From positions 1-64,000 of the forward strand of contig NZ_KB894435.1 of the NCBI RefSeq assembly GCF_000374445.1: a stretch of DNA of 64,000 nucleotides, given 5' to 3'. Positions 1 to 64,000 of this stretch are shown here, piece after piece (position 1 is the stretch's first letter; the number at the start of each line of letters is the position of its first letter). Source of the DNA: Actinokineospora enzanensis DSM 44649. Lineage in GTDB: Bacteria > Actinomycetota > Actinomycetes > Mycobacteriales > Pseudonocardiaceae. A program made the position numbers and the translations under genes. The notes under the pieces were generated by a model. The model searched no databases and was not told the DNA's origin. It saw only the letters and a list, made by a program, of their open reading frames with translations.

Positions 1-4845
<4,845 letters not shown>

Positions 4846-4952
4846 GTGCGCAACCCTTCACAGGAGCCCCGGGGACGTGCGGGCTCGCGCCGGGGGCCGA
4901 TCGGCCTGCCGGTCGTGTTCTACGGTGGTGTTTCCTCGCGCCGGGGCGGGGT

Positions 4953-5768
4953 TCAGTCGTCCTCGGCGCTGCCGCGGCGCCAGTAGCCGCTGAAGTGGAC
5001 GCGCTGTCTGGTCAGGTCTCGGTCGAGTACCAGGGTCGACCGGACGGCCTGCACCATGGCCGACTCGCCCGCGACCCAGGCGTAGGTACGCGGGTCGAAC
5101 GCGGGCAGCGCGCGCACCGCGTCCAGTACCAGGTCCGGGTCACCCGGCTCGGCACCCGCGCGGTGCAGCCAGGTGACGGTGAGGTCGGCGGCGGATTCCA
5201 GGGGCTGTTCGTCGTCGGGGCCGTCGACCTCGACGATCACCCGCGCGGACACGGAGGCGGACAGGGCGGCCGTGATGCCCGCGATCGCGGGCAACGAGGT
5301 GTCGTCGCCGACCAGCAGGTGCCCGGTGGTGTCGGCGGGCGGGTCGTAGCTGCTCAGGCAACCGTAGACGCCCACCGGGTCGCCGGGCCGGGCGGCCGCG
5401 GCCCAGCGCGCGGCCGGGCCGTTGTCGCCGTGCAGCACGAAGTCGATGTCCAGCTCGCGGTCCGCGGGCCGGGCCGCGCGGACGGTGTAGGTGCGCACGA
5501 CCGGACGCAGGCTCTCCGGCAGCGCGCGCACCGCGTCCCAGAACGGGACCGTGTCCGGCACGACCACCTCGGCCCCGGGCGCGGGCGGCAGCAACACCTT
5601 GCAGCGCGGTTCCGGACCGACCTCGGTGTAGTGCGCGAGATCCGCGCCGGTGAGGGTGATCCGGGCCAGGTGCGGTGTCACGATCCGCTTGCGCGCCACC
5701 GTGAGCCGGTAGGGCCGCAGCGAGTCACGGCCCGCCGGGGCGGGGCGGGCGAGTCGGGGCGTGCCCAT
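4953..5768 (-). CDS. Siderophore-interacting protein (ferric-siderophore reductase, ViuB family)
   Basis: A 271-residue FAD-binding reductase of the SIP family, which releases iron in the cytoplasm by reducing the ferric siderophore. Family marks are RTYTVR at 92-97 (flavin binding), the block DFVLHGDNGPAARWA at 109-123, and a C-terminal GYWRRG. The ATG is chosen because it lies two bases after the MbtH stop and starts just before the conserved region; the frame is open further upstream but that part is MbtH antiphase. It sits between MbtH and the NRPS in one minus-strand operon behind an iron box, so it should be induced by iron starvation. Family assignment is firm; the substrate is inferred from context. 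Confidence 0.9.
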   Translation of the reverse strand: MGTPRLARPAPAGRDSLRPYRLTVARKRIVTPHLARITLTGADLAHYTEVGPEPRCKVLLPPAPGAEVVVPDTVPFWDAVRALPESLRPVVRTYTVRAARPADRELDIDFVLHGDNGPAARWAAAARPGDPVGVYGCLSSYDPPADTTGHLLVGDDTSLPAIAGITAALSASVSARVIVEVDGPDDEQPLESAADLTVTWLHRAGAEPGDPDLVLDAVRALPAFDPRTYAWVAGESAMVQAVRSTLVLDRDLTRQRVHFSGYWRRGSAEDD

Positions 5769-5770
5769 GG

Positions 5771-5995
5771 TCAGGCGCTCGCCTGGCGGTCCATGCGCTC
5801 GGCGAGGCTGCGCGGGCGCATGTCGGTCCAGTTGGCCTCGACGTGCGCGAGGCAGGCGGCGCGGGTGTCCGGTCCGGTCGCGACCGTCCAGCCCGCGGGC
5901 ACCTCGACGAAGGTCGGCCACAGCGAGTACTGGCCTTCGTCGTTGACGAGGGCGTAGAAGGTGCCGTTCTCGTCGTCGAAGGGGTTGGTCGACAT
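5771..5995 (-). CDS. mbtH: MbtH-family protein
   Basis: A 74-residue MbtH-like protein, the usual size. These proteins bind NRPS adenylation domains and are needed for their folding or activity. The signature is complete: N18, E20, Q22, S24, W26-P27, P33, G35-W36, L49, and WTD at 56-58 followed by R60-P61. It is the first gene after the iron box and is followed within two bases by the siderophore-interacting protein and then by the NRPS it presumably serves. Confidence 0.97.
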
Positions 5996-6027
5996 CGGTC
6001 CTGCTCCTCGGGGTCGGGCGTCGCACT

Positions 6028-6046
6028 GTTGGTTAGGCTAACCTAA
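6028..6046. promoter_or_regulatory. Iron box (IdeR/DmdR1-type operator)
   Basis: The sequence matches 17 of 19 bases of the actinobacterial consensus TTAGGTTAGGCTAACCTAA; the core GGTTAGGCTAACCTAA is perfect. It lies 33 bases upstream of the MbtH start and should repress the MbtH, SIP and NRPS genes when iron is plentiful. The hydrolase gene on its right ends here, so only the leftward operon is controlled. Confidence 0.92.
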
Positions 6047-6091
6047 TTCGGACGCCCGGAGAAGGGCCAGCCGGACCGGGTGCGGGGTCGG

Positions 6092-6898
6092 TCACAACTC
6101 GCCGAGAAACCCGGTGAGCAGGTCGTTGACCGCGGCCGGGCGCTCCAGGTATCCGAAGTGGCCGGTCCGCTCGACCCCGGCGAACCGGGCGCCGGGCAGC
6201 CAATCGGCCAGCTCCCGGACCAGGTGCGGCGGGGCGATCAGGTCGTCGGCGAAGGAGATCACCAGCGAGCGCGCGGCGACCCTGGCGCACACGGCCCGCA
6301 GATCGGGGTCGTCGCCGATGGCCATCTGGGCGCGCACGCCCGGACCGGGCGGCTGGGTGGCGAACTCCAGGATGTCCAGCCATTCCCCGACGGCGTTCTC
6401 GTCGAAGAGCGTGTGCGGGGACAGGTTCTGCAACGCGGTCACCGCGGCGTGGTAGCGCGGCGGGAGGGTGCCGCCCGCGTCGGCGAACTCCAGTTCGCCC
6501 GCGTCGAGCACCTCGTGCAGCTTCCCGGCCCGCGAGCGGGTCGCCATGACCACCAACGCGGCCACCAGGTCCGGGCGTTCGGCGGCGACCTCGATCGCGA
6601 TCCGGCCGCCCAGCGAGGTGCCGACGACGGAGAACCGGTCCAGGGCCAGGTGTCCGGCCAGGGCGACGACGTCGGCGGCCATGTCGGCCACGGTGATGCC
6701 GTCGGCGCAGTCCGAGGTCGGCGGGATCCCCCGGTTGTCGACGGTGACCACCCGGTACCCGGCGGCGAGCAGCGCGGGCCGCTGGTGCAGCTCCCACACC
6801 CGGCCGGAGCCGCCCATGCCCATGAGCATCACGACCGGGTGACCGGCTCCCTTGTCGTGGTAGGACAACGACACCTCGCCCAGCTCGACGACCGGCAT
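6092..6898 (-). CDS. Alpha/beta hydrolase
   Basis: A 268-residue alpha/beta hydrolase without signal peptide. The nucleophile elbow is GTSLGG with Ser95, the acid is probably in the SFADD segment near 220, and the catalytic His is in TGHFGY near 247. The start codon overlaps the stop of the upstream ABC transporter by one base (TGATG), so the two are translationally coupled. In this setting it could cleave ester bonds of the imported ferric siderophore, as IroE/Fes/BesA do, or act as an editing thioesterase. Sequence alone does not decide between these. Confidence 0.8.
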   Translation of the reverse strand: MPVVELGEVSLSYHDKGAGHPVVMLMGMGGSGRVWELHQRPALLAAGYRVVTVDNRGIPPTSDCADGITVADMAADVVALAGHLALDRFSVVGTSLGGRIAIEVAAERPDLVAALVVMATRSRAGKLHEVLDAGELEFADAGGTLPPRYHAAVTALQNLSPHTLFDENAVGEWLDILEFATQPPGPGVRAQMAIGDDPDLRAVCARVAARSLVISFADDLIAPPHLVRELADWLPGARFAGVERTGHFGYLERPAAVNDLLTGFLGEL

Positions 6899-8577
6899 CA
6901 GACCACCCTTCCCTCGGCGAGCCGCACGACCCGGGGCAACCGGTCGATCGTCGCCGCCCGGTGCGCGATGACGATCAGCGTGCGGCCCGCGTGCAGCCGG
7001 TCCAGCGCGCGCTCCAGCCGGGCCGCGGTCGTCGGGTCGATGTCGGCGGTGGCCTCGTCCAGGATCAGCACCGCCGGGTCCACCAGCGCCGCCCGCACCA
7101 GGCCGACGATCTGCCGCTCCCCCGCCGAGAGCCGGTCGCCGCGCCTGCCGACCGCGGTGTCCAGGCCGTCGGGCAGCGCGGCGGCCCAGTCGTCCAGGTC
7201 GAGCGCGCGCACGGCGGCGTCCATGTCGGCGCGGGTCGGGTCGGTGGGGGCCAGCGCGAGGTTGTCCGCGATGGTGCCCTCGACCAGGTGGACCTGTTGC
7301 GGCACCAGCACGAGCCTGCCGCGCAGGTCGGCATCGGCCAGGTCGGCGAGGTCGGTGCCGCCGTAGCGGACGGCGCCGCGGTCGGGCGTGTAGAGGCCGC
7401 TGAGCAGCTTGGCGAGAGTGGTCTTGCCGGATCCGGTCTGGCCGACCAGGCCCGCGCGGTCACCTTCGGCGAACGACACGGAGATCCGGTGCAGGACGTC
7501 GGCGTCCGCCGTGTAGGCGTAGCCGAGGTCCGAAGTGGACAGTTCGGCGCGGGCGGGCAGGACGGCCCGCGCGGCCGGTTCGGCGGGTTTCTCGGTGGCG
7601 GCGAGGAGGTCGAGCAGGCGGGCGAGGCCGACCCGGGCCAGCTGCAGCTCGGCGAGCAGCTCGGAGAGGTTGAGCATGCCCTCGAACAGGTTACGGGTGG
7701 CCAGCACGAACACGACGACCGTGCCGACGCTGACCTGGTCGGCGGTGACCAGCCAGACGCCGAGCATGAGCAGTGCCGCGGTGGACAGGCCCTCCAGCAG
7801 GGTCACGCCTTCGAGCCGGTTCTGCACCGCGACCGTCCGGTTGGCCGCGTGCCGGGCGTCGTCGTTGGCACGGCCGAAGCGGGCCAGCCGGGCGGTGGTC
7901 CCACCCGCGAGCCGCAGGGTCTCGCCCGCGGCGACGAACTCCGTGAATCTCGCGGCCATGGTGGCCTCCGCGGCGGCCTGGTCGCCGAACGCATCGTCGG
8001 CGTCCTTGTCGAACCAGTGCAGGACCAGGACCACGGCGGGGACGAAGAGCACGAGCAGGATCAGGGTGAGCAGCCAGGAGTAGGCCAGCAGCACGACGAT
8101 GGTCATGCTCAGCGAGATCACCGCGCCGAGCAGGTCGGGCAGGCTGGCGCGGACGAACTGGGCCAGCTCGGCCACCTCGCCGGTGCTGCGGCGCAGCAGG
8201 TCGCCGGTGCGGTGCGCCTCCAGGAACCGCAGCGGCGCGCCCGCGAGCCGATCGACGACCAGTTCGCGCAGGTGTTTCACGACGCGCTCGCCCACGGCCG
8301 TGAGCTGGAGCTCGGCGGCGGCGAGGAGGACAAGGCGGGCCAGGGTTAGTCCGATGAGGACGATGACGGCGGTGCACAGGCCGCTCTTGTCCTTGCCCAG
8401 CACCGCGTCCACGCCGGACCCGATGACCGGCGCGATCCCGACGACGGCGGCCGTGGAGACGGCGGTGGTGGCGAGAGCCGCGGCGATGCGCAGGCGGTGT
8501 GGGCGCAGGTGCGGCCGGAAGCGGCGCAGCACGCCGTGCGTGGCGGGGCCTTCCGAAAGCGCGCGGACCTCAGCCAC
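6898..8577 (-). CDS. ABC transporter, fused membrane and ATPase domains (IrtB/YbtQ-like)
   Basis: A 559-residue half-transporter: six membrane helices in about the first 310 residues, then an ATPase domain with Walker A GQTGSGKTT near 377, a signature written LSAGE rather than LSGGQ near 481, and Walker B VLILDEATADID near 501. It overlaps the upstream ABC gene by eight bases and should form a heterodimer with it. IrtAB and YbtPQ are exporter-fold proteins that import ferric siderophores, and the siderophore neighbourhood favours that role; siderophore export is the alternative. The altered signature is common in heterodimers with one degenerate ATP site. Confidence 0.87.
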   Translation of the reverse strand: MAEVRALSEGPATHGVLRRFRPHLRPHRLRIAAALATTAVSTAAVVGIAPVIGSGVDAVLGKDKSGLCTAVIVLIGLTLARLVLLAAAELQLTAVGERVVKHLRELVVDRLAGAPLRFLEAHRTGDLLRRSTGEVAELAQFVRASLPDLLGAVISLSMTIVVLLAYSWLLTLILLVLFVPAVVLVLHWFDKDADDAFGDQAAAEATMAARFTEFVAAGETLRLAGGTTARLARFGRANDDARHAANRTVAVQNRLEGVTLLEGLSTAALLMLGVWLVTADQVSVGTVVVFVLATRNLFEGMLNLSELLAELQLARVGLARLLDLLAATEKPAEPAARAVLPARAELSTSDLGYAYTADADVLHRISVSFAEGDRAGLVGQTGSGKTTLAKLLSGLYTPDRGAVRYGGTDLADLADADLRGRLVLVPQQVHLVEGTIADNLALAPTDPTRADMDAAVRALDLDDWAAALPDGLDTAVGRRGDRLSAGERQIVGLVRAALVDPAVLILDEATADIDPTTAARLERALDRLHAGRTLIVIAHRAATIDRLPRVVRLAEGRVV

Positions 8578-10216
8578 GGATGGTCTCCATGTCCTGGGTG
8601 GCCGGTTCGGCCAGGTGGATCAGGCGGTCCGCGGCGGCGACCACCGCGGGCCGGTGCGAGACGAACACGACGGCCGTGTCCGGCGACCAGGCGCGCAGGC
8701 GGCCGAGGATCGTCGCCTCGGTGTCGGCGTCCACGGCGGAGGTGACGTCGTCCAGGACGAGGACCGGGGGCTTGGCGAGGAGTCCGCGGGCCAGCGCGAG
8801 CCGTTGGACCTGACCGCCGGAGAGGGTTTCGCCGCGTTCACCGACGACGGTGTCGTAACCGTCCGGGAGGGACTCCACGAAGGTGTCGAGCGCGGCGACG
8901 CGGCAGGCCTCACGGACCAGGTCCAAGTCCACGTCCCGGTCGAGGGTGATGTTGTCGCGGATCGTGCCGGACAGCACTACCGGACGTTGCGGCACGACGC
9001 CGATGCGTCGCCACACCTCAGTGGGGTCTGCCATGCGGAGATCGATCCCGCCGAAGTGGACTTCTCCGTGGTCGGGATCGTCCAGGCGGCAGAGCAACCG
9101 CACCAGGACGGACTTACCGGAGCCGGTGGGTCCCGTGACGACGACCAGCTCACCGGGCGCGGCGATCACGTCCACCGGTCCCAGCACGGTCCGACCATCG
9201 CGGACCGCGGTAACACCCACTGCGGCGAGCATCCCGCTCTCCGGCAGCGGGCGCGGGTCCGCGGGCGCGGCGACCACCGGCCGCGCGGCCAGCACCTCGG
9301 CGACCCGGCCCGCCGCGACCCGGGCCTGGCCGCGGTTGACCAGCAGGTCCACCAGGACGGTCACGGCCACCGTCATGTTGATCATCCACGAGGTGAAGGC
9401 CACCAGCGCACCCACGGTGATCCGGCCGTCGATCGCGGCCAGGCCGCCGACCGCGAGCCCGACCGCGACCGCCAGCCGCAGCACCGCGGGCGGCGCGGAC
9501 ACCCACCAGGCGGAGATCCGCGCGACGCCCAGGGTGTGCCGGGTGACGCGGGCGCTGACCTCGTCGTGCCTGCGCACCAGCACCCGCTCCCCGCCCAGGC
9601 CGCGCACGGCGGCGCTCGCGGACAGCAGGTCCTCCACGGCGTCGGCGCGGTCGCCGTGCGCCGCCGACAGCCGCTCGTTCGCGGAGCGGTAGCGGCGCGG
9701 GAACTGCGCGTTGACCAGGCCCAACACCGGCATCGCGACCAGCAGGACGATCAGCAGCAGCGGGTCGAGCGCGCCGACGGCGGGCAGGACCAGCGCGATC
9801 GTCACCGCGACGCGGGCCCAGCGGGTCAGCCCCTGCACCCAGGCGGTGATCATCTCGGTGTCCCGGGTGACCCGCATGGCCAGGTCGCCCTGCCCGAACG
9901 GGGCGATCGCGGCCCGGTCGAGCAGCCCGGCGCGGGCGGCGAGGTCGGCGCGCAGCGCGTGTGCGATCCGGTTGGCGGCCAGGCTGGACCACCACTTGCC
10001 CGCGACCGCGGCGGCCAGCATGACGGCGGCGACCAGGCAGGTGGTGACCGCCCAGAACCCGGTGCGGCCCGCGTCGCCGGGCGTGATGCCCTCGTCGAGT
10101 CCGTGCTGGACACACCAGGGCAGCGCGAGCAACGCGGCCTGCTGGACCACGGTGGCGGCCAGCCCGGCGCCGAGCACCAGGCGTTCGCGGCGCAGCAGGC
10201 CGCTCAGCAGATCCAC
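8570..10216 (-). CDS. ABC transporter, fused membrane and ATPase domains (IrtA/YbtP-like)
   Basis: A 548-residue partner of the next gene, with an N-terminal membrane domain, Walker A TGPTGSGKS near 357, canonical LSGGQ near 463, and Walker B VLVLDDVTSAVD near 484. It lacks the extra N-terminal siderophore-reductase domain of mycobacterial IrtA; a separate SIP protein in the neighbouring operon may supply that activity. First gene of a three-gene transcript (two ABC genes and the hydrolase) that starts behind a degenerate iron box. Import versus export cannot be told from sequence. Confidence 0.87.
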   Translation of the reverse strand: MDLLSGLLRRERLVLGAGLAATVVQQAALLALPWCVQHGLDEGITPGDAGRTGFWAVTTCLVAAVMLAAAVAGKWWSSLAANRIAHALRADLAARAGLLDRAAIAPFGQGDLAMRVTRDTEMITAWVQGLTRWARVAVTIALVLPAVGALDPLLLIVLLVAMPVLGLVNAQFPRRYRSANERLSAAHGDRADAVEDLLSASAAVRGLGGERVLVRRHDEVSARVTRHTLGVARISAWWVSAPPAVLRLAVAVGLAVGGLAAIDGRITVGALVAFTSWMINMTVAVTVLVDLLVNRGQARVAAGRVAEVLAARPVVAAPADPRPLPESGMLAAVGVTAVRDGRTVLGPVDVIAAPGELVVVTGPTGSGKSVLVRLLCRLDDPDHGEVHFGGIDLRMADPTEVWRRIGVVPQRPVVLSGTIRDNITLDRDVDLDLVREACRVAALDTFVESLPDGYDTVVGERGETLSGGQVQRLALARGLLAKPPVLVLDDVTSAVDADTEATILGRLRAWSPDTAVVFVSHRPAVVAAADRLIHLAEPATQDMETIRG

Positions 10217-10244
10217 CCCGGAGCCCTCCCGATCCCACCCGAAC

Positions 10245-10263
10245 TTAAGTAAGGCAATCCTTA
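10245..10263. promoter_or_regulatory. Degenerate iron box upstream of the ABC pair
   Basis: TTAAGTAAGGCAATCCTTA matches 14 of 19 consensus positions and keeps near-perfect dyad symmetry. It lies 29 bases upstream of the first ABC half-transporter, so weaker binding by the same iron regulator is likely. Confidence 0.6.
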
Positions 10264-10296
10264 CTTGTCGCCCGTTCGAGTGTCAATGTGACCGGC

Positions 10297-11334
10297 TCAG
10301 CGCCGACGCCACTCGGACGCCAGCAGCCACGCGAGGTAGACACCGCCGAGCGCGGCCGTGGCGACGCCCACCGGCAGCGCGTTCTGGCCGAACACCCGTT
10401 GCGATAACACGTCGCCGCCCAACAACAACGCCGACCCCATGGCCGCGGCGGGTAGTAGTGCGGGACCGGCCGAGCCCGCGAGCCTGCGGGCCAACTGTGG
10501 GGCGGCGAGCGCGACGAAGGTGATCGGCCCGGCGGTGGCGGTGGCCACGGCGGTCAACGCGACACTCACCACGACCAGCGTCAACCGGGCGGGCTCCACC
10601 CGGACGCCGAGCATGGTGGCGGTCTCGTCGCCCATCTCCAGCAGGTTCAGCTTCCGGCCAAGCACGACGGCCGCGGGCAGCAGCACGCCCAACGCGATCG
10701 CCATCGGCACGACCTCCGACCAGCCGCGGCCGTTGAGGCTGCCGACCAGCCACACCTGCGCCGCCTGCGCCTGCCGCAGCCCGGCGCGGGTGAGCATGTA
10801 GGTGTTGAGCGAGCCGAGCACGGCCGTCACGCCGATGCCGATCAGGATCAGCCGGTAGCCCTGCACACCCGTGCGGTAGGCCAACCCGTAGACGAGCACG
10901 GCCGCGACGATGCCGCCGACGATCGACCCGAGCGCGATCTGGGCGACGCCGCCGCCGAAGACGATCAGCACGAGGATCGCGCCGGTGGCCGAGCCGCTGG
11001 AGAAGCCGATCAGGTCGGGGCTGCCCAACGGGTTGCGGGACAGGCTCTGGAAGATCGCCCCGCTGACGCCGAGCGCGGCACCGACCAGGATCGCGACGGC
11101 CAGGCGGGGCAGGCGCAGGTCGTAGACGACGTACTCCTGACCGCCGGTGCCCTCGCCGTTGAGGGTGTTGACGAGCTGGTCGAGGGTCAGGTGGAAGTCG
11201 CCGGTGAACAACGCCAGCACGGCCAGGCCCGCGACGGCGATCAGCAGCGCCAGCACGACGATCACGCCGCGCGGGTGGGCGCGGAAGGAGACACCGGCGG
11301 CGCGGACGGGCGTCCCGGTCACCGACCTGGTCAC
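10297..11334 (-). CDS. FecCD-family siderophore permease (FepG-like)
   Basis: A 345-residue polytopic permease of the FecCD/BtuC type, which forms the channel of ferric-siderophore ABC importers. It has about ten hydrophobic helices and the conserved blocks LRLPRL, GAALGVSGAIFQSLSRNPL and GPITFVALAAPQLARRL. The GTG chosen overlaps the stop of the preceding permease as GTGA; more upstream starts would lie within that gene. A TTA codon is at 10405. No substrate-binding protein or separate ATPase follows, so those subunits must be encoded elsewhere. Confidence 0.92.
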   Translation of the reverse strand: MTRSVTGTPVRAAGVSFRAHPRGVIVVLALLIAVAGLAVLALFTGDFHLTLDQLVNTLNGEGTGGQEYVVYDLRLPRLAVAILVGAALGVSGAIFQSLSRNPLGSPDLIGFSSGSATGAILVLIVFGGGVAQIALGSIVGGIVAAVLVYGLAYRTGVQGYRLILIGIGVTAVLGSLNTYMLTRAGLRQAQAAQVWLVGSLNGRGWSEVVPMAIALGVLLPAAVVLGRKLNLLEMGDETATMLGVRVEPARLTLVVVSVALTAVATATAGPITFVALAAPQLARRLAGSAGPALLPAAAMGSALLLGGDVLSQRVFGQNALPVGVATAALGGVYLAWLLASEWRRR

Positions 11335-12350
11335 AGGTGAGCCAACTTCCGCCGCCTGCACAGCGCGATGAACACGGGCGCGCCCACGAACGCGGTGATG
11401 ATCCCGACCTCCATCTCCCGCGGCGAGATGATCACCCGCCCCACGACGTCGGCACCGAGTAGTAGTACCGGGGCCAGGACGGCACTGAACGGGAGCACCC
11501 ACCGTTGGTCGGGGCCGGTGAGCGCGCGCGCCATGTGCGGCACGGTCAACCCGATGAACGCGATCGGACCCACGGCAGCCGTGGCCGCCCCGCAGAGAAG
11601 GGTGATCGCTGTCGCGCAGCCGAGGCGGACAAGACCGAGGTTCACACCCAACGCGCGCCCGGTCTCGTCACCCAGCGCGAGTGCGTTGAGCGGACTCGCC
11701 AGGAGGGCCGCGACGAGCAGACCGATGAGGACGAACGGCAGGACCCAGAGCACGACACCGAGATCACGCCCGTCGAGCGAGCCGATCTGCCAGAACCGGA
11801 ACTGCTGGAACGCGGCCGGATCGAGCACGAGCGTGGCGGCGACGAAGGCACCGAGCGTGGCACTGATCGCGGCGCCTGCCAGGACCATGCGCTCCGGCGT
11901 GACCGCGCGGCCGGTGGACCCGAGCACGTAGACGACGACGGACGCGACGGCGGCGCCGAGGAACGCGAACCAGATGTAGCCGCCGACACCGGTGATCCCG
12001 AAGAACGCGATGGCCGCGACAACGGCCGTCGACGCACCGATGTCGACGCCGAGAAGGGCCGGGTCGGCCAGCGGGTTGCGGGTCAGCGACTGCATCAGGG
12101 CACCCGCGACGCCCAGGGCCACGCCGACCATGAGGCCGATGAGGGTCCGGGGGATGCGGCGGTCCCAGATGATCGTGGCCTCGTCGCCGGCGGGGAGGGC
12201 GCCGGTCAGGACGCGCCAGGCGGTGTCGAGGGGGATGGACCGGGAACCGATGGCGATGCTGAGCAGGCAGACGATGGCGAGGACGGCGAGGGCCAGGACC
12301 AGCCAGGTCAGGCGGCGCACACGGGGCTGCGTCGATAACGCCACGAGCAC
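11331..12350 (-). CDS. FecCD-family siderophore permease (FepD-like)
   Basis: A 339-residue FecCD permease, partner of the next gene. It shows RRIPRTLIGLMVGVALGVAG, the QSLTRNPLADP loop, and GPIAFIGLTVPHMARAL, the usual site of contact with the ATPase. The GTG start is 16 bases after an iron box, which predicts very short leader RNA and repression by iron. Codon 5 is TTA (12336-12338), the typical early position of bldA-dependent codons in Streptomyces genes. Confidence 0.92.
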   Translation of the reverse strand: MLVALSTQPRVRRLTWLVLALAVLAIVCLLSIAIGSRSIPLDTAWRVLTGALPAGDEATIIWDRRIPRTLIGLMVGVALGVAGALMQSLTRNPLADPALLGVDIGASTAVVAAIAFFGITGVGGYIWFAFLGAAVASVVVYVLGSTGRAVTPERMVLAGAAISATLGAFVAATLVLDPAAFQQFRFWQIGSLDGRDLGVVLWVLPFVLIGLLVAALLASPLNALALGDETGRALGVNLGLVRLGCATAITLLCGAATAAVGPIAFIGLTVPHMARALTGPDQRWVLPFSAVLAPVLLLGADVVGRVIISPREMEVGIITAFVGAPVFIALCRRRKLAHL

Positions 12351-12365
12351 GGCCCTCCTGGTTGG

Positions 12366-12384
12366 TTAAGTTAGGCTCACCTTA
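12366..12384. promoter_or_regulatory. Iron box upstream of the FecCD operon
   Basis: TTAAGTTAGGCTCACCTTA matches 16 of 19 positions of the IdeR/DmdR1 consensus. It lies directly in front of the leftward FecCD permease genes, so uptake should be derepressed together with siderophore synthesis. Confidence 0.88.
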
Positions 12385-12527
12385 ACCCGACGCGGGGGTG
12401 GGTCCGCCAGGCTCCCCGGCCAGAGTGGACACACGGCTTCCGCTTCCGGCCGGTCGCGCGCTCGTCGGCCCAGTTCAGCGCCTTGCGGGGGCATCGACAC
12501 GGCCCTGGCACGCGGACGGCTCGACCC

Positions 12528-12645
12528 GGCTGTGGATGGTTTCCGCGACTGTGGATAAGCCGCAGGGGATCCCCCGAATTTCTATTCTACCTGGGGAAAC
12601 AGGGTCCGAGCGAGCGCAGCTGATCTTGCCTGTGGATAACCCGAC
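12528..12645. repeat. Intergenic repeat, family 1 copy 1, with two DnaA boxes
   Basis: About 115 bases in a 313-base gene-free gap. It begins GGCTGTGGATGG, passes through a GGGGATCCCC palindrome followed by an ATTTCTATTCT block, and ends at a second TGTGGATAA. TGTGGATAA occurs exactly at 12550 and 12631. The same order of elements recurs at 29307-29422. Open frames across it have no coding character. Confidence 0.75.
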
Positions 12646-12697
12646 GCAGACCCGGGCCGACCGCAGACAGGCGCTGCCGTGAGCAGCGATGGCCTGT

Positions 12698-13000
12698 TCA
12701 GACGCCCTTGCCAGTGGGGCCGCTCAGGAACTCGACTCGTACATCGGTGAGGTACTGCTCTCGCTCGCGCAGGAAGCGCCGGGTGTGTTCCTGTTCCTCA
12801 TGTGTATCGAACGCCACGCGGTCTGCGTAGACCTCGTAGAACACGCGGGCCAGTGGGGTCTTCTCGACCTCGTGCACGGCGTAGACCAGCGTGCCGGGTT
12901 CGGTGGCCACGACCCGTGGGACCGTCTCGGCGACCAGTGCGTCGAAGGCGTCGGCCGCCGCGTCGTCCCGCAGTTCGAACCGCACCACCAGGGCCAGCAT
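12698..13000 (-). CDS. Antibiotic-biosynthesis-monooxygenase (ABM) domain protein
   Basis: A 100-residue single-domain protein of the ABM/YgiN ferredoxin-like fold. It begins MLALVVRF and has the usual pattern of an acidic helix, TVPRVVATEPGTLVYAVH, then FYEVYADRVAFDTHEEQEHT and a C-terminal strand. Relatives are small cofactor-independent quinol monooxygenases or related stress enzymes, active as dimers. The ATG has a GAGAGGAG ribosome-binding site. It is divergent from the luciferase-like gene on its right. The substrate cannot be told. Confidence 0.8.
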   Translation of the reverse strand: MLALVVRFELRDDAAADAFDALVAETVPRVVATEPGTLVYAVHEVEKTPLARVFYEVYADRVAFDTHEEQEHTRRFLREREQYLTDVRVEFLSGPTGKGV

Positions 13001-13143
13001 GGGTGACTCCTCTCGACAGGTCCCCCAGATTGTCGGTGATCGGGTCACGGGCGAGTCGGGCGGGTGACCGGTTTGATCATTTCCGGCGGGAATCCCGGCG
13101 AAGACCGTTTTGTTGACGGTCGACAGATTCCCCAGGAGGCACC

Positions 13144-14175
13144 ATGGAACTCGGCGTGTACAGCTTCGCGGACCGGCACCCGGACCCGGCGAGCGGCGAT
13201 CAGCTGTCGGTGGCACAGGCGTTGGCGAACACGCTGGAACGGATCAGGCTGGCCGACGAGGTCGGGCTGTCCTTCTACGGTCTTGGCGAGCACCACCTGG
13301 ACAACTACGCCAGCTCCAACCCCGGCACGGTCCTGGCGGCCGCCGCCTCGGTCACCTCGCAGATCACGCTCAGCACCGCCGTCACGGTGTTGAGCACCGA
13401 GGACCCGGTCCGCCTCTACCAGCAGTTCACCACGCTCGACCAGCTCAGCCGGGGGCGCGCGGAGCTGTTGGCCGGGCGCGGGTCGTTCACCGAGTCGTTC
13501 CCGCTGTTCGGGGCGAACCTGGAGGACTACGACGACCTGTTCGAGGAGAAGCTGGCCCTCCTGCTGCGCCTGGACCGCGAGGACCCGATCACCTGGTCGG
13601 GCCGTTTCCGTCCACCGCTGGAGAACGCGCACGTGCTGCCCCGCCCGTACCGGGACCACCTGCGGATCTCGATCGGCACCGGCGGCAACCCGCAGTCCTC
13701 CGTGCGCGCGGGCCTACTCGGGCTCCCGGTCGTCTACGCCGTCATCGGTGGACAGCCCGAACGCTTCGCGCCGTTGACCGATCTCTACCGGCGCGCGGGC
13801 GAGGCAGGCGGTCACGCGCCCGAGGAGTTGCACGTCACGATGGGCGCGATCGGCCTGATCGGGCGGGATTCCCAGACGGCCAAAGAGGACTTCTACCCGT
13901 ACTGGTTGGAGACGATGAAGTACGGCGCGCGCGCTCGCGGCTGGACAGTGCCATCACGCGCGGAGTACGACGCCTGGACCAAGGACGCGAACTCGATTTT
14001 CGCGGGCAGCCCGGACGAGATCGCCGACCGGATCATCACCGTGGGCAAGCTCGTCGGCGCCGACCGCTACGCCATGCAGATGGACTGGGCAGGCGTCCCG
14101 CACGACAAGGTCATGACCGCCATCGAACTCCTGGGCACCGAAATCCTCCCCCAAGTCCGCAAGGAGTTCGGCTAG
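13144..14175 (+). CDS. LLM-class flavin-dependent oxidoreductase
   Basis: A 343-residue bacterial-luciferase-like monooxygenase. Marks are MELGVYSF, the GEHHLDNYASSNP segment that forms the flavin pocket, LDQLSRGRAELLAGRGS, and a C-terminal part in which SPDEIADRI matches the family. An AGGAGG site sits just before the ATG. The promoter region carries an imperfect TGTTGAC/GTCGACA inverted repeat at 13112-13126. Related proteins use FMN or F420; cofactor and substrate are not evident. The divergent ABM monooxygenase may share control. Confidence 0.87.
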   Translation: MELGVYSFADRHPDPASGDQLSVAQALANTLERIRLADEVGLSFYGLGEHHLDNYASSNPGTVLAAAASVTSQITLSTAVTVLSTEDPVRLYQQFTTLDQLSRGRAELLAGRGSFTESFPLFGANLEDYDDLFEEKLALLLRLDREDPITWSGRFRPPLENAHVLPRPYRDHLRISIGTGGNPQSSVRAGLLGLPVVYAVIGGQPERFAPLTDLYRRAGEAGGHAPEELHVTMGAIGLIGRDSQTAKEDFYPYWLETMKYGARARGWTVPSRAEYDAWTKDANSIFAGSPDEIADRIITVGKLVGADRYAMQMDWAGVPHDKVMTAIELLGTEILPQVRKEFG

Positions 14176-14304
14176 ACCACACTTCGCGAGTCCGTCGTAG
14201 CGGTTGACGTCCGTTGCGCGACGCTCCCGGTGTCGAGCCGGTGTGGCGGTTGCCAGGTCGGGGACGATGCCGGGCGGGGATGAGGGGGCGGGTGGCGGGA
14301 GAAA

Positions 14305-16383
14305 ATGGGCACAGTGTTGACGGTTGATCTTGGCTCGGCGAACACGGTGGCGGTGGTCGCGGCCACGGGTGAGCGGCCCAGGGTCGTGGAGGTCGACGGC
14401 TCGGTGACCATGCCGTCGGCGGTGTTCGCCGCACCCGAGTCCGGTCTGGTGGTGGGCCGGGAGGCCGTGCGCCGGGCCCGCACCCATCCCGCCCGGTTCG
14501 AGGGCACGCCGAAGCGCCGCGTGGACGACGGAACGCTGCTGCTGGGCGACCGCGAGGTGACCGTGGTGGACGCGTTCGCCGCCGTCTACGCGCGGGTCGC
14601 GGGCGAGGTCGGCAGGCAGCTCGGCGACGCGTCGATCGACGTTGTCCGGCTCACGCACCCGGCGCGCTGGGGCCGGTTCCGCCGCTCGGTGCTCGTCGAC
14701 AGCGCGCGCCGGGCAGGCTGGCCGGAGGTCGTGCTGGTGCCGGAGCCGGTCGCGGCCGCCGCCTACTTCGCCGCCGAACGGGCCGGGCTGGGCGTCGGCG
14801 ACGCGCTGGCCGTGTACGACCTGGGTTCGGGCACGTTCGACGTGGCCGTGGTCGAGCGGACGTCCACCGGTTTCCAGGTGCTGGCCGAGGACGGCCTGGC
14901 CGACTTCGGCGGCGCGGACATCGACCAGGCCCTGTTCGACCACATCGGCACCCAGCTCGGCCGCCGCGACCCGGCCGCCTGGCAGCGGATCGCCCACCCG
15001 GAGACCACTGCGGACCGCCGCGCGCAGCGGGCGTTGCGGGAGGAGGTGACGGCGGCCAAGGAGGCGCTGTCGCAGCACCAGGTCACCGAGATCCCGCTGC
15101 CGGAGCCGTTCGACGAGATCATGGTGACGCGTGGGGAGCTGGAGTCCCTGATCGCCGACCCGATCCGCCGCTCGGTCGGCGTCCTGTCCGCCACGATCCG
15201 CGCGGCGGGCCGGTCCCCGCAGCGGATCAAGGGCGTGTTCCTGGTCGGCGGCTCCAGCCGGGTGCCGCTGGTGGCCCAGGTGATCGCGGCCGAGCTGGGC
15301 GTGGTGCCGATCAGCCTGGACCAGCCGGAGACCACGGTCGCCCTCGGTGCCCACCACCTCGCCGTCCACCACCTCGCCGTCGCCGACCGCGACCCGCTCC
15401 CGGAACCCACGCCCGAACCCGGACCCGCCGCGATGGCGCCGGTCCTGCCCGCCGCACTGGCCCCCGAACCGGAGCCGGTATCGGCGACCGGGCCGGTGTT
15501 CCGGACGATCCCGCACGCCGCCCCGACATCCGCCCAGACCGGCCCGCTGGACGGGGATCTGTTCCCCCAGCTGGCCGCGTTACCCGGAACCCCTGCCCTG
15601 GTCGGCGACACCGAGGCCCCGAAGACGGTCGACCACCAGTGGCTGGTCGCGGCGGCGGTGCTGGTGCTGGTCGCCATCGGGTTCTCCGTGCACGACATCG
15701 CCGACTTCGCCGGGTCGTCGTCCGACCGGGTCGGCATCGGCATCGCGCTCTACGTCGCCGCCTGCCTCGTGGGCAGCACCGGCATCGCCCTCCTCATCCG
15801 AAACCACCGGCTGGCACCATCGCTGCTCACCGTCGCGAGCGGCCTGTGGCTGATCGCCCTGCACTTCCCGCACCGGGAGTCGATCGTCTACTGGGGACTG
15901 GTGGCGGCCGTGGCCGCGACCGCCGCCGCCCACCACCACGCCTGGCAACGACGCCTGCCCACCAGGACCGAGGGCGCCGTCTTGATCTTCGTCTCGGCCT
16001 GCTGCTCGCTCGCGACGCTGTGGATCCCCTACCTGCTGGCCGGGATTCTCCTCCTGGCCTCCGGCGTCCTGTACGTACGCGGTGTCAAGTGGGCGACGAA
16101 CCTGGCCATGCTCCCGATGAGCCTCCTTCTCGTGGGCGTAGCCCTCTACGTGTACGCCGACGCGGAAACCAAGACTTCGCTGCTGCTCCCGGAGTCCCTG
16201 CAAAGGGACCACATCGACATCCCGGCCCCGTTCGAGGCGACGCACAACATCAAGGGTGAGCTGGTGCTCACTGCCATCCCCGTCCTCTTCCTTTTCTCGT
16301 TCGTCGTCCTGATGCTGCTCGCGCGAAGTTCCCAGCTCGAACAGGCCCATCAGCGCAAGCTCAAGGAAGACGCGGACCTATAG
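14305..16383 (+). CDS. Hsp70-like ATPase fused to a membrane domain
   Basis: 692 residues in three parts. Residues 1-350 are an actin-fold Hsp70 ATPase with phosphate-1 motif DLGSANTVAVV (8-18), phosphate-2 VYDLGSGTFDVAVVE near 172-186, and adenosine motif FLVGGSSRVPLV near 312. Residues 360-445 are a Pro/Ala-rich linker. The rest, from about 446, is six to seven hydrophobic helices ending in a short charged tail. The canonical Hsp70 substrate-binding domain is absent and a membrane anchor takes its place. Such chimeras are seen in actinobacteria but their task is unclear; a membrane-bound sensor or chaperone is an inference. A TTA codon (15580) lies in the linker. It is a lone gene, convergent with the peptide-transport operon. 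Confidence 0.85.
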   Translation: MGTVLTVDLGSANTVAVVAATGERPRVVEVDGSVTMPSAVFAAPESGLVVGREAVRRARTHPARFEGTPKRRVDDGTLLLGDREVTVVDAFAAVYARVAGEVGRQLGDASIDVVRLTHPARWGRFRRSVLVDSARRAGWPEVVLVPEPVAAAAYFAAERAGLGVGDALAVYDLGSGTFDVAVVERTSTGFQVLAEDGLADFGGADIDQALFDHIGTQLGRRDPAAWQRIAHPETTADRRAQRALREEVTAAKEALSQHQVTEIPLPEPFDEIMVTRGELESLIADPIRRSVGVLSATIRAAGRSPQRIKGVFLVGGSSRVPLVAQVIAAELGVVPISLDQPETTVALGAHHLAVHHLAVADRDPLPEPTPEPGPAAMAPVLPAALAPEPEPVSATGPVFRTIPHAAPTSAQTGPLDGDLFPQLAALPGTPALVGDTEAPKTVDHQWLVAAAVLVLVAIGFSVHDIADFAGSSSDRVGIGIALYVAACLVGSTGIALLIRNHRLAPSLLTVASGLWLIALHFPHRESIVYWGLVAAVAATAAAHHHAWQRRLPTRTEGAVLIFVSACCSLATLWIPYLLAGILLLASGVLYVRGVKWATNLAMLPMSLLLVGVALYVYADAETKTSLLLPESLQRDHIDIPAPFEATHNIKGELVLTAIPVLFLFSFVVLMLLARSSQLEQAHQRKLKEDADL

Positions 16384-16393
16384 GCCACCTGAG

Positions 16394-17920
16394 TCACCTG
16401 GCCGGTCGCCACTCCAGAACGTCCAGGGCGCCGTTGGGGGCGAACGCTCCGAGCCCGTCCACGCCCTTGGCGAACACGTAGTTCTGCACGGTGGCCACCG
16501 GTAGGAACCAGGCCCGGTCCACCACAGCCTTGCTGAACGCGCGCGCCGCCGCGTCCTGCTGGTCCGCCGGTGCGGCGGCCAGGGTGGCAAACGCTTGCTC
16601 CACGGCGGGATCCTTGCTCTGGAACGGGTTCAACGGCGAGGCACCGCCGGTGATGTTGAACAGGGCGCTGGCGTAGAGCGGTGTGGTCAGCCGGAACGTC
16701 ACGCCCGCGAACTTCCGCGAGGTCAGGTCCGCGACGAACTTGCTCAGGTCATTGCCGTCGGTGTGGATGTTCGCAGTCACCCCCGCCTCTCCCAGCTGCG
16801 CCGACACCGCCTGCGACGCCGTGTTCATCCCGAACGTCAACAGGTCCACCAGTTCGAACGAGAACCCCTTGGCATACCCCGCCTCGGCCAGCAGCTGCCG
16901 CGCCTTCGCCGGATCGTGCGGATAGACGTTCTCCAACGCCGGGTCGTAACCATCGGTCCCCGCCGACGCGATCTGCCCGGCGGGCGAGAACCCCGCACCC
17001 AGGGCGTTCGCGATGGCCTGTCGGTCGACCGCGTGGTTCAACGCCTGCCGCACCCGCACATCACCCATCGCGGGCGCGGCCTCACCCGACCGGTCGATGA
17101 GATACAGCGCGAGCACCCCGGGGTTGCCTTCCAGCACGGTCGCCCCGCCGCCCTTGGCCTGGGCCACCAGGGTCGCCGTCGCGTTGAGATCGACGTCGAT
17201 CTGGCCGCTGACCAGCGCCTGGGTGGCCGAGTTGGCGTCCGGGATGACCCGCACCACGACCTTGGCGAACCGTTGCCGCTCCGGCTGCCAGTACCTCGGG
17301 TTCTTCACGAACGTGTAGTGGTCGCCCGCCACCGTCCCCGCAGTGTCCAATGTGTACGGTCCGGCGCCGAAGGTCTGGGCGGCGAGCTTGTCCGGGGCCG
17401 AACGGCCCGCCGGGCTGATGATGTCGCCCCAGTTCACCAGCTGGCTGAACACATACGGCAGGATCGGGTTCGGCGTGGACAGGCTGACCGTGACCTTCCG
17501 CCCCTCGGCCGTCACGTTCGTGATCCCGGTCAGGAACGGCTTCATCGGACCGGGACTGGTCAGGTAGTACTTGAGCGTCGCCACCACGTCCGCAGGCTCC
17601 ACCGGGCTGCCATCCGCGAACACCACACCGGTCCGGATAGTCATCTCGAACCTGGTATTGCCGGTGCCGACGTATCCCCACTCAGTTGCCAGCGCGGGTG
17701 CGAAGCTGCCATCGGAGTTGGCGCGGATCAGCGGTTCATAACCGAGCCAGTTGACGATGCCCTGACCGCCCGAACCGTTCAGGGCGGGGTTCAGGCTCTC
17801 CGGCGGCGCGGGCAGCGCCACCACCAGCGTGTCGTCGGCGGCCGCCTTCGACGACGGGGAACAGGCGGGCACGACACAGGCCAAGGCGGCCGCGATGGCC
17901 ACCACCGCGAGTCTTCTCAC
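16394..17920 (-). CDS. Peptide ABC transporter substrate-binding lipoprotein
   Basis: 508 residues of the SBP_bac_5 (DppA/OppA) family. The N-terminus is a lipoprotein signal: a positive MRRL start, a hydrophobic core, and VVPAC with the lipidated Cys at residue 20. The mature part has ESLNPALNGSGGQGIVNWLGYEPLI and RVRQALNHAVDRQAIANAL, both typical. It captures peptides or similar ligands outside the cell. It is the last gene of a five-gene overlapping operon (ATGA junction with the ATPase gene). Confidence 0.92.
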   Translation of the reverse strand: MRRLAVVAIAAALACVVPACSPSSKAAADDTLVVALPAPPESLNPALNGSGGQGIVNWLGYEPLIRANSDGSFAPALATEWGYVGTGNTRFEMTIRTGVVFADGSPVEPADVVATLKYYLTSPGPMKPFLTGITNVTAEGRKVTVSLSTPNPILPYVFSQLVNWGDIISPAGRSAPDKLAAQTFGAGPYTLDTAGTVAGDHYTFVKNPRYWQPERQRFAKVVVRVIPDANSATQALVSGQIDVDLNATATLVAQAKGGGATVLEGNPGVLALYLIDRSGEAAPAMGDVRVRQALNHAVDRQAIANALGAGFSPAGQIASAGTDGYDPALENVYPHDPAKARQLLAEAGYAKGFSFELVDLLTFGMNTASQAVSAQLGEAGVTANIHTDGNDLSKFVADLTSRKFAGVTFRLTTPLYASALFNITGGASPLNPFQSKDPAVEQAFATLAAAPADQQDAAARAFSKAVVDRAWFLPVATVQNYVFAKGVDGLGAFAPNGALDVLEWRPAR

Positions 17921-18729
17921 GAGACAAGTCCTTCCTGGACGGAACGGGAGGCGCGCCGCAGCGCGCGACGGCGGGCCTGCTCGGCCGGGTCGGCCACCGG
18001 GGCCGCCGCGAGCAGGGCGCGGGTGTAGGGGTGGTTCGGGGTGTCGCAGACCTGGGCGACCGGGCCGGACTCGACGACCCGGCCGCGCCGCAGGACGACG
18101 ACCTCGTCGGCGATGTGCCGGACGACGGCCAGGTCGTGAGTGACGAACAGGTACGACAGGCCGTGCTCGGCCTGCAGGTCGGCGAGCAGGTTGAGCACGT
18201 GTGCCTGCACCGACAGGTCCAACGCGCTCACCGCCTCGTCGCAGATCAGCAGGCGCGGCCGGGGCATCAGCGCGCGGGCGATGGCGATGCGTTGCAGCTG
18301 TCCGCCGGAGAACTGGGCCGGGTAGCGGTCGGCGGCGGAGCGGTCGAGCCCGACGCGCTCCAGCATGGCCCCGACTCGTTCCCCCAGGTCGGCGGGCCGT
18401 TCCCGGGTGAGCGGCTCGGCCACGGCCTGTCCGATGGTGCGGCCGGGGTTGAACGACAGGTACGGGTTCTGGAAGACGACCTGGATCTGTGCGCTCAGTT
18501 GCCGCCTGGCGCGACCGCGCAGGTGGGTGATGTCCTGCCCGGAAAGCCGCACGCTCCCTGAACTGACCGGCACCAGTCCGAGCACAGCCTTGCCCAGGGT
18601 GGTCTTACCGGAGCCGGACTCCCCTACCAGGCCCACGGTCGTGTTCGGCATTACCCGCAGCGATACGTCTATCAGCGCCTGGTGGTCGCGATAGTGGACC
18701 CCTAGCCTCTCGATCTCCAGCAGGCTCAT
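17917..18729 (-). CDS. Peptide ABC transporter ATPase (DppF/OppF-like)
   Basis: 270 residues with Walker A GESGSGKTT near 35, Q-loop VFQNPYLSFNP, signature FSGGQLQRIAIARAL near 145, Walker B LLICDEAVSALD near 165 and the switch His in VTHDLAVV. It lacks most of the C-terminal Cys-containing extension present in the other ATPase. It should pair with the ATPase half of the DppC-DppD fusion. Start and stop both overlap neighbours by four bases. Confidence 0.92.
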   Translation of the reverse strand: MSLLEIERLGVHYRDHQALIDVSLRVMPNTTVGLVGESGSGKTTLGKAVLGLVPVSSGSVRLSGQDITHLRGRARRQLSAQIQVVFQNPYLSFNPGRTIGQAVAEPLTRERPADLGERVGAMLERVGLDRSAADRYPAQFSGGQLQRIAIARALMPRPRLLICDEAVSALDLSVQAHVLNLLADLQAEHGLSYLFVTHDLAVVRHIADEVVVLRRGRVVESGPVAQVCDTPNHPYTRALLAAAPVADPAEQARRRALRRASRSVQEGLVS

Positions 18730-20588
18730 CGGCGGGCTCCCACTGGGTTTCTGGGGTGCAGGCAGCGGAACACGACGCCAGTTTCGTCCGAAGTGGACTC
18801 GACAGGTCCGCTCGGGCAGTCATCGGTGGCGAACGCGCAGCGGGGGGCGAACCGGCAGCCGGTGGGCCACTGGCCGGGAGGGGGGACCGCGCCCGGTAGG
18901 ACCGGCAGTCGGGTTTTCGGTTCGGCGGCAGTGGGGTTTGCCGCCAGCAGGGCTTCCGTATAGGGGTGGCGGGGTGCGGCGAAGACCTGTTCCACGTCCG
19001 TGCTCTCCACGACCTGTCCCGCGTACATGACCACGGCCGTGTCGCAGGTGTCGGCGACGACGCCCCAGTCGTGGGTGACCAGGACGAGTGCCATGCCGGT
19101 GCGGTCGCGCAGTTCCCGCAGGAGATCGAGTACCTCCGCCTGCACGGTCACGTCCAGCGCGGTGGTGGGTTCGTCGGCGATGAGCAGGCGGGGCTCACCT
19201 GCCAGGGCACGCGCGATCGAGACCCGTTGGGCCATGCCGCCGGACAGTTCATGCGGGTACTTCGCCATCACCGCCGCCGGATCGGGCAGGTGCACTGCTC
19301 GCAGCAGTTCCACTACCCGGGCCTGGGTGATGCGGCGGTTCGCGCGAGTGTGTCTGCGGACGGTCTCCGCGAGCTGGTCGCCGACGGTGAACAACGGGTC
19401 CAGGCCGGCTACCGGATCCTGGCCTATATATCCGATCCCACTGCCTCGGACACCACCCATCGCGCGTTCGCTCAGCCCGAGCAGGTCTTGTCCGGCGAAG
19501 GACAGGGCGGTAGCGCTGACGGTCGCTCCCGGTGGTAGCAGCCGCAGCACCCCGGAGACGGCCATGGTCTTACCGCACCCGGACTCCCCCACCAGCCCGA
19601 GCGCCTGCCCTGCCGCCACGTCGAACCCGACGCCGTCGACCACGACCGTGCCATCGGCCAACCGCACAGTCAGCCCACGCACCGACAGCACCGCGTCACG
19701 TTCCGACGGCTCACGCGCTGCCGGGACCACGCGGGTACGCATCCGCCGCCAGGACAGCTGCTCGCCGGTGACCCGATCGTCGGTCGCGGCCCGGACGACA
19801 TCGCCGAGCAGCGCGCACGCCACGGCCGTCAGGGCGACCACGCCGCCGGTCGGTACCAGCAGCCACGGCTGCCGGTAGATGGCCTGCGAGGCGTCCAGGA
19901 TCAACCCGCCCCAGCTCGGCTCCGGCGGCTGGACGCCCAGGCCGAGGAAGCCCAGGGACGCCTCCACCAGCAGGGCCGAGCCCGCGACCAGGGACACCAG
20001 CGAGACCACCGGCCCGGCCACGGCGGGCAGCACGTGCCGCGCCAGCACCCGCGCCGGACCCAGCCCGGCGACGGTCGCGGCGGCCACGAACGGCTCGTCC
20101 CGCACCCGGATCGCCGAGGCCCGCACGACCCGGGCCAGCCCGGCCGAGGACAACACGCCGAGGGTGACCATGGCGGCGGCCTCGTCGTGCGGGAACACGG
20201 CGAGCACCACCAGCAGGATCACCACGGCGGGCGCGGACAACAGCAGGTCGTTGACCCGGTTCAGGACCCGGTCGAGCAGGCCGCGCCGATAGCCCGCGAC
20301 CAGTCCGAGCAGCACGCCCAGCACGGTGTGGACGACCAGCGCGAGCCCGACCACGAGCAGGCTGGTGCGGCCGCCGTGCAGGACGCGGCTGAGCACGTCC
20401 CGCCCGAGCTGGTCGGTGCCCAACCAGTGCGCGCCGGTCGGCCCGCTGTAGACGGCGGCGAGATCCTGGCCCAGCGGCGGGTAGGGGGCCAACCAATCGG
20501 CGGCCACACAAGCCAGCACCAACAGAACCAACCAACCCAGGCACAACGCACCGAGCGGGCGGCGCGCGACCGCGCGCAGAACCCTCAC
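18726..20588 (-). CDS. Peptide ABC transporter permease-ATPase fusion (DppC-DppD)
   Basis: A single 620-residue frame that joins two normally separate subunits. Residues 1-275 are a DppC-type permease with GTDQLGRDVLSRVLHGGR and an EAA loop (FVAAATVAGLGPARVLARH). After a short linker, residues from about 299 are a DppD-type ATPase with Walker A GESGCGKTM, signature LSGGMAQRVSIARAL, Walker B LLIADEPTTALD, and the C-terminal oligopeptide-transporter extension with Cys residues (CRFAPRCAFATDDCP). The GTG start overlaps the DppB stop. There is no stop or frameshift between the parts. The fusion fixes one ATPase to one permease. Confidence 0.9.
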   Translation of the reverse strand: MRVLRAVARRPLGALCLGWLVLLVLACVAADWLAPYPPLGQDLAAVYSGPTGAHWLGTDQLGRDVLSRVLHGGRTSLLVVGLALVVHTVLGVLLGLVAGYRRGLLDRVLNRVNDLLLSAPAVVILLVVLAVFPHDEAAAMVTLGVLSSAGLARVVRASAIRVRDEPFVAAATVAGLGPARVLARHVLPAVAGPVVSLVSLVAGSALLVEASLGFLGLGVQPPEPSWGGLILDASQAIYRQPWLLVPTGGVVALTAVACALLGDVVRAATDDRVTGEQLSWRRMRTRVVPAAREPSERDAVLSVRGLTVRLADGTVVVDGVGFDVAAGQALGLVGESGCGKTMAVSGVLRLLPPGATVSATALSFAGQDLLGLSERAMGGVRGSGIGYIGQDPVAGLDPLFTVGDQLAETVRRHTRANRRITQARVVELLRAVHLPDPAAVMAKYPHELSGGMAQRVSIARALAGEPRLLIADEPTTALDVTVQAEVLDLLRELRDRTGMALVLVTHDWGVVADTCDTAVVMYAGQVVESTDVEQVFAAPRHPYTEALLAANPTAAEPKTRLPVLPGAVPPPGQWPTGCRFAPRCAFATDDCPSGPVESTSDETGVVFRCLHPRNPVGARR

Positions 20589-21526
20589 GAGGTCACCGTC
20601 CGTGGGGTGAGCCGTCCGGACACCAGGTCGGTCAGCAGGTTCACCACGACCACGAGGACCGTGAAGCACAGCACCACGCCCTCCAGCACCGGTAGGTCGT
20701 GCTGGGCAGTGGCGGTTACCGTCAGCTGTCCAAGACCGGGCAGGGCGAACAGCTGCTCCACCACGATGGATCCACCCAGCAATCCGATCAGGACCACACC
20801 GAACACGTTGACGACCGGTAGTGCCGCGTTCTTGGCCGCGTGCCGGAACACCACCGACCGAGTGGACATCCCGTTGGCGCGCAAAGCCCGGATGTACGGG
20901 CGTCCCAGCACGTCCGCCATAGCGCCACGGACCTGTCGGGCGATGACAGCGATACCTCCGACGGACAGACACACGACCGGCAACACCAGCGACAGTGCCC
21001 ACTGGTCGGGTGCCTCCCCGAACGGCACGTACCCGGTCACCGGGAACACCGCCAGGTTCACCGCGAACACGACCACCAACAACAACCCCAGCCACGGCGC
21101 GGGCACGCTCATGCCCAGCACCGAGACCCCGTCGACCACCCTGCCCACGAACCCGCCACGCACCGCCCCGAACAGCCCGATGGCGGCACCGATGACCGCG
21201 ATCACCAAGGCGGACAACCCAAGCAGCGACAGCGTGACCGCCACGCGGTCCTGGACGATGTCGGTGACCGGTTGGGCGGTGAACAGCGACGTGCCCAGGT
21301 CGCCGCGCACCAGACCGGTCAGCCAGTGCCAGTACTGCTCCACCAGCGGCCGGTCCAGGCCGAGCTGGGCGCGCACCTGGGCATACGCGACCGGGTCGGT
21401 GTTGGTGCCCAGGATCGTGCGCGCCGCGTCGCCGGGGGTGAGCCAGGCAAGGACGAAGGTGAGCGCGGACAGGACGAGCAGGAGCGGCAGCGACCACAGC
21501 AGCCTGCCGCCGACCAGCCGGATCAT
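20585..21526 (-). CDS. Peptide ABC transporter permease (DppB-like)
   Basis: A 313-residue inner-membrane permease with the DppB N-terminal pattern (first helix, then GDAARTILGTNTDP), six helices, and the EAA loop containing YIRALRANGMSTRSVVFRHA. It forms the channel with the permease half of the next gene. It starts ATGA-coupled to the CocE-type hydrolase. Confidence 0.93.
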   Translation of the reverse strand: MIRLVGGRLLWSLPLLLVLSALTFVLAWLTPGDAARTILGTNTDPVAYAQVRAQLGLDRPLVEQYWHWLTGLVRGDLGTSLFTAQPVTDIVQDRVAVTLSLLGLSALVIAVIGAAIGLFGAVRGGFVGRVVDGVSVLGMSVPAPWLGLLLVVVFAVNLAVFPVTGYVPFGEAPDQWALSLVLPVVCLSVGGIAVIARQVRGAMADVLGRPYIRALRANGMSTRSVVFRHAAKNAALPVVNVFGVVLIGLLGGSIVVEQLFALPGLGQLTVTATAQHDLPVLEGVVLCFTVLVVVVNLLTDLVSGRLTPRTVTS

Positions 21527-23025
21527 CGGGGGGCTCCCAGGACCGGCAGCACAACCAGGGTGTCGGGCAGCAGGGTGATCCGCGCGGGCTCGGCCGACTC
21601 GTCGGCGCGCACGGCGGTGAGCCCCAGCCGCAGCGACTCGCCCGGTCGCAGGAGCAGGTGCACGGGGTAGATCTCGACGTGCAGGGTGACCGGCTCGCCC
21701 GGGGGTACCGGGTCGGCGGCGGTGTGCGGATGCCAGGGGATGGCGACGTCACCGGCCGGGGTCACCGTGCTGCGGTCCAGGTCGAGGGCCCGGTGCGCGG
21801 CCCGCAGCCTCCCCTCGGTGATCTGCCGCGCGGCCCCGTCGACGTCGACGACCGAGACACGGGCGTGCAGGTCGAAGTCGACACAGTTGTCGACACCGGA
21901 CACGAGATTATCCACTATGGACACCAGGGTGAGCCCGACCTGGCCCAGCAGCCGGGTCGGTTCGGTGATCGGCAGGTCGAAGGTCACCGACTCGCCCCAC
22001 AGCCGCATGCCCGAGTCGGTGGACAGGTCGACCATCAGGGACACGTCGGTCGGCCCGGCGGGCGGCGCGCAGGAGAGGTCGACGCACACCGGCCTGGTCA
22101 CCGGTTCACGCACCGGTGACCACCGCGCCCACTCGGGTTCGGGCAGGCCCGGCAGCGTGATCCACTCGTCGGAGTCCAGCCGGGACAGGGCCACATTGGC
22201 CGCCGGACGGGTCGGATCCGGGCCCTCGCCGAACAGCCAATGCCGGAACCAGGCCGCCAGCTCCGCCCCGAGTTCCTTCGGCACGAACGGTTCGTGGCTC
22301 CAGTTGCCGACCACGAGCCGCTTCGGCGCGGCGCATTGTTGGAACCCGCGCACGGAGCCGCGCAGGAAGTAGTCGGTCCAGCCGCCGAGGAACAGCGCGG
22401 GCGCGGCGATCGCGCTGAGATCGGCCTGCTGGAAGGGCGCGGTGTCGAGGTCCTCCTCCAGCAGGCCGAGGTAGAAGTACCGCAGACCCTCGCGCCGGGT
22501 CTCGCGGTGTTGTGACGACAGGAGTGTCCGCGCGCCCCACGCGGTATGCGACGGGATGCCGCCGCGCTTCCACATGTCGCGGTAGGTGTCGGTGGGCGCG
22601 ATCCACGGTGCCAGACAGCGCAGCCCCTTCGGGCGGCGCGCGGCGATGAGAAGCTGGTTTATACCGGAGTAGGACCCACCCGCGAGCGCGGTTCCGTTCT
22701 CACAGAACGGTTGTTGCGCGATCCACTCCAACAGTTCGACGCCGTCGGTGATCTCACGCTCGGACAGCACACCGTAGTAGGGGCCGGTGGAACCGCCGAA
22801 CCCACGCACATCGGCGACCACCGCGTGGCAGCCCGTACTCAGGATCAGGTTCAGCAACGGAAAGTGCTGCATGGACTCCTTGCGGTAGGGGGTGATCAGG
22901 ACGACGACCGGGGCCGGTCCGGTCCCCGCCGGGTAGCGCAGGGCGGACAGGACGGCGCCGTCGCCCATCGGGACGGTCAACGGCTCCGGGGACGGGAGCA
23001 CCGGCGGCGCGGTGGATCCGGACAT
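21523..23025 (-). CDS. CocE/NonD-family (S15-type) hydrolase
   Basis: 500 residues of the X-Pro dipeptidyl-peptidase/cocaine-esterase family. The alpha/beta core carries the nucleophile in GGSYSG (Ser118), oxyanion Tyr in ITPYRK (Tyr47) and ADVRGFGGSTG; the C-terminal half is the beta-sandwich domain of the family (SRLDSDEW onwards). No signal peptide is seen, so it should act in the cytoplasm. As first gene of the peptide-transporter operon it may hydrolyse the imported compound, an ester or a peptide with N-terminal X-Pro. The internal ATG is chosen because the upstream frame has no family similarity. Confidence 0.88.
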   Translation of the reverse strand: MSGSTAPPVLPSPEPLTVPMGDGAVLSALRYPAGTGPAPVVVLITPYRKESMQHFPLLNLILSTGCHAVVADVRGFGGSTGPYYGVLSEREITDGVELLEWIAQQPFCENGTALAGGSYSGINQLLIAARRPKGLRCLAPWIAPTDTYRDMWKRGGIPSHTAWGARTLLSSQHRETRREGLRYFYLGLLEEDLDTAPFQQADLSAIAAPALFLGGWTDYFLRGSVRGFQQCAAPKRLVVGNWSHEPFVPKELGAELAAWFRHWLFGEGPDPTRPAANVALSRLDSDEWITLPGLPEPEWARWSPVREPVTRPVCVDLSCAPPAGPTDVSLMVDLSTDSGMRLWGESVTFDLPITEPTRLLGQVGLTLVSIVDNLVSGVDNCVDFDLHARVSVVDVDGAARQITEGRLRAAHRALDLDRSTVTPAGDVAIPWHPHTAADPVPPGEPVTLHVEIYPVHLLLRPGESLRLGLTAVRADESAEPARITLLPDTLVVLPVLGAPR

Positions 23026-23241
23026 GGTGGGGACCTCGCTGTCGTGAAGTGTGGGCTGCTGAGCAGACGCGCCCGGAAGTGGAGACCTGAGGGCAGGGCG
23101 ATATCCCGCCACGGTTCACCCGATCGGTCAGGAGGAGAGCGCGGGCATCGGCCCAGCGTCACGGAACCGGCGGGAAAACCCACCGGGACGGGGAAAACGG
23201 CGCCGCGGCACGCGGCAGCACGAAACCGGTATTCGAGGGGA

Positions 23242-23760
23242 TCAGAAGAACCAGGACACGGGCTCGTGCCCGCGGTCGACCACGTCGCCGAAGCGGCCGC
23301 CGTGGAACCCCAGCGGATCCCCCAGACGTTCACAGGTCGCCAGCACGTGCCCGATCACCACGACGTGGTCACCGGCCTCGAAATGCCGCTCCACCTCGCA
23401 TTCCAGGTGCGCCAACGCCTCCGGGACGACCGGCACCCGGTGATGCCCCTGGATGACCTCCAGGCCGGCGAAGTGGTCGGCGCCGCGCTTGGCGAAGCGC
23501 ATCGCGAGGTGTTCCTGGCGCGCGGACAGGATGTTGACCACGAACCGGCCCGCGCCGGTGATCGCGTCGGTGCTGCGCGCGCCCGTGGTCAGGCACACCA
23601 GCAGCAGCGGTGGTTCCAGCGAGACCGAGGTGAGCGAGTTGACGGTCATGCCGTGCGGCACGCCGTCCCGGTCCCGGGTGGTCACCACGGCCACCCCGGT
23701 GGCGAAGCGGCCCATGGTGCGCCGCATCGCCGCCGGGTCGACCAGACCGGTCGCGATCAC
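23242..23760 (-). CDS. Flavin reductase (HpaC-like)
   Basis: 172 residues of the short-chain flavin reductase family: FATGVAVVTTRD, NSLTSVSLEPPLLLVCL and FVVNILSARQEHLAMRFA are typical. It reduces FMN or FAD with NAD(P)H and hands free reduced flavin to the partner monooxygenase, here HpaB in the same operon. The GTG start overlaps the cupin stop (GTGA). It is the last gene of the six-gene transcript. Confidence 0.92.
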   Translation of the reverse strand: MIATGLVDPAAMRRTMGRFATGVAVVTTRDRDGVPHGMTVNSLTSVSLEPPLLLVCLTTGARSTDAITGAGRFVVNILSARQEHLAMRFAKRGADHFAGLEVIQGHHRVPVVPEALAHLECEVERHFEAGDHVVVIGHVLATCERLGDPLGFHGGRFGDVVDRGHEPVSWFF

Positions 23761-24104
23761 CCCTGCCGCCCGTAGCGGACCTCGAAGGTGACCACGCCCT
23801 CCTCGCTGCGCCACGGCCCGTGCGCCATGCCCGGCGGGCGGCAGGCGTACATGCCCGGGGTGAAGGTCTCGCCCAGGGTGAGGTCGGTGAACGACCCCTC
23901 CAGGATGTAGACCTCCTCCCAGAAGTCGTGCCGCTGCACCCCCAACGGACTGGAATCGGCGCCGGGCGCGTAGCGCAGGATGCGGGTGGCGAACCCGGTC
24001 TCCGGGTCGGCGGCGAGGACCCGCTGGGTGATCTCCGGGATGCCGCCCGGGGCCTCGGTGTACTCGACGTCGGCGACCGGGAAGAACTCGTGTTCCGGTT
24101 TCAC
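23757..24104 (-). CDS. Small cupin-domain protein
   Basis: 115 residues forming a single cupin barrel. The first motif is around HDFWEEVYILEGSFTD, the second around GMYACRPPGMAHGPW, giving candidate metal ligands His and Glu in the first and His in the second. The GTG start is coupled to the HpaB stop. It resembles anti-sigma ChrR-type or polyketide-type cupins in length. In this operon it may act on the ring-cleavage product or as a dioxygenase; that is inference. Confidence 0.75.
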   Translation of the reverse strand: MKPEHEFFPVADVEYTEAPGGIPEITQRVLAADPETGFATRILRYAPGADSSPLGVQRHDFWEEVYILEGSFTDLTLGETFTPGMYACRPPGMAHGPWRSEEGVVTFEVRYGRQG

Positions 24105-25543
24105 GCTGGCACTCCGTATCCGGCGAGGAAGTCCTCGACCTCGGCAAGGGGTCCGTCGAACCCGTAGTTGCGGAACGCGTAGCCCTTCACGACGAACGGG
24201 GCTCCCGCGTAGAACATCTCGTACTGGTGGTGGCGTCCGGCGAACTCGCTGCCGACCGCGTCCCAGGCGAGCTTGAACAGCTTCACCCGCTCGGCGGCGG
24301 GAGTGTCGGGGCTCTGCACGTACCTGTCGATGTCGGGGCGGGTGACGGGACTGGTCAGATCCGCCACGCTCGACGGAACCTGCAACACTCCCCCGCCGAC
24401 CAGGTCGCGCAGGATCGCGAGCACGCGCGGGTACAGCTCGGCCTGCAACCCCATCGCCCCGTACAGGGCGCGCGCGCCGGGCCGCCATAGACCTTGCGCG
24501 TCAGGCTCGCTGGTGTACTCGGCGGCGAGCACGGCGGACTCCACCAGTGAGGCGAGAGACGCCAGCTCGCCCAGCTTCTCCACCACGCCCGGCAGCCGGT
24601 CCACCTGGTTCACCGCCGCGACCTTGCGCGCGATGCCCGCGAGGAACTGGAGTTTGACCGCGAACCGGATCTGCGCCTGCCAGTTGCCCAGCACGTGCGC
24701 GCCGGTGTCGAAGAACTGCTTGCGCAGCCCGGCCACGTCCCGGTGCACGAACACGCGGTCCCACGGGATGAACACGTCCTCGAACACCAGCAACGCGTCG
24801 GTCTCGTCGTAGCGGGTGGTCAGCGGGTAGTCGTACGAGCTGGTCGCGGCGGGCGCGTACGGGCGGCGGCAGTACAGCTTGAGACCGGCGGCGCCCACCG
24901 GGACGACGAACCCGAGCGCGAAGTCGGTGTCCTCCGGGCCGAGCGGCTTGATGCAGGACACGAAGATCTCGTCCGCGACCGCGCCGCCGGTGGCCAGCAT
25001 CTGCGCGCCGCGCACCACGATCCCGTCGGCGCGTTCCTCGGCGATGCCGACCTGGATGAGGTCGCCGTCCCAGTCGTGCGCGGTGCTCGCGCGGGAGACC
25101 TGCGGCGGGATGATCGCGTACGAGACGTAGAGGCTGTCGCGGGCGACTCTCTCTCGGAACGCGGTGACGTTGTCCGCGAATCGCTCGTCGAACGCCTCCG
25201 GGTGCGCGGCGAAGGCGGCGGCGAACGCGCCGACGTGGTCGGGACTGCGTCCCACCCAACCGTGTGTGTGGCGGGCCCACGCGGTCGCGGACTCGCGGAA
25301 CGCGGTCAGGTCTTCCCGGCTGCGCGGGGCGACGAACAGCCGGTTGACGGTCGCGCCGGTGTCCGGGTCCGTGCGCAGGAACCCGGCGGCGGGGTCGGCG
25401 GCCCGGTCGAACAGCTCGGCGATGGTCGCGGCCACCGGCGCGAACGCCGGGTGGTGCGCGATGTCGCCGACCGGCGCGCCGTCCAGGAAGACCCGGCGGT
25501 CGTCCTTGAGCGCGGCCAGGTAGTCGGCTCCGGTTCGGGTCAT
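24101..25543 (-). CDS. HpaB-family FADH2-dependent monooxygenase
   Basis: 480 residues of the 4-hydroxyphenylacetate 3-monooxygenase (large component) family, close to the usual length. Recognisable blocks are SYAIIPPQVSRAST, the DYPLTTRYDETDALLVFEDV stretch, VFIPWDRVF and the C-terminal YEMFYAGAPF. It hydroxylates a phenolic or heteroaromatic ring using FADH2 from the HpaC-like protein. The ATG is preceded by GAGGAA and overlaps the DUF2848 stop. The rest of the operon has an amidase and a DUF2848 protein rather than the hpa homoprotocatechuate genes, so the substrate is probably not 4-hydroxyphenylacetate. Confidence 0.9.
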   Translation of the reverse strand: MTRTGADYLAALKDDRRVFLDGAPVGDIAHHPAFAPVAATIAELFDRAADPAAGFLRTDPDTGATVNRLFVAPRSREDLTAFRESATAWARHTHGWVGRSPDHVGAFAAAFAAHPEAFDERFADNVTAFRERVARDSLYVSYAIIPPQVSRASTAHDWDGDLIQVGIAEERADGIVVRGAQMLATGGAVADEIFVSCIKPLGPEDTDFALGFVVPVGAAGLKLYCRRPYAPAATSSYDYPLTTRYDETDALLVFEDVFIPWDRVFVHRDVAGLRKQFFDTGAHVLGNWQAQIRFAVKLQFLAGIARKVAAVNQVDRLPGVVEKLGELASLASLVESAVLAAEYTSEPDAQGLWRPGARALYGAMGLQAELYPRVLAILRDLVGGGVLQVPSSVADLTSPVTRPDIDRYVQSPDTPAAERVKLFKLAWDAVGSEFAGRHHQYEMFYAGAPFVVKGYAFRNYGFDGPLAEVEDFLAGYGVPA

Positions 25544-26211
25544 GGGTTCCTCGTCTTCGTCTCGTAGGCGTGGGTGAGCACGGGACCGGCGGGCAGCTCC
25601 AGGTGCACGCGCCAGTAGGCGCCGGGCGTGAACTCGCCGGTGAGCAGCGGCAACGTGCCGCAGAACAGCACCAGGTCGCGGTCGACCGGCCCGAGCGCGG
25701 CGGTCATCCTGGCGACCAGGTCGGCCGGGTGGCGCAGGGTGGCGACGGAGCCGCGCTGGTAGGGCCAGCCGTCCACGCTGGAGTCCGCGGCCAGGCCGTC
25801 CCACTCCACCGTGGACAGGTCGGGGCCGAGGTGGACGACGCTGTCGCCCAGCGGTTTCGCGCACGCGGCCTTGCTCGCGGCGATGTCGACGCGTTCCAGC
25901 TCGCGGTCCGTGTGGTCGGATCCGACGGCCAGGTAGTACCGGCCCGCGTGCCGGACGATCACCGGCTCCACCTCGCCGGAGGTCGCCGGACCGGACACCG
26001 CGGCCACCGCGTCGGTGGTGAGCAGGGCGGGGTCGAGGTCGTAGAAGGCGGGCACGGTGGCGGGCGGCGGCACGCCGATCGCGGCCAGCTCGGCGATGTG
26101 CGCGGCGACCACGGCCTCGTCGCGCGCGGTGTACCCGGCGACGACGAGCCTGGCCGGGGTGACGGTCAGCATCTCGTCGGTGCCCAGGACGCGCAGCTTG
26201 AGCGGGGTCAT
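25540..26211 (-). CDS. DUF2848 family protein (FAH-like fold)
   Basis: 223 residues. The block AVGSDHTDRELE is diagnostic for DUF2848, a family distantly like fumarylacetoacetate hydrolase. Members often sit near ring-hydroxylating or amide-hydrolysing genes, but no reaction has been firmly assigned to my knowledge. Here it is coupled at both ends to HpaB and the nitrilase, so a hydrolase or isomerase step on an opened ring product is likely. No signal or membrane segment. Confidence 0.8.
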   Translation of the reverse strand: MTPLKLRVLGTDEMLTVTPARLVVAGYTARDEAVVAAHIAELAAIGVPPPATVPAFYDLDPALLTTDAVAAVSGPATSGEVEPVIVRHAGRYYLAVGSDHTDRELERVDIAASKAACAKPLGDSVVHLGPDLSTVEWDGLAADSSVDGWPYQRGSVATLRHPADLVARMTAALGPVDRDLVLFCGTLPLLTGEFTPGAYWRVHLELPAGPVLTHAYETKTRNP

Positions 26212-26996
26212 CGGCTGGCTCCCGCGAGCGGCATGGGCAGCACGCGGTCGGCCAGGACCGGGAACTCGGCCCGGGTCGCGGCCACGACCGCGGGGTCGAC
26301 CTCGGCGGTGGTGACGCCCTCGTCGGTGCCCGCCTCGACCAGCACGGTGCCCCACGGGTCCACGATCCGGCTCGTGCCCGCGAGCTCGGTGCCGTGCTGG
26401 GTGCCGACGGCGTTGCAGGCGATGACGAGCACCTGCTCCTCGACCGCGCGGCAGGAGGTGAACAGCCGCCAGTGTTCGCGGCGCGCGGCGGGCCACGCGG
26501 CCGGGACCACGACGGTCTCCGCGCCGCGGTCGACCATCGACCGCCACAGCTCGGGGAAGCGCAGGTCATAGCAGGTGGTCAGGCCGACCGTGTCGGACAC
26601 CGCGACCCGGTCCCCGGCGGTGAGCAGCTGTGCTTCCCGGGAGGCGTAACCGAAGACGTGGATTTTGCGGTAGGTCTGCGCGATGGAACCGTCCGGCGCG
26701 ATTGACACCGCCGTGTTGAAGAGCCTGCCGCGCTCGTCGCGCTCGACGATGCTGCCCAGGTGGACATGCGCGTTGAGTGCGCGCGCCCACTCGCGGGCGG
26801 TGGTGACTGTCGGCCCTTCCAGCGACTCCGCCGCGTGCTCGTACGCGTCGAAGGCGAAATAGCCGACGGCCCACAGTTCCGGCAGGACAACCAGGTCCGC
26901 ACCGCGTGCGTCGGCGACCATCGCGGCCACCCGTTCGCGTCGCTGCGCGGGCGTCTCCTCGGCCGGGCTGGCGACCTGGATCAGTGCGATTCTCAC
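26208..26996 (-). CDS. Carbon-nitrogen hydrolase (nitrilase superfamily)
   Basis: 262 residues with the whole catalytic triad: Glu40 in VLPELW, Lys111 in YRKIH and Cys142 in TCYDLRFPE. Length and motifs fit amidases of the NIT2/carbamoyl-hydrolase branch rather than true nitrilases. It would release ammonia from an amide or carbamoyl intermediate. The GTG start overlaps the GntR stop (GTGA) and the gene ends coupled to DUF2848. Confidence 0.92.
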   Translation of the reverse strand: MRIALIQVASPAEETPAQRRERVAAMVADARGADLVVLPELWAVGYFAFDAYEHAAESLEGPTVTTAREWARALNAHVHLGSIVERDERGRLFNTAVSIAPDGSIAQTYRKIHVFGYASREAQLLTAGDRVAVSDTVGLTTCYDLRFPELWRSMVDRGAETVVVPAAWPAARREHWRLFTSCRAVEEQVLVIACNAVGTQHGTELAGTSRIVDPWGTVLVEAGTDEGVTTAEVDPAVVAATRAEFPVLADRVLPMPLAGASR

Positions 26997-27640
26997 GCGC
27001 CACCCCCATCCGGCAGACGAAGCGCGGTCATCGTGCCCGCGAGGTGCGCGGCGAGCGCGCGACTGGCCTGATCGGGGTCCCCCGTGCGCAACGCGGCCAC
27101 GATCGCGGAGTGCTCGTCGAGCACCGTGCGGAACCGGCCCGCGTTGTTCGACACCGCGCGCAGACCCATGCGCACCTGGCGTTCGCGCAGTGTCTCGTAG
27201 ATGTCTGCGAGGACCGCGTTGCCCGCACGGCCGACGATCGCGCGGTGGAACGCGCGGTCGCGGTCGATGAACCCGACCGGGTCGCCGACCAGCGCCTCCT
27301 GCTCGACGAGCAGGCCGTCGAGCCGGTCAAGCAGGTCCGCGGCGAGCGGGGCGACCCGGCGCACCGCCCAGTCCTCGATCAGCTCGCGGGCCTCCATGAC
27401 CGCGCGCACCTCGGCGTCCGGGATGGGCGGGACGAACGCGCCCTTCTTGGGCAGGATCCGCAGAAACCCCTCGGCCTCCAGGCGCAGCAGCGCCTCACGG
27501 ACCGGGGTGCGCGAGGTCCCGGCCGCCTCGGCCACCGCGGACTCGGTGAGGAACGTGCCGTCGTCGCGCGGCAGTGTGGCGATGTGCTGCTTGAGCCACT
27601 GGTAGGTGAGGTCCTGCGCGGACGCTCGTGAACTGCTCAT
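26993..27640 (-). CDS. GntR-family regulator, FCD type
   Basis: 215 residues. A winged HTH covers about 10-75, with the recognition region LTESAVAEAAGTSRTPVREA, then a helical FCD ligand domain with the metal-binding pattern of FadR relatives (DRAFHRAIVGRAGN and DEHSAIVAALRTGD). It is first in the operon whose catabolic genes it probably represses until the substrate or an intermediate binds. The ATG is placed nine bases after a palindrome that may be its own operator. Confidence 0.9.
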   Translation of the reverse strand: MSSSRASAQDLTYQWLKQHIATLPRDDGTFLTESAVAEAAGTSRTPVREALLRLEAEGFLRILPKKGAFVPPIPDAEVRAVMEARELIEDWAVRRVAPLAADLLDRLDGLLVEQEALVGDPVGFIDRDRAFHRAIVGRAGNAVLADIYETLRERQVRMGLRAVSNNAGRFRTVLDEHSAIVAALRTGDPDQASRALAAHLAGTMTALRLPDGGGA

Positions 27641-27648
27641 AGGCCAGA

Positions 27649-27656
27649 TGTATACA
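27649..27656. promoter_or_regulatory. Candidate operator of the GntR regulator
   Basis: A perfect TGTATACA palindrome within CTTGTATACATCT, read on the minus strand, lies 9 to 16 bases before the GntR start codon. GTATAC-centred palindromes are common FadR-subfamily operators. Its place over the leader would block both transcription and ribosome access. Confidence 0.55.
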
Positions 27657-27696
27657 AGTCGTGGACAACGAACGCAAGGCCCGGTGAACGGGGAGG

Positions 27697-28287
27697 TCAG
27701 GCGCGCACGGACCGTTCGACCTCGGCCAGGAACGCCCCGAACGCCCGGGGCATGTCCACCCGGTCGGGGTCCAGCAGCCATTGCTGCTGCAGGCCGTCCA
27801 TCACCGCGAACAGTCGCTGCGCGCACGCGAGCGTGTCCAGGTCGGCCTTCAGCTCGCCCGCCTCGACACCCGCCCGCAACGAACGGTCCGCGTGCTCTAT
27901 CAGCCGCCGATAACGCTCGCGCGCCCACTCGCGCGCGGGGTGGCCGTCGGTCACCGCCTCGCCGTTCAGCACGGTGAACAGCTGCACCAACCCCGGCACG
28001 CGCGAGTTGAAGTCGACCAGCGCCCGCAGGTCGTCGAACAGCCTGGGCCAGGGCGTGACCCCGTCCAGGTCTATCCCGATCCGCTGCCCGTCGCGTTGGT
28101 CGCGCTCGTGCAGCACGGCGATCAACAGCTCGGCCTTGCCCGGGAAGTGGTGGAGCAGACCGGGCTGGGTGATCCCGGCCCCGTCCGCGATGCGCGCCAA
28201 CGACGCGCCCCGGAACCCGAACGCGGTGAACTCCTGGAACGCGACCGCGATGATCCGCTCGCGCCGGGCGTCCCCTCGTGCAACCAC
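27697..28287 (-). CDS. TetR-family regulator
   Basis: 196 residues with an N-terminal TetR HTH (IIAVAFQEFTAFGFRGASLARIADGAGITQPGLLHHF, residues 12-48 by position) and a divergent helical ligand domain. GTG start. It reads away from the esterase gene; the 112-base spacer has relatively AT-rich sequence that should hold both promoters, so the esterase is the likely target. Confidence 0.9.
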   Translation of the reverse strand: MVARGDARRERIIAVAFQEFTAFGFRGASLARIADGAGITQPGLLHHFPGKAELLIAVLHERDQRDGQRIGIDLDGVTPWPRLFDDLRALVDFNSRVPGLVQLFTVLNGEAVTDGHPAREWARERYRRLIEHADRSLRAGVEAGELKADLDTLACAQRLFAVMDGLQQQWLLDPDRVDMPRAFGAFLAEVERSVRA

Positions 28288-28399
28288 GTCGGCACCCTAT
28301 CGAGCGGGGGAAATGTAACGTCAACATAACAAACCTACTGATTACTCGGTTGGCTTCCTACTGTAGGGCAGATCCCCGTCGAGGCAAGGAGTTCTTCCG

Positions 28400-29287
28400 A
28401 TGGACCTGATCTGGCCCCCACCGCCCTACCGGCCGCCCACCCCCGCGCGCGTGACCGAGGACGGCACGCGGTTCTTCGACGGACTCATGTACTCGGCGAA
28501 CCCCGGATACCGTCCTGTGCTGCTGGACGTGCACGTGCCCGCCGTTGCCGAGCCGCCTCCGGTGGTGGTGTGGATTCACGGGGGCGCGTGGCTGGAGGGG
28601 GACCGCCGGTTCCCACCGCCGACGGTCAGTGCGGACTCACTGTTCGGGGGGCTGTTGCGGGCGGGGTTCGCGGTGGTGACGGTGGATTACCGACACAGCG
28701 CGGAGGCTGTCTTCCCGGCGCAGCTGCACGACGTGAAGGCGGCGGTGCGGTACGTGCGGAAGTTCGCCGGGTTGCTGGGGGTGGACGGATCACGGATCGG
28801 CGTGTGGGGGGAGTCGGCCGGTGGACATCTCGCGGCGCTGGTGGGACTGACCGGGCCTGGACGGCTTGAGGGAGAGGTAGGTGTGCCCGGTGACGACAGC
28901 GGTGTTGCGGTGGTCGTCGACTGGTATGGGGTGTCGGACCTTGCACTGATCGCCGCGTCGGGGCGGCCGTTGGACCCTGGTATGCCCAATCCGGAGCGGG
29001 AGTTGGTGGGCGGGTCGGACGCGGAGTGGCCCGCGTTGGCGGCGGCGGCGAGTCCGGTGACGTATGCGGATCGGGTGGGGCCGCCGTTTCTGCTGATGCA
29101 CGGGACGGGGGATACGACGGTGGGGTTCGCGCAGAGCGAGGCGCTGGAGCGGCGGCTGCGGGAGAGCGGGACGTCGGTGACGTTGCGGCCGGTGGTGGGG
29201 GCGGATCACATCTTCCTGGGGGTGGAGGACGTGGACGCGCTGGTCGCGGAGAGCATCGCTTTCCTGACGGAGCACCTGGCGCGGTAG
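28400..29287 (+). CDS. Alpha/beta hydrolase, hormone-sensitive-lipase type
   Basis: 295 residues. The oxyanion motif HGGAW is at 60-64, the nucleophile Ser139 is in WGESAGG, the Asp is in HGTGDTTV near 236 and the His in ADHIFLG near 267. There is no signal peptide, so it should be a cytoplasmic esterase for short acyl or carbamate esters. An AAGGAG site precedes the ATG. It is divergent from TetR and probably regulated by it. Confidence 0.88.
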   Translation: MDLIWPPPPYRPPTPARVTEDGTRFFDGLMYSANPGYRPVLLDVHVPAVAEPPPVVVWIHGGAWLEGDRRFPPPTVSADSLFGGLLRAGFAVVTVDYRHSAEAVFPAQLHDVKAAVRYVRKFAGLLGVDGSRIGVWGESAGGHLAALVGLTGPGRLEGEVGVPGDDSGVAVVVDWYGVSDLALIAASGRPLDPGMPNPERELVGGSDAEWPALAAAASPVTYADRVGPPFLLMHGTGDTTVGFAQSEALERRLRESGTSVTLRPVVGADHIFLGVEDVDALVAESIAFLTEHLAR

Positions 29288-29306
29288 CTGTCGAGCGGCG
29301 GGGCCC

Positions 29307-29422
29307 GGCTGTGGATGGCTCGACCGCCTGTGGACAGGCTTCGGGGGATCCCCGGATTTCCATTCTCCCAGGCCACGCGGGGACGGGACAAGCCGACGAC
29401 GCCCGGCCCTGTGGACAACCGG
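29307..29422. repeat. Intergenic repeat, family 1 copy 2, with one DnaA box
   Basis: Same order of elements as at 12528-12645: GGCTGTGGATGG, CTGTGGACAGGC, a GGGGATCCCC palindrome, an ATTTCCATTCT block, and CTGTGGACAACCGG at the end. It fills the 207-base gap after the esterase gene. The exact TGTGGACAA is at 29410. Confidence 0.75.
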
Positions 29423-29494
29423 CCGGGATCCCCGAGGTCCGGCCCAGGGCAGGGAGCGGAGGGTGCCGGTCCGGGCCGTGGACGACTCCCGAGG

Positions 29495-30520
29495 CTACAA
29501 GGTGATCATGGTGACGCCGGTGCCCAGGGCGTTGCCCATCGCCGTCAGGGCCGAGGGCGCCTGGTCCAACGAGATGGTGCGGGTGATGAGGTCGGCGGGT
29601 CGGAGGGTGCCCGCGCTGACCATCGACATCAGTTCCGGGTAGGCGTGGGCGGGCATGCCGTGGCTGCCGAGGACGGCCAGTTCGTGGGCGATCACGCGGG
29701 CCATCGGGACCGGTGGGTCCGTGGGGAGCAGGCCCACCTGGACGTGCCTGCCGCGCCGACGGAGGCAGAGGATCGAGGCGGCGCAGGTGGCGGGGCTGCC
29801 CAGGGCGTCCAGCGACAGGTGGGCGCCGCCGCCGGTGAGGTCGTGGATGGCGGTGGGGATGTCGACCGTGGTGACCGGGTTGAGGCAGACGGCGCCGAGG
29901 GTGGCGGCCAGGTCCAGGGCGGTCTGGGAGATGTCCACGGCCACGACGCGCGCGCCCGCCGCCACGGCCACCGCGACGGCGGAGAGGCCGACGCCGCCGC
30001 AGCCGTGGACGGCGACCCATTCGCCGGGGGCGACGCGGCCCTGGGCGATCACCGCGCGGAAGGAGGTGGCGACGCGGCAGCCGAGGCCCGCGGCGGTGGT
30101 GAAGGAGATGTCGTCGGTGAGGCCGACCAGGTTGACCTCGGCGTCCTCGACCGCCACGTACTCGGCGAACGAGCCCCAGTGGGTGAAGCCGGGCTGGGTC
30201 TGCCGCTCGCACACCTGCTGGTCGCCCGCCGCGCAGGCCGCGCACCGGCCGCAGGCGCAGACGAACGGGACGGTGACCCGGTCGCCCTCGTGCCAGCGGG
30301 TGACGCCGGGGCCGACCGCGGCGATCGTGCCCGCCAGCTCGTGGCCGGGGACGTGCGGCAGGCGGATGCCCGGGTCGTGGCCGATCCAGCCGTGCCAGTC
30401 GCTGCGGCACAGGCCGGTGGCCGCGACCCGGATCACCACGCCCCTGGCCGACGGGGTCGGATCGGGCACCGACTCGACCCGGGGATCCACGCCGAACCGC
30501 TCGAACACCACCGCGCGCAC
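29495..30520 (-). CDS. Zinc-dependent alcohol dehydrogenase (MDR family)
   Basis: 341 residues. Catalytic zinc ligands are Cys38 and His60 with Glu61; the structural-zinc cysteines are at 90, 93, 96 and 104. The NAD(P) fold has [11 protein letters not shown]. It should oxidise an alcohol or reduce an aldehyde in the cytoplasm. It is separated by about 80 bases from the SGNH esterase upstream, so it may be the second gene of that transcript. Substrate unknown. Confidence 0.92.
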
Positions 30521-30601
30521 CCGACCACCCCTGTCGCCGAACCACCAGGACCGGGTCCAGGATTCGGCCAGGCGCGCGCGTCGGTCAAGACGCCGGGCCG
30601 G

Positions 30602-31597
30602 TCACGAACCCGCGACCGCCTGGATGGCGTCCGCGATCGCGGCGTGCCCTCGGCTGTTCGGGTGCACCAGCGACCACCCGCCGGACCGGTCGGTGATCCC
30701 CTCGACCCAGTTCTTGCCATCCGGCTGGCACACGTCGTGGCCGGTGCTGATCGCGTAGGTGTCGACGTACCGCGCGCTGTGCGCCTGCGCCTGCATCGCC
30801 AGCACCAGGTTGAGCCGCTCCAACACGTCCGTGCGCAGCCACACCAGGTCCGGCCGGGTCGCGGTGGCGAAGTTCTTCAACGCCGCCGGGTCGGTGCCGT
30901 GCACGCAGGTGCCCGGATCGTCCGGGATGATCTTCGGGTAGCCGACCACCAGGATCCTGGCCCCGGGCGCGTTCGCCTGGATCGCCGCGAGCAGCTCGCC
31001 GAACTGCTCACTCACCTGCGTCAACCGCTCGTCCACAGTGGGCACGCCGTCGGCCCCGCTGGTGAAGTAGTCCTTGCACGGCGCGTCCGCGTCCTCGTCC
31101 GCCCACTCCCCCAACTGCAAACATGCATACAGCAACTCGGCGAACCCGAAGGTGTTGCCGCCGATCCCCACCGTCACCAGGTTCGTGCTCTCCGACAGCG
31201 CGCTGATCTGCGGCGGCACCGGCGTGAACGGGTAGTCGGGGTCCACCACGTCGAAGAACGGCAGGTTGTACCCGTTCGGCACCTGCTCCTCGTCCAGCAC
31301 GTTCGCGATCGTGGCACCCGCGCAGCTCACGTTGGTGAGGTCGTACTTGCCCTCCCACCGCTGCCGCAACACCTCCGGGTACGAGCCCACCGTCCGCACG
31401 CACCCGTCCCGCTGCCCGCCGGAGGACACCTCGACCCCGGCGGCCGGGATCGCGCCCGCCGCATAGGAGTCCCCGAACGCCACCCACTGCAACGACGCTT
31501 GCCGAACCGGCGCCGCACTGGCGGTCGGCACCACGACACCGAACCCGGCGACCACGGCCGCGACGACGGCGGTCAACCGGATATGGACACGCGACAT
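30602..31597 (-). CDS. Secreted SGNH/GDSL esterase
   Basis: 331 residues with a Sec signal ending near ASA-AP (residue 29). The SGNH blocks are present: FGDSYAAG with Ser44, NVSCAGAT (block II Gly), GIGGNTFGF (block III Asn), and HPNSRGHAAIADAI with the catalytic His near 312. Paired cysteines suggest disulfides, as in the Streptomyces exported lipase with this fold. A CCGAGAGG site is in front of the ATG. Extracellular lipase or esterase. Confidence 0.92.
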   Translation of the reverse strand: MSRVHIRLTAVVAAVVAGFGVVVPTASAAPVRQASLQWVAFGDSYAAGAIPAAGVEVSSGGQRDGCVRTVGSYPEVLRQRWEGKYDLTNVSCAGATIANVLDEEQVPNGYNLPFFDVVDPDYPFTPVPPQISALSESTNLVTVGIGGNTFGFAELLYACLQLGEWADEDADAPCKDYFTSGADGVPTVDERLTQVSEQFGELLAAIQANAPGARILVVGYPKIIPDDPGTCVHGTDPAALKNFATATRPDLVWLRTDVLERLNLVLAMQAQAHSARYVDTYAISTGHDVCQPDGKNWVEGITDRSGGWSLVHPNSRGHAAIADAIQAVAGS

Positions 31598-32281
31598 CGG
31601 ATTCACCTCTCGGGGAAAGTCCGCCGCCCCGGAGAGGGCGGCCCGGGAAAGTCGTACCGTCTTCCGCTCCGTCGACGCCAGCGGTCTCACCCGGGCCGGT
31701 GACGGCCGTGGATCATTGCACGAGCCAAAGGGGGGACAATAAACGAACGCCACCGCCCCACGCAGAGCGCGTCCCAGGCCCACCGGGCCACACCACGCGG
31801 ACACACAGTCAGGCCGACCGCCGCCACGCAAACGACACTCGGCACGCCTGCCTACGCTTTCATCCGTCCCCGAAGCCCTGTTCTCGATTGGCCGGAGAAT
31901 ATCGAAAAAAGGCGTGGAAGGGATTCCGGGCACTGCTCCGAACCGGTCCACGACAAGGCGGGCGGGACCATCCGCGACGGCTTGTGTCCACAATGGACCT
32001 CTCGGTGCCAACCGAGCCGCGAGAGGGGTCTGGGCATAGGCCGCTCTCGCGGCCCGGTTGGTACTTGTCGGTCGTACCGCTCGGTGGCGGTCTGCGGGGT
32101 CGAACCCTGTGAACGCGGGACACGGTAGAAGAAGTCGTGCGGCGCGGGATACCTCCGAATGGCGCAAGACATCCCCGGTCGCCCGGCCGGACATGACGGA
32201 TCCGACCGAGCGCCGGGATCGGCTACGGGCGAAAGTCCTCAACATGGGACCGTCCACGGCAGGCAGATCGATTCAGTGGTG
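31598..32281. other. 684-base gap without a convincing gene
   Basis: Lies between the 3' end of the three-gene radical SAM operon and the 5' end of the SGNH esterase gene. Small frames on both strands lack start context and family similarity. It holds the esterase leader, an AT-richer patch around 31905-31920 and a long hairpin at 32005-32064. Confidence 0.6.
32005..32064. repeat. Long inverted repeat (24-base arms, 12-base loop)
   Basis: The arms 32005-32028 and 32041-32064 pair at 21 of 24 positions. Both contain the core CCGCGAGAG and its complement CTCTCGCGG. No run of T follows, so a simple terminator is not obvious. It could fold as a structured RNA or be the remnant of a small palindromic element. 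Confidence 0.7.
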
Positions 32282-32896
32282 TCAAAGACATGTTTCCCAA
32301 CGTTCACCCCGGCGCATCCACAGTGGACGGGTGACCGGGCTCGCCTCGGTGGGGTCGAACAGCACCGGGGCCGGGGTGACGTGGACCAGCAGCGCCTCGT
32401 GGTAGACCTCGTGGTCGGACAATATCCAGTCGTGCGGATATCCCGCCGTGCGCCAACGGGCGCGCCAGAGCGTGGTTTCCTCCGGCGCGGCGCGTTCGAC
32501 CAGTTGGACGCGGTCGACGCGCAGGCCCCGTTCGGTGAGCAGCTCGGCGGCCAGACAGGCGAGCACGCCGCAGTCCAGGGTGCGGGTGGTGGGGATGTCG
32601 CACCAGGCCAGCGGCCAGGGGTTGGGGCCCCAGGCGAAGTAGCGGAACAACCAGTCCAGGCCGAAGGTCGTGACGTCCGCCCGCCGGGCGGGGGTGGCGC
32701 AGGCGCGGTCGTGCGCCAGCAGCCAGGAGCGGACGTCGGCGCAGGGCGGGCAGGAGTGGTGCGTGGTGAGGCGGGCAGGTGGGTGGGTAGGTACAACAGC
32801 AGGTGGGTGGGTAGGTACAACAGCAGGTGGGTGGGTGGGTACAACAGCGGGTGGGTGCGTAAATGTGACAGCGGACGGGTGCGCTGGGGAGATCAC
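32282..32896 (-). CDS. Transglutaminase-like protein with octapeptide-repeat N-terminus
   Basis: 204 residues, not recognised as a named family. The GTG start overlaps the stop of the ATP-grasp/decarboxylase gene (GTGA), which argues that the frame is real. Residues 14-40 are repeats of PTHPPAVV. A CPPC pair follows at 49-52. The C-terminal 130 residues have Cys109 in LDCGVLACLAAELL, His166 in VYHEALLV and Asp181 in LFDPTE. Their order and spacing fit the Cys-His-Asp triad of transglutaminase-like thiol enzymes (proteases, amidases, acyltransferases). No signal peptide. Likely role: release or transfer of an acyl product made by the two upstream enzymes. Triad assignment is inference from pattern. 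Confidence 0.65.
   Translation of the reverse strand: MISPAHPSAVTFTHPPAVVPTHPPAVVPTHPPAVVPTHPPARLTTHHSCPPCADVRSWLLAHDRACATPARRADVTTFGLDWLFRYFAWGPNPWPLAWCDIPTTRTLDCGVLACLAAELLTERGLRVDRVQLVERAAPEETTLWRARWRTAGYPHDWILSDHEVYHEALLVHVTPAPVLFDPTEASPVTRPLWMRRGERWETCL
32777..32872. repeat. 24-bp tandem repeat (three copies plus one diverged)
   Basis: Units start at 32777, 32801 and 32825; the first two are identical and the third differs at one base. A fourth unit (32849-32872) has diverged. Each unit is eight codons and encodes Pro-Thr-His-Pro-Pro-Ala-Val-Val on the minus strand. Codons such as GTT, GTA and CCT are rare in this genome, which suggests a recent expansion. Confidence 0.9.
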
Positions 32897-35163
32897 GGGC
32901 GCACCCCGAAGCGGTAGCTCATGCCCGCGTCGTACGCGCCCGCGTCCAGGAACAGGACGTGGTCCCCGGGGGCCAGCGCGGCGGGCAGGGCGACGCCCTC
33001 GCGCGGCTGGTCGTGCTCCATGCACAGCCTGCCCAGGATCACCTCGTCGCCGGGGCCAAGGCGCCGCCAGGACCCGCCCCGGCGGCGCCACAGCACCCGG
33101 TGCGGGTGGGTGACCCAGTCGGGCAGCTCGGCGACCGAGGCGTCCACCACGGCAGCCCGGCCGGACGGGTCCTCGCGCACGTCCAGGACCGTGGCGAACA
33201 CCGCCATGGCCCGCTCCACCAGGAACTTCCCCGGCTCGAACAGGATCTCCTCCAGCGGGCCCAGCTCGCGGACCGCGACCCGGGCGGCGCGGCCGAGCAG
33301 GCCGCCGAGCACCGCGCGGGAGGTGCCGGGTACCCAGCCGCCGCCCAGGTCGACGCAGCTCACGCGGGTGTCGGTGCGGGCGCACAGGTCGGCGGCGACG
33401 GTGATGGCCGCGGTGAACTCGCGCAGCCACACCCGGGGGCCGATGCGGCTGGCGGCGTGGTGGAAGTGCAGGCCGAGGCGCGACACGGCGGCGGCACGCA
33501 GCGCGTCGGCGACCCGCCGGTAGGTGACCGGGTGGGTGACGTCGACGCCGAAGCGGGAGGTCAGGTCGCTGGGGGCGAGCCGCAGGCCGAGCACGTCGGT
33601 GTGCACCAGGCCGCGGCCGACCAGGTCGACGGTGCGCTCCAGGTCGGTGAGCGAGTCGCAGAACACGGCGCCGAACTTGGTGGGGCCGCCGTCGAAGCGC
33701 CACCACTTGGCCGGGCCGGTGAGCACCACGTGGTCGGCCGGGAACCCGGCGTCCGCGCAGAACGCGGCCTCGGACTGGGAGATCACCTCGACCAGCGCGC
33801 CGCGCCGCAGCACGGTGTCCAGGACGCGCCGGTCCGGGTTCGTCTTGACCGAGTAGGCGAAGCGGGTGCGGACGCCGGTCGCGTGCGTGACGTCCTGGCA
33901 CACGCCGGTCAGTACGTCCATCGCGCGGCGCAGCGCCCCCGGGAACAGCACGCGCGCGGGTGAGACGCCCGGGTCGACCGGCAGCGCGGCGGCGACGTCG
34001 CGCGCGGTCTCTTCATCCGGTTCGCCGGTTTCCGCGTGCGGGACCGGGGTGACCAGCCGCCGGGCGAGGACCGGCATCTCCGACGGGTGCTTCCCGCTGG
34101 CGGGCACCGGCGGTGTCACACGGGCGGCGGCGGTGAGCACGGCGGCGGTGCGCGGGGTCACCGGGATCTCCTCCACGGTCCGGACGAACCCGCTCGCGTA
34201 CGCCTTCTCCTTGCCCTGCTGGGTGATCCCGGTCGCGGCGGCCACGAGCCGGGCGGGCAGGTTGGCGCCGGTGAGTGTCGCGCCGTGCACCCATGCCGGG
34301 AAGCGCGGGTTCACCTCCAGCAGATAGCGCTCCCCGGTCCGGGTGTCGCGCACGATCTCGACCTCTCCCCCGCCGGTCCATCGCGTGGCGCGCGCGAACT
34401 CCGTCACGCGGCGCAGTCCGTCCGCCCGCACCGGTTCGACGGTTCCCGCCCAGGTCTTGCCTTCCTCGGTCACCATCGTCTTGCGCATGGCGCGCGCGCC
34501 CAGCAGTTCACCGTCGAGCGCGGCGAACACCACCGATTCCTCCACTCCGGCGATGTGCCGTTGCACCAACACGTCCTCGTCCCCCCAGGTGGCGCGGATA
34601 TGCCCCAGAGCGTTGAACAACTCCACGCGCGTTGTGGCGAATACCGCCTGATAGCGCGACCCCTTCACCCACACCTGCCAGCCGTGCGCGGCCGCGAACT
34701 CCGCGGCTTCCTCGATCCCACCGACCCGTCGGTACTCCGGCACGGACAGGCCGAGCAGTTCCGCGGCACCCACCCCGGGTTTGACCACGAGCGCGAACGC
34801 GGCCGCGGGGGGCAGCAACAGCGCGGGGTGTCCGGGGTGGTGGGTGGCGAGCAGTCCGGCCTCCAGGTCCAGTCCCGGCAGGAACACCGCCCCCGAGGAC
34901 TCCACGATGGACACCAGACCCGAGCACAGCCCCGCCAGGTCCGCGGTGTCCCAGCCGGGTCTGATGTGCACGCGGTCGAACACGGTGGCGCTCAGGCCGG
35001 TGGCGCGCGGCGAGTAGTCCAACGCCGAGAGCCACAGCCGCGGCCACGCCAGCCTCAGCGACCGTGCCAGGCCCAGCCCCGGCGACGGATTGGGTCCACT
35101 ATGGACTCCGGACAGCACGACCGCGGGCAACCCGCGCGGTGCGGCGGACACGGTGCCAGACAA
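32893..35163 (-). CDS. ATP-grasp ligase fused to a PLP-dependent decarboxylase
   Basis: 756 residues with two enzymes in one chain. The N-terminal part (to about 330) is an ATP-grasp domain: VWVKGSRYQAVFA, EDVLVQRHI, a glycine-rich GGGEVEIV and YLLEVNPRFPAW with metal-binding Glu and Asn. The C-terminal part (about 400-756) is a fold-III PLP enzyme of the ornithine/diaminopimelate decarboxylase group: Schiff-base Lys440 in AYSVKTNP, LHFHHAAS, DLGGGW, and Cys714 in GRLCMEHD followed by DAGAYDAGMSYRFG. All catalytic residues look intact. The TTG start is chosen for its GAGAGG site, nine bases after the radical SAM stop. The nearest known parallel is the BtrJ (ATP-grasp)/BtrK (decarboxylase) pair of butirosin synthesis, which is not fused. 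Confidence 0.85.
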   Translation of the reverse strand: MSGTVSAAPRGLPAVVLSGVHSGPNPSPGLGLARSLRLAWPRLWLSALDYSPRATGLSATVFDRVHIRPGWDTADLAGLCSGLVSIVESSGAVFLPGLDLEAGLLATHHPGHPALLLPPAAAFALVVKPGVGAAELLGLSVPEYRRVGGIEEAAEFAAAHGWQVWVKGSRYQAVFATTRVELFNALGHIRATWGDEDVLVQRHIAGVEESVVFAALDGELLGARAMRKTMVTEEGKTWAGTVEPVRADGLRRVTEFARATRWTGGGEVEIVRDTRTGERYLLEVNPRFPAWVHGATLTGANLPARLVAAATGITQQGKEKAYASGFVRTVEEIPVTPRTAAVLTAAARVTPPVPASGKHPSEMPVLARRLVTPVPHAETGEPDEETARDVAAALPVDPGVSPARVLFPGALRRAMDVLTGVCQDVTHATGVRTRFAYSVKTNPDRRVLDTVLRRGALVEVISQSEAAFCADAGFPADHVVLTGPAKWWRFDGGPTKFGAVFCDSLTDLERTVDLVGRGLVHTDVLGLRLAPSDLTSRFGVDVTHPVTYRRVADALRAAAVSRLGLHFHHAASRIGPRVWLREFTAAITVAADLCARTDTRVSCVDLGGGWVPGTSRAVLGGLLGRAARVAVRELGPLEEILFEPGKFLVERAMAVFATVLDVREDPSGRAAVVDASVAELPDWVTHPHRVLWRRRGGSWRRLGPGDEVILGRLCMEHDQPREGVALPAALAPGDHVLFLDAGAYDAGMSYRFGVRP

Positions 35164-35172
35164 GGCGTCCTC

Positions 35173-36480
35173 TCACTGCCCCAGGGCGAAGTAGGCGGCC
35201 AGGCGCGCGTCCTCGCGCACCCGCAGCTCCGACCACAGCGCCTCGTACTCGGGGCGCGGCAGCTCGGAGTAACCGTCGTTGTGGTCGGAGTAGTCCTGGA
35301 AGGCGGTCGCGCTCAGCTCGGCCGCGGACATCCGGGCGCGACCCGCCGCGACCGCGCCGCGCTCGCCGAGCGGCGTGCGCGGCAGCGGGTAGTAGCGGTA
35401 GGCGTCGAAGGCGAGCCGGGGCACGGCGTCGATCAGCGCCAGGGTCTCGCGGGCCTGCGCGGCGCCCTCCCCCGGCCAGCCGATGCCGATCGAGGCGCGG
35501 ATCACGAACCCCAGGTCCATGGCCCGGTTGAGCACCTCGGCAGGCGGCCGCCGCAGCGACCCCTTGGCCAGCCTGCCGCGGGTGGCCGCGGCGGCCGACT
35601 CGACGCCGACGTAGAGGGCGCGGAACCCGGCCCGGTGCATCGTCGCGAGCAGGTCCGGATAGCGGTCCAGATCGGTCAGCTGCGCGTCGCAACCGAACCG
35701 GAATGGACTGCCTTCGGCGATCTGGCGCGCGCAGAAGTCGCGAACCCGGACCTGTCTCGCGTCGATGAAACAATCGTCTACGAAGTAGAACCCACGTGCG
35801 CCGGTGACGTCATTGAGCGTGTGCAGATCCACGTGCAGTTTCGGCGCCGACACATACCGGAAGCGCGCGCCCGGGTACTGGGCGTTGAGATAGCAGAATG
35901 TGCAGCGGCGAGTGCAGCCACGCGCGGAGGCGACGTGCAGTCCGGGCACGCCCATGTTCGGCCAGTACCTGCCCGGACTCACGTAGTCGGACAACTCCGG
36001 CCACCAGCTCGGCACACCGACCTCGTCCAGGTCGGGTGGCTCGTGTCCCTCGATGAGCCCGGCGGGCCGGGGGCGGGCGGCCAGCCAGGACACCAGCGCC
36101 TGCTCGCCGTCGCCGCGGAACAACGCCGACACACCGCGCCAGATCGGGGCTTCCGGGTCGGGGAACGTGCTGACCAGCGGTCCGCCCGCGACCACGGGCA
36201 GGTCCGGGTCGACCGCGGTCAGGTGGTCGACGGCGGCCCGGAACCGGCGGGCGCCGACGCCCTGCTTGGCGGTCAGCCCGACCACCGTGGGCCGGGTGTC
36301 CGCGAGCGCGGCGTCCAGGCTCGCGGCGAGGTCGGCGCCGTTGAGGTCGAGCGCGCGCACCTCGTGCCCGGCGGCGCGCAGCGCGGCACCCAGGCACAAC
36401 ACGCCCCACGGCGGAAATGCGACGGGATTGCCGTCGTCGTGGATCCCCGGGTGCGCTAGCAGAACCCGCTCACGGTCCAT
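35173..36480 (-). CDS. Radical SAM protein with N-terminal B12-binding-like domain
   Basis: 435 residues. Residues 1-150 resemble a cobalamin-binding Rossmann domain (PPWGVLCLGAALRAAGHEV, VVGLTAK, VVAGGPLVSTFPD) but lack the DxHxxG cobalamin ligand. The radical SAM domain has Cys189, Cys193 and Cys196 in GCTRRCTFC and the later blocks FYFVDDCFIDA, ALYVGVESA and RASIGIGWPGEG. It should cleave S-adenosylmethionine to start a radical reaction. First gene of the operon with the ATP-grasp/decarboxylase and the transglutaminase-like protein. Relatives act as methyltransferases, cyclases or C-C bond formers; the exact reaction cannot be named. Confidence 0.88.
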   Translation of the reverse strand: MDRERVLLAHPGIHDDGNPVAFPPWGVLCLGAALRAAGHEVRALDLNGADLAASLDAALADTRPTVVGLTAKQGVGARRFRAAVDHLTAVDPDLPVVAGGPLVSTFPDPEAPIWRGVSALFRGDGEQALVSWLAARPRPAGLIEGHEPPDLDEVGVPSWWPELSDYVSPGRYWPNMGVPGLHVASARGCTRRCTFCYLNAQYPGARFRYVSAPKLHVDLHTLNDVTGARGFYFVDDCFIDARQVRVRDFCARQIAEGSPFRFGCDAQLTDLDRYPDLLATMHRAGFRALYVGVESAAAATRGRLAKGSLRRPPAEVLNRAMDLGFVIRASIGIGWPGEGAAQARETLALIDAVPRLAFDAYRYYPLPRTPLGERGAVAAGRARMSAAELSATAFQDYSDHNDGYSELPRPEYEALWSELRVREDARLAAYFALGQ

Positions 36481-36525
36481 GCGACTCCCTTCACCACATC
36501 GCGCATCGGGGGCGGGCAGACCCCT

Positions 36526-36542
36526 GTTACCCATTCCGTAAC
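36526..36542. promoter_or_regulatory. Inverted repeat in the radical SAM operon promoter
   Basis: GTTAC, seven bases, then GTAAC, lies 46 bases upstream of the radical SAM start. It is in a 309-base gap shared with the divergent Ada-AlkA gene. A repressor or activator site is plausible; no regulator gene is adjacent. Confidence 0.4.
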
Positions 36543-36789
36543 CCTGTACTCGATCCGGTGACACCCTCGATCACACGTTGTCATCGGGTATTGCGGTCGA
36601 CGACGGGAACCATTTCGGGAACCGCCGCCGAAGCCTGACCGGGTGTGACGGGAATGCGTCATGCCACTGGGCCGAAAGGGTATTCCCGGCCCGCGGCGAT
36701 CATCGTTCGCAGCGGACGCCCACCGGGAGTCGACCATCGTGTCGTTTTCTCGCTGGTACGGGCCGCCCGCGCGAGCGATGCTGGACGTC

Positions 36790-38250
36790 ATGCACTCCGA
36801 CACCGAACGGTGCGTCCGCGCCGTCCAGTCCAAGGACGCGCGGTTCGACGGCTGGTTCTTCACCGCCGTGCTCACGACCCGGATCTACTGCAGGCCGAGC
36901 TGCCCCGTGGTGCCGCCCAAGCCGCACAACATGCGGTTCTACCCGAGCGCGGCCGCCGCGCAGCAGGCCGGTTTCCGGGCGTGCAAGCGGTGCAGGCCGG
37001 ATGCCACGCCCGGCTCGCCGCAGTGGAACGAGCGCGCCGACCTGGTCGGCCGGGCCATGCGGCTGATCGCCGACGGCGTGGTGGACCACGGCGGGGTGCC
37101 CGCGCTGGCCGCCCGGCTGGGCTACAGCGTGCGCCAGGTCGAGCGGCAGCTGCGCGCGGAGCTGGGCGCCGGTCCGCTGGCCCTGGCGCGGGCCCAGCGC
37201 GCACAGACCGCCCGGGTGCTGATCGAGACCAGCGCGCTGCCGATGACCGAGGTGGCCATGGCCGCGGGGTTCGGCAGCATCCGCACGTTCAACGACACGG
37301 TCCGCGAGGTGTTCGCCCTCTCCCCCACCGACCTGCGCAGACGCTCGGCGGGCCGGGACCGGCCGACGATCGGCGAGCTGTCCGTGCGGCTGCCGTTCCG
37401 GGCGCCGCTGTGCCCGGACAACCTGTTCGGCCACCTCGCCGCCACCGCCGTGCCCGGGGTCGAGGAGTGGCGGGACGGCGCCTACCGCCGCACCCTGCGC
37501 CTGCCGCACGGGCACGGCGTGGTGGGCCTGCGGCCGCTGCCCGAGCACATCCGCTGCGACCTCGCCCTGACCGACCTGCGGGACCTGTCGGTGGCGATCA
37601 GCCGGTGCAGGCGGCTGCTCGACCTGGACGCCGACCCGGTCGCGGTGGACGAGCTGCTGGCCCAGGACCCGGCGCTGACCGCGCTGGTGGCCAAGAACCC
37701 GGGCAGGCGGGTGCCGCGCACGGTCGACGGCGCGGAGCTGGCCGTGCGCGCGGTGCTCGGCCAGCAGGTGTCCACCCAGGCCGCGCGTACGCACGCGGGC
37801 AGGCTGGTCGAGGCGCACGGCGAGCCCGTCGCCGACCCCGGCGGCGGCCTGACCCACCTGTTCCCGGAGACGGCCGCGCTCGCCGAGCTGGACCCCGAGC
37901 GGCTGGCCCTGCCGCGCAGCCGCCGCACCACCCTGACCGGCCTGGTCGCCGCGCTGCCCCGGATCGACCTGTCCCCCGGCGGCGACCGGCAGGCCGCCCG
38001 CGACGACCTGCTCGCGCTGCCCGGCATCGGCCCGTGGACAGTGGAGACGGTGGCCATGCGCGCGCTCGGCGACCCCGACGCGTTCCTGGCCAACGACCTG
38101 GGCATCCGCCTCGCCGCCGAGCACCTGGGCCTGCCCACCACCCCCGCCGGGCTCACCGCCCGCGCGGCGGCCTGGCGGCCCTGGCGCGCCTACGCCGTGC
38201 AGTACCTGTGGGCGACGAGCGACCACCCCATCAACATCCTGCCCGTCTGA
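36790..38250 (+). CDS. alkA: Ada-AlkA fusion: methylphosphotriester acceptor, AraC HTH and DNA glycosylase
   Basis: 487 residues from the chosen ATG; an in-frame ATG twelve bases earlier is possible. Domain order: an Ada zinc domain with Cys34, Cys38, Cys65 and Cys68 (Cys34 being the methyl acceptor), an AraC-type HTH at about 80-195 (GGVPALAARLGYSVRQVERQ), and an AlkA glycosylase with its helix-hairpin-helix LLALPGIGPWTVETVAMRAL and the catalytic Asp in FLANDLGIR near 436. It removes alkylated bases and also works as the methylation-activated transcription factor for the ada regulon. The start is chosen because family members begin MHxDxxxCxxAVQSKDARFDGWF. Confidence 0.93.
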   Translation: MHSDTERCVRAVQSKDARFDGWFFTAVLTTRIYCRPSCPVVPPKPHNMRFYPSAAAAQQAGFRACKRCRPDATPGSPQWNERADLVGRAMRLIADGVVDHGGVPALAARLGYSVRQVERQLRAELGAGPLALARAQRAQTARVLIETSALPMTEVAMAAGFGSIRTFNDTVREVFALSPTDLRRRSAGRDRPTIGELSVRLPFRAPLCPDNLFGHLAATAVPGVEEWRDGAYRRTLRLPHGHGVVGLRPLPEHIRCDLALTDLRDLSVAISRCRRLLDLDADPVAVDELLAQDPALTALVAKNPGRRVPRTVDGAELAVRAVLGQQVSTQAARTHAGRLVEAHGEPVADPGGGLTHLFPETAALAELDPERLALPRSRRTTLTGLVAALPRIDLSPGGDRQAARDDLLALPGIGPWTVETVAMRALGDPDAFLANDLGIRLAAEHLGLPTTPAGLTARAAAWRPWRAYAVQYLWATSDHPINILPV

Positions 38251-38272
38251 ACCATCTGTCGAAAGGAAGCCA

Positions 38273-38794
38273 GTGACCACCCCCGTCCGGCTCGCCGAGC
38301 CCGGCCCCGGTCCCACCCGCTACACCACCGTCGGGTCCGTCATCGGCGAGCTGCTGCTGACCGGCGACGGCACGTCCCTGACCGGCGTCTACATGGGCCT
38401 CGACCACCGGCACTTCACCGGCATCGGCGCCGACTGGGTGCCCGACCCGGCCCCGTTCCGCGCGGTCGCGGCCCAGCTGGCCGCCTACCTGGCGGGCGAG
38501 CTGCGCGAGTTCGACCTGCCGCTGGCGCCGCGCGGCACACCGTTCCAGCGCGAGGTGTGGACGGCACTGACCACCATCCCGTGGGGACACACCACCACCT
38601 ACGGCTCGCTCGCCCACCGGCTGGGTCGCCCGACCGGGTCACGCGCGGTCGGCATGGCCAACGGCCGCAACCCGGTCTCGATCGTCATCCCCTGCCACCG
38701 GGTCATCGGCGCCGACGGCTCGCTCACCGGCTACGGCGGCGGCCTGCCGCGCAAACGCCACCTGCTGGCGCTGGAGGGACTCACGCTCGTGTGA
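38273..38794 (+). CDS. ogt: Methylated-DNA-[protein]-cysteine S-methyltransferase
   Basis: 173 residues with the suicide motif PCHRV (Cys141), preceded by GRNPVSIVI, and the HTH segment IPWGHTTTYGSLAHRLGRPTGSRAVG. It repairs O6-methylguanine by irreversible transfer to its Cys. GTG start with GAAAGGAAG in front, 22 bases after the Ada-AlkA stop, so the two form an adaptive-response operon. A short 3' portion of the N-terminal domain is normal for this length class. Confidence 0.96.
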   Translation: MTTPVRLAEPGPGPTRYTTVGSVIGELLLTGDGTSLTGVYMGLDHRHFTGIGADWVPDPAPFRAVAAQLAAYLAGELREFDLPLAPRGTPFQREVWTALTTIPWGHTTTYGSLAHRLGRPTGSRAVGMANGRNPVSIVIPCHRVIGADGSLTGYGGGLPRKRHLLALEGLTLV

Positions 38795-38863
38795 ACCCAC
38801 GCACGGACACGCGGTACACGGGCCCGCATCGGGTACGCCCCTCTGCGACGGAGGGAGGTCCCG

Positions 38864-39967
38864 GTGTCCGAGACCTGGACGCGGACCGCGACCGCGCTCG
38901 CGGTCTACGCGGTGTTCCTGCTGGTCGAGCGGCTCGCCCTGCGCGCGGTGCGCGGGCTGGGCAGACGCGCGGTGGTGCTGTCGTCGCTGTCGGAGCACAC
39001 CCGCGCGCCGCTGCGCTGGTTCATGGCGGCGGTGGTGCTGTGGTCGACCGTGCGGGAGGTGCTGCCGCACGCGCTCGACCACCTGCTGTCGTTGGCGTTG
39101 ATCGCCACCGGCGCGTGGCTGCTGGCCGGGACTCTGGTGTCGGTAGAGCACACTGTGCTGTCGCGGCTGCGGGTGAACGAGCGGGACAACCGGCACGCGC
39201 GCCGCATGCAGACCCAGATCACCCTGGTCCGCAGGGTGACCGTGGCGGCGGTCGCCGCGCTGGCGTTCGCCGCGATGCTGATGACGTTCCCGGCGGCGCG
39301 CACGGCGGGCACCAGCCTGCTGGCCTCGGCGGGGGTCATCGGTGCGATCGCCGCGTTGGCCGCGCAGTCCCTGCTGGGCAACGTGTTCGCCGGGCTGCAG
39401 ATCGCGTTCAGCGACGCGATCCGGTTGGACGACGTGGTCATCGTGGAGGGTGAGTGGGGGCGGATCGAGGACATCACGCTCACCTACCTGGTCGTGCACA
39501 TCTGGGACGACCGGCGGCTGGTGATCCCGACCGCGCGGTTCATGTCCCACCCGTTCGAGAACTGGACCCGCCGCGAGGCCGCGCTACTCGGCACAGTGGA
39601 ACTCGATGTGGACTGGGCGATGCCCGTGGACCGGATGCGCGCGGAGCTGCGGCGGATCGTGGAGGACAACACGGAACTGTGGGACGGCCGGGTGTGTGTC
39701 CTGCAGGTGACCGAGGCGGTGCACGGCATGGTCCGCGTGCGGGCGTTGATGAGCGCGGCGGACGCGCCGACGTTGTTCGACCTGCGTTGTCTGGTGCGGG
39801 AACGGTTGGTGGCGTGGACAACCAGCGAACACCCCTACGCGGTTCCCCGCCTGCGCACCGAACCCGTCGGGCACGGTCCGCGCCACCACGAGGAGGCCGA
39901 ACCGGACCGGTTGTTCGGCGACACCCCGGACGGGCGTAAACGAGTTCACGCGTTCAGCGATCACTGA
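38864..39967 (+). CDS. MscS-family mechanosensitive channel
   Basis: 367 residues: four N-terminal membrane helices, the pore-lining TM3-like segment with alternating Gly and Ala (SAGVIGAIAALAAQSLLGNVFAGLQIAFSD by position 160-190), the beta domain (IRLDDVVIVEGEWGRIEDITL) and a C-terminal cytoplasmic alpha/beta cap. It opens under membrane tension to release solutes in osmotic downshock. GTG start behind GGAGGT. It lies downstream of ogt on the same strand, probably with its own promoter. Confidence 0.93.
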   Translation: MSETWTRTATALAVYAVFLLVERLALRAVRGLGRRAVVLSSLSEHTRAPLRWFMAAVVLWSTVREVLPHALDHLLSLALIATGAWLLAGTLVSVEHTVLSRLRVNERDNRHARRMQTQITLVRRVTVAAVAALAFAAMLMTFPAARTAGTSLLASAGVIGAIAALAAQSLLGNVFAGLQIAFSDAIRLDDVVIVEGEWGRIEDITLTYLVVHIWDDRRLVIPTARFMSHPFENWTRREAALLGTVELDVDWAMPVDRMRAELRRIVEDNTELWDGRVCVLQVTEAVHGMVRVRALMSAADAPTLFDLRCLVRERLVAWTTSEHPYAVPRLRTEPVGHGPRHHEEAEPDRLFGDTPDGRKRVHAFSDH

Positions 39968-39980
39968 TACAACCGTCCAC

Positions 39981-40940
39981 ATGCCCTACACCCATGCGAG
40001 TCCCCACAATGAAGGCATGCTCGACGTCGGCCAGGGCAACCGGATCCACTGGTCGGAAGTCGGGAATCCCCAGGGCAAACCGGCGCTGGTCGTGCACGGC
40101 GGTCCCGGCAGCGGCGCCAACCCTCGCAGCGCGGAGTTCTTCGACCCCGCGCGCTACCGCGTGATCTCCTACGACCAGCGCGGCTGCGGGCGCAGCACCC
40201 CGCACGCGAGCGACCCGGCCACCGATCTGGCGCACAACACCACCCACCACCTCATCGCCGACATGGAGCTGCTCCGCGAGCACCTGGGTGTCGACCGCTG
40301 GCTGGTGTCCGGCGGCTCCTGGGGTTCCACGCTCGCGCTCGCCTACGCGCAGGCGCACCCGGCGCGGGTCAGCGAGATCGTGCTGTCCGGCGCCACCACC
40401 ACGTGCCGCCGCGAGGTGGAGTGGATCACCGGCGGCGTCGGCCGGTTCTTCCCGGAGGCCCTGGAACGATTCCGCGCGGGCGTGCCGGAGTCCCTGGGCG
40501 ACCACGGCGACAACATCGCGGGCGCGTACGCGCGGCTCATGAACGACCCCGACCCTGCGGTGCGCGAGAAGGCGATCGACGACTGGACCGCCTGGGAGGA
40601 CACGGTCATCTCCCTGGAACCGAACGGGGACCCGGCCGCCTACAGCGCCCGCCCGCGCGACGACCTGCGCGCGATGGTCCGGCTGGTGACCCACTACTGG
40701 GGCGCGGCGGCGTTTCTGGGAGAGGACCAGATCCTGCGCGAGGCGCACCGGCTCGCGGGTATCCCGGGCGTGATCCTGCACGGCAGACACGACCTGGGCG
40801 GGCCCGTGGAGGTGGCCTGGAACCTGGCGAGGGCCTGGCCGGACGCGGAGCTGATCGTCGTCGAGGACTCCGGACACACCGGCAGCGACGAGTTCCATCG
40901 GCGCAAGCAGGAGGTCATGGACCGCTTCGCGGACCGCTGA
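39981..40940 (+). CDS. pip: Prolyl iminopeptidase (S33)
   Basis: 319 residues. HGGPGSG at 39-45, YDQRGCGRSTPH, nucleophile Ser113 in GGSWGS, Asp in HGRHDLGGP near 270 and His in DSGHTGSDE are the family marks. It removes N-terminal proline from peptides in the cytoplasm. It starts 13 bases after the MscS gene. A weak GACCC/GGGTC hairpin overlaps its stop and that of the convergent gene. Confidence 0.95.
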   Translation: MPYTHASPHNEGMLDVGQGNRIHWSEVGNPQGKPALVVHGGPGSGANPRSAEFFDPARYRVISYDQRGCGRSTPHASDPATDLAHNTTHHLIADMELLREHLGVDRWLVSGGSWGSTLALAYAQAHPARVSEIVLSGATTTCRREVEWITGGVGRFFPEALERFRAGVPESLGDHGDNIAGAYARLMNDPDPAVREKAIDDWTAWEDTVISLEPNGDPAAYSARPRDDLRAMVRLVTHYWGAAAFLGEDQILREAHRLAGIPGVILHGRHDLGGPVEVAWNLARAWPDAELIVVEDSGHTGSDEFHRRKQEVMDRFADR

Positions 40941-40949
40941 CCCGGAGTC

Positions 40950-41360
40950 TCAGGGTCGGGTGAACCAGGCGGTGAACGTCGTCCGACCATCGGTCACGGC
41001 CAGGTTCACCTGGTCTGCCAGCGCCCGCACGATCGCCATGCCCCGACCGGCCAGCACGACCCCGGACGCGGGCACCCGCCAGCCGCTCTCGTCGACCACG
41101 GTCACCACGACGACCTCGTCGTCCACGTGCGCGCTCAGGCTCAACACGGTGGCGCGCAACGCCTCCGGGCCGCCCAGCTCACCGTTGGCGATGGCGTTGC
41201 TCATCGCCTCGTCCGCCGACCACACCGCGTCGTCGCGGATGTCGGCCGGGATCCCCACCCGGACGAGCCACTCGGCCAGGGCGTGCCGCGCGCGGTGCAG
41301 GTGCCCCGGTTCGGCAGGCACGGTCAGGGCCCACACCTCGACCACCGGCGATTCCTTCAT
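40950..41360 (-). CDS. Anti-sigma-factor-type ATPase (HATPase_c, RsbW-like)
   Basis: 136 residues with the N-box DEAMSNAIANGE and G-box GRGMAIVRALAD of the GHKL ATPase fold, length typical of single-domain RsbW/SpoIIAB relatives. It may phosphorylate an anti-sigma antagonist or bind a sigma factor; no partner gene is adjacent. The ATG chosen has only a weak ribosome-binding site. It reads away from the Ppx/GppA gene's promoter side but in the same direction, 50 bases downstream of it. Confidence 0.85.
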   Translation of the reverse strand: MKESPVVEVWALTVPAEPGHLHRARHALAEWLVRVGIPADIRDDAVWSADEAMSNAIANGELGGPEALRATVLSLSAHVDDEVVVVTVVDESGWRVPASGVVLAGRGMAIVRALADQVNLAVTDGRTTFTAWFTRP

Positions 41361-41410
41361 GTGCTGGTAATACCTCGCGTGCCGGGGGTGAAACGTCGGG
41401 CCGTCCCCGC

Positions 41411-42328
41411 TCAGGCGACGCCCGCGATCGCCTCGTGGTGGCCGGGTTCCAGCAGCGTGAGCAGCAGGCCCTCCTTGGTCGACCACGGGCTGATCTCCAC
41501 CCGGTCGTGGCCGGTGACGCCCATCAGCGCGCGGGCCGCCACGGCCCCGGCCAGCGACTGCTCGGCGCGGTGCCGGGAGATGCCGGGCAGCTTGGCCCGG
41601 CGGCGGGCCGAGAGCCGGGCCAGCCGGGGGATCCAGCGGTCCAGGTCGGCCGCGCGCAGGGCGGGCGCGTCGGCGAGCCGGGCCAGCTGCTGGAACACCT
41701 TCGAGCAGCCGATGGCGCGGCCGCCGACCAGCACGGCCAGCTCGTCCGCAGGCAGCGCGGCCCGGATCAGCCGCTCCAGGTCCGCGCGGCCCTCGGCGTC
41801 GGTGCCCAGCGCGGTGAGCGTGCGGGCGCCGTAGGGCAGCGAGCGGGCGACCAGCGGTCGGTCGGCGTCGCCCGCCGCCAGCTCCACCGTGCCGCCGCCG
41901 ACGTCCAGGACCGTCAGCGCGCCCGCCGACCAGCCGAACCAGCGGCGGGCGGCCAGGTAGGCCAGCCGGGCCTCCTGGGTGCCGGTGAACCGGCGCAGCG
42001 TGACGCCGGTGCGGCGGGCGACCTGGCGGACGATCTCGTCGGCGTTGGCCGCGTCGCGGATGGAGGAGGTGGCGAACGGGATGACGTCCGGCAGCGACAC
42101 CCCGACCCGGGCGGCCCGGCGGCGGATCGCGGCGACCGCACCTGCGACCGCCTCGATACCGTCCCGGGTGAGACTGCCGGAATCGTCGTAGCTCTTGTCC
42201 AGCCGCAGCCGGATCTTGTGCGAATGCACCGGGTCGCGCGGGGAACCCCGTTCCGCGTCGACCACGAGGAGATGCGCGCTGAAGCAGCCGACGTCCAGCA
42301 CACCCACGGTGCTGGTCGGTCGGCGCAT
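41411..42328 (-). CDS. ppx: Ppx/GppA-family exopolyphosphatase
   Basis: 305 residues with the actin-like phosphatase blocks: VGVLDVGCFSAHLLVV near the N-terminus, FATSSIRDAANADEIV, GTQEARLAYLAA and VLDVGGGTVELAAG. It hydrolyses polyphosphate or (p)ppGpp-type pentaphosphate. The length is that of the short mycobacterial type. The normal Asp-x-Gly-Ser/Thr-Asn is replaced by DVGCFS. The ATG is preceded by GGGAG at six bases. Confidence 0.88.
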   Translation of the reverse strand: MRRPTSTVGVLDVGCFSAHLLVVDAERGSPRDPVHSHKIRLRLDKSYDDSGSLTRDGIEAVAGAVAAIRRRAARVGVSLPDVIPFATSSIRDAANADEIVRQVARRTGVTLRRFTGTQEARLAYLAARRWFGWSAGALTVLDVGGGTVELAAGDADRPLVARSLPYGARTLTALGTDAEGRADLERLIRAALPADELAVLVGGRAIGCSKVFQQLARLADAPALRAADLDRWIPRLARLSARRRAKLPGISRHRAEQSLAGAVAARALMGVTGHDRVEISPWSTKEGLLLTLLEPGHHEAIAGVA

Positions 42329-42555
42329 GTCATCTCCCGGCGGTAGAGAAAGCTGCAAAAGCTATCTTTACCCGACAGCGGCGTCCGGCAAACCCCCGAT
42401 CATGTAAGAAATTTGCACCCGTTTCCCGAACGTACATTGTGCGATCAAGGAATGTCCTGTCGCCAGAACACCTTCGAGTGACCGAATGCCCTACCCGCGC
42501 GCGCACCGGCCTCGACCGGGTATGGCGGATGTCACCCGTGTGGCAGAGTGACGGG

Positions 42556-43512
42556 GTGAGCAGCGACGAGGTCCGCGACGGAGTGTCGCTGACCAACCTC
42601 GACCAGCCCCTGTTCGACGACGCCGAGGCCACCAAGCGGGACCTGGTCGAGTACCTGGACGCGGTGCGCGAGCGGATGCTGCCCGGCCTGCGCGACCGGC
42701 CGCTGTCGGTGCAGCGGATCCGGCCGGGACAAGGGCCGTTCATGCAGAAGAACGTCCCCAAGTACACGCCGGAATGGGTGCGCACCGAACGGATGTGGGC
42801 GGAAAGCTCCAAACGGCAGATCGCCTACGCCGTGTGCGACGACCGCCGCACTCTGCTCTGGTTCGGCAATCAGCGCGCGGTCGAATACCACGTGCCGCTG
42901 ACCCGGCTCGGCGAAGCCCACCAGACCCATTTGGTACTCGATCTCGACCCGCCGGAGGGCGCCGGGTTCGACGCCGTTGTCGCGGCCGCCGATGTGGTCC
43001 GCCGGGCGTTGGCGAACGACGGCCTTTCCGGCGCGGTGAAAACCAGCGGCGCCAAGGGAGTGCACATTCTCGTGCCGCTCGCCCCCGCCGACCACGACGA
43101 CGTCGCCGCCGCGACCCGCGCGCTGGCCGCCCGCGCGGAACGGATCGACCCGTCCGTGGCGACCACCGCCTACATCAAGGACGACCGGGGCGGGAAGGTG
43201 TTCGTCGACTCGACCCGTGCCTACGGCGCCACCGTCGTGGCCGCGTACAGCCCGCGCATCCGGCCCGGCACGCCGGTGTCGTTCCCGGTGCCCTGGGCCG
43301 ACCTGCCCACCGTGACGCCCCGGGACTTCACCCTGCACACCGCGCTCGCGGCACTGGGCGAGCGGGACCTGTGGGCGGAGCTGATGCCGGACCCGCAGGC
43401 GCTGCCCGAGGACCTGGTGGCGGAGGGGCGGACCATCCCGGTGGCCCGCGTGCAGGCGATGCACGAGGGCAAGCGGCGGGCCCGCGCCCGCGAGGCCGCC
43501 CAGGAGTCCTGA
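42556..43512 (+). CDS. LigD-type DNA polymerase/primase domain protein
   Basis: 318 residues of the archaeo-eukaryotic primase-like PolDom found in LigD and in stand-alone PrimPols of actinobacteria. Metal-binding Asp129 and Asp131 are in LVLDLDPPEG; KTSGAKGVHILVPL and the later Asp in KVFVDSTR complete the site. Ligase and nuclease domains are absent. It should fill gaps during non-homologous end joining or tolerate damage. The GTG start follows ACGG, and the upstream frame shows no conservation. No Ku gene is in view. Confidence 0.92.
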   Translation: MSSDEVRDGVSLTNLDQPLFDDAEATKRDLVEYLDAVRERMLPGLRDRPLSVQRIRPGQGPFMQKNVPKYTPEWVRTERMWAESSKRQIAYAVCDDRRTLLWFGNQRAVEYHVPLTRLGEAHQTHLVLDLDPPEGAGFDAVVAAADVVRRALANDGLSGAVKTSGAKGVHILVPLAPADHDDVAAATRALAARAERIDPSVATTAYIKDDRGGKVFVDSTRAYGATVVAAYSPRIRPGTPVSFPVPWADLPTVTPRDFTLHTALAALGERDLWAELMPDPQALPEDLVAEGRTIPVARVQAMHEGKRRARAREAAQES

Positions 43513-43597
43513 GATCCGACAGTCCTGATCCGGTAGCCCCGAGAGCCAGCAGCCCTGAGATCCGGCAGCCCCGGAGTCCCGGAGCCCTGGAACGGCC

Positions 43598-43627
43598 GAA
43601 CCGGTCCGCGAGTGCGCGGACCGGTTC
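43598..43627. terminator. Bidirectional terminator hairpin
   Basis: A perfect 13-bp stem GAACCGGTCCGCG with loop AGTG and its complement lies between two convergent genes, 85 bases after the polymerase stop and 16 before the end of the small gene. No clear T-run, as is common in high-G+C actinobacteria. The 80 bases before it contain imperfect repeats of GATCCGGCAGCCC. Confidence 0.85.
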
Positions 43628-43642
43628 GCTTCGTGACAACCG

Positions 43643-43972
43643 CTAGTGCACCCACTCCCGGTCGGGGGGCGAGGGGTCGAAGTAGTGGCGGTGGAACGTG
43701 TGCGCGTCGGCGACGAACAGCCCGGCATGCCCGAGGACCAGGAACCCGTCGGCGGGCAGCGGGTACCGGCCGGAGCCGTCGCCGAGCACGCCGGTGGGCG
43801 TGTCGCCGTGCGTGGTGACCGCGAAGGTCACCTCCGGGGCCACCCGGCCCTGTTGGCGGAGCGCGGTGACCCACTGGCCGATCGCGGGCAGGTCGACGGG
43901 ATCGGTGTTGTGCGCGGCTTGGACGGGAGTGGGCCATGGCAGGTAGTACCTGGCTATGGCGTCCCTCGGCAT
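43643..43972 (-). CDS. Small LexA-controlled protein of unknown function
   Basis: 109 residues from the ATG after CAGGGA; a GTG start 13 codons further upstream is possible. I do not recognise the family. It is a soluble protein with no signal, membrane segment or Cys. Sequence features are an AIARYYLPWP start, DLPAIGQWVTALRQQGRVAPEVTFAVTTHGDTPTGV by position 27-62, and an aromatic and His-rich tail (HTFHRHYFDP). A perfect LexA box about 60 bases upstream predicts DNA-damage induction. The polymerase, Ada-AlkA and Ogt genes nearby support a repair or damage-tolerance role. Confidence 0.75.
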   Translation of the reverse strand: MPRDAIARYYLPWPTPVQAAHNTDPVDLPAIGQWVTALRQQGRVAPEVTFAVTTHGDTPTGVLGDGSGRYPLPADGFLVLGHAGLFVADAHTFHRHYFDPSPPDREWVH

Positions 43973-44030
43973 GGCGTCCCTGGACCGTCCCCTGGAATCC
44001 CCTTTCACGCCTCGAACACTAGCACATTGT

Positions 44031-44046
44031 TCGAACACATGTTCGA
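44031..44046. promoter_or_regulatory. LexA (SOS) box
   Basis: TCGAACACATGTTCGA is an exact match to TCGAAC-N4-GTTCGA, the LexA site of mycobacteria and relatives. It is embedded in a longer near-palindrome (44029-44048). It can only serve the leftward small gene, because the gene on its right ends here. Confidence 0.92.
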
Positions 44047-44049
44047 ACA

Positions 44050-45411
44050 CTAGGCCAGCTTGCGGACCGTCGTCACCAGTTCGGGGAGGGGGTCGTCCGC
44101 CTCTCGCGACCGGTGCAGGGCCGCCCGGCCCGCGGGGCCGCGCAACAGGTTGGCCAACCGGGCGGGGACGGCGACGGTCAGCAGGATGCCGCGCCCCTCG
44201 AACCCCTCCACCAGCCAGGCCACCCAGGGCAGCTGCAGGTTCGAGGTGGGACTGAAGAACACCGGCCGGGCGCCCTGGAACGCCACGTCGTAGATGCCGA
44301 ACCGGCTCCAGTTGGTGATCGTCATGGTCTTGCGGTCCGGGTCGAACCCGATCGGGATGCACTCGCCCAGCCGGGCACGCCCGATCGACTCCAGGAACGC
44401 CCGGTTGGCGCGCAGGTTCAGGTGCGCGCGCGGGAAGTCCTCCACCGCCTCGCGGATCCGGGTGGCCACCGCGACCGTGTCGGCGCCCGCGGGCGAGGTT
44501 ATGAAGATCTCGCTGACCAGGTTGCCGACCACGCCCGGGTCGATGCCCAGGAAGCGCCGCACGTTGACCGGCATGGCCAGGCTCCGGGTCTCGGCGCTCT
44601 CGGCGGTGTCGCCGTCCAGACCGCGCAGGGTGGTGGCCACGTGCGCGCACAGCACGTCGTTGGTCGAGAGCTTGCGGCAGGCGGCCGTGCTCGCCTCCTC
44701 GCGCAGGCGGGCGATCTCGGCGTCGCCGAAGAACACCTGGACCGTGCGGTTGGCGCGGGGGGCGGCGTCGATCTCGGCGGTGAGCCGGGCGGCCTGCTCG
44801 GGGGTCTGGAGGCGGAAACCGGGACGGCCGGAGTCGGTCTCGGGCAGGGACTCGTCCAGATAGGCGTCCGGGTCGACCAGGGTGGTGATCTCCGGCCGGT
44901 CCACCCCCTCCACCTCGGCCGACCAGGCGCGCACCAGCAGCATGAAGCTGGCCAGGTCGCCGACCGAGTGGTGGAACGAGCAGCCCAGCGCGCAGGTGCC
45001 GTCGGCGAGCCTGGTCAGCCGCACGGTCAACAGCGGCAGCCCACCCTGGCGCGCGGCGTTGGAGGCGACGTGGTCGACGAACCCGGCGTTGGGCAGCGTC
45101 ACCCGGCTGATCGCCTTGGGCAGCGTGTCGTCCAGGTCGTAGGTCTCCAGCGGGATGCCCGCGTCGTCGCAGACGATCTCCAGCCGGTCGCCGACGGTGC
45201 GCAGCCGCCCGGCGAACGCGGGGACGGCGGCCAGCGCGCGGGACAGGCCCGCGGCGAGCACCTCGTCGTCGAGCACGCGGTCGAAGAAGAACACCACGGA
45301 CACGGGCACATCGGCGATGACCGTGTCGGTCACCCCGCAGGTGATGACCGTCCCGGGCGCGTGCCCCGCGCGGACGGTCCGGGACGAGCGCAGTTCCGGC
45401 CAGCCGCTCAC
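44050..45411 (-). CDS. BAHD-type acyltransferase
   Basis: 453 residues of the transferase family (PF02458-like) best known from plants. The catalytic HxxxD is His148-Asp152 in SFHHSVGD. The second motif, DFGWG in plants, is replaced by WSRFGIYDVAFQGARP. Two-lobe length and the LSTNDVLCAHV segment agree with the family. It would transfer an acyl group from a CoA thioester to an alcohol or amine, probably in secondary metabolism. The GTG start overlaps the stop of a 10-codon leader. Substrate unknown. Confidence 0.85.
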   Translation of the reverse strand: MSGWPELRSSRTVRAGHAPGTVITCGVTDTVIADVPVSVVFFFDRVLDDEVLAAGLSRALAAVPAFAGRLRTVGDRLEIVCDDAGIPLETYDLDDTLPKAISRVTLPNAGFVDHVASNAARQGGLPLLTVRLTRLADGTCALGCSFHHSVGDLASFMLLVRAWSAEVEGVDRPEITTLVDPDAYLDESLPETDSGRPGFRLQTPEQAARLTAEIDAAPRANRTVQVFFGDAEIARLREEASTAACRKLSTNDVLCAHVATTLRGLDGDTAESAETRSLAMPVNVRRFLGIDPGVVGNLVSEIFITSPAGADTVAVATRIREAVEDFPRAHLNLRANRAFLESIGRARLGECIPIGFDPDRKTMTITNWSRFGIYDVAFQGARPVFFSPTSNLQLPWVAWLVEGFEGRGILLTVAVPARLANLLRGPAGRAALHRSREADDPLPELVTTVRKLA

Positions 45412-45440
45412 GCGCGGCGCCGGGGGGTGCAGACGGTCAT
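45408..45440 (-). CDS. Ten-residue leader peptide before the acyltransferase
   Basis: ATG with a good AAAGGAA site opens MTVCTPRRRA, whose TGA overlaps the acyltransferase GTG as GTGA. The leader RNA can pair GGTTCC with GGAACC around this ribosome-binding site. It could couple or attenuate translation of the acyltransferase. Being so short, it could also be chance. Confidence 0.4.
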   Translation of the reverse strand: MTVCTPRRRA

Positions 45441-45530
45441 CGGGGTTCCTTTCCCTGCGGGGTAGGGGAACCGTAAGTCAGCGGGCGGGCGCGGAGAAGA
45501 CTCCGTTCACACCAATTCCCACTACGGGAA

Positions 45531-45567
45531 ACGCCGGTCCCTGGCGGAAAGCACCCGGAACCGGCGT
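45531..45567. terminator. Terminator hairpin after the chitinase gene
   Basis: ACGCCGGT and ACCGGCGT pair over eight bases around a 21-base loop, 15 bases past the chitinase stop. Confidence 0.6.
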
Positions 45568-45581
45568 CATCCCGAAACGTC

Positions 45582-46868
45582 CTAACAGGACAGCTCGCGG
45601 GCCAGTGCCTTGATCAGCTCGCCGTCCGCGGTGTCGGCGTCCAACGACCAGATCATCACACCGCCGAGGTCGCGGTCGTTGACGTAGCGGGCCTTGCGCC
45701 GCATCTCGGTCGGGTCGTCGTAGGTCCAGAACGTGCTGCCGTCGAACAGCCAGGCGTGCCCGGCGCGCTCATCGCGGTAGATCTTGTACTGGCCGACCTT
45801 CGACTTGAGCACCTTGTAGTCCTCGGTCCCGGCCTCGTAGGTGGCGGGCGCGGGGCCGGTGGCGGTCTGGAACAGGCCGTGGTTCGCGTTGGTCACGCCG
45901 GTCCAGCCGCGGCCGAAGAACGGCACGCCGAGCACGAGCTTGTCGCGCGGGGCGCCACGCTTGAGATAGTCGTCGACCACGGTCTCGGAGCTGAAGCCGG
46001 GGGCCGGGGTCGGGTCGCCCTTGGGGGTGCGCAGCGAGGACTGCGCGTTCGTGGTCGACTCCCACGAGCCGTGGTAGTCGTAGCCCTGCAGGGTGCCGAA
46101 GGTCAGGTAGCGGAAGACCTTCGAGACCTCGAACCCCTTGTCGATCTGGTTGGGGTTCGCGGGCAGGAACGCGGTCAGGTCGCCGTGCTGGCGGCGCGGC
46201 AGCCGGTCGAGCTGCTTGCGGTACTCCTTCACCAGCTCGGTGAAGTTCCCCTTGTCCTCCGGCCGGATGACGTTGCCGTCGTTGGCGGGGCTGCCCGGCC
46301 ACTCCCAGTCGAGGTCGATGCCGTCGAAGATGCCCGCGGCCACGCCCGGCCCGGCGACGTCGCCCTTGATCCACTGGTCGATGCAGGACTTCACGTGGTC
46401 GGCGCGCGACTGCGGGGTGAGCGCGGCGTTGGAGAAGTACTTGGAGCCGGACCAGCCGCCGAGGGAGATGTAGACGCGCAGGTCCGGGTACTTCTTCTTG
46501 AGCTTCCTGAGCTGGTTGAGGTTGCCCGCGAGCGCCTGTCCCGGCGCGTCGGCGACCCCGTCCACGCTCTGCTCGGCGGCGAACGGCTTCTGGTAGTCGG
46601 CCCAGGCGTCCGCGCTGACGCACTTGCCCTGCTCGTCGAGGAACCCGAAGGCGTAGTTCAGGTGCGTGAGCCGGGCGGCGGTCCCGCTGGTGACCAGATC
46701 GCGGACGTTGTAGTTGCGCCCGTAGATCCCCCACTGGGTGAAGTACCCGACGACCCTGGCCCTGTCGTGGTGGGACTCGTGCGCCTGCGCCTGCGGCGCG
46801 GCGATGGTCGCGGCGGCGACGACCATCCCGGTGAGCAGCCCGGCCGCTCGCCACTTTCTCGCCGTCAT
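45582..46868 (-). CDS. Secreted GH18 chitinase
   Basis: 428 residues: Sec signal (to about AQA-HE, residue 29), then a GH18 barrel with VVGYFTQWGIYGR, SLGGWSGSKYF, the catalytic DGIDLDWEW (Glu189 as acid), GYDYHGSW and a C-terminal GVMIWSLDAD. No carbohydrate-binding module is present. It hydrolyses chitin outside the cell. GAGGGAG precedes the ATG. A DasR-type site sits 38 bases upstream, so N-acetylglucosamine or its phosphate should control it. Confidence 0.96.
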   Translation of the reverse strand: MTARKWRAAGLLTGMVVAAATIAAPQAQAHESHHDRARVVGYFTQWGIYGRNYNVRDLVTSGTAARLTHLNYAFGFLDEQGKCVSADAWADYQKPFAAEQSVDGVADAPGQALAGNLNQLRKLKKKYPDLRVYISLGGWSGSKYFSNAALTPQSRADHVKSCIDQWIKGDVAGPGVAAGIFDGIDLDWEWPGSPANDGNVIRPEDKGNFTELVKEYRKQLDRLPRRQHGDLTAFLPANPNQIDKGFEVSKVFRYLTFGTLQGYDYHGSWESTTNAQSSLRTPKGDPTPAPGFSSETVVDDYLKRGAPRDKLVLGVPFFGRGWTGVTNANHGLFQTATGPAPATYEAGTEDYKVLKSKVGQYKIYRDERAGHAWLFDGSTFWTYDDPTEMRRKARYVNDRDLGGVMIWSLDADTADGELIKALARELSC

Positions 46869-46906
46869 CGGTTCTCCCTCGCGGATGCCGGGTCGACACT
46901 CGACCC

Positions 46907-46922
46907 TTTGGTCTGGACCAAA
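46907..46922. promoter_or_regulatory. DasR-responsive element (dre)
   Basis: TTTGGTCTGGACCAAA has perfect 7-base arms and differs at one central base from the TGGTCTAGACCA core of the Streptomyces dre consensus. It stands directly before the chitinase gene, the classic target of DasR. Confidence 0.87.
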
Positions 46923-47115
46923 CTAGGCGGGCGACCCTGGGGCGGCTACGGCCGAACGGCGCAATTCGGGCACCGCCCCCGACCGGGTCTTCCACTGTGG
47001 ACCTCGGGGTCGGCTCATCCCCGGGGAGGAGACCGGGTCCCTTCGCCGGGGGGACGAGCGCCCGGCCCCGGATACCTAGCGTTTCCCCTGACAGTCATCA
47101 ACGAGGGGGTTAGCG

Positions 47116-48000
47116 GTGTTTCGATGGGTGTGGACCGCGGTCCGGCCGGTGGGCGCGGTGCAGTGGTTCCTGTGGTGGTGCGGGGCGTTGTTGCTGGGCT
47201 CCGCGATGGTGCACGGGGTGGTCTTCCTCGTGGACGGCAGCAGCTGGCTCGGCTCGGTCAGCTGGCGCAAACCGGTGGTGTTCGGCGTCTCGTTCGGCAC
47301 CCTGATGTGGTCGGCGGTGTGGATCCTGCGCAACCTCCCCCGCCGCTGGTGGGGCAGCGTGCTCGCGGTGCTGCTCGGCGTCTCCTCGGTCGTCGAGGTC
47401 ACCGTGATCACCCTGCAACGCTGGCGCGGCGTGCCGTCGCACTTCAACGAGAGCACGGAGTTCGACGCGGGCATCTTCAGCATCATGGGCATGTCGGTCA
47501 TGGTCGTGGCCCTGGCCATCACGGGCTTCCTGATCTGGTCCCTCTGCGAGTTCCGCGGCTCCCCGGTCACCCGGGTCGCCACCATCACCGGCCTGCTCGG
47601 CCTGGCGGGCGCGGGCTACCTCGGCCGCGACCTCATCGCCGCGGGCGACGCGGTCGTCGCCGCCACCGGCCACGTCCCGGAAGACCTGGTCTTCGGCGCC
47701 GCGGGCAGCGCCAAACTCGCCCACGCGATCGGCATCCACGGCATCCAGGTGCTGGCGGCCTGCGCGATCCTGCTGGACCACGGCACCCTGCCCGTCCGCA
47801 CCCGCCTCACGACCATGCTCACCGCCGCCACCGGGTACGCGGCCACCTTCACCGCGATCACCGCCACGGCCTACGCGGGCCGCCCCTGGACCGACCCGCC
47901 CCTGCCCTGGGCCGCCCTGGGAATCCTCGGCGTGCTCCTGATCGCAGCCTGCCTGCTACGCGCCCTCCCCCGACGCTCCCCGACCCCGATCCCCGCCTGA
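47116..48000 (+). CDS. Polytopic membrane protein of unknown function
   Basis: 294 residues with about eight hydrophobic helices and a short charged C-terminus. I do not recognise a named family. Noticeable are aromatic-rich first helix VQWFLWWCGALLLGSA, a conserved-looking SWRKPVVFGVSFGTLMW, and FNESTEFDAGIFSIMG in a loop. GTG start behind GAGGGGG. It stands alone between the chitinase promoter and a repeat-rich gap. Confidence 0.75.
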   Translation: MFRWVWTAVRPVGAVQWFLWWCGALLLGSAMVHGVVFLVDGSSWLGSVSWRKPVVFGVSFGTLMWSAVWILRNLPRRWWGSVLAVLLGVSSVVEVTVITLQRWRGVPSHFNESTEFDAGIFSIMGMSVMVVALAITGFLIWSLCEFRGSPVTRVATITGLLGLAGAGYLGRDLIAAGDAVVAATGHVPEDLVFGAAGSAKLAHAIGIHGIQVLAACAILLDHGTLPVRTRLTTMLTAATGYAATFTAITATAYAGRPWTDPPLPWAALGILGVLLIAACLLRALPRRSPTPIPA

Positions 48001-48410
48001 CCCGACAACGCACCTGGGCGCCGGTACCCCACCGGCGCCCACCCGCGCCTCTCCGACCCCCACCAGAACCGTTCCCGCCCCGACCTCGAACCCGACCCTA
48101 CCGCCCCATTCCGGCACACCGACAAACCCGAACCCACCCCTGTGGACAACCTCCACACCCTGTGCACAACCCACCCACCCCAGACCAGGATCATCCCCGG
48201 CACGCGGCCCCTCCCACCCGGGGGCTGGCCCGCGCGTGAGCCTATCGCACCAGGTCAGAGCTCCGGAAGACACCGAAACGCGGCTGTGGATGAATCCGCC
48301 AGCATGTGGACAACTCGACCAGGACAGCACCAGCGACCCATGTCCCCGGTCACGCAAGAGGAAGGCGGTCGGCTGTGGACGAACCCCGGGGGATGTGGAC
48401 GACTCGCCCC
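48001..48410. other. Repeat-rich gap before the two-component system
   Basis: About 410 bases without a gene. It contains exact DnaA boxes at 48141 and 48305, a one-mismatch box at 48161, several TGTGGACGA or TGTGGATGA relatives, and the family-2 repeat copy A. Frames that extend the kinase gene into it are shadows of the repeat. Confidence 0.65.
48189..48318 (+). repeat. Intergenic repeat, family 2 copy A
   Basis: About 130 bases. Bases 48206-48245 are identical over 40 positions to 50348-50387 and to the reverse complement of 50563-50602. The right end continues with GCTCCGGAAG, CTGTGGATGAATC and ATGTGGACAACTCG, also found in copy B. Confidence 0.88.
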
Positions 48411-49484
48411 ATGTGGTGGGCTGGCGCGGTGCGGATCGAGCGGCTGTGGCACCGGGTGACGGGCGTCGGACCCTCCTGGCTGGTCGACGGCGTCCTCGGC
48501 GCCGTGGCCTGCACGGCCCTCCTGAGCGTCGGTCCGACCACCCCCGGCTCGGTCGCCTGCGACGTCGGCGTCGCCATCGGTCTGGCCGCGAGCAGGCGCC
48601 TCCCGATGGCCGGCTACCTACTCGGCTCGGCCGCGTTGATGGCGCAGGGCCTGTGGAGCGAGCCGAACGTACTCGTGCCGTACGCCAACCTGATCGGCCT
48701 CTACAACCTCGGCGCGCATGCCACTCCACGACGCGCGCTCGTTGGTCCCGCGCTCGTAGTACCGGGCGTACTCGCCTTCAGTGCCCGCGAGCCCGTACCG
48801 ATGGCCGCCGCAGTGGGCACTGTCTTCGTCTGGTTGCTGATCTGGGCTGTCGGCTTCGCAAGCGCGCGGGCGCGGGAACGACAGTCAGTGGAGGCAGCAC
48901 TCACTCGCGCGGCAGCCGCGGCGGACGAGCGGGCGCGGATGGCGCGGGAGTTGCACGACCTGGTGGGGCACACTGTCAACGTGATGCTCGTGCAGGCGGG
49001 CGCGAGCAGGCTCGTGCTGGACACCGACCCCGAGCAGGCGCGCGCCCTGCTGTCCGGTGTGGAGCGCACCGGCCGCGAGGCGTTGGAAGAGCTGGACCGC
49101 GTGCTCGGCGGTCTCCGCCCCGACGACCCAGGCCCCGACCTCGAACGCCTGGCCGCGCGCATGGCGGAGGCGGACATGGCCGTCACGCTGGACATCGACG
49201 CCCCGGAACTGCCGGGCGCGGTCGAGCTGGCGGCGTACCGGATCGTGCAGGAGGCGCTGACCAACGCCCTCAAGCACGGCCGCGCCACGTCGGCGCACGT
49301 CACCGTCCGGCACTCGGCCGACGGGACGGTGATCGAGATCCGCGACAACGGCCGCGGCGCGCGCGCCTACCAGCCGGGCCGCGGCCTGACCGGCATCGCC
49401 GAACGCGCCGCCGTCCTGGGCGGCGCGGTGACCCACGGACCGGTCCCGGGCGGCGGATTCCAGGTCCGCGTGACCCTCCGGTGA
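48411..49484 (+). CDS. Sensor histidine kinase (NarL/DesK type)
   Basis: 357 residues from the chosen ATG; a GTG six codons later (48429) is as likely. Four to five membrane helices in the first 140 residues, no large outer loop, then HisKA_3 with the phospho-accepting His182 in ARELHDLVGHTVNVML, and HATPase_c with EALTNALKHG and a G-box in RGLTGIAERAAVLGG. It autophosphorylates and passes phosphate to the next gene product, to which it is coupled by GTGA. The signal is unknown; little extracellular sequence suggests a membrane stimulus. Confidence 0.92.
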   Translation: MWWAGAVRIERLWHRVTGVGPSWLVDGVLGAVACTALLSVGPTTPGSVACDVGVAIGLAASRRLPMAGYLLGSAALMAQGLWSEPNVLVPYANLIGLYNLGAHATPRRALVGPALVVPGVLAFSAREPVPMAAAVGTVFVWLLIWAVGFASARARERQSVEAALTRAAAAADERARMARELHDLVGHTVNVMLVQAGASRLVLDTDPEQARALLSGVERTGREALEELDRVLGGLRPDDPGPDLERLAARMAEADMAVTLDIDAPELPGAVELAAYRIVQEALTNALKHGRATSAHVTVRHSADGTVIEIRDNGRGARAYQPGRGLTGIAERAAVLGGAVTHGPVPGGGFQVRVTLR

Positions 49485-50128
49485 TCCGCGTACTGCTGGC
49501 CGACGACGACGCCCTCATGCGCGCGGGCGTCCGCGTCGTCCTGGGCACCGCGGGCGACATCGAGGTGGTCGACGAGGTCGGCGACGGCCTCAGCGCCGTC
49601 GAACGCACCCACGCCACCCACCCCGACGTGGTCCTCATGGACGTCCGCATGCCCGGCATCGACGGCGTCGAGGCCACCCGCCGCCTCGCCACCCTGTCGA
49701 CCACCCGGATCCTCGTCCTCACCACCTTCCGCCACGACGACTACGTGTGGGGCGCCCTGCGCGCGGGCGCCGCCGGTTTCCTGCTCAAACGCGCCTCCCC
49801 GGAACGCCTGATTGACGCGGTCCGAACCGTGGCATCCGGCGACACCCTCCTCGACCCGGCCGTGACCCGGGACCTGGTCGAGCATTTCGTCCGCCGCACA
49901 CCACAGATCGCGGACGACCCACGCATCACCCGCCTCACCGAACGGGAGACCCAGGTCCTGCGCCTCATCGCCGAGGGCCTGTCCAACGTGGAGATCGCCA
50001 CGGCCCTGCACATCGCCGAATCGACGGCCAAGACCCACGTCAAACACGTCCTGGCCAAGATCGAAGCCCGCGACCGCACCCAGGCCGTGGTGATCGCCTA
50101 CCGCACCGGCCTGGTCACCCCGTCCTGA
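49481..50128 (+). CDS. NarL/FixJ-family response regulator
   Basis: 215 residues. Receiver: acidic pair in LLADDDALMRAGV, phospho-Asp in VVLMDVRMPGIDG near 53, Thr in VLTTF and Lys in LLKRASP. LuxR-type HTH: LTERETQVLRLIAEGLSNVEIA and TAKTHVKHVLAKI. Transcription factor of the preceding kinase. The pair stands between two direct copies of the family-2 repeat. Confidence 0.95.
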   Translation: MIRVLLADDDALMRAGVRVVLGTAGDIEVVDEVGDGLSAVERTHATHPDVVLMDVRMPGIDGVEATRRLATLSTTRILVLTTFRHDDYVWGALRAGAAGFLLKRASPERLIDAVRTVASGDTLLDPAVTRDLVEHFVRRTPQIADDPRITRLTERETQVLRLIAEGLSNVEIATALHIAESTAKTHVKHVLAKIEARDRTQAVVIAYRTGLVTPS

Positions 50129-50329
50129 CCCGGTCCGTCCCACATGGACATTCCAACCACCCCGCCAAGATCACCCCTGCCCGCCTGGTCGCCGCCTCGT
50201 TTCGACCAAACCACCCGGCTCCACGCCCGGCGAACCCTCAGCCGCCGACTGTGGACGAATCCGACGACCTGTGGACAACCCGCCTCGCAGTCCCCGGCCA
50301 CCACCAACCACACCCCGGCCACCCACCAA

Positions 50330-50460
50330 GATCATCCCCGGACACACGGCCCCTCCCACCCGGGGGCTGGCCCGCGCGTGAGCCTATTCGCCCAGGTCAG
50401 GGCTCCGGAAGAGCCGGCATCGGGGCTGTGGATGAATCGCGGGGGTTGTGGACAAGTCGA
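50330..50460 (+). repeat. Intergenic repeat, family 2 copy B
   Basis: Collinear with copy A over about 130 bases, with the identical 40-base core at 50348-50387 and the CTGTGGATGAATC and TTGTGGACAAGTCG elements at the right end. Confidence 0.88.
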
Positions 50461-50494
50461 GCCCCAGGCATCAGGGCCGGGGCCCGGCGGAGGG

Positions 50495-50632
50495 TTATCC
50501 ACATGCCGTCGATTTCATCCACAGCCGTGAGCGCAGCCCTTCCAGGCCCCTGACCAGGGTCGATAGGCTCACGCGCGGGCCAGCCCCCGGGTGGGAGGGG
50601 CCGCGTGTCGGGGATGATCTTGGTGGGGTGGG
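50495..50632 (-). repeat. Intergenic repeat, family 2 copy C (inverted)
   Basis: Reverse-complement copy with the identical 40-base core at 50563-50602 and TTATCCACA plus TTCATCCACAG at its left end. With copy B it makes a large inverted repeat around about 35 bases of centre. Confidence 0.87.
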
Positions 50633-50699
50633 TAGCGGGTGGCGGGGTGGGTGGGAGTGGTTCCGGGGAAAGGGGATTCCCCGGAACCGGAAATCTCCG

Positions 50700-51176
50700 T
50701 CAGCAGGAGACCGTCACGTTCGGGGATTGCGCGACCAGCCGGAGCGGCGAGTTCCCGTAACCGGCCTTGGTGAAGACGGCCACCCCGGTCGCGTAATAGC
50801 TCAGTGCCACGCCAGGGCAGCCGTATACGGCGAACCGGTCGGCCGACTGGGCGTTGGGGAAGTTGTCGACGCGTTCGGCGATGTTGCCGCCGTTGGTGAG
50901 GTAGAGGGCGGCCGAGAGGTAGATGTTGTCCACCGGGGCCGTGCATTCCACGTGTGCGTCGACTCGGACGGCGCCGCTGCTCTGGGCCGGGTTGGTGAGG
51001 TAGCCGCCGCAGTAGATGATGTCGGTGAGGCCGTCGGTGGTCCTGGTGAGTTTCGTGGTGAAGGTGACCGGGTGCAGCGGGGTTCTCGCGGGCGCGGCGG
51101 AGGCCGGGGCGGCGAGGGTGGTGCCGACGGCGGCCGCGAGTGCGAGGGCGGCGGCCAGGCGGGGAACGGTGCGCAT
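50700..51176 (-). CDS. Secreted protein of unknown function
   Basis: 158 residues with a clear Sec signal cleaved near ASA-AP (about residue 28). The mature part has four Cys (in IYCGGYL, VECTAP, YGCPG and the last residue region VSC), which suggests two disulfides, and many beta-type segments. I do not recognise the family. GGAG lies before the ATG. No operon partner. Confidence 0.8.
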   Translation of the reverse strand: MRTVPRLAAALALAAAVGTTLAAPASAAPARTPLHPVTFTTKLTRTTDGLTDIIYCGGYLTNPAQSSGAVRVDAHVECTAPVDNIYLSAALYLTNGGNIAERVDNFPNAQSADRFAVYGCPGVALSYYATGVAVFTKAGYGNSPLRLVAQSPNVTVSC

Positions 51177-51516
51177 TGTCGGGCTCCGAAATGAGTTGAG
51201 TGTGGCTTCGGGTCACCCGTCGGGGTGATCTCCGGAATGACGCGGAAATGCTGGCACGACGAAACGAGCGCCCGCAATGGGTGCTTCTTTTCGGCGGGCG
51301 GAAGTCGGTTCGACTGCCCCGAATGGCATAGGCGACGGAACTCATTCGGTCGGCGTCGGAGGAAACCGGAGCGCTGCCGGAAACCGGGACTACCGTCCCC
51401 CGATATTCGTCCGGGTACCCCGACCGGACAGCCCGGATGAATCCGACCAAACGGGCGCGCTCGGCGGTGCAGGGCGGCGCGGGCGGACCAGGGCGGTCGG
51501 CAAAGGCACTCCGGGG
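51177..51516. other. 340-base gap
   Basis: Leader and promoter region of the secreted protein plus the 3' side of the CDF gene. A perfect TCACCC/GGGTGA hairpin lies at 51213-51228. A CCGGGG/CCCCGG hairpin spans the CDF stop region near 51509-51526 and may terminate it. Nothing else is seen. Confidence 0.5.
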
Positions 51517-52494
51517 TCAGCCCCCGGGGCGGGAGCCGTACCGGTCCAGTACGGCAGCGCGGAGGTCCTCGTTCGAGCGGGGGACCGGCTCGATGAACAC
51601 CTCGGTGACGTCGTGGAAGTCGGACTGGAGCTCACCTGCCAGCCGCACGCAGACGCGCTCCAGCTCGCCCGCCGTGAGGGAATCGTCGAAGTCGACGCGG
51701 GAGCAGACGAGGACGCTGTCGGTGCCGATGAGCATGGTCTGCAGGTCCACGACGGCGTCGACCTCCGGCGCGGCGGACAGGTGGTCGCGGATGGCATAGA
51801 CCAGGCCGGGCGAGGCCTGTCGACCGATGAGCAGGGCCGCGTTGGCGCGGCCGAGCAGGAACGCGACCACGGCCAGCAGCAGGCCGATCACCACCGACGC
51901 GACGCCGTCCCACACCGCGGACCCGGTCAGCTGGTGCAGGCCGACGCCCGCGAACGCGATCAGCAGTCCGGACAATGCGGCGGTGTCCTCGTAGAACACC
52001 GTGGTGGCGGTCGGATCATCGCCGTAGCGCAGCTGCCGCCGGAACGTCCGGCCCTGGTCCCGGGCATCCCGGCGGACCTGCCGCAGCGCCTGGGTCCAGG
52101 ACACCGACTCCAGGGCGAACGCGGCCGCCAGCACCAGGTACGCCACCAGCGGCGAGGTCTGCTCCTCGGCCACGCCGAAGATCGTGGACACGCCCTCGTA
52201 CAGGGCGAACATCGCGCCAGAGGCGAAGATGGAGACGGCGGCGAGCAGGCTCCAGAAGTAGCGGGCCTTGCCGTAGCCGAACGGGTGCGCGCGGTCGGCG
52301 GGCTTGCGCGACACGCGCAGGGCGGTCAGCAGCAGGATCTCGGTGATCGTGTCGGCCACCGAGTGCGCCGACTCGGACAGCATCGCCGCCGAGCCGGTGA
52401 TCAGGCCCGCGACCAGCTTCAACACGGCGATCAGCAGGTTGACCGAACCGGCGAGCACGACCGTGAGCGTGCTCTCCTCCTTCTCCGCAGCCAC
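51517..52494 (-). CDS. Cation diffusion facilitator
   Basis: 325 residues of the CDF family: six membrane helices, the family signature GSAAMLSESAHSVADTITE with metal-binding Ser-x2-His-x3-Asp pattern in helix 2, HPFGYGKARYFW, a second site around FYEDTAALSGLL in helix 5, and a C-terminal cytoplasmic ferredoxin-like domain. It exports a divalent cation such as Zn, Mn or Fe by proton exchange. The GTG start has GCGGAG in front. Confidence 0.93.
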   Translation of the reverse strand: MAAEKEESTLTVVLAGSVNLLIAVLKLVAGLITGSAAMLSESAHSVADTITEILLLTALRVSRKPADRAHPFGYGKARYFWSLLAAVSIFASGAMFALYEGVSTIFGVAEEQTSPLVAYLVLAAAFALESVSWTQALRQVRRDARDQGRTFRRQLRYGDDPTATTVFYEDTAALSGLLIAFAGVGLHQLTGSAVWDGVASVVIGLLLAVVAFLLGRANAALLIGRQASPGLVYAIRDHLSAAPEVDAVVDLQTMLIGTDSVLVCSRVDFDDSLTAGELERVCVRLAGELQSDFHDVTEVFIEPVPRSNEDLRAAVLDRYGSRPGG

Positions 52495-52534
52495 TCCGCG
52501 ATCGTAGTTCGCCCCGGAACGACCCGCCGATCGG

Positions 52535-53692
52535 TCAGCGCGCGAGTTCTCCCAACACCGCCACGGCATCCGTCAGCTGATCGTCCCGCAGATAGGGCGC
52601 CGGACCGAACCGCAGATACTCGCCGCGACTGTCGGTCAACACACCCCGTTCTGCCAACGACCGCTGGAATTCCCCGGCTCGCGGCCCCCGCAGCGAGAGG
52701 AAACCACCGAAAGCGGACCGAGGAGCGCGATCACGGGCGAGAATCTCGTCGGGCAGGTCGAGTTCGTCGAATGCGTCGGCGAGCAAACCTGTTTGGCGCA
52801 ACGAGATCTCCCGCAATCGGGACGGTGTCAGGTCCTGCTCGACGAAGAAATCCAGCACCCGGGCGGCGCGGTAGTTGCTGGTCGGGTCGTAGGTGGAACC
52901 GGCGAACCGGGTACCGCCCGGTCCATAGGCGACCAGCGTCGGATCGCGGTCGTCGGCCAGGGCGTCGAATTCCGCGAACCAGCCCGTGATCACAGGCCGA
53001 AGCGACTGCGCGTGCGGGGGCAGGCGCAGAAAGCAGTTTCCCTCTCCCAGCTGCAGATATTTGTAGCCGCCACCCACGACCCACGCGTCGCCGAGGCCGT
53101 CCATCGAGAATGGCGCGACCCCGAGCGCGTGGTAGGCGTCGACCAGCAGCTCGGCCCCGGTGCGCGCACAGGCCTCGGCGAGCACGGGCAGGTCGGGCAC
53201 GATCCGGGACGTCTCGAACAGCACCGACGACACCAGCACCGCCGCCGTCCGATCATCCACTTCGGACGCCAACCGCTCGGCCAGCGTGTCCGCGGGCTCG
53301 GCGGGCACCCGCACGATCCGCACGAACTCCTCCGCCAGCCGACCCAGCTGTCTGCGCAATGTGTGGAACTCGCCGTCGGTGGTCACCAATCGCGGTCTGC
53401 CGGTGATGTCCACAGCGGATAGAAACCGCACCACGAGTTCGTGCGTATTGGATCCCAGGGCGATATCCGCGCCCGGCTCGCCCAGCAACGACGCGAACCC
53501 GGCACGAACCCGGCCTGCCTTGGCGAATGCCCGGCCCCACTTGTCGTCCACGGCGAGCGCGGCATCGTCGAATGCCTCGATCTGCCCTTCCAGGGCCACA
53601 TCCGGCCACGCCTGGTGCGAGTGCCCGGTCAACAACAACCGCTCACCGACCCGGAACCGCGTGTACTGCGCGGCCAACTCCTCCGGCTTCAC
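52535..53692 (-). CDS. kynU: Kynureninase
   Basis: 385 residues of the PLP-dependent aminotransferase class V fold. VDAYHALGVAPF holds the PLP-binding Asp, and GGGYKYLQLGEGNCFLR the Schiff-base Lys; GSTYDPTSNYRAARV is near the phosphate site. It splits kynurenine into anthranilate and alanine. The GTG start overlaps the tryptophan dioxygenase stop. The sequence is of the shorter bacterial type that is often annotated only as class V aminotransferase; the operon decides the name. Confidence 0.9.
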   Translation of the reverse strand: MKPEELAAQYTRFRVGERLLLTGHSHQAWPDVALEGQIEAFDDAALAVDDKWGRAFAKAGRVRAGFASLLGEPGADIALGSNTHELVVRFLSAVDITGRPRLVTTDGEFHTLRRQLGRLAEEFVRIVRVPAEPADTLAERLASEVDDRTAAVLVSSVLFETSRIVPDLPVLAEACARTGAELLVDAYHALGVAPFSMDGLGDAWVVGGGYKYLQLGEGNCFLRLPPHAQSLRPVITGWFAEFDALADDRDPTLVAYGPGGTRFAGSTYDPTSNYRAARVLDFFVEQDLTPSRLREISLRQTGLLADAFDELDLPDEILARDRAPRSAFGGFLSLRGPRAGEFQRSLAERGVLTDSRGEYLRFGPAPYLRDDQLTDAVAVLGELAR

Positions 53693-54507
53693 AGTGAACT
53701 CCGCACGGCCCACAGGTCGGGGAACACCGGGCTGAACAACGTCCCCCGCAGGTACGCGGCGCCGTCGGACCCGCCCGTTCCCGGCTTGCCGCCGATGGTC
53801 CGCTCCACCATCTTCACGTGCCGATAACGCCACTCCTGCAAACCCTCGTCGAGATCCACCAAGTACTCCGCGACCGTGGACGGCCCGCCATCATCGGCAT
53901 AGACCGACAACAGAACCTGTTGCAGCTCGGGCGAAGGCTCCGCGTGTTCGCCCACATCACGCTTCAACAGCTCGACCGGAACCGGATAGTCGTGCGCGGC
54001 AAGGTAAGTCAGGAACGAGTCGAACAGGGACGGTCGGGACATCGCGGCGGCGATCCGCTCCCGTTGCTCGCCCCCTTCCGGGTAATGCGCGAACGCCTGC
54101 CGGTCCCGCCGCCCCAGAACCGCCTCCAGCTCACGGAACTGCGAGGACTGGAACCCGCTCGACGCGTCAAGGCGCGCGCGGAAGCTCGTGAACTGGCGCG
54201 GTGTCATGGTCTCCAGCACGTCGATCTGCGCCACGATCACCTTGAACACCGTCAGAATCCGCCGCAGCGTACGCGTCGCCAACGCGGTGTCCCCATGGGA
54301 CAACACTTCCTGCAAACGCGCCAGCTCGTGCAGCAGCTGCTTGAACCACAGTTCATAGACCTGGTGGATGACGATGAACAACAGCTCGTCGTGCTCGTCC
54401 GAACGCGGATGCTGCGCGGTGAGCACGTCGTCCAGGGAGAGGTAGGAGGTGTATGTCAATGCTGCTGTCGTATTTGCCGGAGCATCGGCCAGGTTGCGTT
54501 CGGTCAC
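53689..54507 (-). CDS. kynA: Tryptophan 2,3-dioxygenase
   Basis: 272 residues. Family marks: LTYTSYLSLDDVL, DELLFIVIHQVYELWFKQ with the substrate-binding His, TPRQFTSFRARLDASSGFQS, and the proximal heme His in WRYRHVKMVERTIGGKPGTGGS. It opens the indole ring of tryptophan to N-formylkynurenine. The GTG with GAGGAAG eight bases upstream is chosen; an upstream GTG (54540) that overlaps the PaaX-like stop would add 11 residues. Confidence 0.96.
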   Translation of the reverse strand: MTERNLADAPANTTAALTYTSYLSLDDVLTAQHPRSDEHDELLFIVIHQVYELWFKQLLHELARLQEVLSHGDTALATRTLRRILTVFKVIVAQIDVLETMTPRQFTSFRARLDASSGFQSSQFRELEAVLGRRDRQAFAHYPEGGEQRERIAAAMSRPSLFDSFLTYLAAHDYPVPVELLKRDVGEHAEPSPELQQVLLSVYADDGGPSTVAEYLVDLDEGLQEWRYRHVKMVERTIGGKPGTGGSDGAAYLRGTLFSPVFPDLWAVRSSL

Positions 54508-54536
54508 GGTGGTCGCTTCCTCAAGACGGGACGCGC

Positions 54537-55337
54537 TCACGGGCACATGGCGGCGTCGAAGTGGCGTTGGGCGGGCTCGGCGAGCGCGGGGTACGCGCTG
54601 TGGAACAGTTCCACGGCGGCGGCCCGGTGCTCCGGGGGCGGCACGAGGTCCGCGGGCAGTTCGGGGTCGAGCAGCGCGAACTGCCGGTAGGTGTGCATCA
54701 GCCGCACGCGTAAGCCGAACGCGGTGGGGGGTTCGGCGTCGGCGGGCAGGTCGGCGAACGCGGTCACGAACGCGCCGTAGCGGGCCGCGAGACCGGGCAG
54801 GTCCCACACCCGGGTGACGAAGTCGGCGAAGTCGGGGACGGTGGCGGGCCGTCCGACGAGCACCCCGGCGTGCGCGGCCACGCCCAGGTCCGCCAGCAGC
54901 GTGGCCACCTCGTCGGACCGGTCGTGCGCGGCCAGCCAGGTGCCGTCCTGCACCGGGCCGAAGCCGAGGAACCGCAGCCTGCGCACCAGCCGGGCGCGGG
55001 CGACCCGCTGGTCCTCGGGGATGGCGTGCCAGAGCACCGTCCAGGTCGCGGCGCGGCCGTCGCGGGTGCCCAGGCCGAAGATCCGCCGGTCGCCCTCGGC
55101 CAGCACGGCGGCCGCGCGCGGGGTGATCCGGTAGTGCACCATGCGCCCGTCGCGCACGCGTTCCAGCAGGTCGCGCTGGACGAGGCGGGTGAGCGCGACG
55201 CGCGCGGCGCCCGGGGTGAAGCCGAACTCGCCGAGCAGCGCGACCAGCCCGCCGGACCACACCGTGGTCTGGTCGCGGGGGCGCAGGTGGGCGCCGAGAA
55301 TGGTGAGCACGAGGTCCTGCGGCGCGGGATCGAACAC
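54537..55337 (-). CDS. PaaX-family transcriptional regulator
   Basis: 266 residues: an N-terminal winged HTH (LVALLGEFGFTPGAARVALTRLVQRDLLE by position 30-58), a middle domain with TWTVLWHAIPEDQR, and the C-terminal PaaX domain (LMHTYRQFALLDPELP). PaaX repressors respond to aryl-CoA thioesters, so 2-aminobenzoyl-CoA is a logical effector here. The GTG lies seven bases after a TAAACT -10, predicting a leaderless mRNA. First gene of the dioxygenase and kynureninase operon. Confidence 0.9.
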   Translation of the reverse strand: MFDPAPQDLVLTILGAHLRPRDQTTVWSGGLVALLGEFGFTPGAARVALTRLVQRDLLERVRDGRMVHYRITPRAAAVLAEGDRRIFGLGTRDGRAATWTVLWHAIPEDQRVARARLVRRLRFLGFGPVQDGTWLAAHDRSDEVATLLADLGVAAHAGVLVGRPATVPDFADFVTRVWDLPGLAARYGAFVTAFADLPADAEPPTAFGLRVRLMHTYRQFALLDPELPADLVPPPEHRAAAVELFHSAYPALAEPAQRHFDAAMCP

Positions 55338-55344
55338 GTGGGTG

Positions 55345-55381
55345 AGTTTAGTTGACACCTCACTCGGGTCAACCGTAACGT
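55345..55381. promoter_or_regulatory. Overlapping divergent promoters with operator
   Basis: Plus strand: TTGACA (55352-55357), 18 bases, TAACGT (55376-55381). Minus strand: TTGACC (55372-55367), 16 bases, TAAACT (55350-55345). An inverted repeat GTTGAC-N11-GTCAAC (55351-55373) covers both -35 boxes, so one bound repressor would close both operons. The PaaX-like product is the obvious candidate. Confidence 0.7.
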
Positions 55382-55394
55382 TTTTCTCGTCCCA

Positions 55395-56369
55395 GTGAAC
55401 CCACGGCCCGAGGGTGTGACGCTGGTGAGGATCGGACTCGGCCTGCCCAACACCGTCCCCGGCGGCGCGGCCGCCCTGCTCGACTGGGCGCGCCGCGCCG
55501 ACGACGGCCCCTTCGACACCGTCGCCGTGCTCGACCGGCTGCGTTACGACAGCGTCGACCCGTTCGCCGCGCTGTCCGCCGCGGCCGCCGTCACCACCCG
55601 GGTCGGCCTGGCCACGATGATCGCGATCGGCCCGCTGCGGGCCCCGGCGATGCTGGCCAAGCAGGCACTGTCGGTGCACGCGCTGTCCGGCGGGCGGTGC
55701 ACACTCGGCCTGGGCATCGGCGCCCGGCACGACGACTACGCCGCCGCCGAGGTCGACCCGCGCACCCGCGGCGCCGCCCTGTCCCGGCAGCTGGCCTACC
55801 TGCGCGGCGAGCTGGCCGCCTCCGGGGTCGGCCCGGCCGGGCCCGCGTTCGGTCGGGACATCCCGTTGCTGGTCGGCGGTGGTAGTGGCACGGCGTTCGC
55901 CCGTATGGCCCGGCACGCGGACGGTTACGCGCACGGCGGCGGTCCGGCGCGCGCGTTCGCCTCCGCGGCCGCCAAGGCCCGTGCGGCCTGGCAGGACCAT
56001 GGCAGGCAGGGTGAGCCGCAGCTGTGGGGGCAGGCGTATGTCGCGTTGGAGTCACCTGAGGAGGGCCGCGCGTACCTGCGGGACTACTACGCGTTCACCG
56101 GCCCGTTCGCGGACAAGATCGCCGCAGGCGCGCTGACCACCGTGCGCGCGGTTCGCGACCTGGTACGTGGTTACGCCGACGCAGGCTGCGACAACCTGAT
56201 CCTCTTCCCCACCACGGCCTCTCTCTCCGATGTGGACAGGCTTACCGAGGCGCTGACCTCTTCCGCTCCCCTGGCGCCGCCCCGCTCCACGCACGCGCCG
56301 GGCGCGCTCCCGATCCCCGCCCAGCCAATACCTGCTCAGCCGGTCCGCGACCCGAGGCTCGCGCCATGA
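55395..56369 (+). CDS. LLM-class flavin- or F420-dependent oxidoreductase
   Basis: 324 residues of the luciferase-like family: RIGLGLPN, FDTVAVLDRL, VGLATMIAIGPLR, AKQALSVHALSGGRCTLGLGIGAR. The Pro-rich tail has a PIPAQ duplication. The GTG seven bases after the predicted transcription start is chosen; a GTG ten codons later is an alternative. It is the first gene of the rightward operon and overlaps the next gene (ATGA). It may reduce a ring intermediate of the aminobenzoyl-CoA route; that is inference. Confidence 0.85.
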   Translation: MNPRPEGVTLVRIGLGLPNTVPGGAAALLDWARRADDGPFDTVAVLDRLRYDSVDPFAALSAAAAVTTRVGLATMIAIGPLRAPAMLAKQALSVHALSGGRCTLGLGIGARHDDYAAAEVDPRTRGAALSRQLAYLRGELAASGVGPAGPAFGRDIPLLVGGGSGTAFARMARHADGYAHGGGPARAFASAAAKARAAWQDHGRQGEPQLWGQAYVALESPEEGRAYLRDYYAFTGPFADKIAAGALTTVRAVRDLVRGYADAGCDNLILFPTTASLSDVDRLTEALTSSAPLAPPRSTHAPGALPIPAQPIPAQPVRDPRLAP

Positions 56370-58375
56370 GGGTCGCCATCGCCGGTGCCGGGCCGTCCGG
56401 CCTCTACCTCGCGATCCTGCTGCGCAAGGCGGGGCACGAGGTGACCGTGTACGAGCGCAACGCCCCGGACGCCACGTTCGGCTGGGGCGTCGTGCTCTCC
56501 GAGGAGACCCTGGGCGAGCTGCGCGACGCCGACCGGCTCTCGCACGAGCGGATCACCGACGCGCTGGCCCGCTGGTCCACAGTGGATATCCGGCACGGCG
56601 GCGAGACGATCCGCGCGGGAGGCCACTCGTTCACCGCGATCGCCCGCCGGAACCTGCTGGCGATCCTCCAGCAGCGGGCCGCCGAACTGGGCGCAGAGCT
56701 GCGATTCGGTGCCGAGGTGGATGAGCCGCCGGAGGCCGATCTGCGGGTTGCCGCCGACGGCTCGAACAGTCGTACACGCGCGCGGTACTTCTCGGCGAAG
56801 GTGGTCCCGCAGGGCGGCAAGTACGTCTGGTTCGGGACGGATCTGGTGCTGGACGCGTTCACCTTCGCCTTCCGGGAGACCGAGTTCGGCCTGTTCCAGG
56901 CGCACGCCTACCCGTTCGACGAGCACATGAGCACGTGGATCGTGGAGTGCGCGGAACCGGTGTGGCGGCGTGCGGGGCTGGACAGGATGTCGGAGGAGGA
57001 GAGCATCGCGTTCTGCGAGGAGCTGTTCGCCGACGACCTCGCCGGGCACGGGCTGCGGTCCAACCGGTCGCTGTGGCTGGACTTCCCGCTGGTGCGCTGC
57101 CCGAGCTGGCACCAGGGCAACCTGGTGTTGCTGGGCGACGCCGCGCACACCGCGCACTTCTCCATCGGCTCGGGCACGAAGCTGGCGATGGAGGACGCGA
57201 TCGCCCTGGCCGACGCGCTGGCCCGGCACACGGATCTCGACGCGGCGTTGACCGCGTACGAGCTGGAGCGGCAACCGGTGGTAGAGCGGTTCCAGCTCAT
57301 GGCGGGCGATAGTGCTGCCTACTTCGAGCGCACGGCGAACTACACCGGGTTCTCGCCGTTGCAGTTCTCGTTCAACCTGCTCACGCGCAGCGGCCGGGTC
57401 ACGCACGCCGGCCTCGCGCAACGCGACCCGGGTCTGGTGCGGCGCGTGGACGCGTGGTTCGCGAACAACGCTGCTCCGGGCGCGGTGGGTCCGCCGCCGT
57501 TGTTCGCGCCGCTGGCCGCGCTCGACCTGCCCAATCGGTTGGTTGCCGAGGCGTCGGTGGACACGGCCGTGGATCGGGCGCGCGCGGGGACCGGGCTTGT
57601 CGTGGCGGGGCCGGTAGCGGCCACTCGGCAGGGGCGTTCCACGGTCGAGACGCCGTTGTTCGATGAAGCCGAGTGGGCCGCGTTGGCGGACAAAGTGCAC
57701 GACGCGGGGGCACGGCTCGGATTGCGGTTGACACACGCGGGCGCGCGCGCCGCGACCGAGCAGCCCGATGTGCCGTTGCCTGCTGACCGGGCCTGGCCGA
57801 TCGTTGCTGCTTCCCCTGTGCGGTATGGGCCGTTCGCGCAACTGCCGACGGAGTTGACCGGCATCGAGGGGACTGTCCAGGCGTTCCGCGACACGGCGGC
57901 GGCGATAGCGCAGACGGGCGTGGACGTGCTGGAGCTCGATATGGCGGACGGGAACCTCCTGGCGGGGTTCCTGTCGCCGCTGACCAACCGCCGCACGGAC
58001 GAGTGGGGGGACCGGCACGCGTTCCCGTTGGCGGTGTTCGACGCAGTGCGTGCTGTCTGGCCACGGAAGCTGTCAGTGCGGCTGACGGTGGCCGACTGGT
58101 CCCCCGGCGGGACGACCGTGGCGGATGGCATCGCGTTCGCGCGGGCCTTGCGTGAGCACGGCGTCGATCTCGTGCACGTGCGGGCAGGGCACACTCGGCC
58201 GGACTTCCAGCCCGAGTACCGGCGCGGCTACCTGACCACGCTGTCGGACCGCGTGCGCGCGGAGGCGGGCGTGCCGACGCAGGTCGGCGGCTACCTGACG
58301 ACGCTGGACGAGATCAACACCGTGGTGGCCGCCGGGCGCGCGGACCTCTGTGTCCTGGCCGAGGCGGCGCCGTGA
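56366..58375 (+). CDS. 2-Aminobenzoyl-CoA monooxygenase/reductase (two-domain flavoprotein)
   Basis: 669 residues. Residues 1-375 are a class A FAD monooxygenase (GAGPSGLYLAILLRKAGHEV at the start, and the GDAAHTAHFSIGSGTKLAMEDA FAD motif by position 253-274). Residues 385-669 are an old-yellow-enzyme-like reductase (LTHAGARAA, VDVLELDMADGNLL, FLSPLTNRRTDEWG, then VRAGHTRPD). This fusion matches 2-aminobenzoyl-CoA monooxygenase/reductase of Azoarcus and the related salicylyl-CoA 5-hydroxylases. The OYE part is about 285 residues, shorter than a free OYE. Next to an aryl-CoA ligase and across from kynureninase, the aminobenzoyl-CoA reading is preferred: hydroxylation at C5 and ring reduction without aromatic ring cleavage. 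Confidence 0.9.
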   Translation: MRVAIAGAGPSGLYLAILLRKAGHEVTVYERNAPDATFGWGVVLSEETLGELRDADRLSHERITDALARWSTVDIRHGGETIRAGGHSFTAIARRNLLAILQQRAAELGAELRFGAEVDEPPEADLRVAADGSNSRTRARYFSAKVVPQGGKYVWFGTDLVLDAFTFAFRETEFGLFQAHAYPFDEHMSTWIVECAEPVWRRAGLDRMSEEESIAFCEELFADDLAGHGLRSNRSLWLDFPLVRCPSWHQGNLVLLGDAAHTAHFSIGSGTKLAMEDAIALADALARHTDLDAALTAYELERQPVVERFQLMAGDSAAYFERTANYTGFSPLQFSFNLLTRSGRVTHAGLAQRDPGLVRRVDAWFANNAAPGAVGPPPLFAPLAALDLPNRLVAEASVDTAVDRARAGTGLVVAGPVAATRQGRSTVETPLFDEAEWAALADKVHDAGARLGLRLTHAGARAATEQPDVPLPADRAWPIVAASPVRYGPFAQLPTELTGIEGTVQAFRDTAAAIAQTGVDVLELDMADGNLLAGFLSPLTNRRTDEWGDRHAFPLAVFDAVRAVWPRKLSVRLTVADWSPGGTTVADGIAFARALREHGVDLVHVRAGHTRPDFQPEYRRGYLTTLSDRVRAEAGVPTQVGGYLTTLDEINTVVAAGRADLCVLAEAAP

Positions 58376-59127
58376 CGCACCGTTTCGCCGAACTCACCAC
58401 CGCCCAGGCCGCCGCGCTGCTGGCCGGGCCACGTACGCCGGTGTTGCTGCTGCCGGTGGGCGCGATCGAGCCGCACGGGCCGCACGCGCCGCTGGAGACC
58501 GACCCGATCATCTCCGCCGGGATGTGCGCCCGTGCCGCCGAACGACTGGCCGGCAGTCCGGACGTGCGGGTGTTGATCCTGCCGCCGCTGCCCTACGGGG
58601 TGACCGAGTTCGGTGTCGGGTTCGCGGGCGCGGTCGGGATCGGCGCGGACACCCTGCACGCGCTGGTGGTGGAGATCTGCTCGACATTGGCCTCCCAGGG
58701 TTTCCGGAATGTGGTGATCGTGAACAACCACTTCGAGCCGGGACAGGTCGCGACACTGCGCCGGGCCGTCGACACGCTCGCGGCCCGGGGCGTGCGGACC
58801 GGTTACCTGGACCTGGTGCGGCGGTCGGTGGCGAGCAGGCTGACCGAGGAGTTCCGGTCCGGGTCCTGTCACGCGGGGCGCTACGAGACGTCGTTGGTAC
58901 TGGCAGACCGGCCTGATCTGGTCGACACCACGGCCATGTCGGCCCTGCCCGCGCTGTCGGTGGACATGCCCGCCGCGATGGCCGCCGGACACGCGAGCTT
59001 CACCGCGCTGGGTATGGACCGCGCCTACTGCGGTGCCCCGGCCGAGGCCACGGCCGAGGAGGGGCACGCCACCTTCGCCACGCTCACCGCCCTGCTACTG
59101 GACGTCATCCACGACCAGGTGAGCTGA
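58372..59127 (+). CDS. Creatininase-family metal amidohydrolase
   Basis: 251 residues. LLPVGAIEPHGPHAPLETD gives the family metal ligands Glu, His and Asp; NNHFEPG and CHAGRYETSL supply the rest. These enzymes hydrolyse cyclic or small amides and some formamides. GTG start, overlapping the monooxygenase stop. Within this operon it might be the missing N-formylkynurenine formamidase, since no KynB-type gene is present, or act on a ring-derived amide. Confidence 0.88.
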   Translation: MTHRFAELTTAQAAALLAGPRTPVLLLPVGAIEPHGPHAPLETDPIISAGMCARAAERLAGSPDVRVLILPPLPYGVTEFGVGFAGAVGIGADTLHALVVEICSTLASQGFRNVVIVNNHFEPGQVATLRRAVDTLAARGVRTGYLDLVRRSVASRLTEEFRSGSCHAGRYETSLVLADRPDLVDTTAMSALPALSVDMPAAMAAGHASFTALGMDRAYCGAPAEATAEEGHATFATLTALLLDVIHDQVS

Positions 59128-59146
59128 CCGCACGAGAGGAGAGAAG

Positions 59147-60673
59147 GTGCGCCCCGACGAGCCGTTGAACCTCGCCGCCCGTTTCCTCGACCGCAACCGG
59201 CCGGACCGGACCGCCCTGTTCACCCCTGCCGGTCCTGTCACATATGGAGAACTGGCAGAGCTGACCAACCGTATCGGCAACGCACTGCTGGAAGTCGGTG
59301 TGCGCGCACATGACCGGGTGCTGTTGGCACTGTCCGACGGAGTGGAGTTCGTCGCCGCCTGGTACGCCGCGCAGAAGATCGGCGCGGTGACGGCCGAGGT
59401 GTACACGTTCCTCACGGCGAAGGACTACGCGTACTACCTCGACTACACCGGCGCAACCGCTGTCATCGCCGACACCACCACCCTGGACCGGTTACGCGAG
59501 GCCGCGACGGACGACCTGACGGTGTTGGTCGTCGGCGCGGCGGGGATCTACCTGTATCCGGACGAGCACGACCTGGACGAGCTGGCCCGGCACTCATCGT
59601 CCACTTTAGACGCTTTCGAGACCCGTTCGGATGACGTGGTGCTGTGGAAGTTCACCACGGGTAGCACGGGGGCGCCGAAGGCCTGCCCGCACCTGGCAGG
59701 CACGCCGGGGCTCAGCTCGCAGTGGTACGGGCGGGATGTGCTGGGGCTGAGCGGCGAGGATGTGGTGCTGCCGGTGCCGAAGCTGTTCTTCGGGTACGCG
59801 CGGGACCTGACCGCGCTGTTCCCGTTCGACGTCGGCGCGGCGGGGGTGGTGTTCCCGTGGCGCACGACGGTCGAGCTGATCTTCTCGTTGATCGCCGAGC
59901 ACCGGCCGACGGTACTGGTGAACGTGCCGACGATGATGGCCGCGATGGTCGCCCACCCGGACGCGGGCGCGCAGGACCTGAGCTGCCTGCGGCTGTGCAC
60001 GTCGGCGGGCGAGGCGCTGCCCGCCGAGCTGCACCGCAAGTGGGACAAGGCGTTCGGGGTCGAGGTGGTGGAGGGGATCGGGTCGTCGGAGGCGTACCAC
60101 ATCTACATCTCCAACCGCCCGGGGGCGATTCGCCCGGGAAGCATGGGAACGCTCGTCCCCGGCTACACCGCCCGCGTGGTCGACCCCGACGGCGCGGACC
60201 TGCCCGACGACACCACCGGCATGCTCGAACTCACCGGCGCCACGGCGGCCCTGGAGTACGTGGGCGACCGGGACCGGACGACGATCACCTTCCCGGGGGG
60301 CGGCGTCGTGCGAACGGGTGACCTGGTGAGCCGCGATCCCGATGGACGGTTCCACTATCGAGGACGGGCGGACGATCTGTTGAAGGTGAGCGGGATCTGG
60401 GTGGCACCGAGCGAGATCGAGCACTGCCTGATCGGCCATCCCGACGTGGTCGAGTGCGCGGTGGTGGGACACGAGGTCGCCGGGTTGGTGCGGCCGTACG
60501 CGTTCGTGGTCCGGGCGGGCGAGGGAAATGCGGACGCGTTGCGGCAGTACGTCCGGGATCGGCTGTCCCCGCACAAGACACCGGAACGGGTGGTCTTCGT
60601 CGACGAGCTCCCCCGCACCACCAACGGCAAACTCGACCGCCGGGCCCTGCGCGCACTGGAGGTGGCCCCGTGA
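59147..60673 (+). CDS. Aryl-CoA ligase, probably 2-aminobenzoate-CoA ligase
   Basis: 508 residues of the benzoate-CoA ligase branch of ANL enzymes. AMP motif KFTTGSTGAPKACPH near 167-181, LCTSAGEALP, IGSSEAYHIYISN, hinge GRADDLLKVSGIWVAPSEIE, and the C-terminal Lys in TTNGKLDRR. It activates an aromatic acid as CoA thioester; anthranilate from kynureninase is the expected substrate. GTG start behind GAGGAGAGAAGG. Two TTA codons (59492, 59606) are unusual. Confidence 0.92.
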   Translation: MRPDEPLNLAARFLDRNRPDRTALFTPAGPVTYGELAELTNRIGNALLEVGVRAHDRVLLALSDGVEFVAAWYAAQKIGAVTAEVYTFLTAKDYAYYLDYTGATAVIADTTTLDRLREAATDDLTVLVVGAAGIYLYPDEHDLDELARHSSSTLDAFETRSDDVVLWKFTTGSTGAPKACPHLAGTPGLSSQWYGRDVLGLSGEDVVLPVPKLFFGYARDLTALFPFDVGAAGVVFPWRTTVELIFSLIAEHRPTVLVNVPTMMAAMVAHPDAGAQDLSCLRLCTSAGEALPAELHRKWDKAFGVEVVEGIGSSEAYHIYISNRPGAIRPGSMGTLVPGYTARVVDPDGADLPDDTTGMLELTGATAALEYVGDRDRTTITFPGGGVVRTGDLVSRDPDGRFHYRGRADDLLKVSGIWVAPSEIEHCLIGHPDVVECAVVGHEVAGLVRPYAFVVRAGEGNADALRQYVRDRLSPHKTPERVVFVDELPRTTNGKLDRRALRALEVAP

Positions 60674-61359
60674 GCAGGCGAGTGGTCGTCACCGGCGGGA
60701 CGCGCGGGATAGGGGCGGCGGTGGTGGCGTTGTTCCGGGACAGGGGTGCCGACGTGGTGGCCGCCGGGCGCGGGGATTTCGACGTGGCCGATGAGGCGGC
60801 GGTGACCGCGTTCTTCCGGGAGCTGGGGCCGGTGGACGTGTTGGTCAACAGCGCGGGTGTGTCCGCGGCTGCGCCCCTCAAGCGGACGACAGTGGCGCAG
60901 TGGCGGGAAATGCACGAGGTCAACGCGTTGGGAGCGTTCCTGTGCACACGGGCCGTGTTGCCCGGGATGGTGGAACGGGACTTCGGCCGGATCGTCACCG
61001 TGGCGTCCACGGCCGGACGCGCCGGTTACCGCTACACCGCCGCCTACTCCGCGTCCAAGCACGCCGCCGTCGGGCTCACCCGGGCGGTGGCGGCCGAGGT
61101 CGCGGGGTCGGGGGTAACGGCGAACGCCGTGTGTCCGACGTATGTTCGCACGGACATGACCGCCGGGTCGGTCGCCGCCATCGTGGACCGCACCGGCAAA
61201 CCACCGGACGAGGTCGAGGCGGCGCTGGCCGCGGCGGCCCCGCTGGGCCGGTTGCTGGAGCCCGCCGAGGTGGCGTTCGCGGTGGCGTTCCTGGCCGCCC
61301 CGGAGGCGGCCGCGATCAACGGCCAGGCCCTGGTGCTGGACGGCGGTGGCCTCCCGTGA
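60670..61359 (+). CDS. Short-chain dehydrogenase/reductase
   Basis: 229 residues. Cofactor motif TGGTRGIG (9-16 region), NSAGVS, catalytic Ser in VASTAG, and YSASK (Tyr and Lys). It probably oxidises a hydroxyacyl-CoA formed after hydration or reduces a keto group on the former ring. The start overlaps the ligase stop (GTGA). Confidence 0.93.
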   Translation: MSRRVVVTGGTRGIGAAVVALFRDRGADVVAAGRGDFDVADEAAVTAFFRELGPVDVLVNSAGVSAAAPLKRTTVAQWREMHEVNALGAFLCTRAVLPGMVERDFGRIVTVASTAGRAGYRYTAAYSASKHAAVGLTRAVAAEVAGSGVTANAVCPTYVRTDMTAGSVAAIVDRTGKPPDEVEAALAAAAPLGRLLEPAEVAFAVAFLAAPEAAAINGQALVLDGGGLP

Positions 61360-61441
61360 CCGGGGGCCTGCGGCTCCGGCGACGCTCGACAGGCCGCCGG
61401 AGCCGCGTTCTCCCACTGGTGACCATGTCCGAAGGAGCCGT

Positions 61442-62260
61442 ATGAGCCCGTTCCGCGCGTCCGCGGGGATCACCCCGCACTGGGACCACTTCGACCTCGA
61501 CGTCACCGACGGCGTGGCGACCGTGACGTTCACCCGACCGGAGAAGCTGAACGCGCTCACCTTCGCCGTCTACGCCGACCTGCGCGACCTCGTCGCCGAA
61601 CTCCCGCACCGGGGCGACGCGAAGGTGTTGGTACTGCGCGGCTCCGGTCGCGGGTTCTGCTCCGGCGGCGACGTCGAGGAGATCATCGGCGAGCTGCGCG
61701 CGATGGCCCCGGCCGAGCTGCTGGAGTTCACCCGGATGACCGGCGCCGTCGTCCGCGCCCTGCGCGAGTGCCCGCTGCCGGTACTCGCCGCGATCAACGG
61801 CGTCGCCGCGGGCGCGGGCTCGGTGCTCGCCCTGGCCGCCGACTTCCGCCTGCTGGCGCCCACCGCGTCGTTCGCCTTCCTGTTCACCCGGGTCGGCCTG
61901 GCGGGCGCCGACATGGGCTCGGCCTACCTGCTGCCCCGGCTGATCGGCCTCGGCCGCGCCACCGAACTGCTGATCCTCGGCGACCGGATCGACGCCGCCC
62001 GCGCCGAACACCTCGGCCTCGGCACGCTGGTCGACGACCTCGACACCGCGACCACCGCGCTGTCCCGCAGGCTGGCCGACGGCCCGGCACTGGCCTACTC
62101 GGCCACCAAGGTCCTGCTGACCCGCGAACAGGACATGGACCTGGGCTCGGCGATCGAGCTGGAGGCCATCACCCAGGCCCTGCTGATGAAGTCCACCGAC
62201 CACACCGAGTTCTACGCCGCCTGGCAGGCGGGCCGCGCCCCGGTCTGGACCGGCCGATGA
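61442..62260 (+). CDS. Enoyl-CoA hydratase/isomerase
   Basis: 272 residues of the crotonase family: FTRPEKLNALTF, oxyanion hole GSGRGFCSGGD and INGVAAGAGSVLALAADFR, then FLFTRVGLAGADMGSAYLLPRLIG with Asp in the second catalytic position. It may hydrate the unsaturated ring or hydrolyse the 2-oxocyclohexane ring as BadI-type members do. GAAGGAG stands before the ATG, 82 bases after the SDR gene. Confidence 0.92.
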   Translation: MSPFRASAGITPHWDHFDLDVTDGVATVTFTRPEKLNALTFAVYADLRDLVAELPHRGDAKVLVLRGSGRGFCSGGDVEEIIGELRAMAPAELLEFTRMTGAVVRALRECPLPVLAAINGVAAGAGSVLALAADFRLLAPTASFAFLFTRVGLAGADMGSAYLLPRLIGLGRATELLILGDRIDAARAEHLGLGTLVDDLDTATTALSRRLADGPALAYSATKVLLTREQDMDLGSAIELEAITQALLMKSTDHTEFYAAWQAGRAPVWTGR

Positions 62261-62655
62261 CCCCGCACCGGATCGTGACCGCCCCCGACCTCGCCCCACC
62301 CGTCGGCTTCGCCCACGCCGTCGTCGCCGCCCCCGGCCACATGGTGCACCTGGGCGGCCAGACCGCCCAGGACCACACCGGCGCGATCGTCGGCACGACC
62401 ATGCCGGAACAGTTCGACCAGGCCGCCGCCAACGTCACCGCGGCCCTGCGCGCCGCGGGCGCCCGGCCGGAACACCTGGTGTCGCTGACCATCTACGTCA
62501 CCGACGTGCCCGCCTACCGCGCCGCCCTCACCGAGCTGGGCCCGCTGTGGCGCAAGCACTTCGGCCGCCACTACCCCGCCGTCGCCCTCATCGGCGTCCA
62601 GGCCCTCTTCGACACCACCGCCCTCATCGAACTCGTCGGCAGTGCTGTTGTTTGA
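62257..62655 (+). CDS. RidA-family enamine/imine deaminase
   Basis: 132 residues of the RidA/YjgF/UK114 family: HMVHLGGQTAQDHTG, FDQAAANVTAALRAAGARPEHLVSLTIYVTDV and YPAVALIGVQALF. The family Arg that binds the substrate carboxylate (normally in an R-x-x-V-x-V segment) is not in its place, so this belongs to an Arg-lacking subgroup. The start overlaps the hydratase stop (ATGA). It may hydrolyse the enamine left by ring reduction of aminobenzoyl-CoA and free the ammonia. Confidence 0.9.
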   Translation: MTPHRIVTAPDLAPPVGFAHAVVAAPGHMVHLGGQTAQDHTGAIVGTTMPEQFDQAAANVTAALRAAGARPEHLVSLTIYVTDVPAYRAALTELGPLWRKHFGRHYPAVALIGVQALFDTTALIELVGSAVV

Positions 62656-62782
62656 TCCCGCCGCCTTGTTCTTTGTGATCCCGCCACCCACTGTGTTCTT
62701 TTGCTCCCGCCACCCACTGTGTTCTTTTGATCCCGCCACCCACTGTGTTCTTTTGCTCCCGCCACCCACCCCCTCGTCCCCG
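62656..62782. repeat. 26-bp tandem repeat after the RidA gene
   Basis: Units begin at 62656, 62679, 62705, 62731 and 62757, with spacing 23, 26, 26 and 26. Each has TCCCGCCACCCACTGTG then TTCTTTT. The first unit is degenerate and runs on directly from the stop codon; the last is cut short. Frames through it are only repeats. Confidence 0.88.
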
Positions 62783-63258
62783 CCCGGCATCGTCCCGGCC
62801 TGGCGGCCCTACGGTCACCACGGCACCGAAGGGCGTCGCGGGACGAACCACCGCAGACCCGGCCAGGTCACACGATGGCAAGTCCCCGCAAGAACGACCG
62901 TACTACCGCCCCGGCCCCGGCAAGAGCCCGGAAACCGCCCTGTGGATGAAAAGAGCTACCCGCCAGAAACCTGTGGACAACCCTCACCCACAACCCACAA
63001 CCCGACCATGATCAACCCCGCGACAGCCCCGCAACGCAGCCCCCTCCCACCCAGGGGGGCGGGCCCCACAACAACACCGTACCGCCCGCCAAGCCCTGTC
63101 AATAGACCGGAAATCGGCCTGTGGACAGGAAAGGCTACCGACGAGAAACCTGTGGACAATCCGCCGTCGCAAGCCCGTGCGTAACCCGCCCACGACATCG
63201 GGTCAAGAGCGAGAGACGCGCCTGTGGATGGATGGCACTACCGGGAAGGAACCCGTGG
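62783..63258. other. Gap with DnaA boxes before the acyl-CoA dehydrogenase
   Basis: About 475 bases without a gene. Exact TGTGGACAA at 62972 and 63151, with TGTGGATGA, TGTGGACAG and TGTGGATGG relatives at 62941, 63119 and 63222. A degenerate relative of the family-2 repeat (ATGATCAACCCC, then CCCCTCCCACCC and a GGGGGGCGGGCCCC run) is at 63007-63067. Confidence 0.6.
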
Positions 63259-64000
63259 ATGAGACTGTCACCGGAGTGCCTGCACCTGCTCGACCACACC
63301 GAATCCCTCGCCCAAGGTCCACTGAGGACGCACCAGCACACCCCCGGCCGGATCAACCGCCCGCTCCTGCGCGCGCTGGCCGACCACGGCCTGCTCCCGC
63401 ACCTCTTCCGGCACGAGCACGGCGCCAAGGCCCTCGACCTCTGCCTCATCCGCGAGGCCCTCGCCCGCCACCACACCGAGGCCGAGACCGCCTTCGCCCT
63501 GCAGGGCCTGGGCGCCTACCCGATCCTGCTCACCCAGCCGCACAACCCCTGGCTGTCCAAGATCGCCGACGGCACCGCCGCCGCCGCGTTCGCGCTCACC
63601 GAGCCGGACGCCGGATCCGATGCCGCCCACCTCGCCCTCCAGGCCCGCGAGGACGGTGACGGTTACCTGCTCACCGGCGAGAAGTCCTACATCTCCAACG
63701 CCCCCGAGGCCGACGTCTACTCCGTCTTCGCCCGCACCACCCCGCACGCGGGCGCGCGCGGGATCACCGCGTTCGTCGTCCCCGGCGACGCCGACGGCCT
63801 CCACGGCGAGCACGTCGACCTCATCTCCCCGCATCCCATCGGCATGCTCCGCTTCGACGGCGTGCGTGTCGGCCGTGACCAGGTGCTGGGCGAGGTCGAC
63901 GGCGGCTGGGCGGTCGCCATGCGGACGCTGGACATGTTCCGGCCGAGTGTGGGCGCGTTCGCCGTGGGCATGGCGCAGGCCGCGCTGGACGCCGCCGTCG
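63259..64000 (+). CDS. Acyl-CoA dehydrogenase (partial)
   Basis: The window ends after 247 residues. The visible part has the N-terminal helical domain and the FAD/substrate region of the family: FALTEPDAGSDAAHLA, YLLTGEKSYISNAPEADVY and ITAFVVPGD, then MLRFDGVRVGRDQVLGE. It should oxidise an acyl-CoA in the lower part of the aminobenzoyl-CoA route. The ATG is preceded by GGAAGGA. A 603-base repeat-rich gap separates it from the RidA gene, so it may have its own promoter. Confidence 0.9.
   Translation, partial: MRLSPECLHLLDHTESLAQGPLRTHQHTPGRINRPLLRALADHGLLPHLFRHEHGAKALDLCLIREALARHHTEAETAFALQGLGAYPILLTQPHNPWLSKIADGTAAAAFALTEPDAGSDAAHLALQAREDGDGYLLTGEKSYISNAPEADVYSVFARTTPHAGARGITAFVVPGDADGLHGEHVDLISPHPIGMLRFDGVRVGRDQVLGEVDGGWAVAMRTLDMFRPSVGAFAVGMAQAALDAAV

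Follow-up and report, generated by a model that had tools for sequence, protein, structure and literature searches.

A conserved actinomycete gene pair encodes an ATP-grasp/PLP decarboxylase fusion and a predicted transglutaminase-like thiol protein

Organization of the operon

The window analyzed here is a 64,000-nucleotide stretch of the Actinokineospora enzanensis DSM 44649 genome (assembly GCF_000374445.1, contig NZ_KB894435.1, positions 1 to 64,000). It contains three genes arranged head to tail on the minus strand (Table 1). They encode a radical SAM protein, a fusion of an ATP-grasp half to a fold-III PLP decarboxylase half, and a small protein with a candidate Cys-His-Asp triad, referred to below as the thiol protein. 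The radical SAM gene and the fusion gene are 9 bases apart, and the fusion and thiol genes overlap by 4 bases. Translation confirmed this arrangement, which had been described in a first-pass annotation made from the sequence alone. In the two closest pairs of homologues, dN/dS is 0.12-0.20 in all three genes. It is 0.25-0.49 in the other pairs listed, with one exception at 0.18. This range, 0.12-0.49, indicates purifying selection on the operon genes.

Table 1. Features of the operon, in window positions
Feature	Position	Strand	Description
Radical SAM gene	35173..36480	-	435 aa by translation; radical SAM protein with cobalamin-binding domain; accessory in Actinokineospora
ATP-grasp / fold-III PLP decarboxylase fusion gene	32893..35163	-	756 aa; TTG start codon
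Transglutaminase-like thiol protein gene	32282..32896	-	204 aa; start overlaps the fusion end by 4 bases
Radical SAM cluster motif C189-x3-C193-x2-C196	35893..35916	-	Invariant in 7/7 aligned homologues
ATP-grasp half (fusion residues 1-342)	34138..35163	-	Profile match to 2pn1; K167, E283, N285, R287
Decarboxylase half (fusion residues 386-756)	32893..34008	-	Profile matches to 7kh2, 2p3e and BtrK 7ru7
Codon of PLP lysine K440 (fusion)	33844..33846	-	Kept in 10/11 aligned fusions; changed in L013
Codon of candidate nucleophile Cys109 (thiol protein)	32570..32572	-	Cys109 in 11/12 aligned homologues

The surroundings of the operon were searched for further components. A profile scan of the 10 genes nearest the operon found no carrier-protein domain at E 1e-5, in line with the first-pass remark that no carrier is visible. 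Pfam revealed no NIS synthetase domain in the three operon genes. No precursor gene was found adjoining the operon; a tblastx comparison of the two flanking gaps produced scattered short matches and no clear conserved small coding stretch. Rfam gave no match at the gathering score between 28000 and 40000. A RiPP precursor and an RNA element were rejected on these two results. An anti-phage defence system was also rejected, as five proteins matched 0 PADLOC-DB families at E 0.001.

A pair of genes for FecCD-type permeases, a family of iron-complex importers, lies about 20 kb behind the operon (10306-12242), with other genes between. In four relatives (L001, L002, L004 and L038) such a pair is located 5-8 kb behind the operon, also with intervening genes; the L004 stretch ends inside the second permease gene. 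No such gene was found in the stretches of L003, L005, L037, L039 and L040, nor in those of the six outside loci. The pair is the sole hint of iron and may reflect synteny alone.

The radical SAM protein

The radical SAM protein contains a B12-binding domain (Pfam, 8.7e-14) and a Radical_SAM domain (1.9e-9). These domains and the CxxxCxxC motif are common to the cobalamin-dependent radical SAM families, including PhpK and ApyD. However, the protein scores far under the curated cut-offs of these families. It reaches 70.1 bits against the NCBIfam cut-off of 600 for the PhpK P-methyltransferase, and 69.6 bits against 750 for another curated cobalamin-dependent family.

The fusion protein

The ATP-grasp half contains K167, E283, N285 and R287, as in ATP-grasp ligases. 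We take the lysine to be the ATP-binding residue and E-x-N-x-R to be the metal motif. A nine-row profile of this half, which left out L013 and L077, matched a single PDB entry at 0.01, the carbamoyl-phosphate-synthase-like 2pn1 (E 7.7e-6). Matches to PRK12767-type NCBIfam models are far below their cut-offs, and the Pfam ATPgrasp_Ter score of 26.7 bits is slightly under the cut-off of 29.1. Together, the PRK12767-type and 2pn1 matches secure the type of this half as ATP-grasp, although their scores are modest.

The decarboxylase half matches the N-terminal Pfam domain of these decarboxylases at 3.1e-10; the C-terminal sheet domain is under its cut-off (18.5 bits against 23). A ten-row profile, with L013 left out, was compared to the PDB. 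The best match is N-citrylornithine decarboxylase (7kh2, E 5.4e-32), followed by LysA (2p3e, 3.5e-28), other LysA entries and then BtrK (7ru7, 5.3e-26). The kinship to BtrK proposed in the first-pass annotation therefore stands, but BtrK ranks third, with FigC/FslC first and LysA second.

Residues were counted on key-residue alignments of 11 fusions and 12 thiol proteins; the fusions of L008, L009 and L010 were left out. The window protein has the PLP lysine K440, the stacking histidine H568, the glycine loop G607-G608, the EPG motif E643-G645 and the catalytic cysteine C714, as in the FigC/BtrK clade of decarboxylases of conjugated amino acids, and each is kept in at least 10 of the 11 fusions. 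The eroded fusion of L013 is the exception. All of the key ATP-grasp and decarboxylase residues, together with the Cys, His and Asp of the thiol protein, are located where the first-pass annotation had placed them.

The catalytic-cysteine loop of the window protein, C714-M715-E716-H717-D718, matches the C-M-x-H-D loop of FigC, whereas BtrK carries Thr in place of Met next to the catalytic cysteine. Among the 11 fusions, C714 and D718 are each kept in 10, M715 in nine and H717 in eight, the eroded L013 being one of these eight. H717 is replaced by E, N or S in three homologues outside the genus. By comparison with FigC, the loop argues for a substrate conjugated at its side-chain end. PLP-dependent decarboxylation requires a free alpha-amine and a free alpha-carboxylate. 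If the two halves share an amino acid, its side chain would therefore have to be the point of attachment.

The thiol protein

No Pfam family matched the window thiol protein at E 1. A scan of eleven family members produced one stray match in one member (E 0.29) and nothing else. The N terminus of the window protein is encoded by a 24-base tandem repeat and is unconserved. A structural model of residues 41-204 was predicted with a pLDDT of 90.2 and a pTM of 0.85, from an 11-row alignment with five divergent rows that left out the Streptomyces zaomyceticus protein. A model from six close homologues reached a pLDDT of 41 over the whole protein and was discarded; adding divergent homologues remedied this.

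Foldseek comparison of the model with the PDB gave no match at E 0.001 or better. The top hit, 3isr, is a putative cysteine protease, with E 5.6e-3, a probability of 0.99 and a TM-score of 0.45. It is followed by the endoisopeptidase PeiP (8z4f, TM-score 0.53), TglA (9crn) and TGase (4xz7), and then by arylamine N-acetyltransferases and geldanamycin amide synthase. The TM-scores of the top four by query length are 0.45-0.53. Unrelated folds such as menin turn up at E 1 and above. In a viral fold library nothing matched at 0.001, and the best viral-model matches were weak and of the same kinds as those in the PDB. These weak but consistent matches, from E 5.6e-3 upward, suggest a papain/transglutaminase-like core for the thiol protein.

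In the predicted model, Cys109 starts a helix (109-122), His166 is located in a strand (163-172) and Asp181 ends another (178-181). A cysteine at the start of a helix, followed by His and Asp on later strands, is the usual order in the transglutaminase-like superfamily. In the 12 aligned homologues, Cys109 and His166 are each kept in 11 and Asp181 in all. A thiol enzyme coupled behind the fusion, as suggested in the first-pass annotation, is plausible.

The thiol protein could instead act as a hydrolase or peptidase to strip off a protecting or carrier group, rather than as an acyltransferase. We consider this possible but somewhat doubtful. The top folds include a putative cysteine protease and an endoisopeptidase, and fold alone cannot separate these from transglutaminases and N-acyltransferases. 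However, N-acyltransferases and an amide synthase appear in the same Foldseek list, and acyl transfer would be equally in keeping with a dedicated, coupled gene.

Conservation within Actinokineospora

A full-length fusion is present in 8 of 16 Actinokineospora genomes, that of the window included. Homologues of the radical SAM protein are found in seven of the 16 (E 1e-30, window included), 74-76% identical to the window protein, and the thiol gene in six. Among the eight members with the fusion, the radical SAM gene lies directly upstream in seven and the thiol gene directly downstream in six. The thiol gene is absent from the other two, G002 and G011, whose fusions keep their catalytic residues. 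Because every relative outside the genus has the thiol gene, it was probably present in the ancestor and disappeared from G002 and G011.

Flanking genes common to the loci of the genus encode an Ada/AlkA repair protein, a GDSL hydrolase and a zinc alcohol dehydrogenase. Because these are shared too, conservation within the genus alone is not independent evidence. Among the matches listed from 297 genomes of the family, no further one covers both halves of the fusion. The matches in G043, G237, G231 and G000:C35 were kept out of every alignment, being limited to one half or low in identity. L065 and L066 were covered by the radical SAM tblastn search alone.

Conservation outside the genus

Searches beyond the family identified six further loci. 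One is in another family (G349), one is on a Streptomyces plasmid and four are in presumed Streptomyces genomes. A profile of the thiol protein added a single genome, G349, from 298 of the order, and four from 375 of the presumed Streptomycetaceae. No match was found in the other 23 genomes of the G349 family, none besides the window genome's own in 396 genomes of the phylum, and none in 194 of the class besides that of the genome on which this sample was centred. The larger genome scans scored 8-17 candidates per genome, so these absences are soft. A protein search of 72,556 plasmid records revealed one full-length fusion, on the S. zaomyceticus linear plasmid NZ_CP108525.1. A thiol gene lies behind it, and both genes are annotated 'hypothetical protein'. 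A search for viral copies matched a pattern in 36 stretches, none of which was confirmed.

The fusion and thiol genes are adjacent at all six outside loci. Their coding regions overlap by 4 bases, or by 8 in G1112. Several of the outside gene starts come from a crude gene caller, and the start of the L074 fusion was probably called too late. A search with the thiol protein by itself found five of the six loci, so the search did not select for adjacency. All five carry the fused form. The window protein is a genuine single-chain fusion. In the fusion tree, Actinokineospora is separated from the outside loci. A chance neighbourhood was rejected on the adjacency at all six loci, which supports the view that the gene set is conserved.

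The company of the pair changes. A urea-transporter gene (PF03253; 2e-79 in G1011) comes next in three of the four presumed Streptomyces genomes, 16-85 bases behind the thiol gene. It is the only urea transporter of G1142, and G1011 and G1278 each have a second one. The plasmid of S. zaomyceticus has a gene of the membrane fatty-acid-desaturase type 55 bases behind the thiol gene. In G1112 (locus L077), the next gene belongs to the Cys/Met-metabolism PLP family and shares 4 bases with the thiol gene. Since the following genes differ between lineages, the fusion/thiol pair is a portable core.

The radical SAM gene was found in Actinokineospora loci only. No relative lies beside the pair in the 19.5-30 kb read at each of the six outside loci (tblastn, best E 0.077), and the protein was rejected as a core member on this result. 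The pair is kept outside the genus without such a relative in the stretches read, which makes the fusion and the thiol protein the core. The radical SAM gene was probably gained within Actinokineospora, and from its distribution it looks like a genus-specific add-on to this core. The three-gene order proposed at first thus holds in part. The fusion/thiol pair is conserved, but the radical SAM gene is seen only in the genus and the thiol gene is missing in two of its eight members with the fusion. The proposal that radical modification belongs to the core chemistry was not borne out.

Comparison with known systems

We found no description of a fusion of this kind in the openly licensed papers searched, and no characterized pathway for the set, which agrees with its initial description as unrecognized. 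Several known systems share features with it.

In butirosin synthesis, an ATP-grasp ligase, a fold-III decarboxylase and a cysteine-type transacylase occur in one pathway (BtrJ/BtrK/BtrI/BtrH). BtrJ is the ATP-grasp ligase. BtrI, BtrJ and BtrK are described as acting in side-chain synthesis (PMC11405602). The butirosin enzymes are separate proteins acting on a dedicated carrier. Here one 756-residue chain combines the ligase and decarboxylase, the scan of the 10 genes closest by showed no carrier domain, and apart from the stray hit no Pfam family matches the thiol protein.

The set could still follow butirosin-type logic. The ATP-grasp half would load an amino acid onto a phosphopantetheine carrier encoded elsewhere, the amino acid would be decarboxylated there, and the thiol protein would hand it to an acceptor. 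BtrK is indeed among the nearest solved decarboxylases. The window genome also contains a second fold-III decarboxylase beside an 83-residue carrier-like gene (L067, judged by eye), and BtrH-type transacylases have a papain-like fold (PMC2922099). Against these points, no carrier was found near the operon or noticed by eye among the predicted genes of the outside loci, and the catalytic-cysteine loop is FigC-like rather than BtrK-like. We consider butirosin-type logic unlikely.

FigA/FigC (FslA/FslC) of rhizoferrin synthesis share with the set the ligate-then-decarboxylate logic, the best decarboxylase match and the C-M-x-H-D loop. FigC is grouped with SbnH, AcsE, MccE, BtrK, diaminopimelate decarboxylases and D-ornithine decarboxylase (PMC7857480). 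In this system a separate NIS synthetase serves as the ligase, unlike the fused ATP-grasp half here, and the available text mentions no thiol protein or radical SAM partner (PMC7857480).

A siderophore-like or polycarboxylate conjugate would be a related product. The ATP-grasp half would replace the NIS synthetase in joining a diamino acid to a carboxylic acid, the decarboxylase would be of the rhizoferrin type, and the thiol protein may release or recycle the product. The FigC-like loop, the top rank of FigC and the FecCD-type permeases of the window and four relatives are consistent with such a product. However, the operon lacks an NIS synthetase domain, and the permeases are several genes away and absent from the stretches of five relatives and all six outside loci. 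H717 is also not maintained in three outside homologues, and a urea-transporter gene next to the pair in three outside loci does not point to a siderophore. A siderophore-like product thus appears quite unlikely.

The Anbu operon also combines ATP-grasp and transglutaminase-like proteins, and consists of ATP-grasp, alphaE, transglutaminase-like and Anbu genes (PMC6376114). Neither alphaE nor Anbu is found in the three operon genes and 10 neighbours scanned, and a PLP decarboxylase is present instead.

In CoaBC, one chain ligates an amino acid to an acid and then decarboxylates it. The likeness to the fusion is single-chain ligation and decarboxylation; the folds are unrelated, and the CoaBC decarboxylase uses flavin, not PLP.

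The best account of the set is that it would act like FigA/FigC or BtrJ/BtrK/BtrH and is a member of neither, since no NIS synthetase domain is present and no carrier is found in the 10 nearest genes.

Natural losses of catalytic residues

Two loci have lost catalytic residues. In L077, located on a long branch of the fusion tree (1.45), all nine ATP-grasp residues checked differ, one being a Glu to Asp change. The thiol protein of this locus has lost Cys and His, two of the three triad residues. The decarboxylase half keeps 11 of 14 residues; those changed are K646 (to Arg, as in L060), M715 and H717. The ligase and thiol steps therefore seem to be gone together in L077. Such a joint loss is expected if the ATP-grasp half and the thiol protein share the bond on which they act.

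In L013 (G008), changes affect 4 of the 9 ATP-grasp residues and 9 of the 14 in the decarboxylase half, but the thiol protein keeps its full triad. Of the radical SAM gene only a 42-residue remnant persists, and the fusion is eroded. Judged by these residues, L013 weakens the argument from joint loss, unless its decay is recent; L013 and L077 are each single cases.

The pattern in L077 could also mean that the two halves act on unrelated substrates and that the fusion only secures co-expression, because this locus lost the catalytic residues of one half and kept most of those in the other. However, the halves are fused at 5/5 loci found through the thiol protein, and the extra PLP-family gene coupled to the pair in L077 could supply another conjugate. 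Unrelated substrates are very unlikely on this evidence.

Proposed pathway

The analysis shows the genes, the residues, how the genes are conserved together and which folds are predicted; from these we infer a small biosynthetic module, including each chemical step, the order of steps and the kind of substrate. The fusion would ligate an amino acid by its side chain and decarboxylate it in place, and the thiol protein would transfer or release the product. We favor this module tentatively, as a reading with a nearly even chance of being correct.

The ATP-grasp half would activate a carboxylate with ATP and couple the amino acid through its side chain to a partner, so that the alpha-amine and alpha-carboxylate stay free. 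The decarboxylase half would then form a PLP Schiff base on the alpha-amine and remove the alpha-carboxyl group. The conjugate would stay with one protein throughout, and being held in this way would require neither a free basic amine nor a carrier protein. The thiol protein, with its predicted transglutaminase-like fold and candidate Cys-His-Asp triad, would take the acyl group as a thioester and transfer or release it. This step may not always be needed, since the thiol gene is absent from two of the eight genus members with a residue-intact fusion. In Actinokineospora, the B12-type radical SAM protein would add a further change, perhaps C-methylation.

Several observations count against the module. 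The second-best match, ahead of BtrK, is LysA, whose type of decarboxylase works on a free amino acid. Foldseek gave no PDB match at 0.001 for the thiol protein, and the ATP-grasp half matches general families with modest scores. Next to the window operon, neither a precursor nor a carrier gene turned up. Tailoring of a ribosomal precursor peptide is hardly credible as an alternative. Such pathways do include both radical SAM and ATP-grasp enzymes, but the flanking gaps showed no clear conserved small coding stretch and no radical SAM relative accompanies the pair outside the genus in the stretches read.

The module could belong to a carrier-free class of pathways, which we put forward as a speculative and rather doubtful extension. 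In this class, one polypeptide would ligate an amino acid by its side chain and decarboxylate it in place, as an ATP-grasp/PLP counterpart of CoaBC, and the class would have its own transglutaminase-like acyltransferases working on the same bond. The decorating enzyme would be swapped by lineage, with a radical SAM protein in one and a membrane desaturase in another. In one lineage, the ligase and thiol steps would have been shed, with a cystathionine-synthase-like enzyme attaching the amino acid.

Ligate-then-decarboxylate chemistry hides a reactive amine. It is used for siderophores and aminoglycoside side chains, and also in coenzyme A synthesis. If the proposed module is correct, a natural single-chain, carrier-free version would serve as a simple catalyst in the synthesis of amides of decarboxylated amino acids. 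Its thiol partner lies outside the families of the Pfam copy searched but for one stray match, so the set would offer a tractable entry to undescribed actinomycete metabolites.

Genes and sequences near the operon in Actinokineospora

A non-coding stretch lies between the operon and the GDSL hydrolase gene in the window. It is matched at 76-79% in seven of the nine Actinokineospora stretches compared (six of the seven distinct loci), and has no match in Rfam. In the relative L001, the gene for the 204-residue, transglutaminase-like thiol protein is followed within about 100 bases by a DJ-1/PfpI plus AraC-type regulator gene on the same strand. By eye, similar regulator genes are placed likewise behind the thiol gene in L004 and L037, and behind the ATP-grasp/decarboxylase fusion in L039; the window showed none after its operon. 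Four relatives have a pair of FecCD-type permease genes at a distance of 5-8 kb behind the operon; in the window such a pair lies about 20 kb away on the same side. The window's thiol protein carries N-terminal PPAVVPTH repeats, which are encoded by a 24-base tandem repeat and were not seen in its aligned relatives.

Positions of features in and around the operon and its relatives
Feature	Location	Remarks
24-base tandem repeat	window 32775-32861	3.6 copies, 93% matches
Non-coding stretch	window 32111-32168	~58 bases
FecCD-type permease pair	window 10306-12242; L001 18617-20610; L038 252-2263	
DJ-1/PfpI plus AraC-type regulator gene	L001 12847-13824	same strand as thiol gene
Cys/Met-metabolism PLP family protein	L077 10182-11999	605 aa; E 1.4e-6, just over cut-off
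Urea-transporter genes (PF03253)	L074 7776-8759; L075 8045-9028; L076 10161-11144	
Membrane fatty-acid-desaturase-type gene	L069 16905-18422	S. zaomyceticus plasmid

Relatives outside the genus and other decarboxylases

Outside the genus, three genomes presumed to be Streptomyces have a urea-transporter gene immediately behind the fusion and thiol genes. On the S. zaomyceticus plasmid, 55 bases separate the thiol gene from the desaturase-type gene behind it. In L077, the PLP-family gene overlaps the thiol gene by 4 bases, and the thiol protein encoded there lacks the Cys and His. In L060 (12044-13474; G349, another family), the gene that precedes the fusion/thiol pair has a weak TIR-domain match, below the cut-off (E 0.0019).

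Other relatives of the decarboxylase half were also observed. The window's own genome encodes a second fold-III decarboxylase of 785 residues (G000:C35; L067 5323-9439). Judged by eye from the predicted proteins, its gene adjoins an 83-residue carrier-like gene and adenylating-enzyme-like genes. A stand-alone relative (33%) is located close to the start of contig G043:C179 (L064 53-2702), where it overlaps an adenylating-enzyme-like gene.
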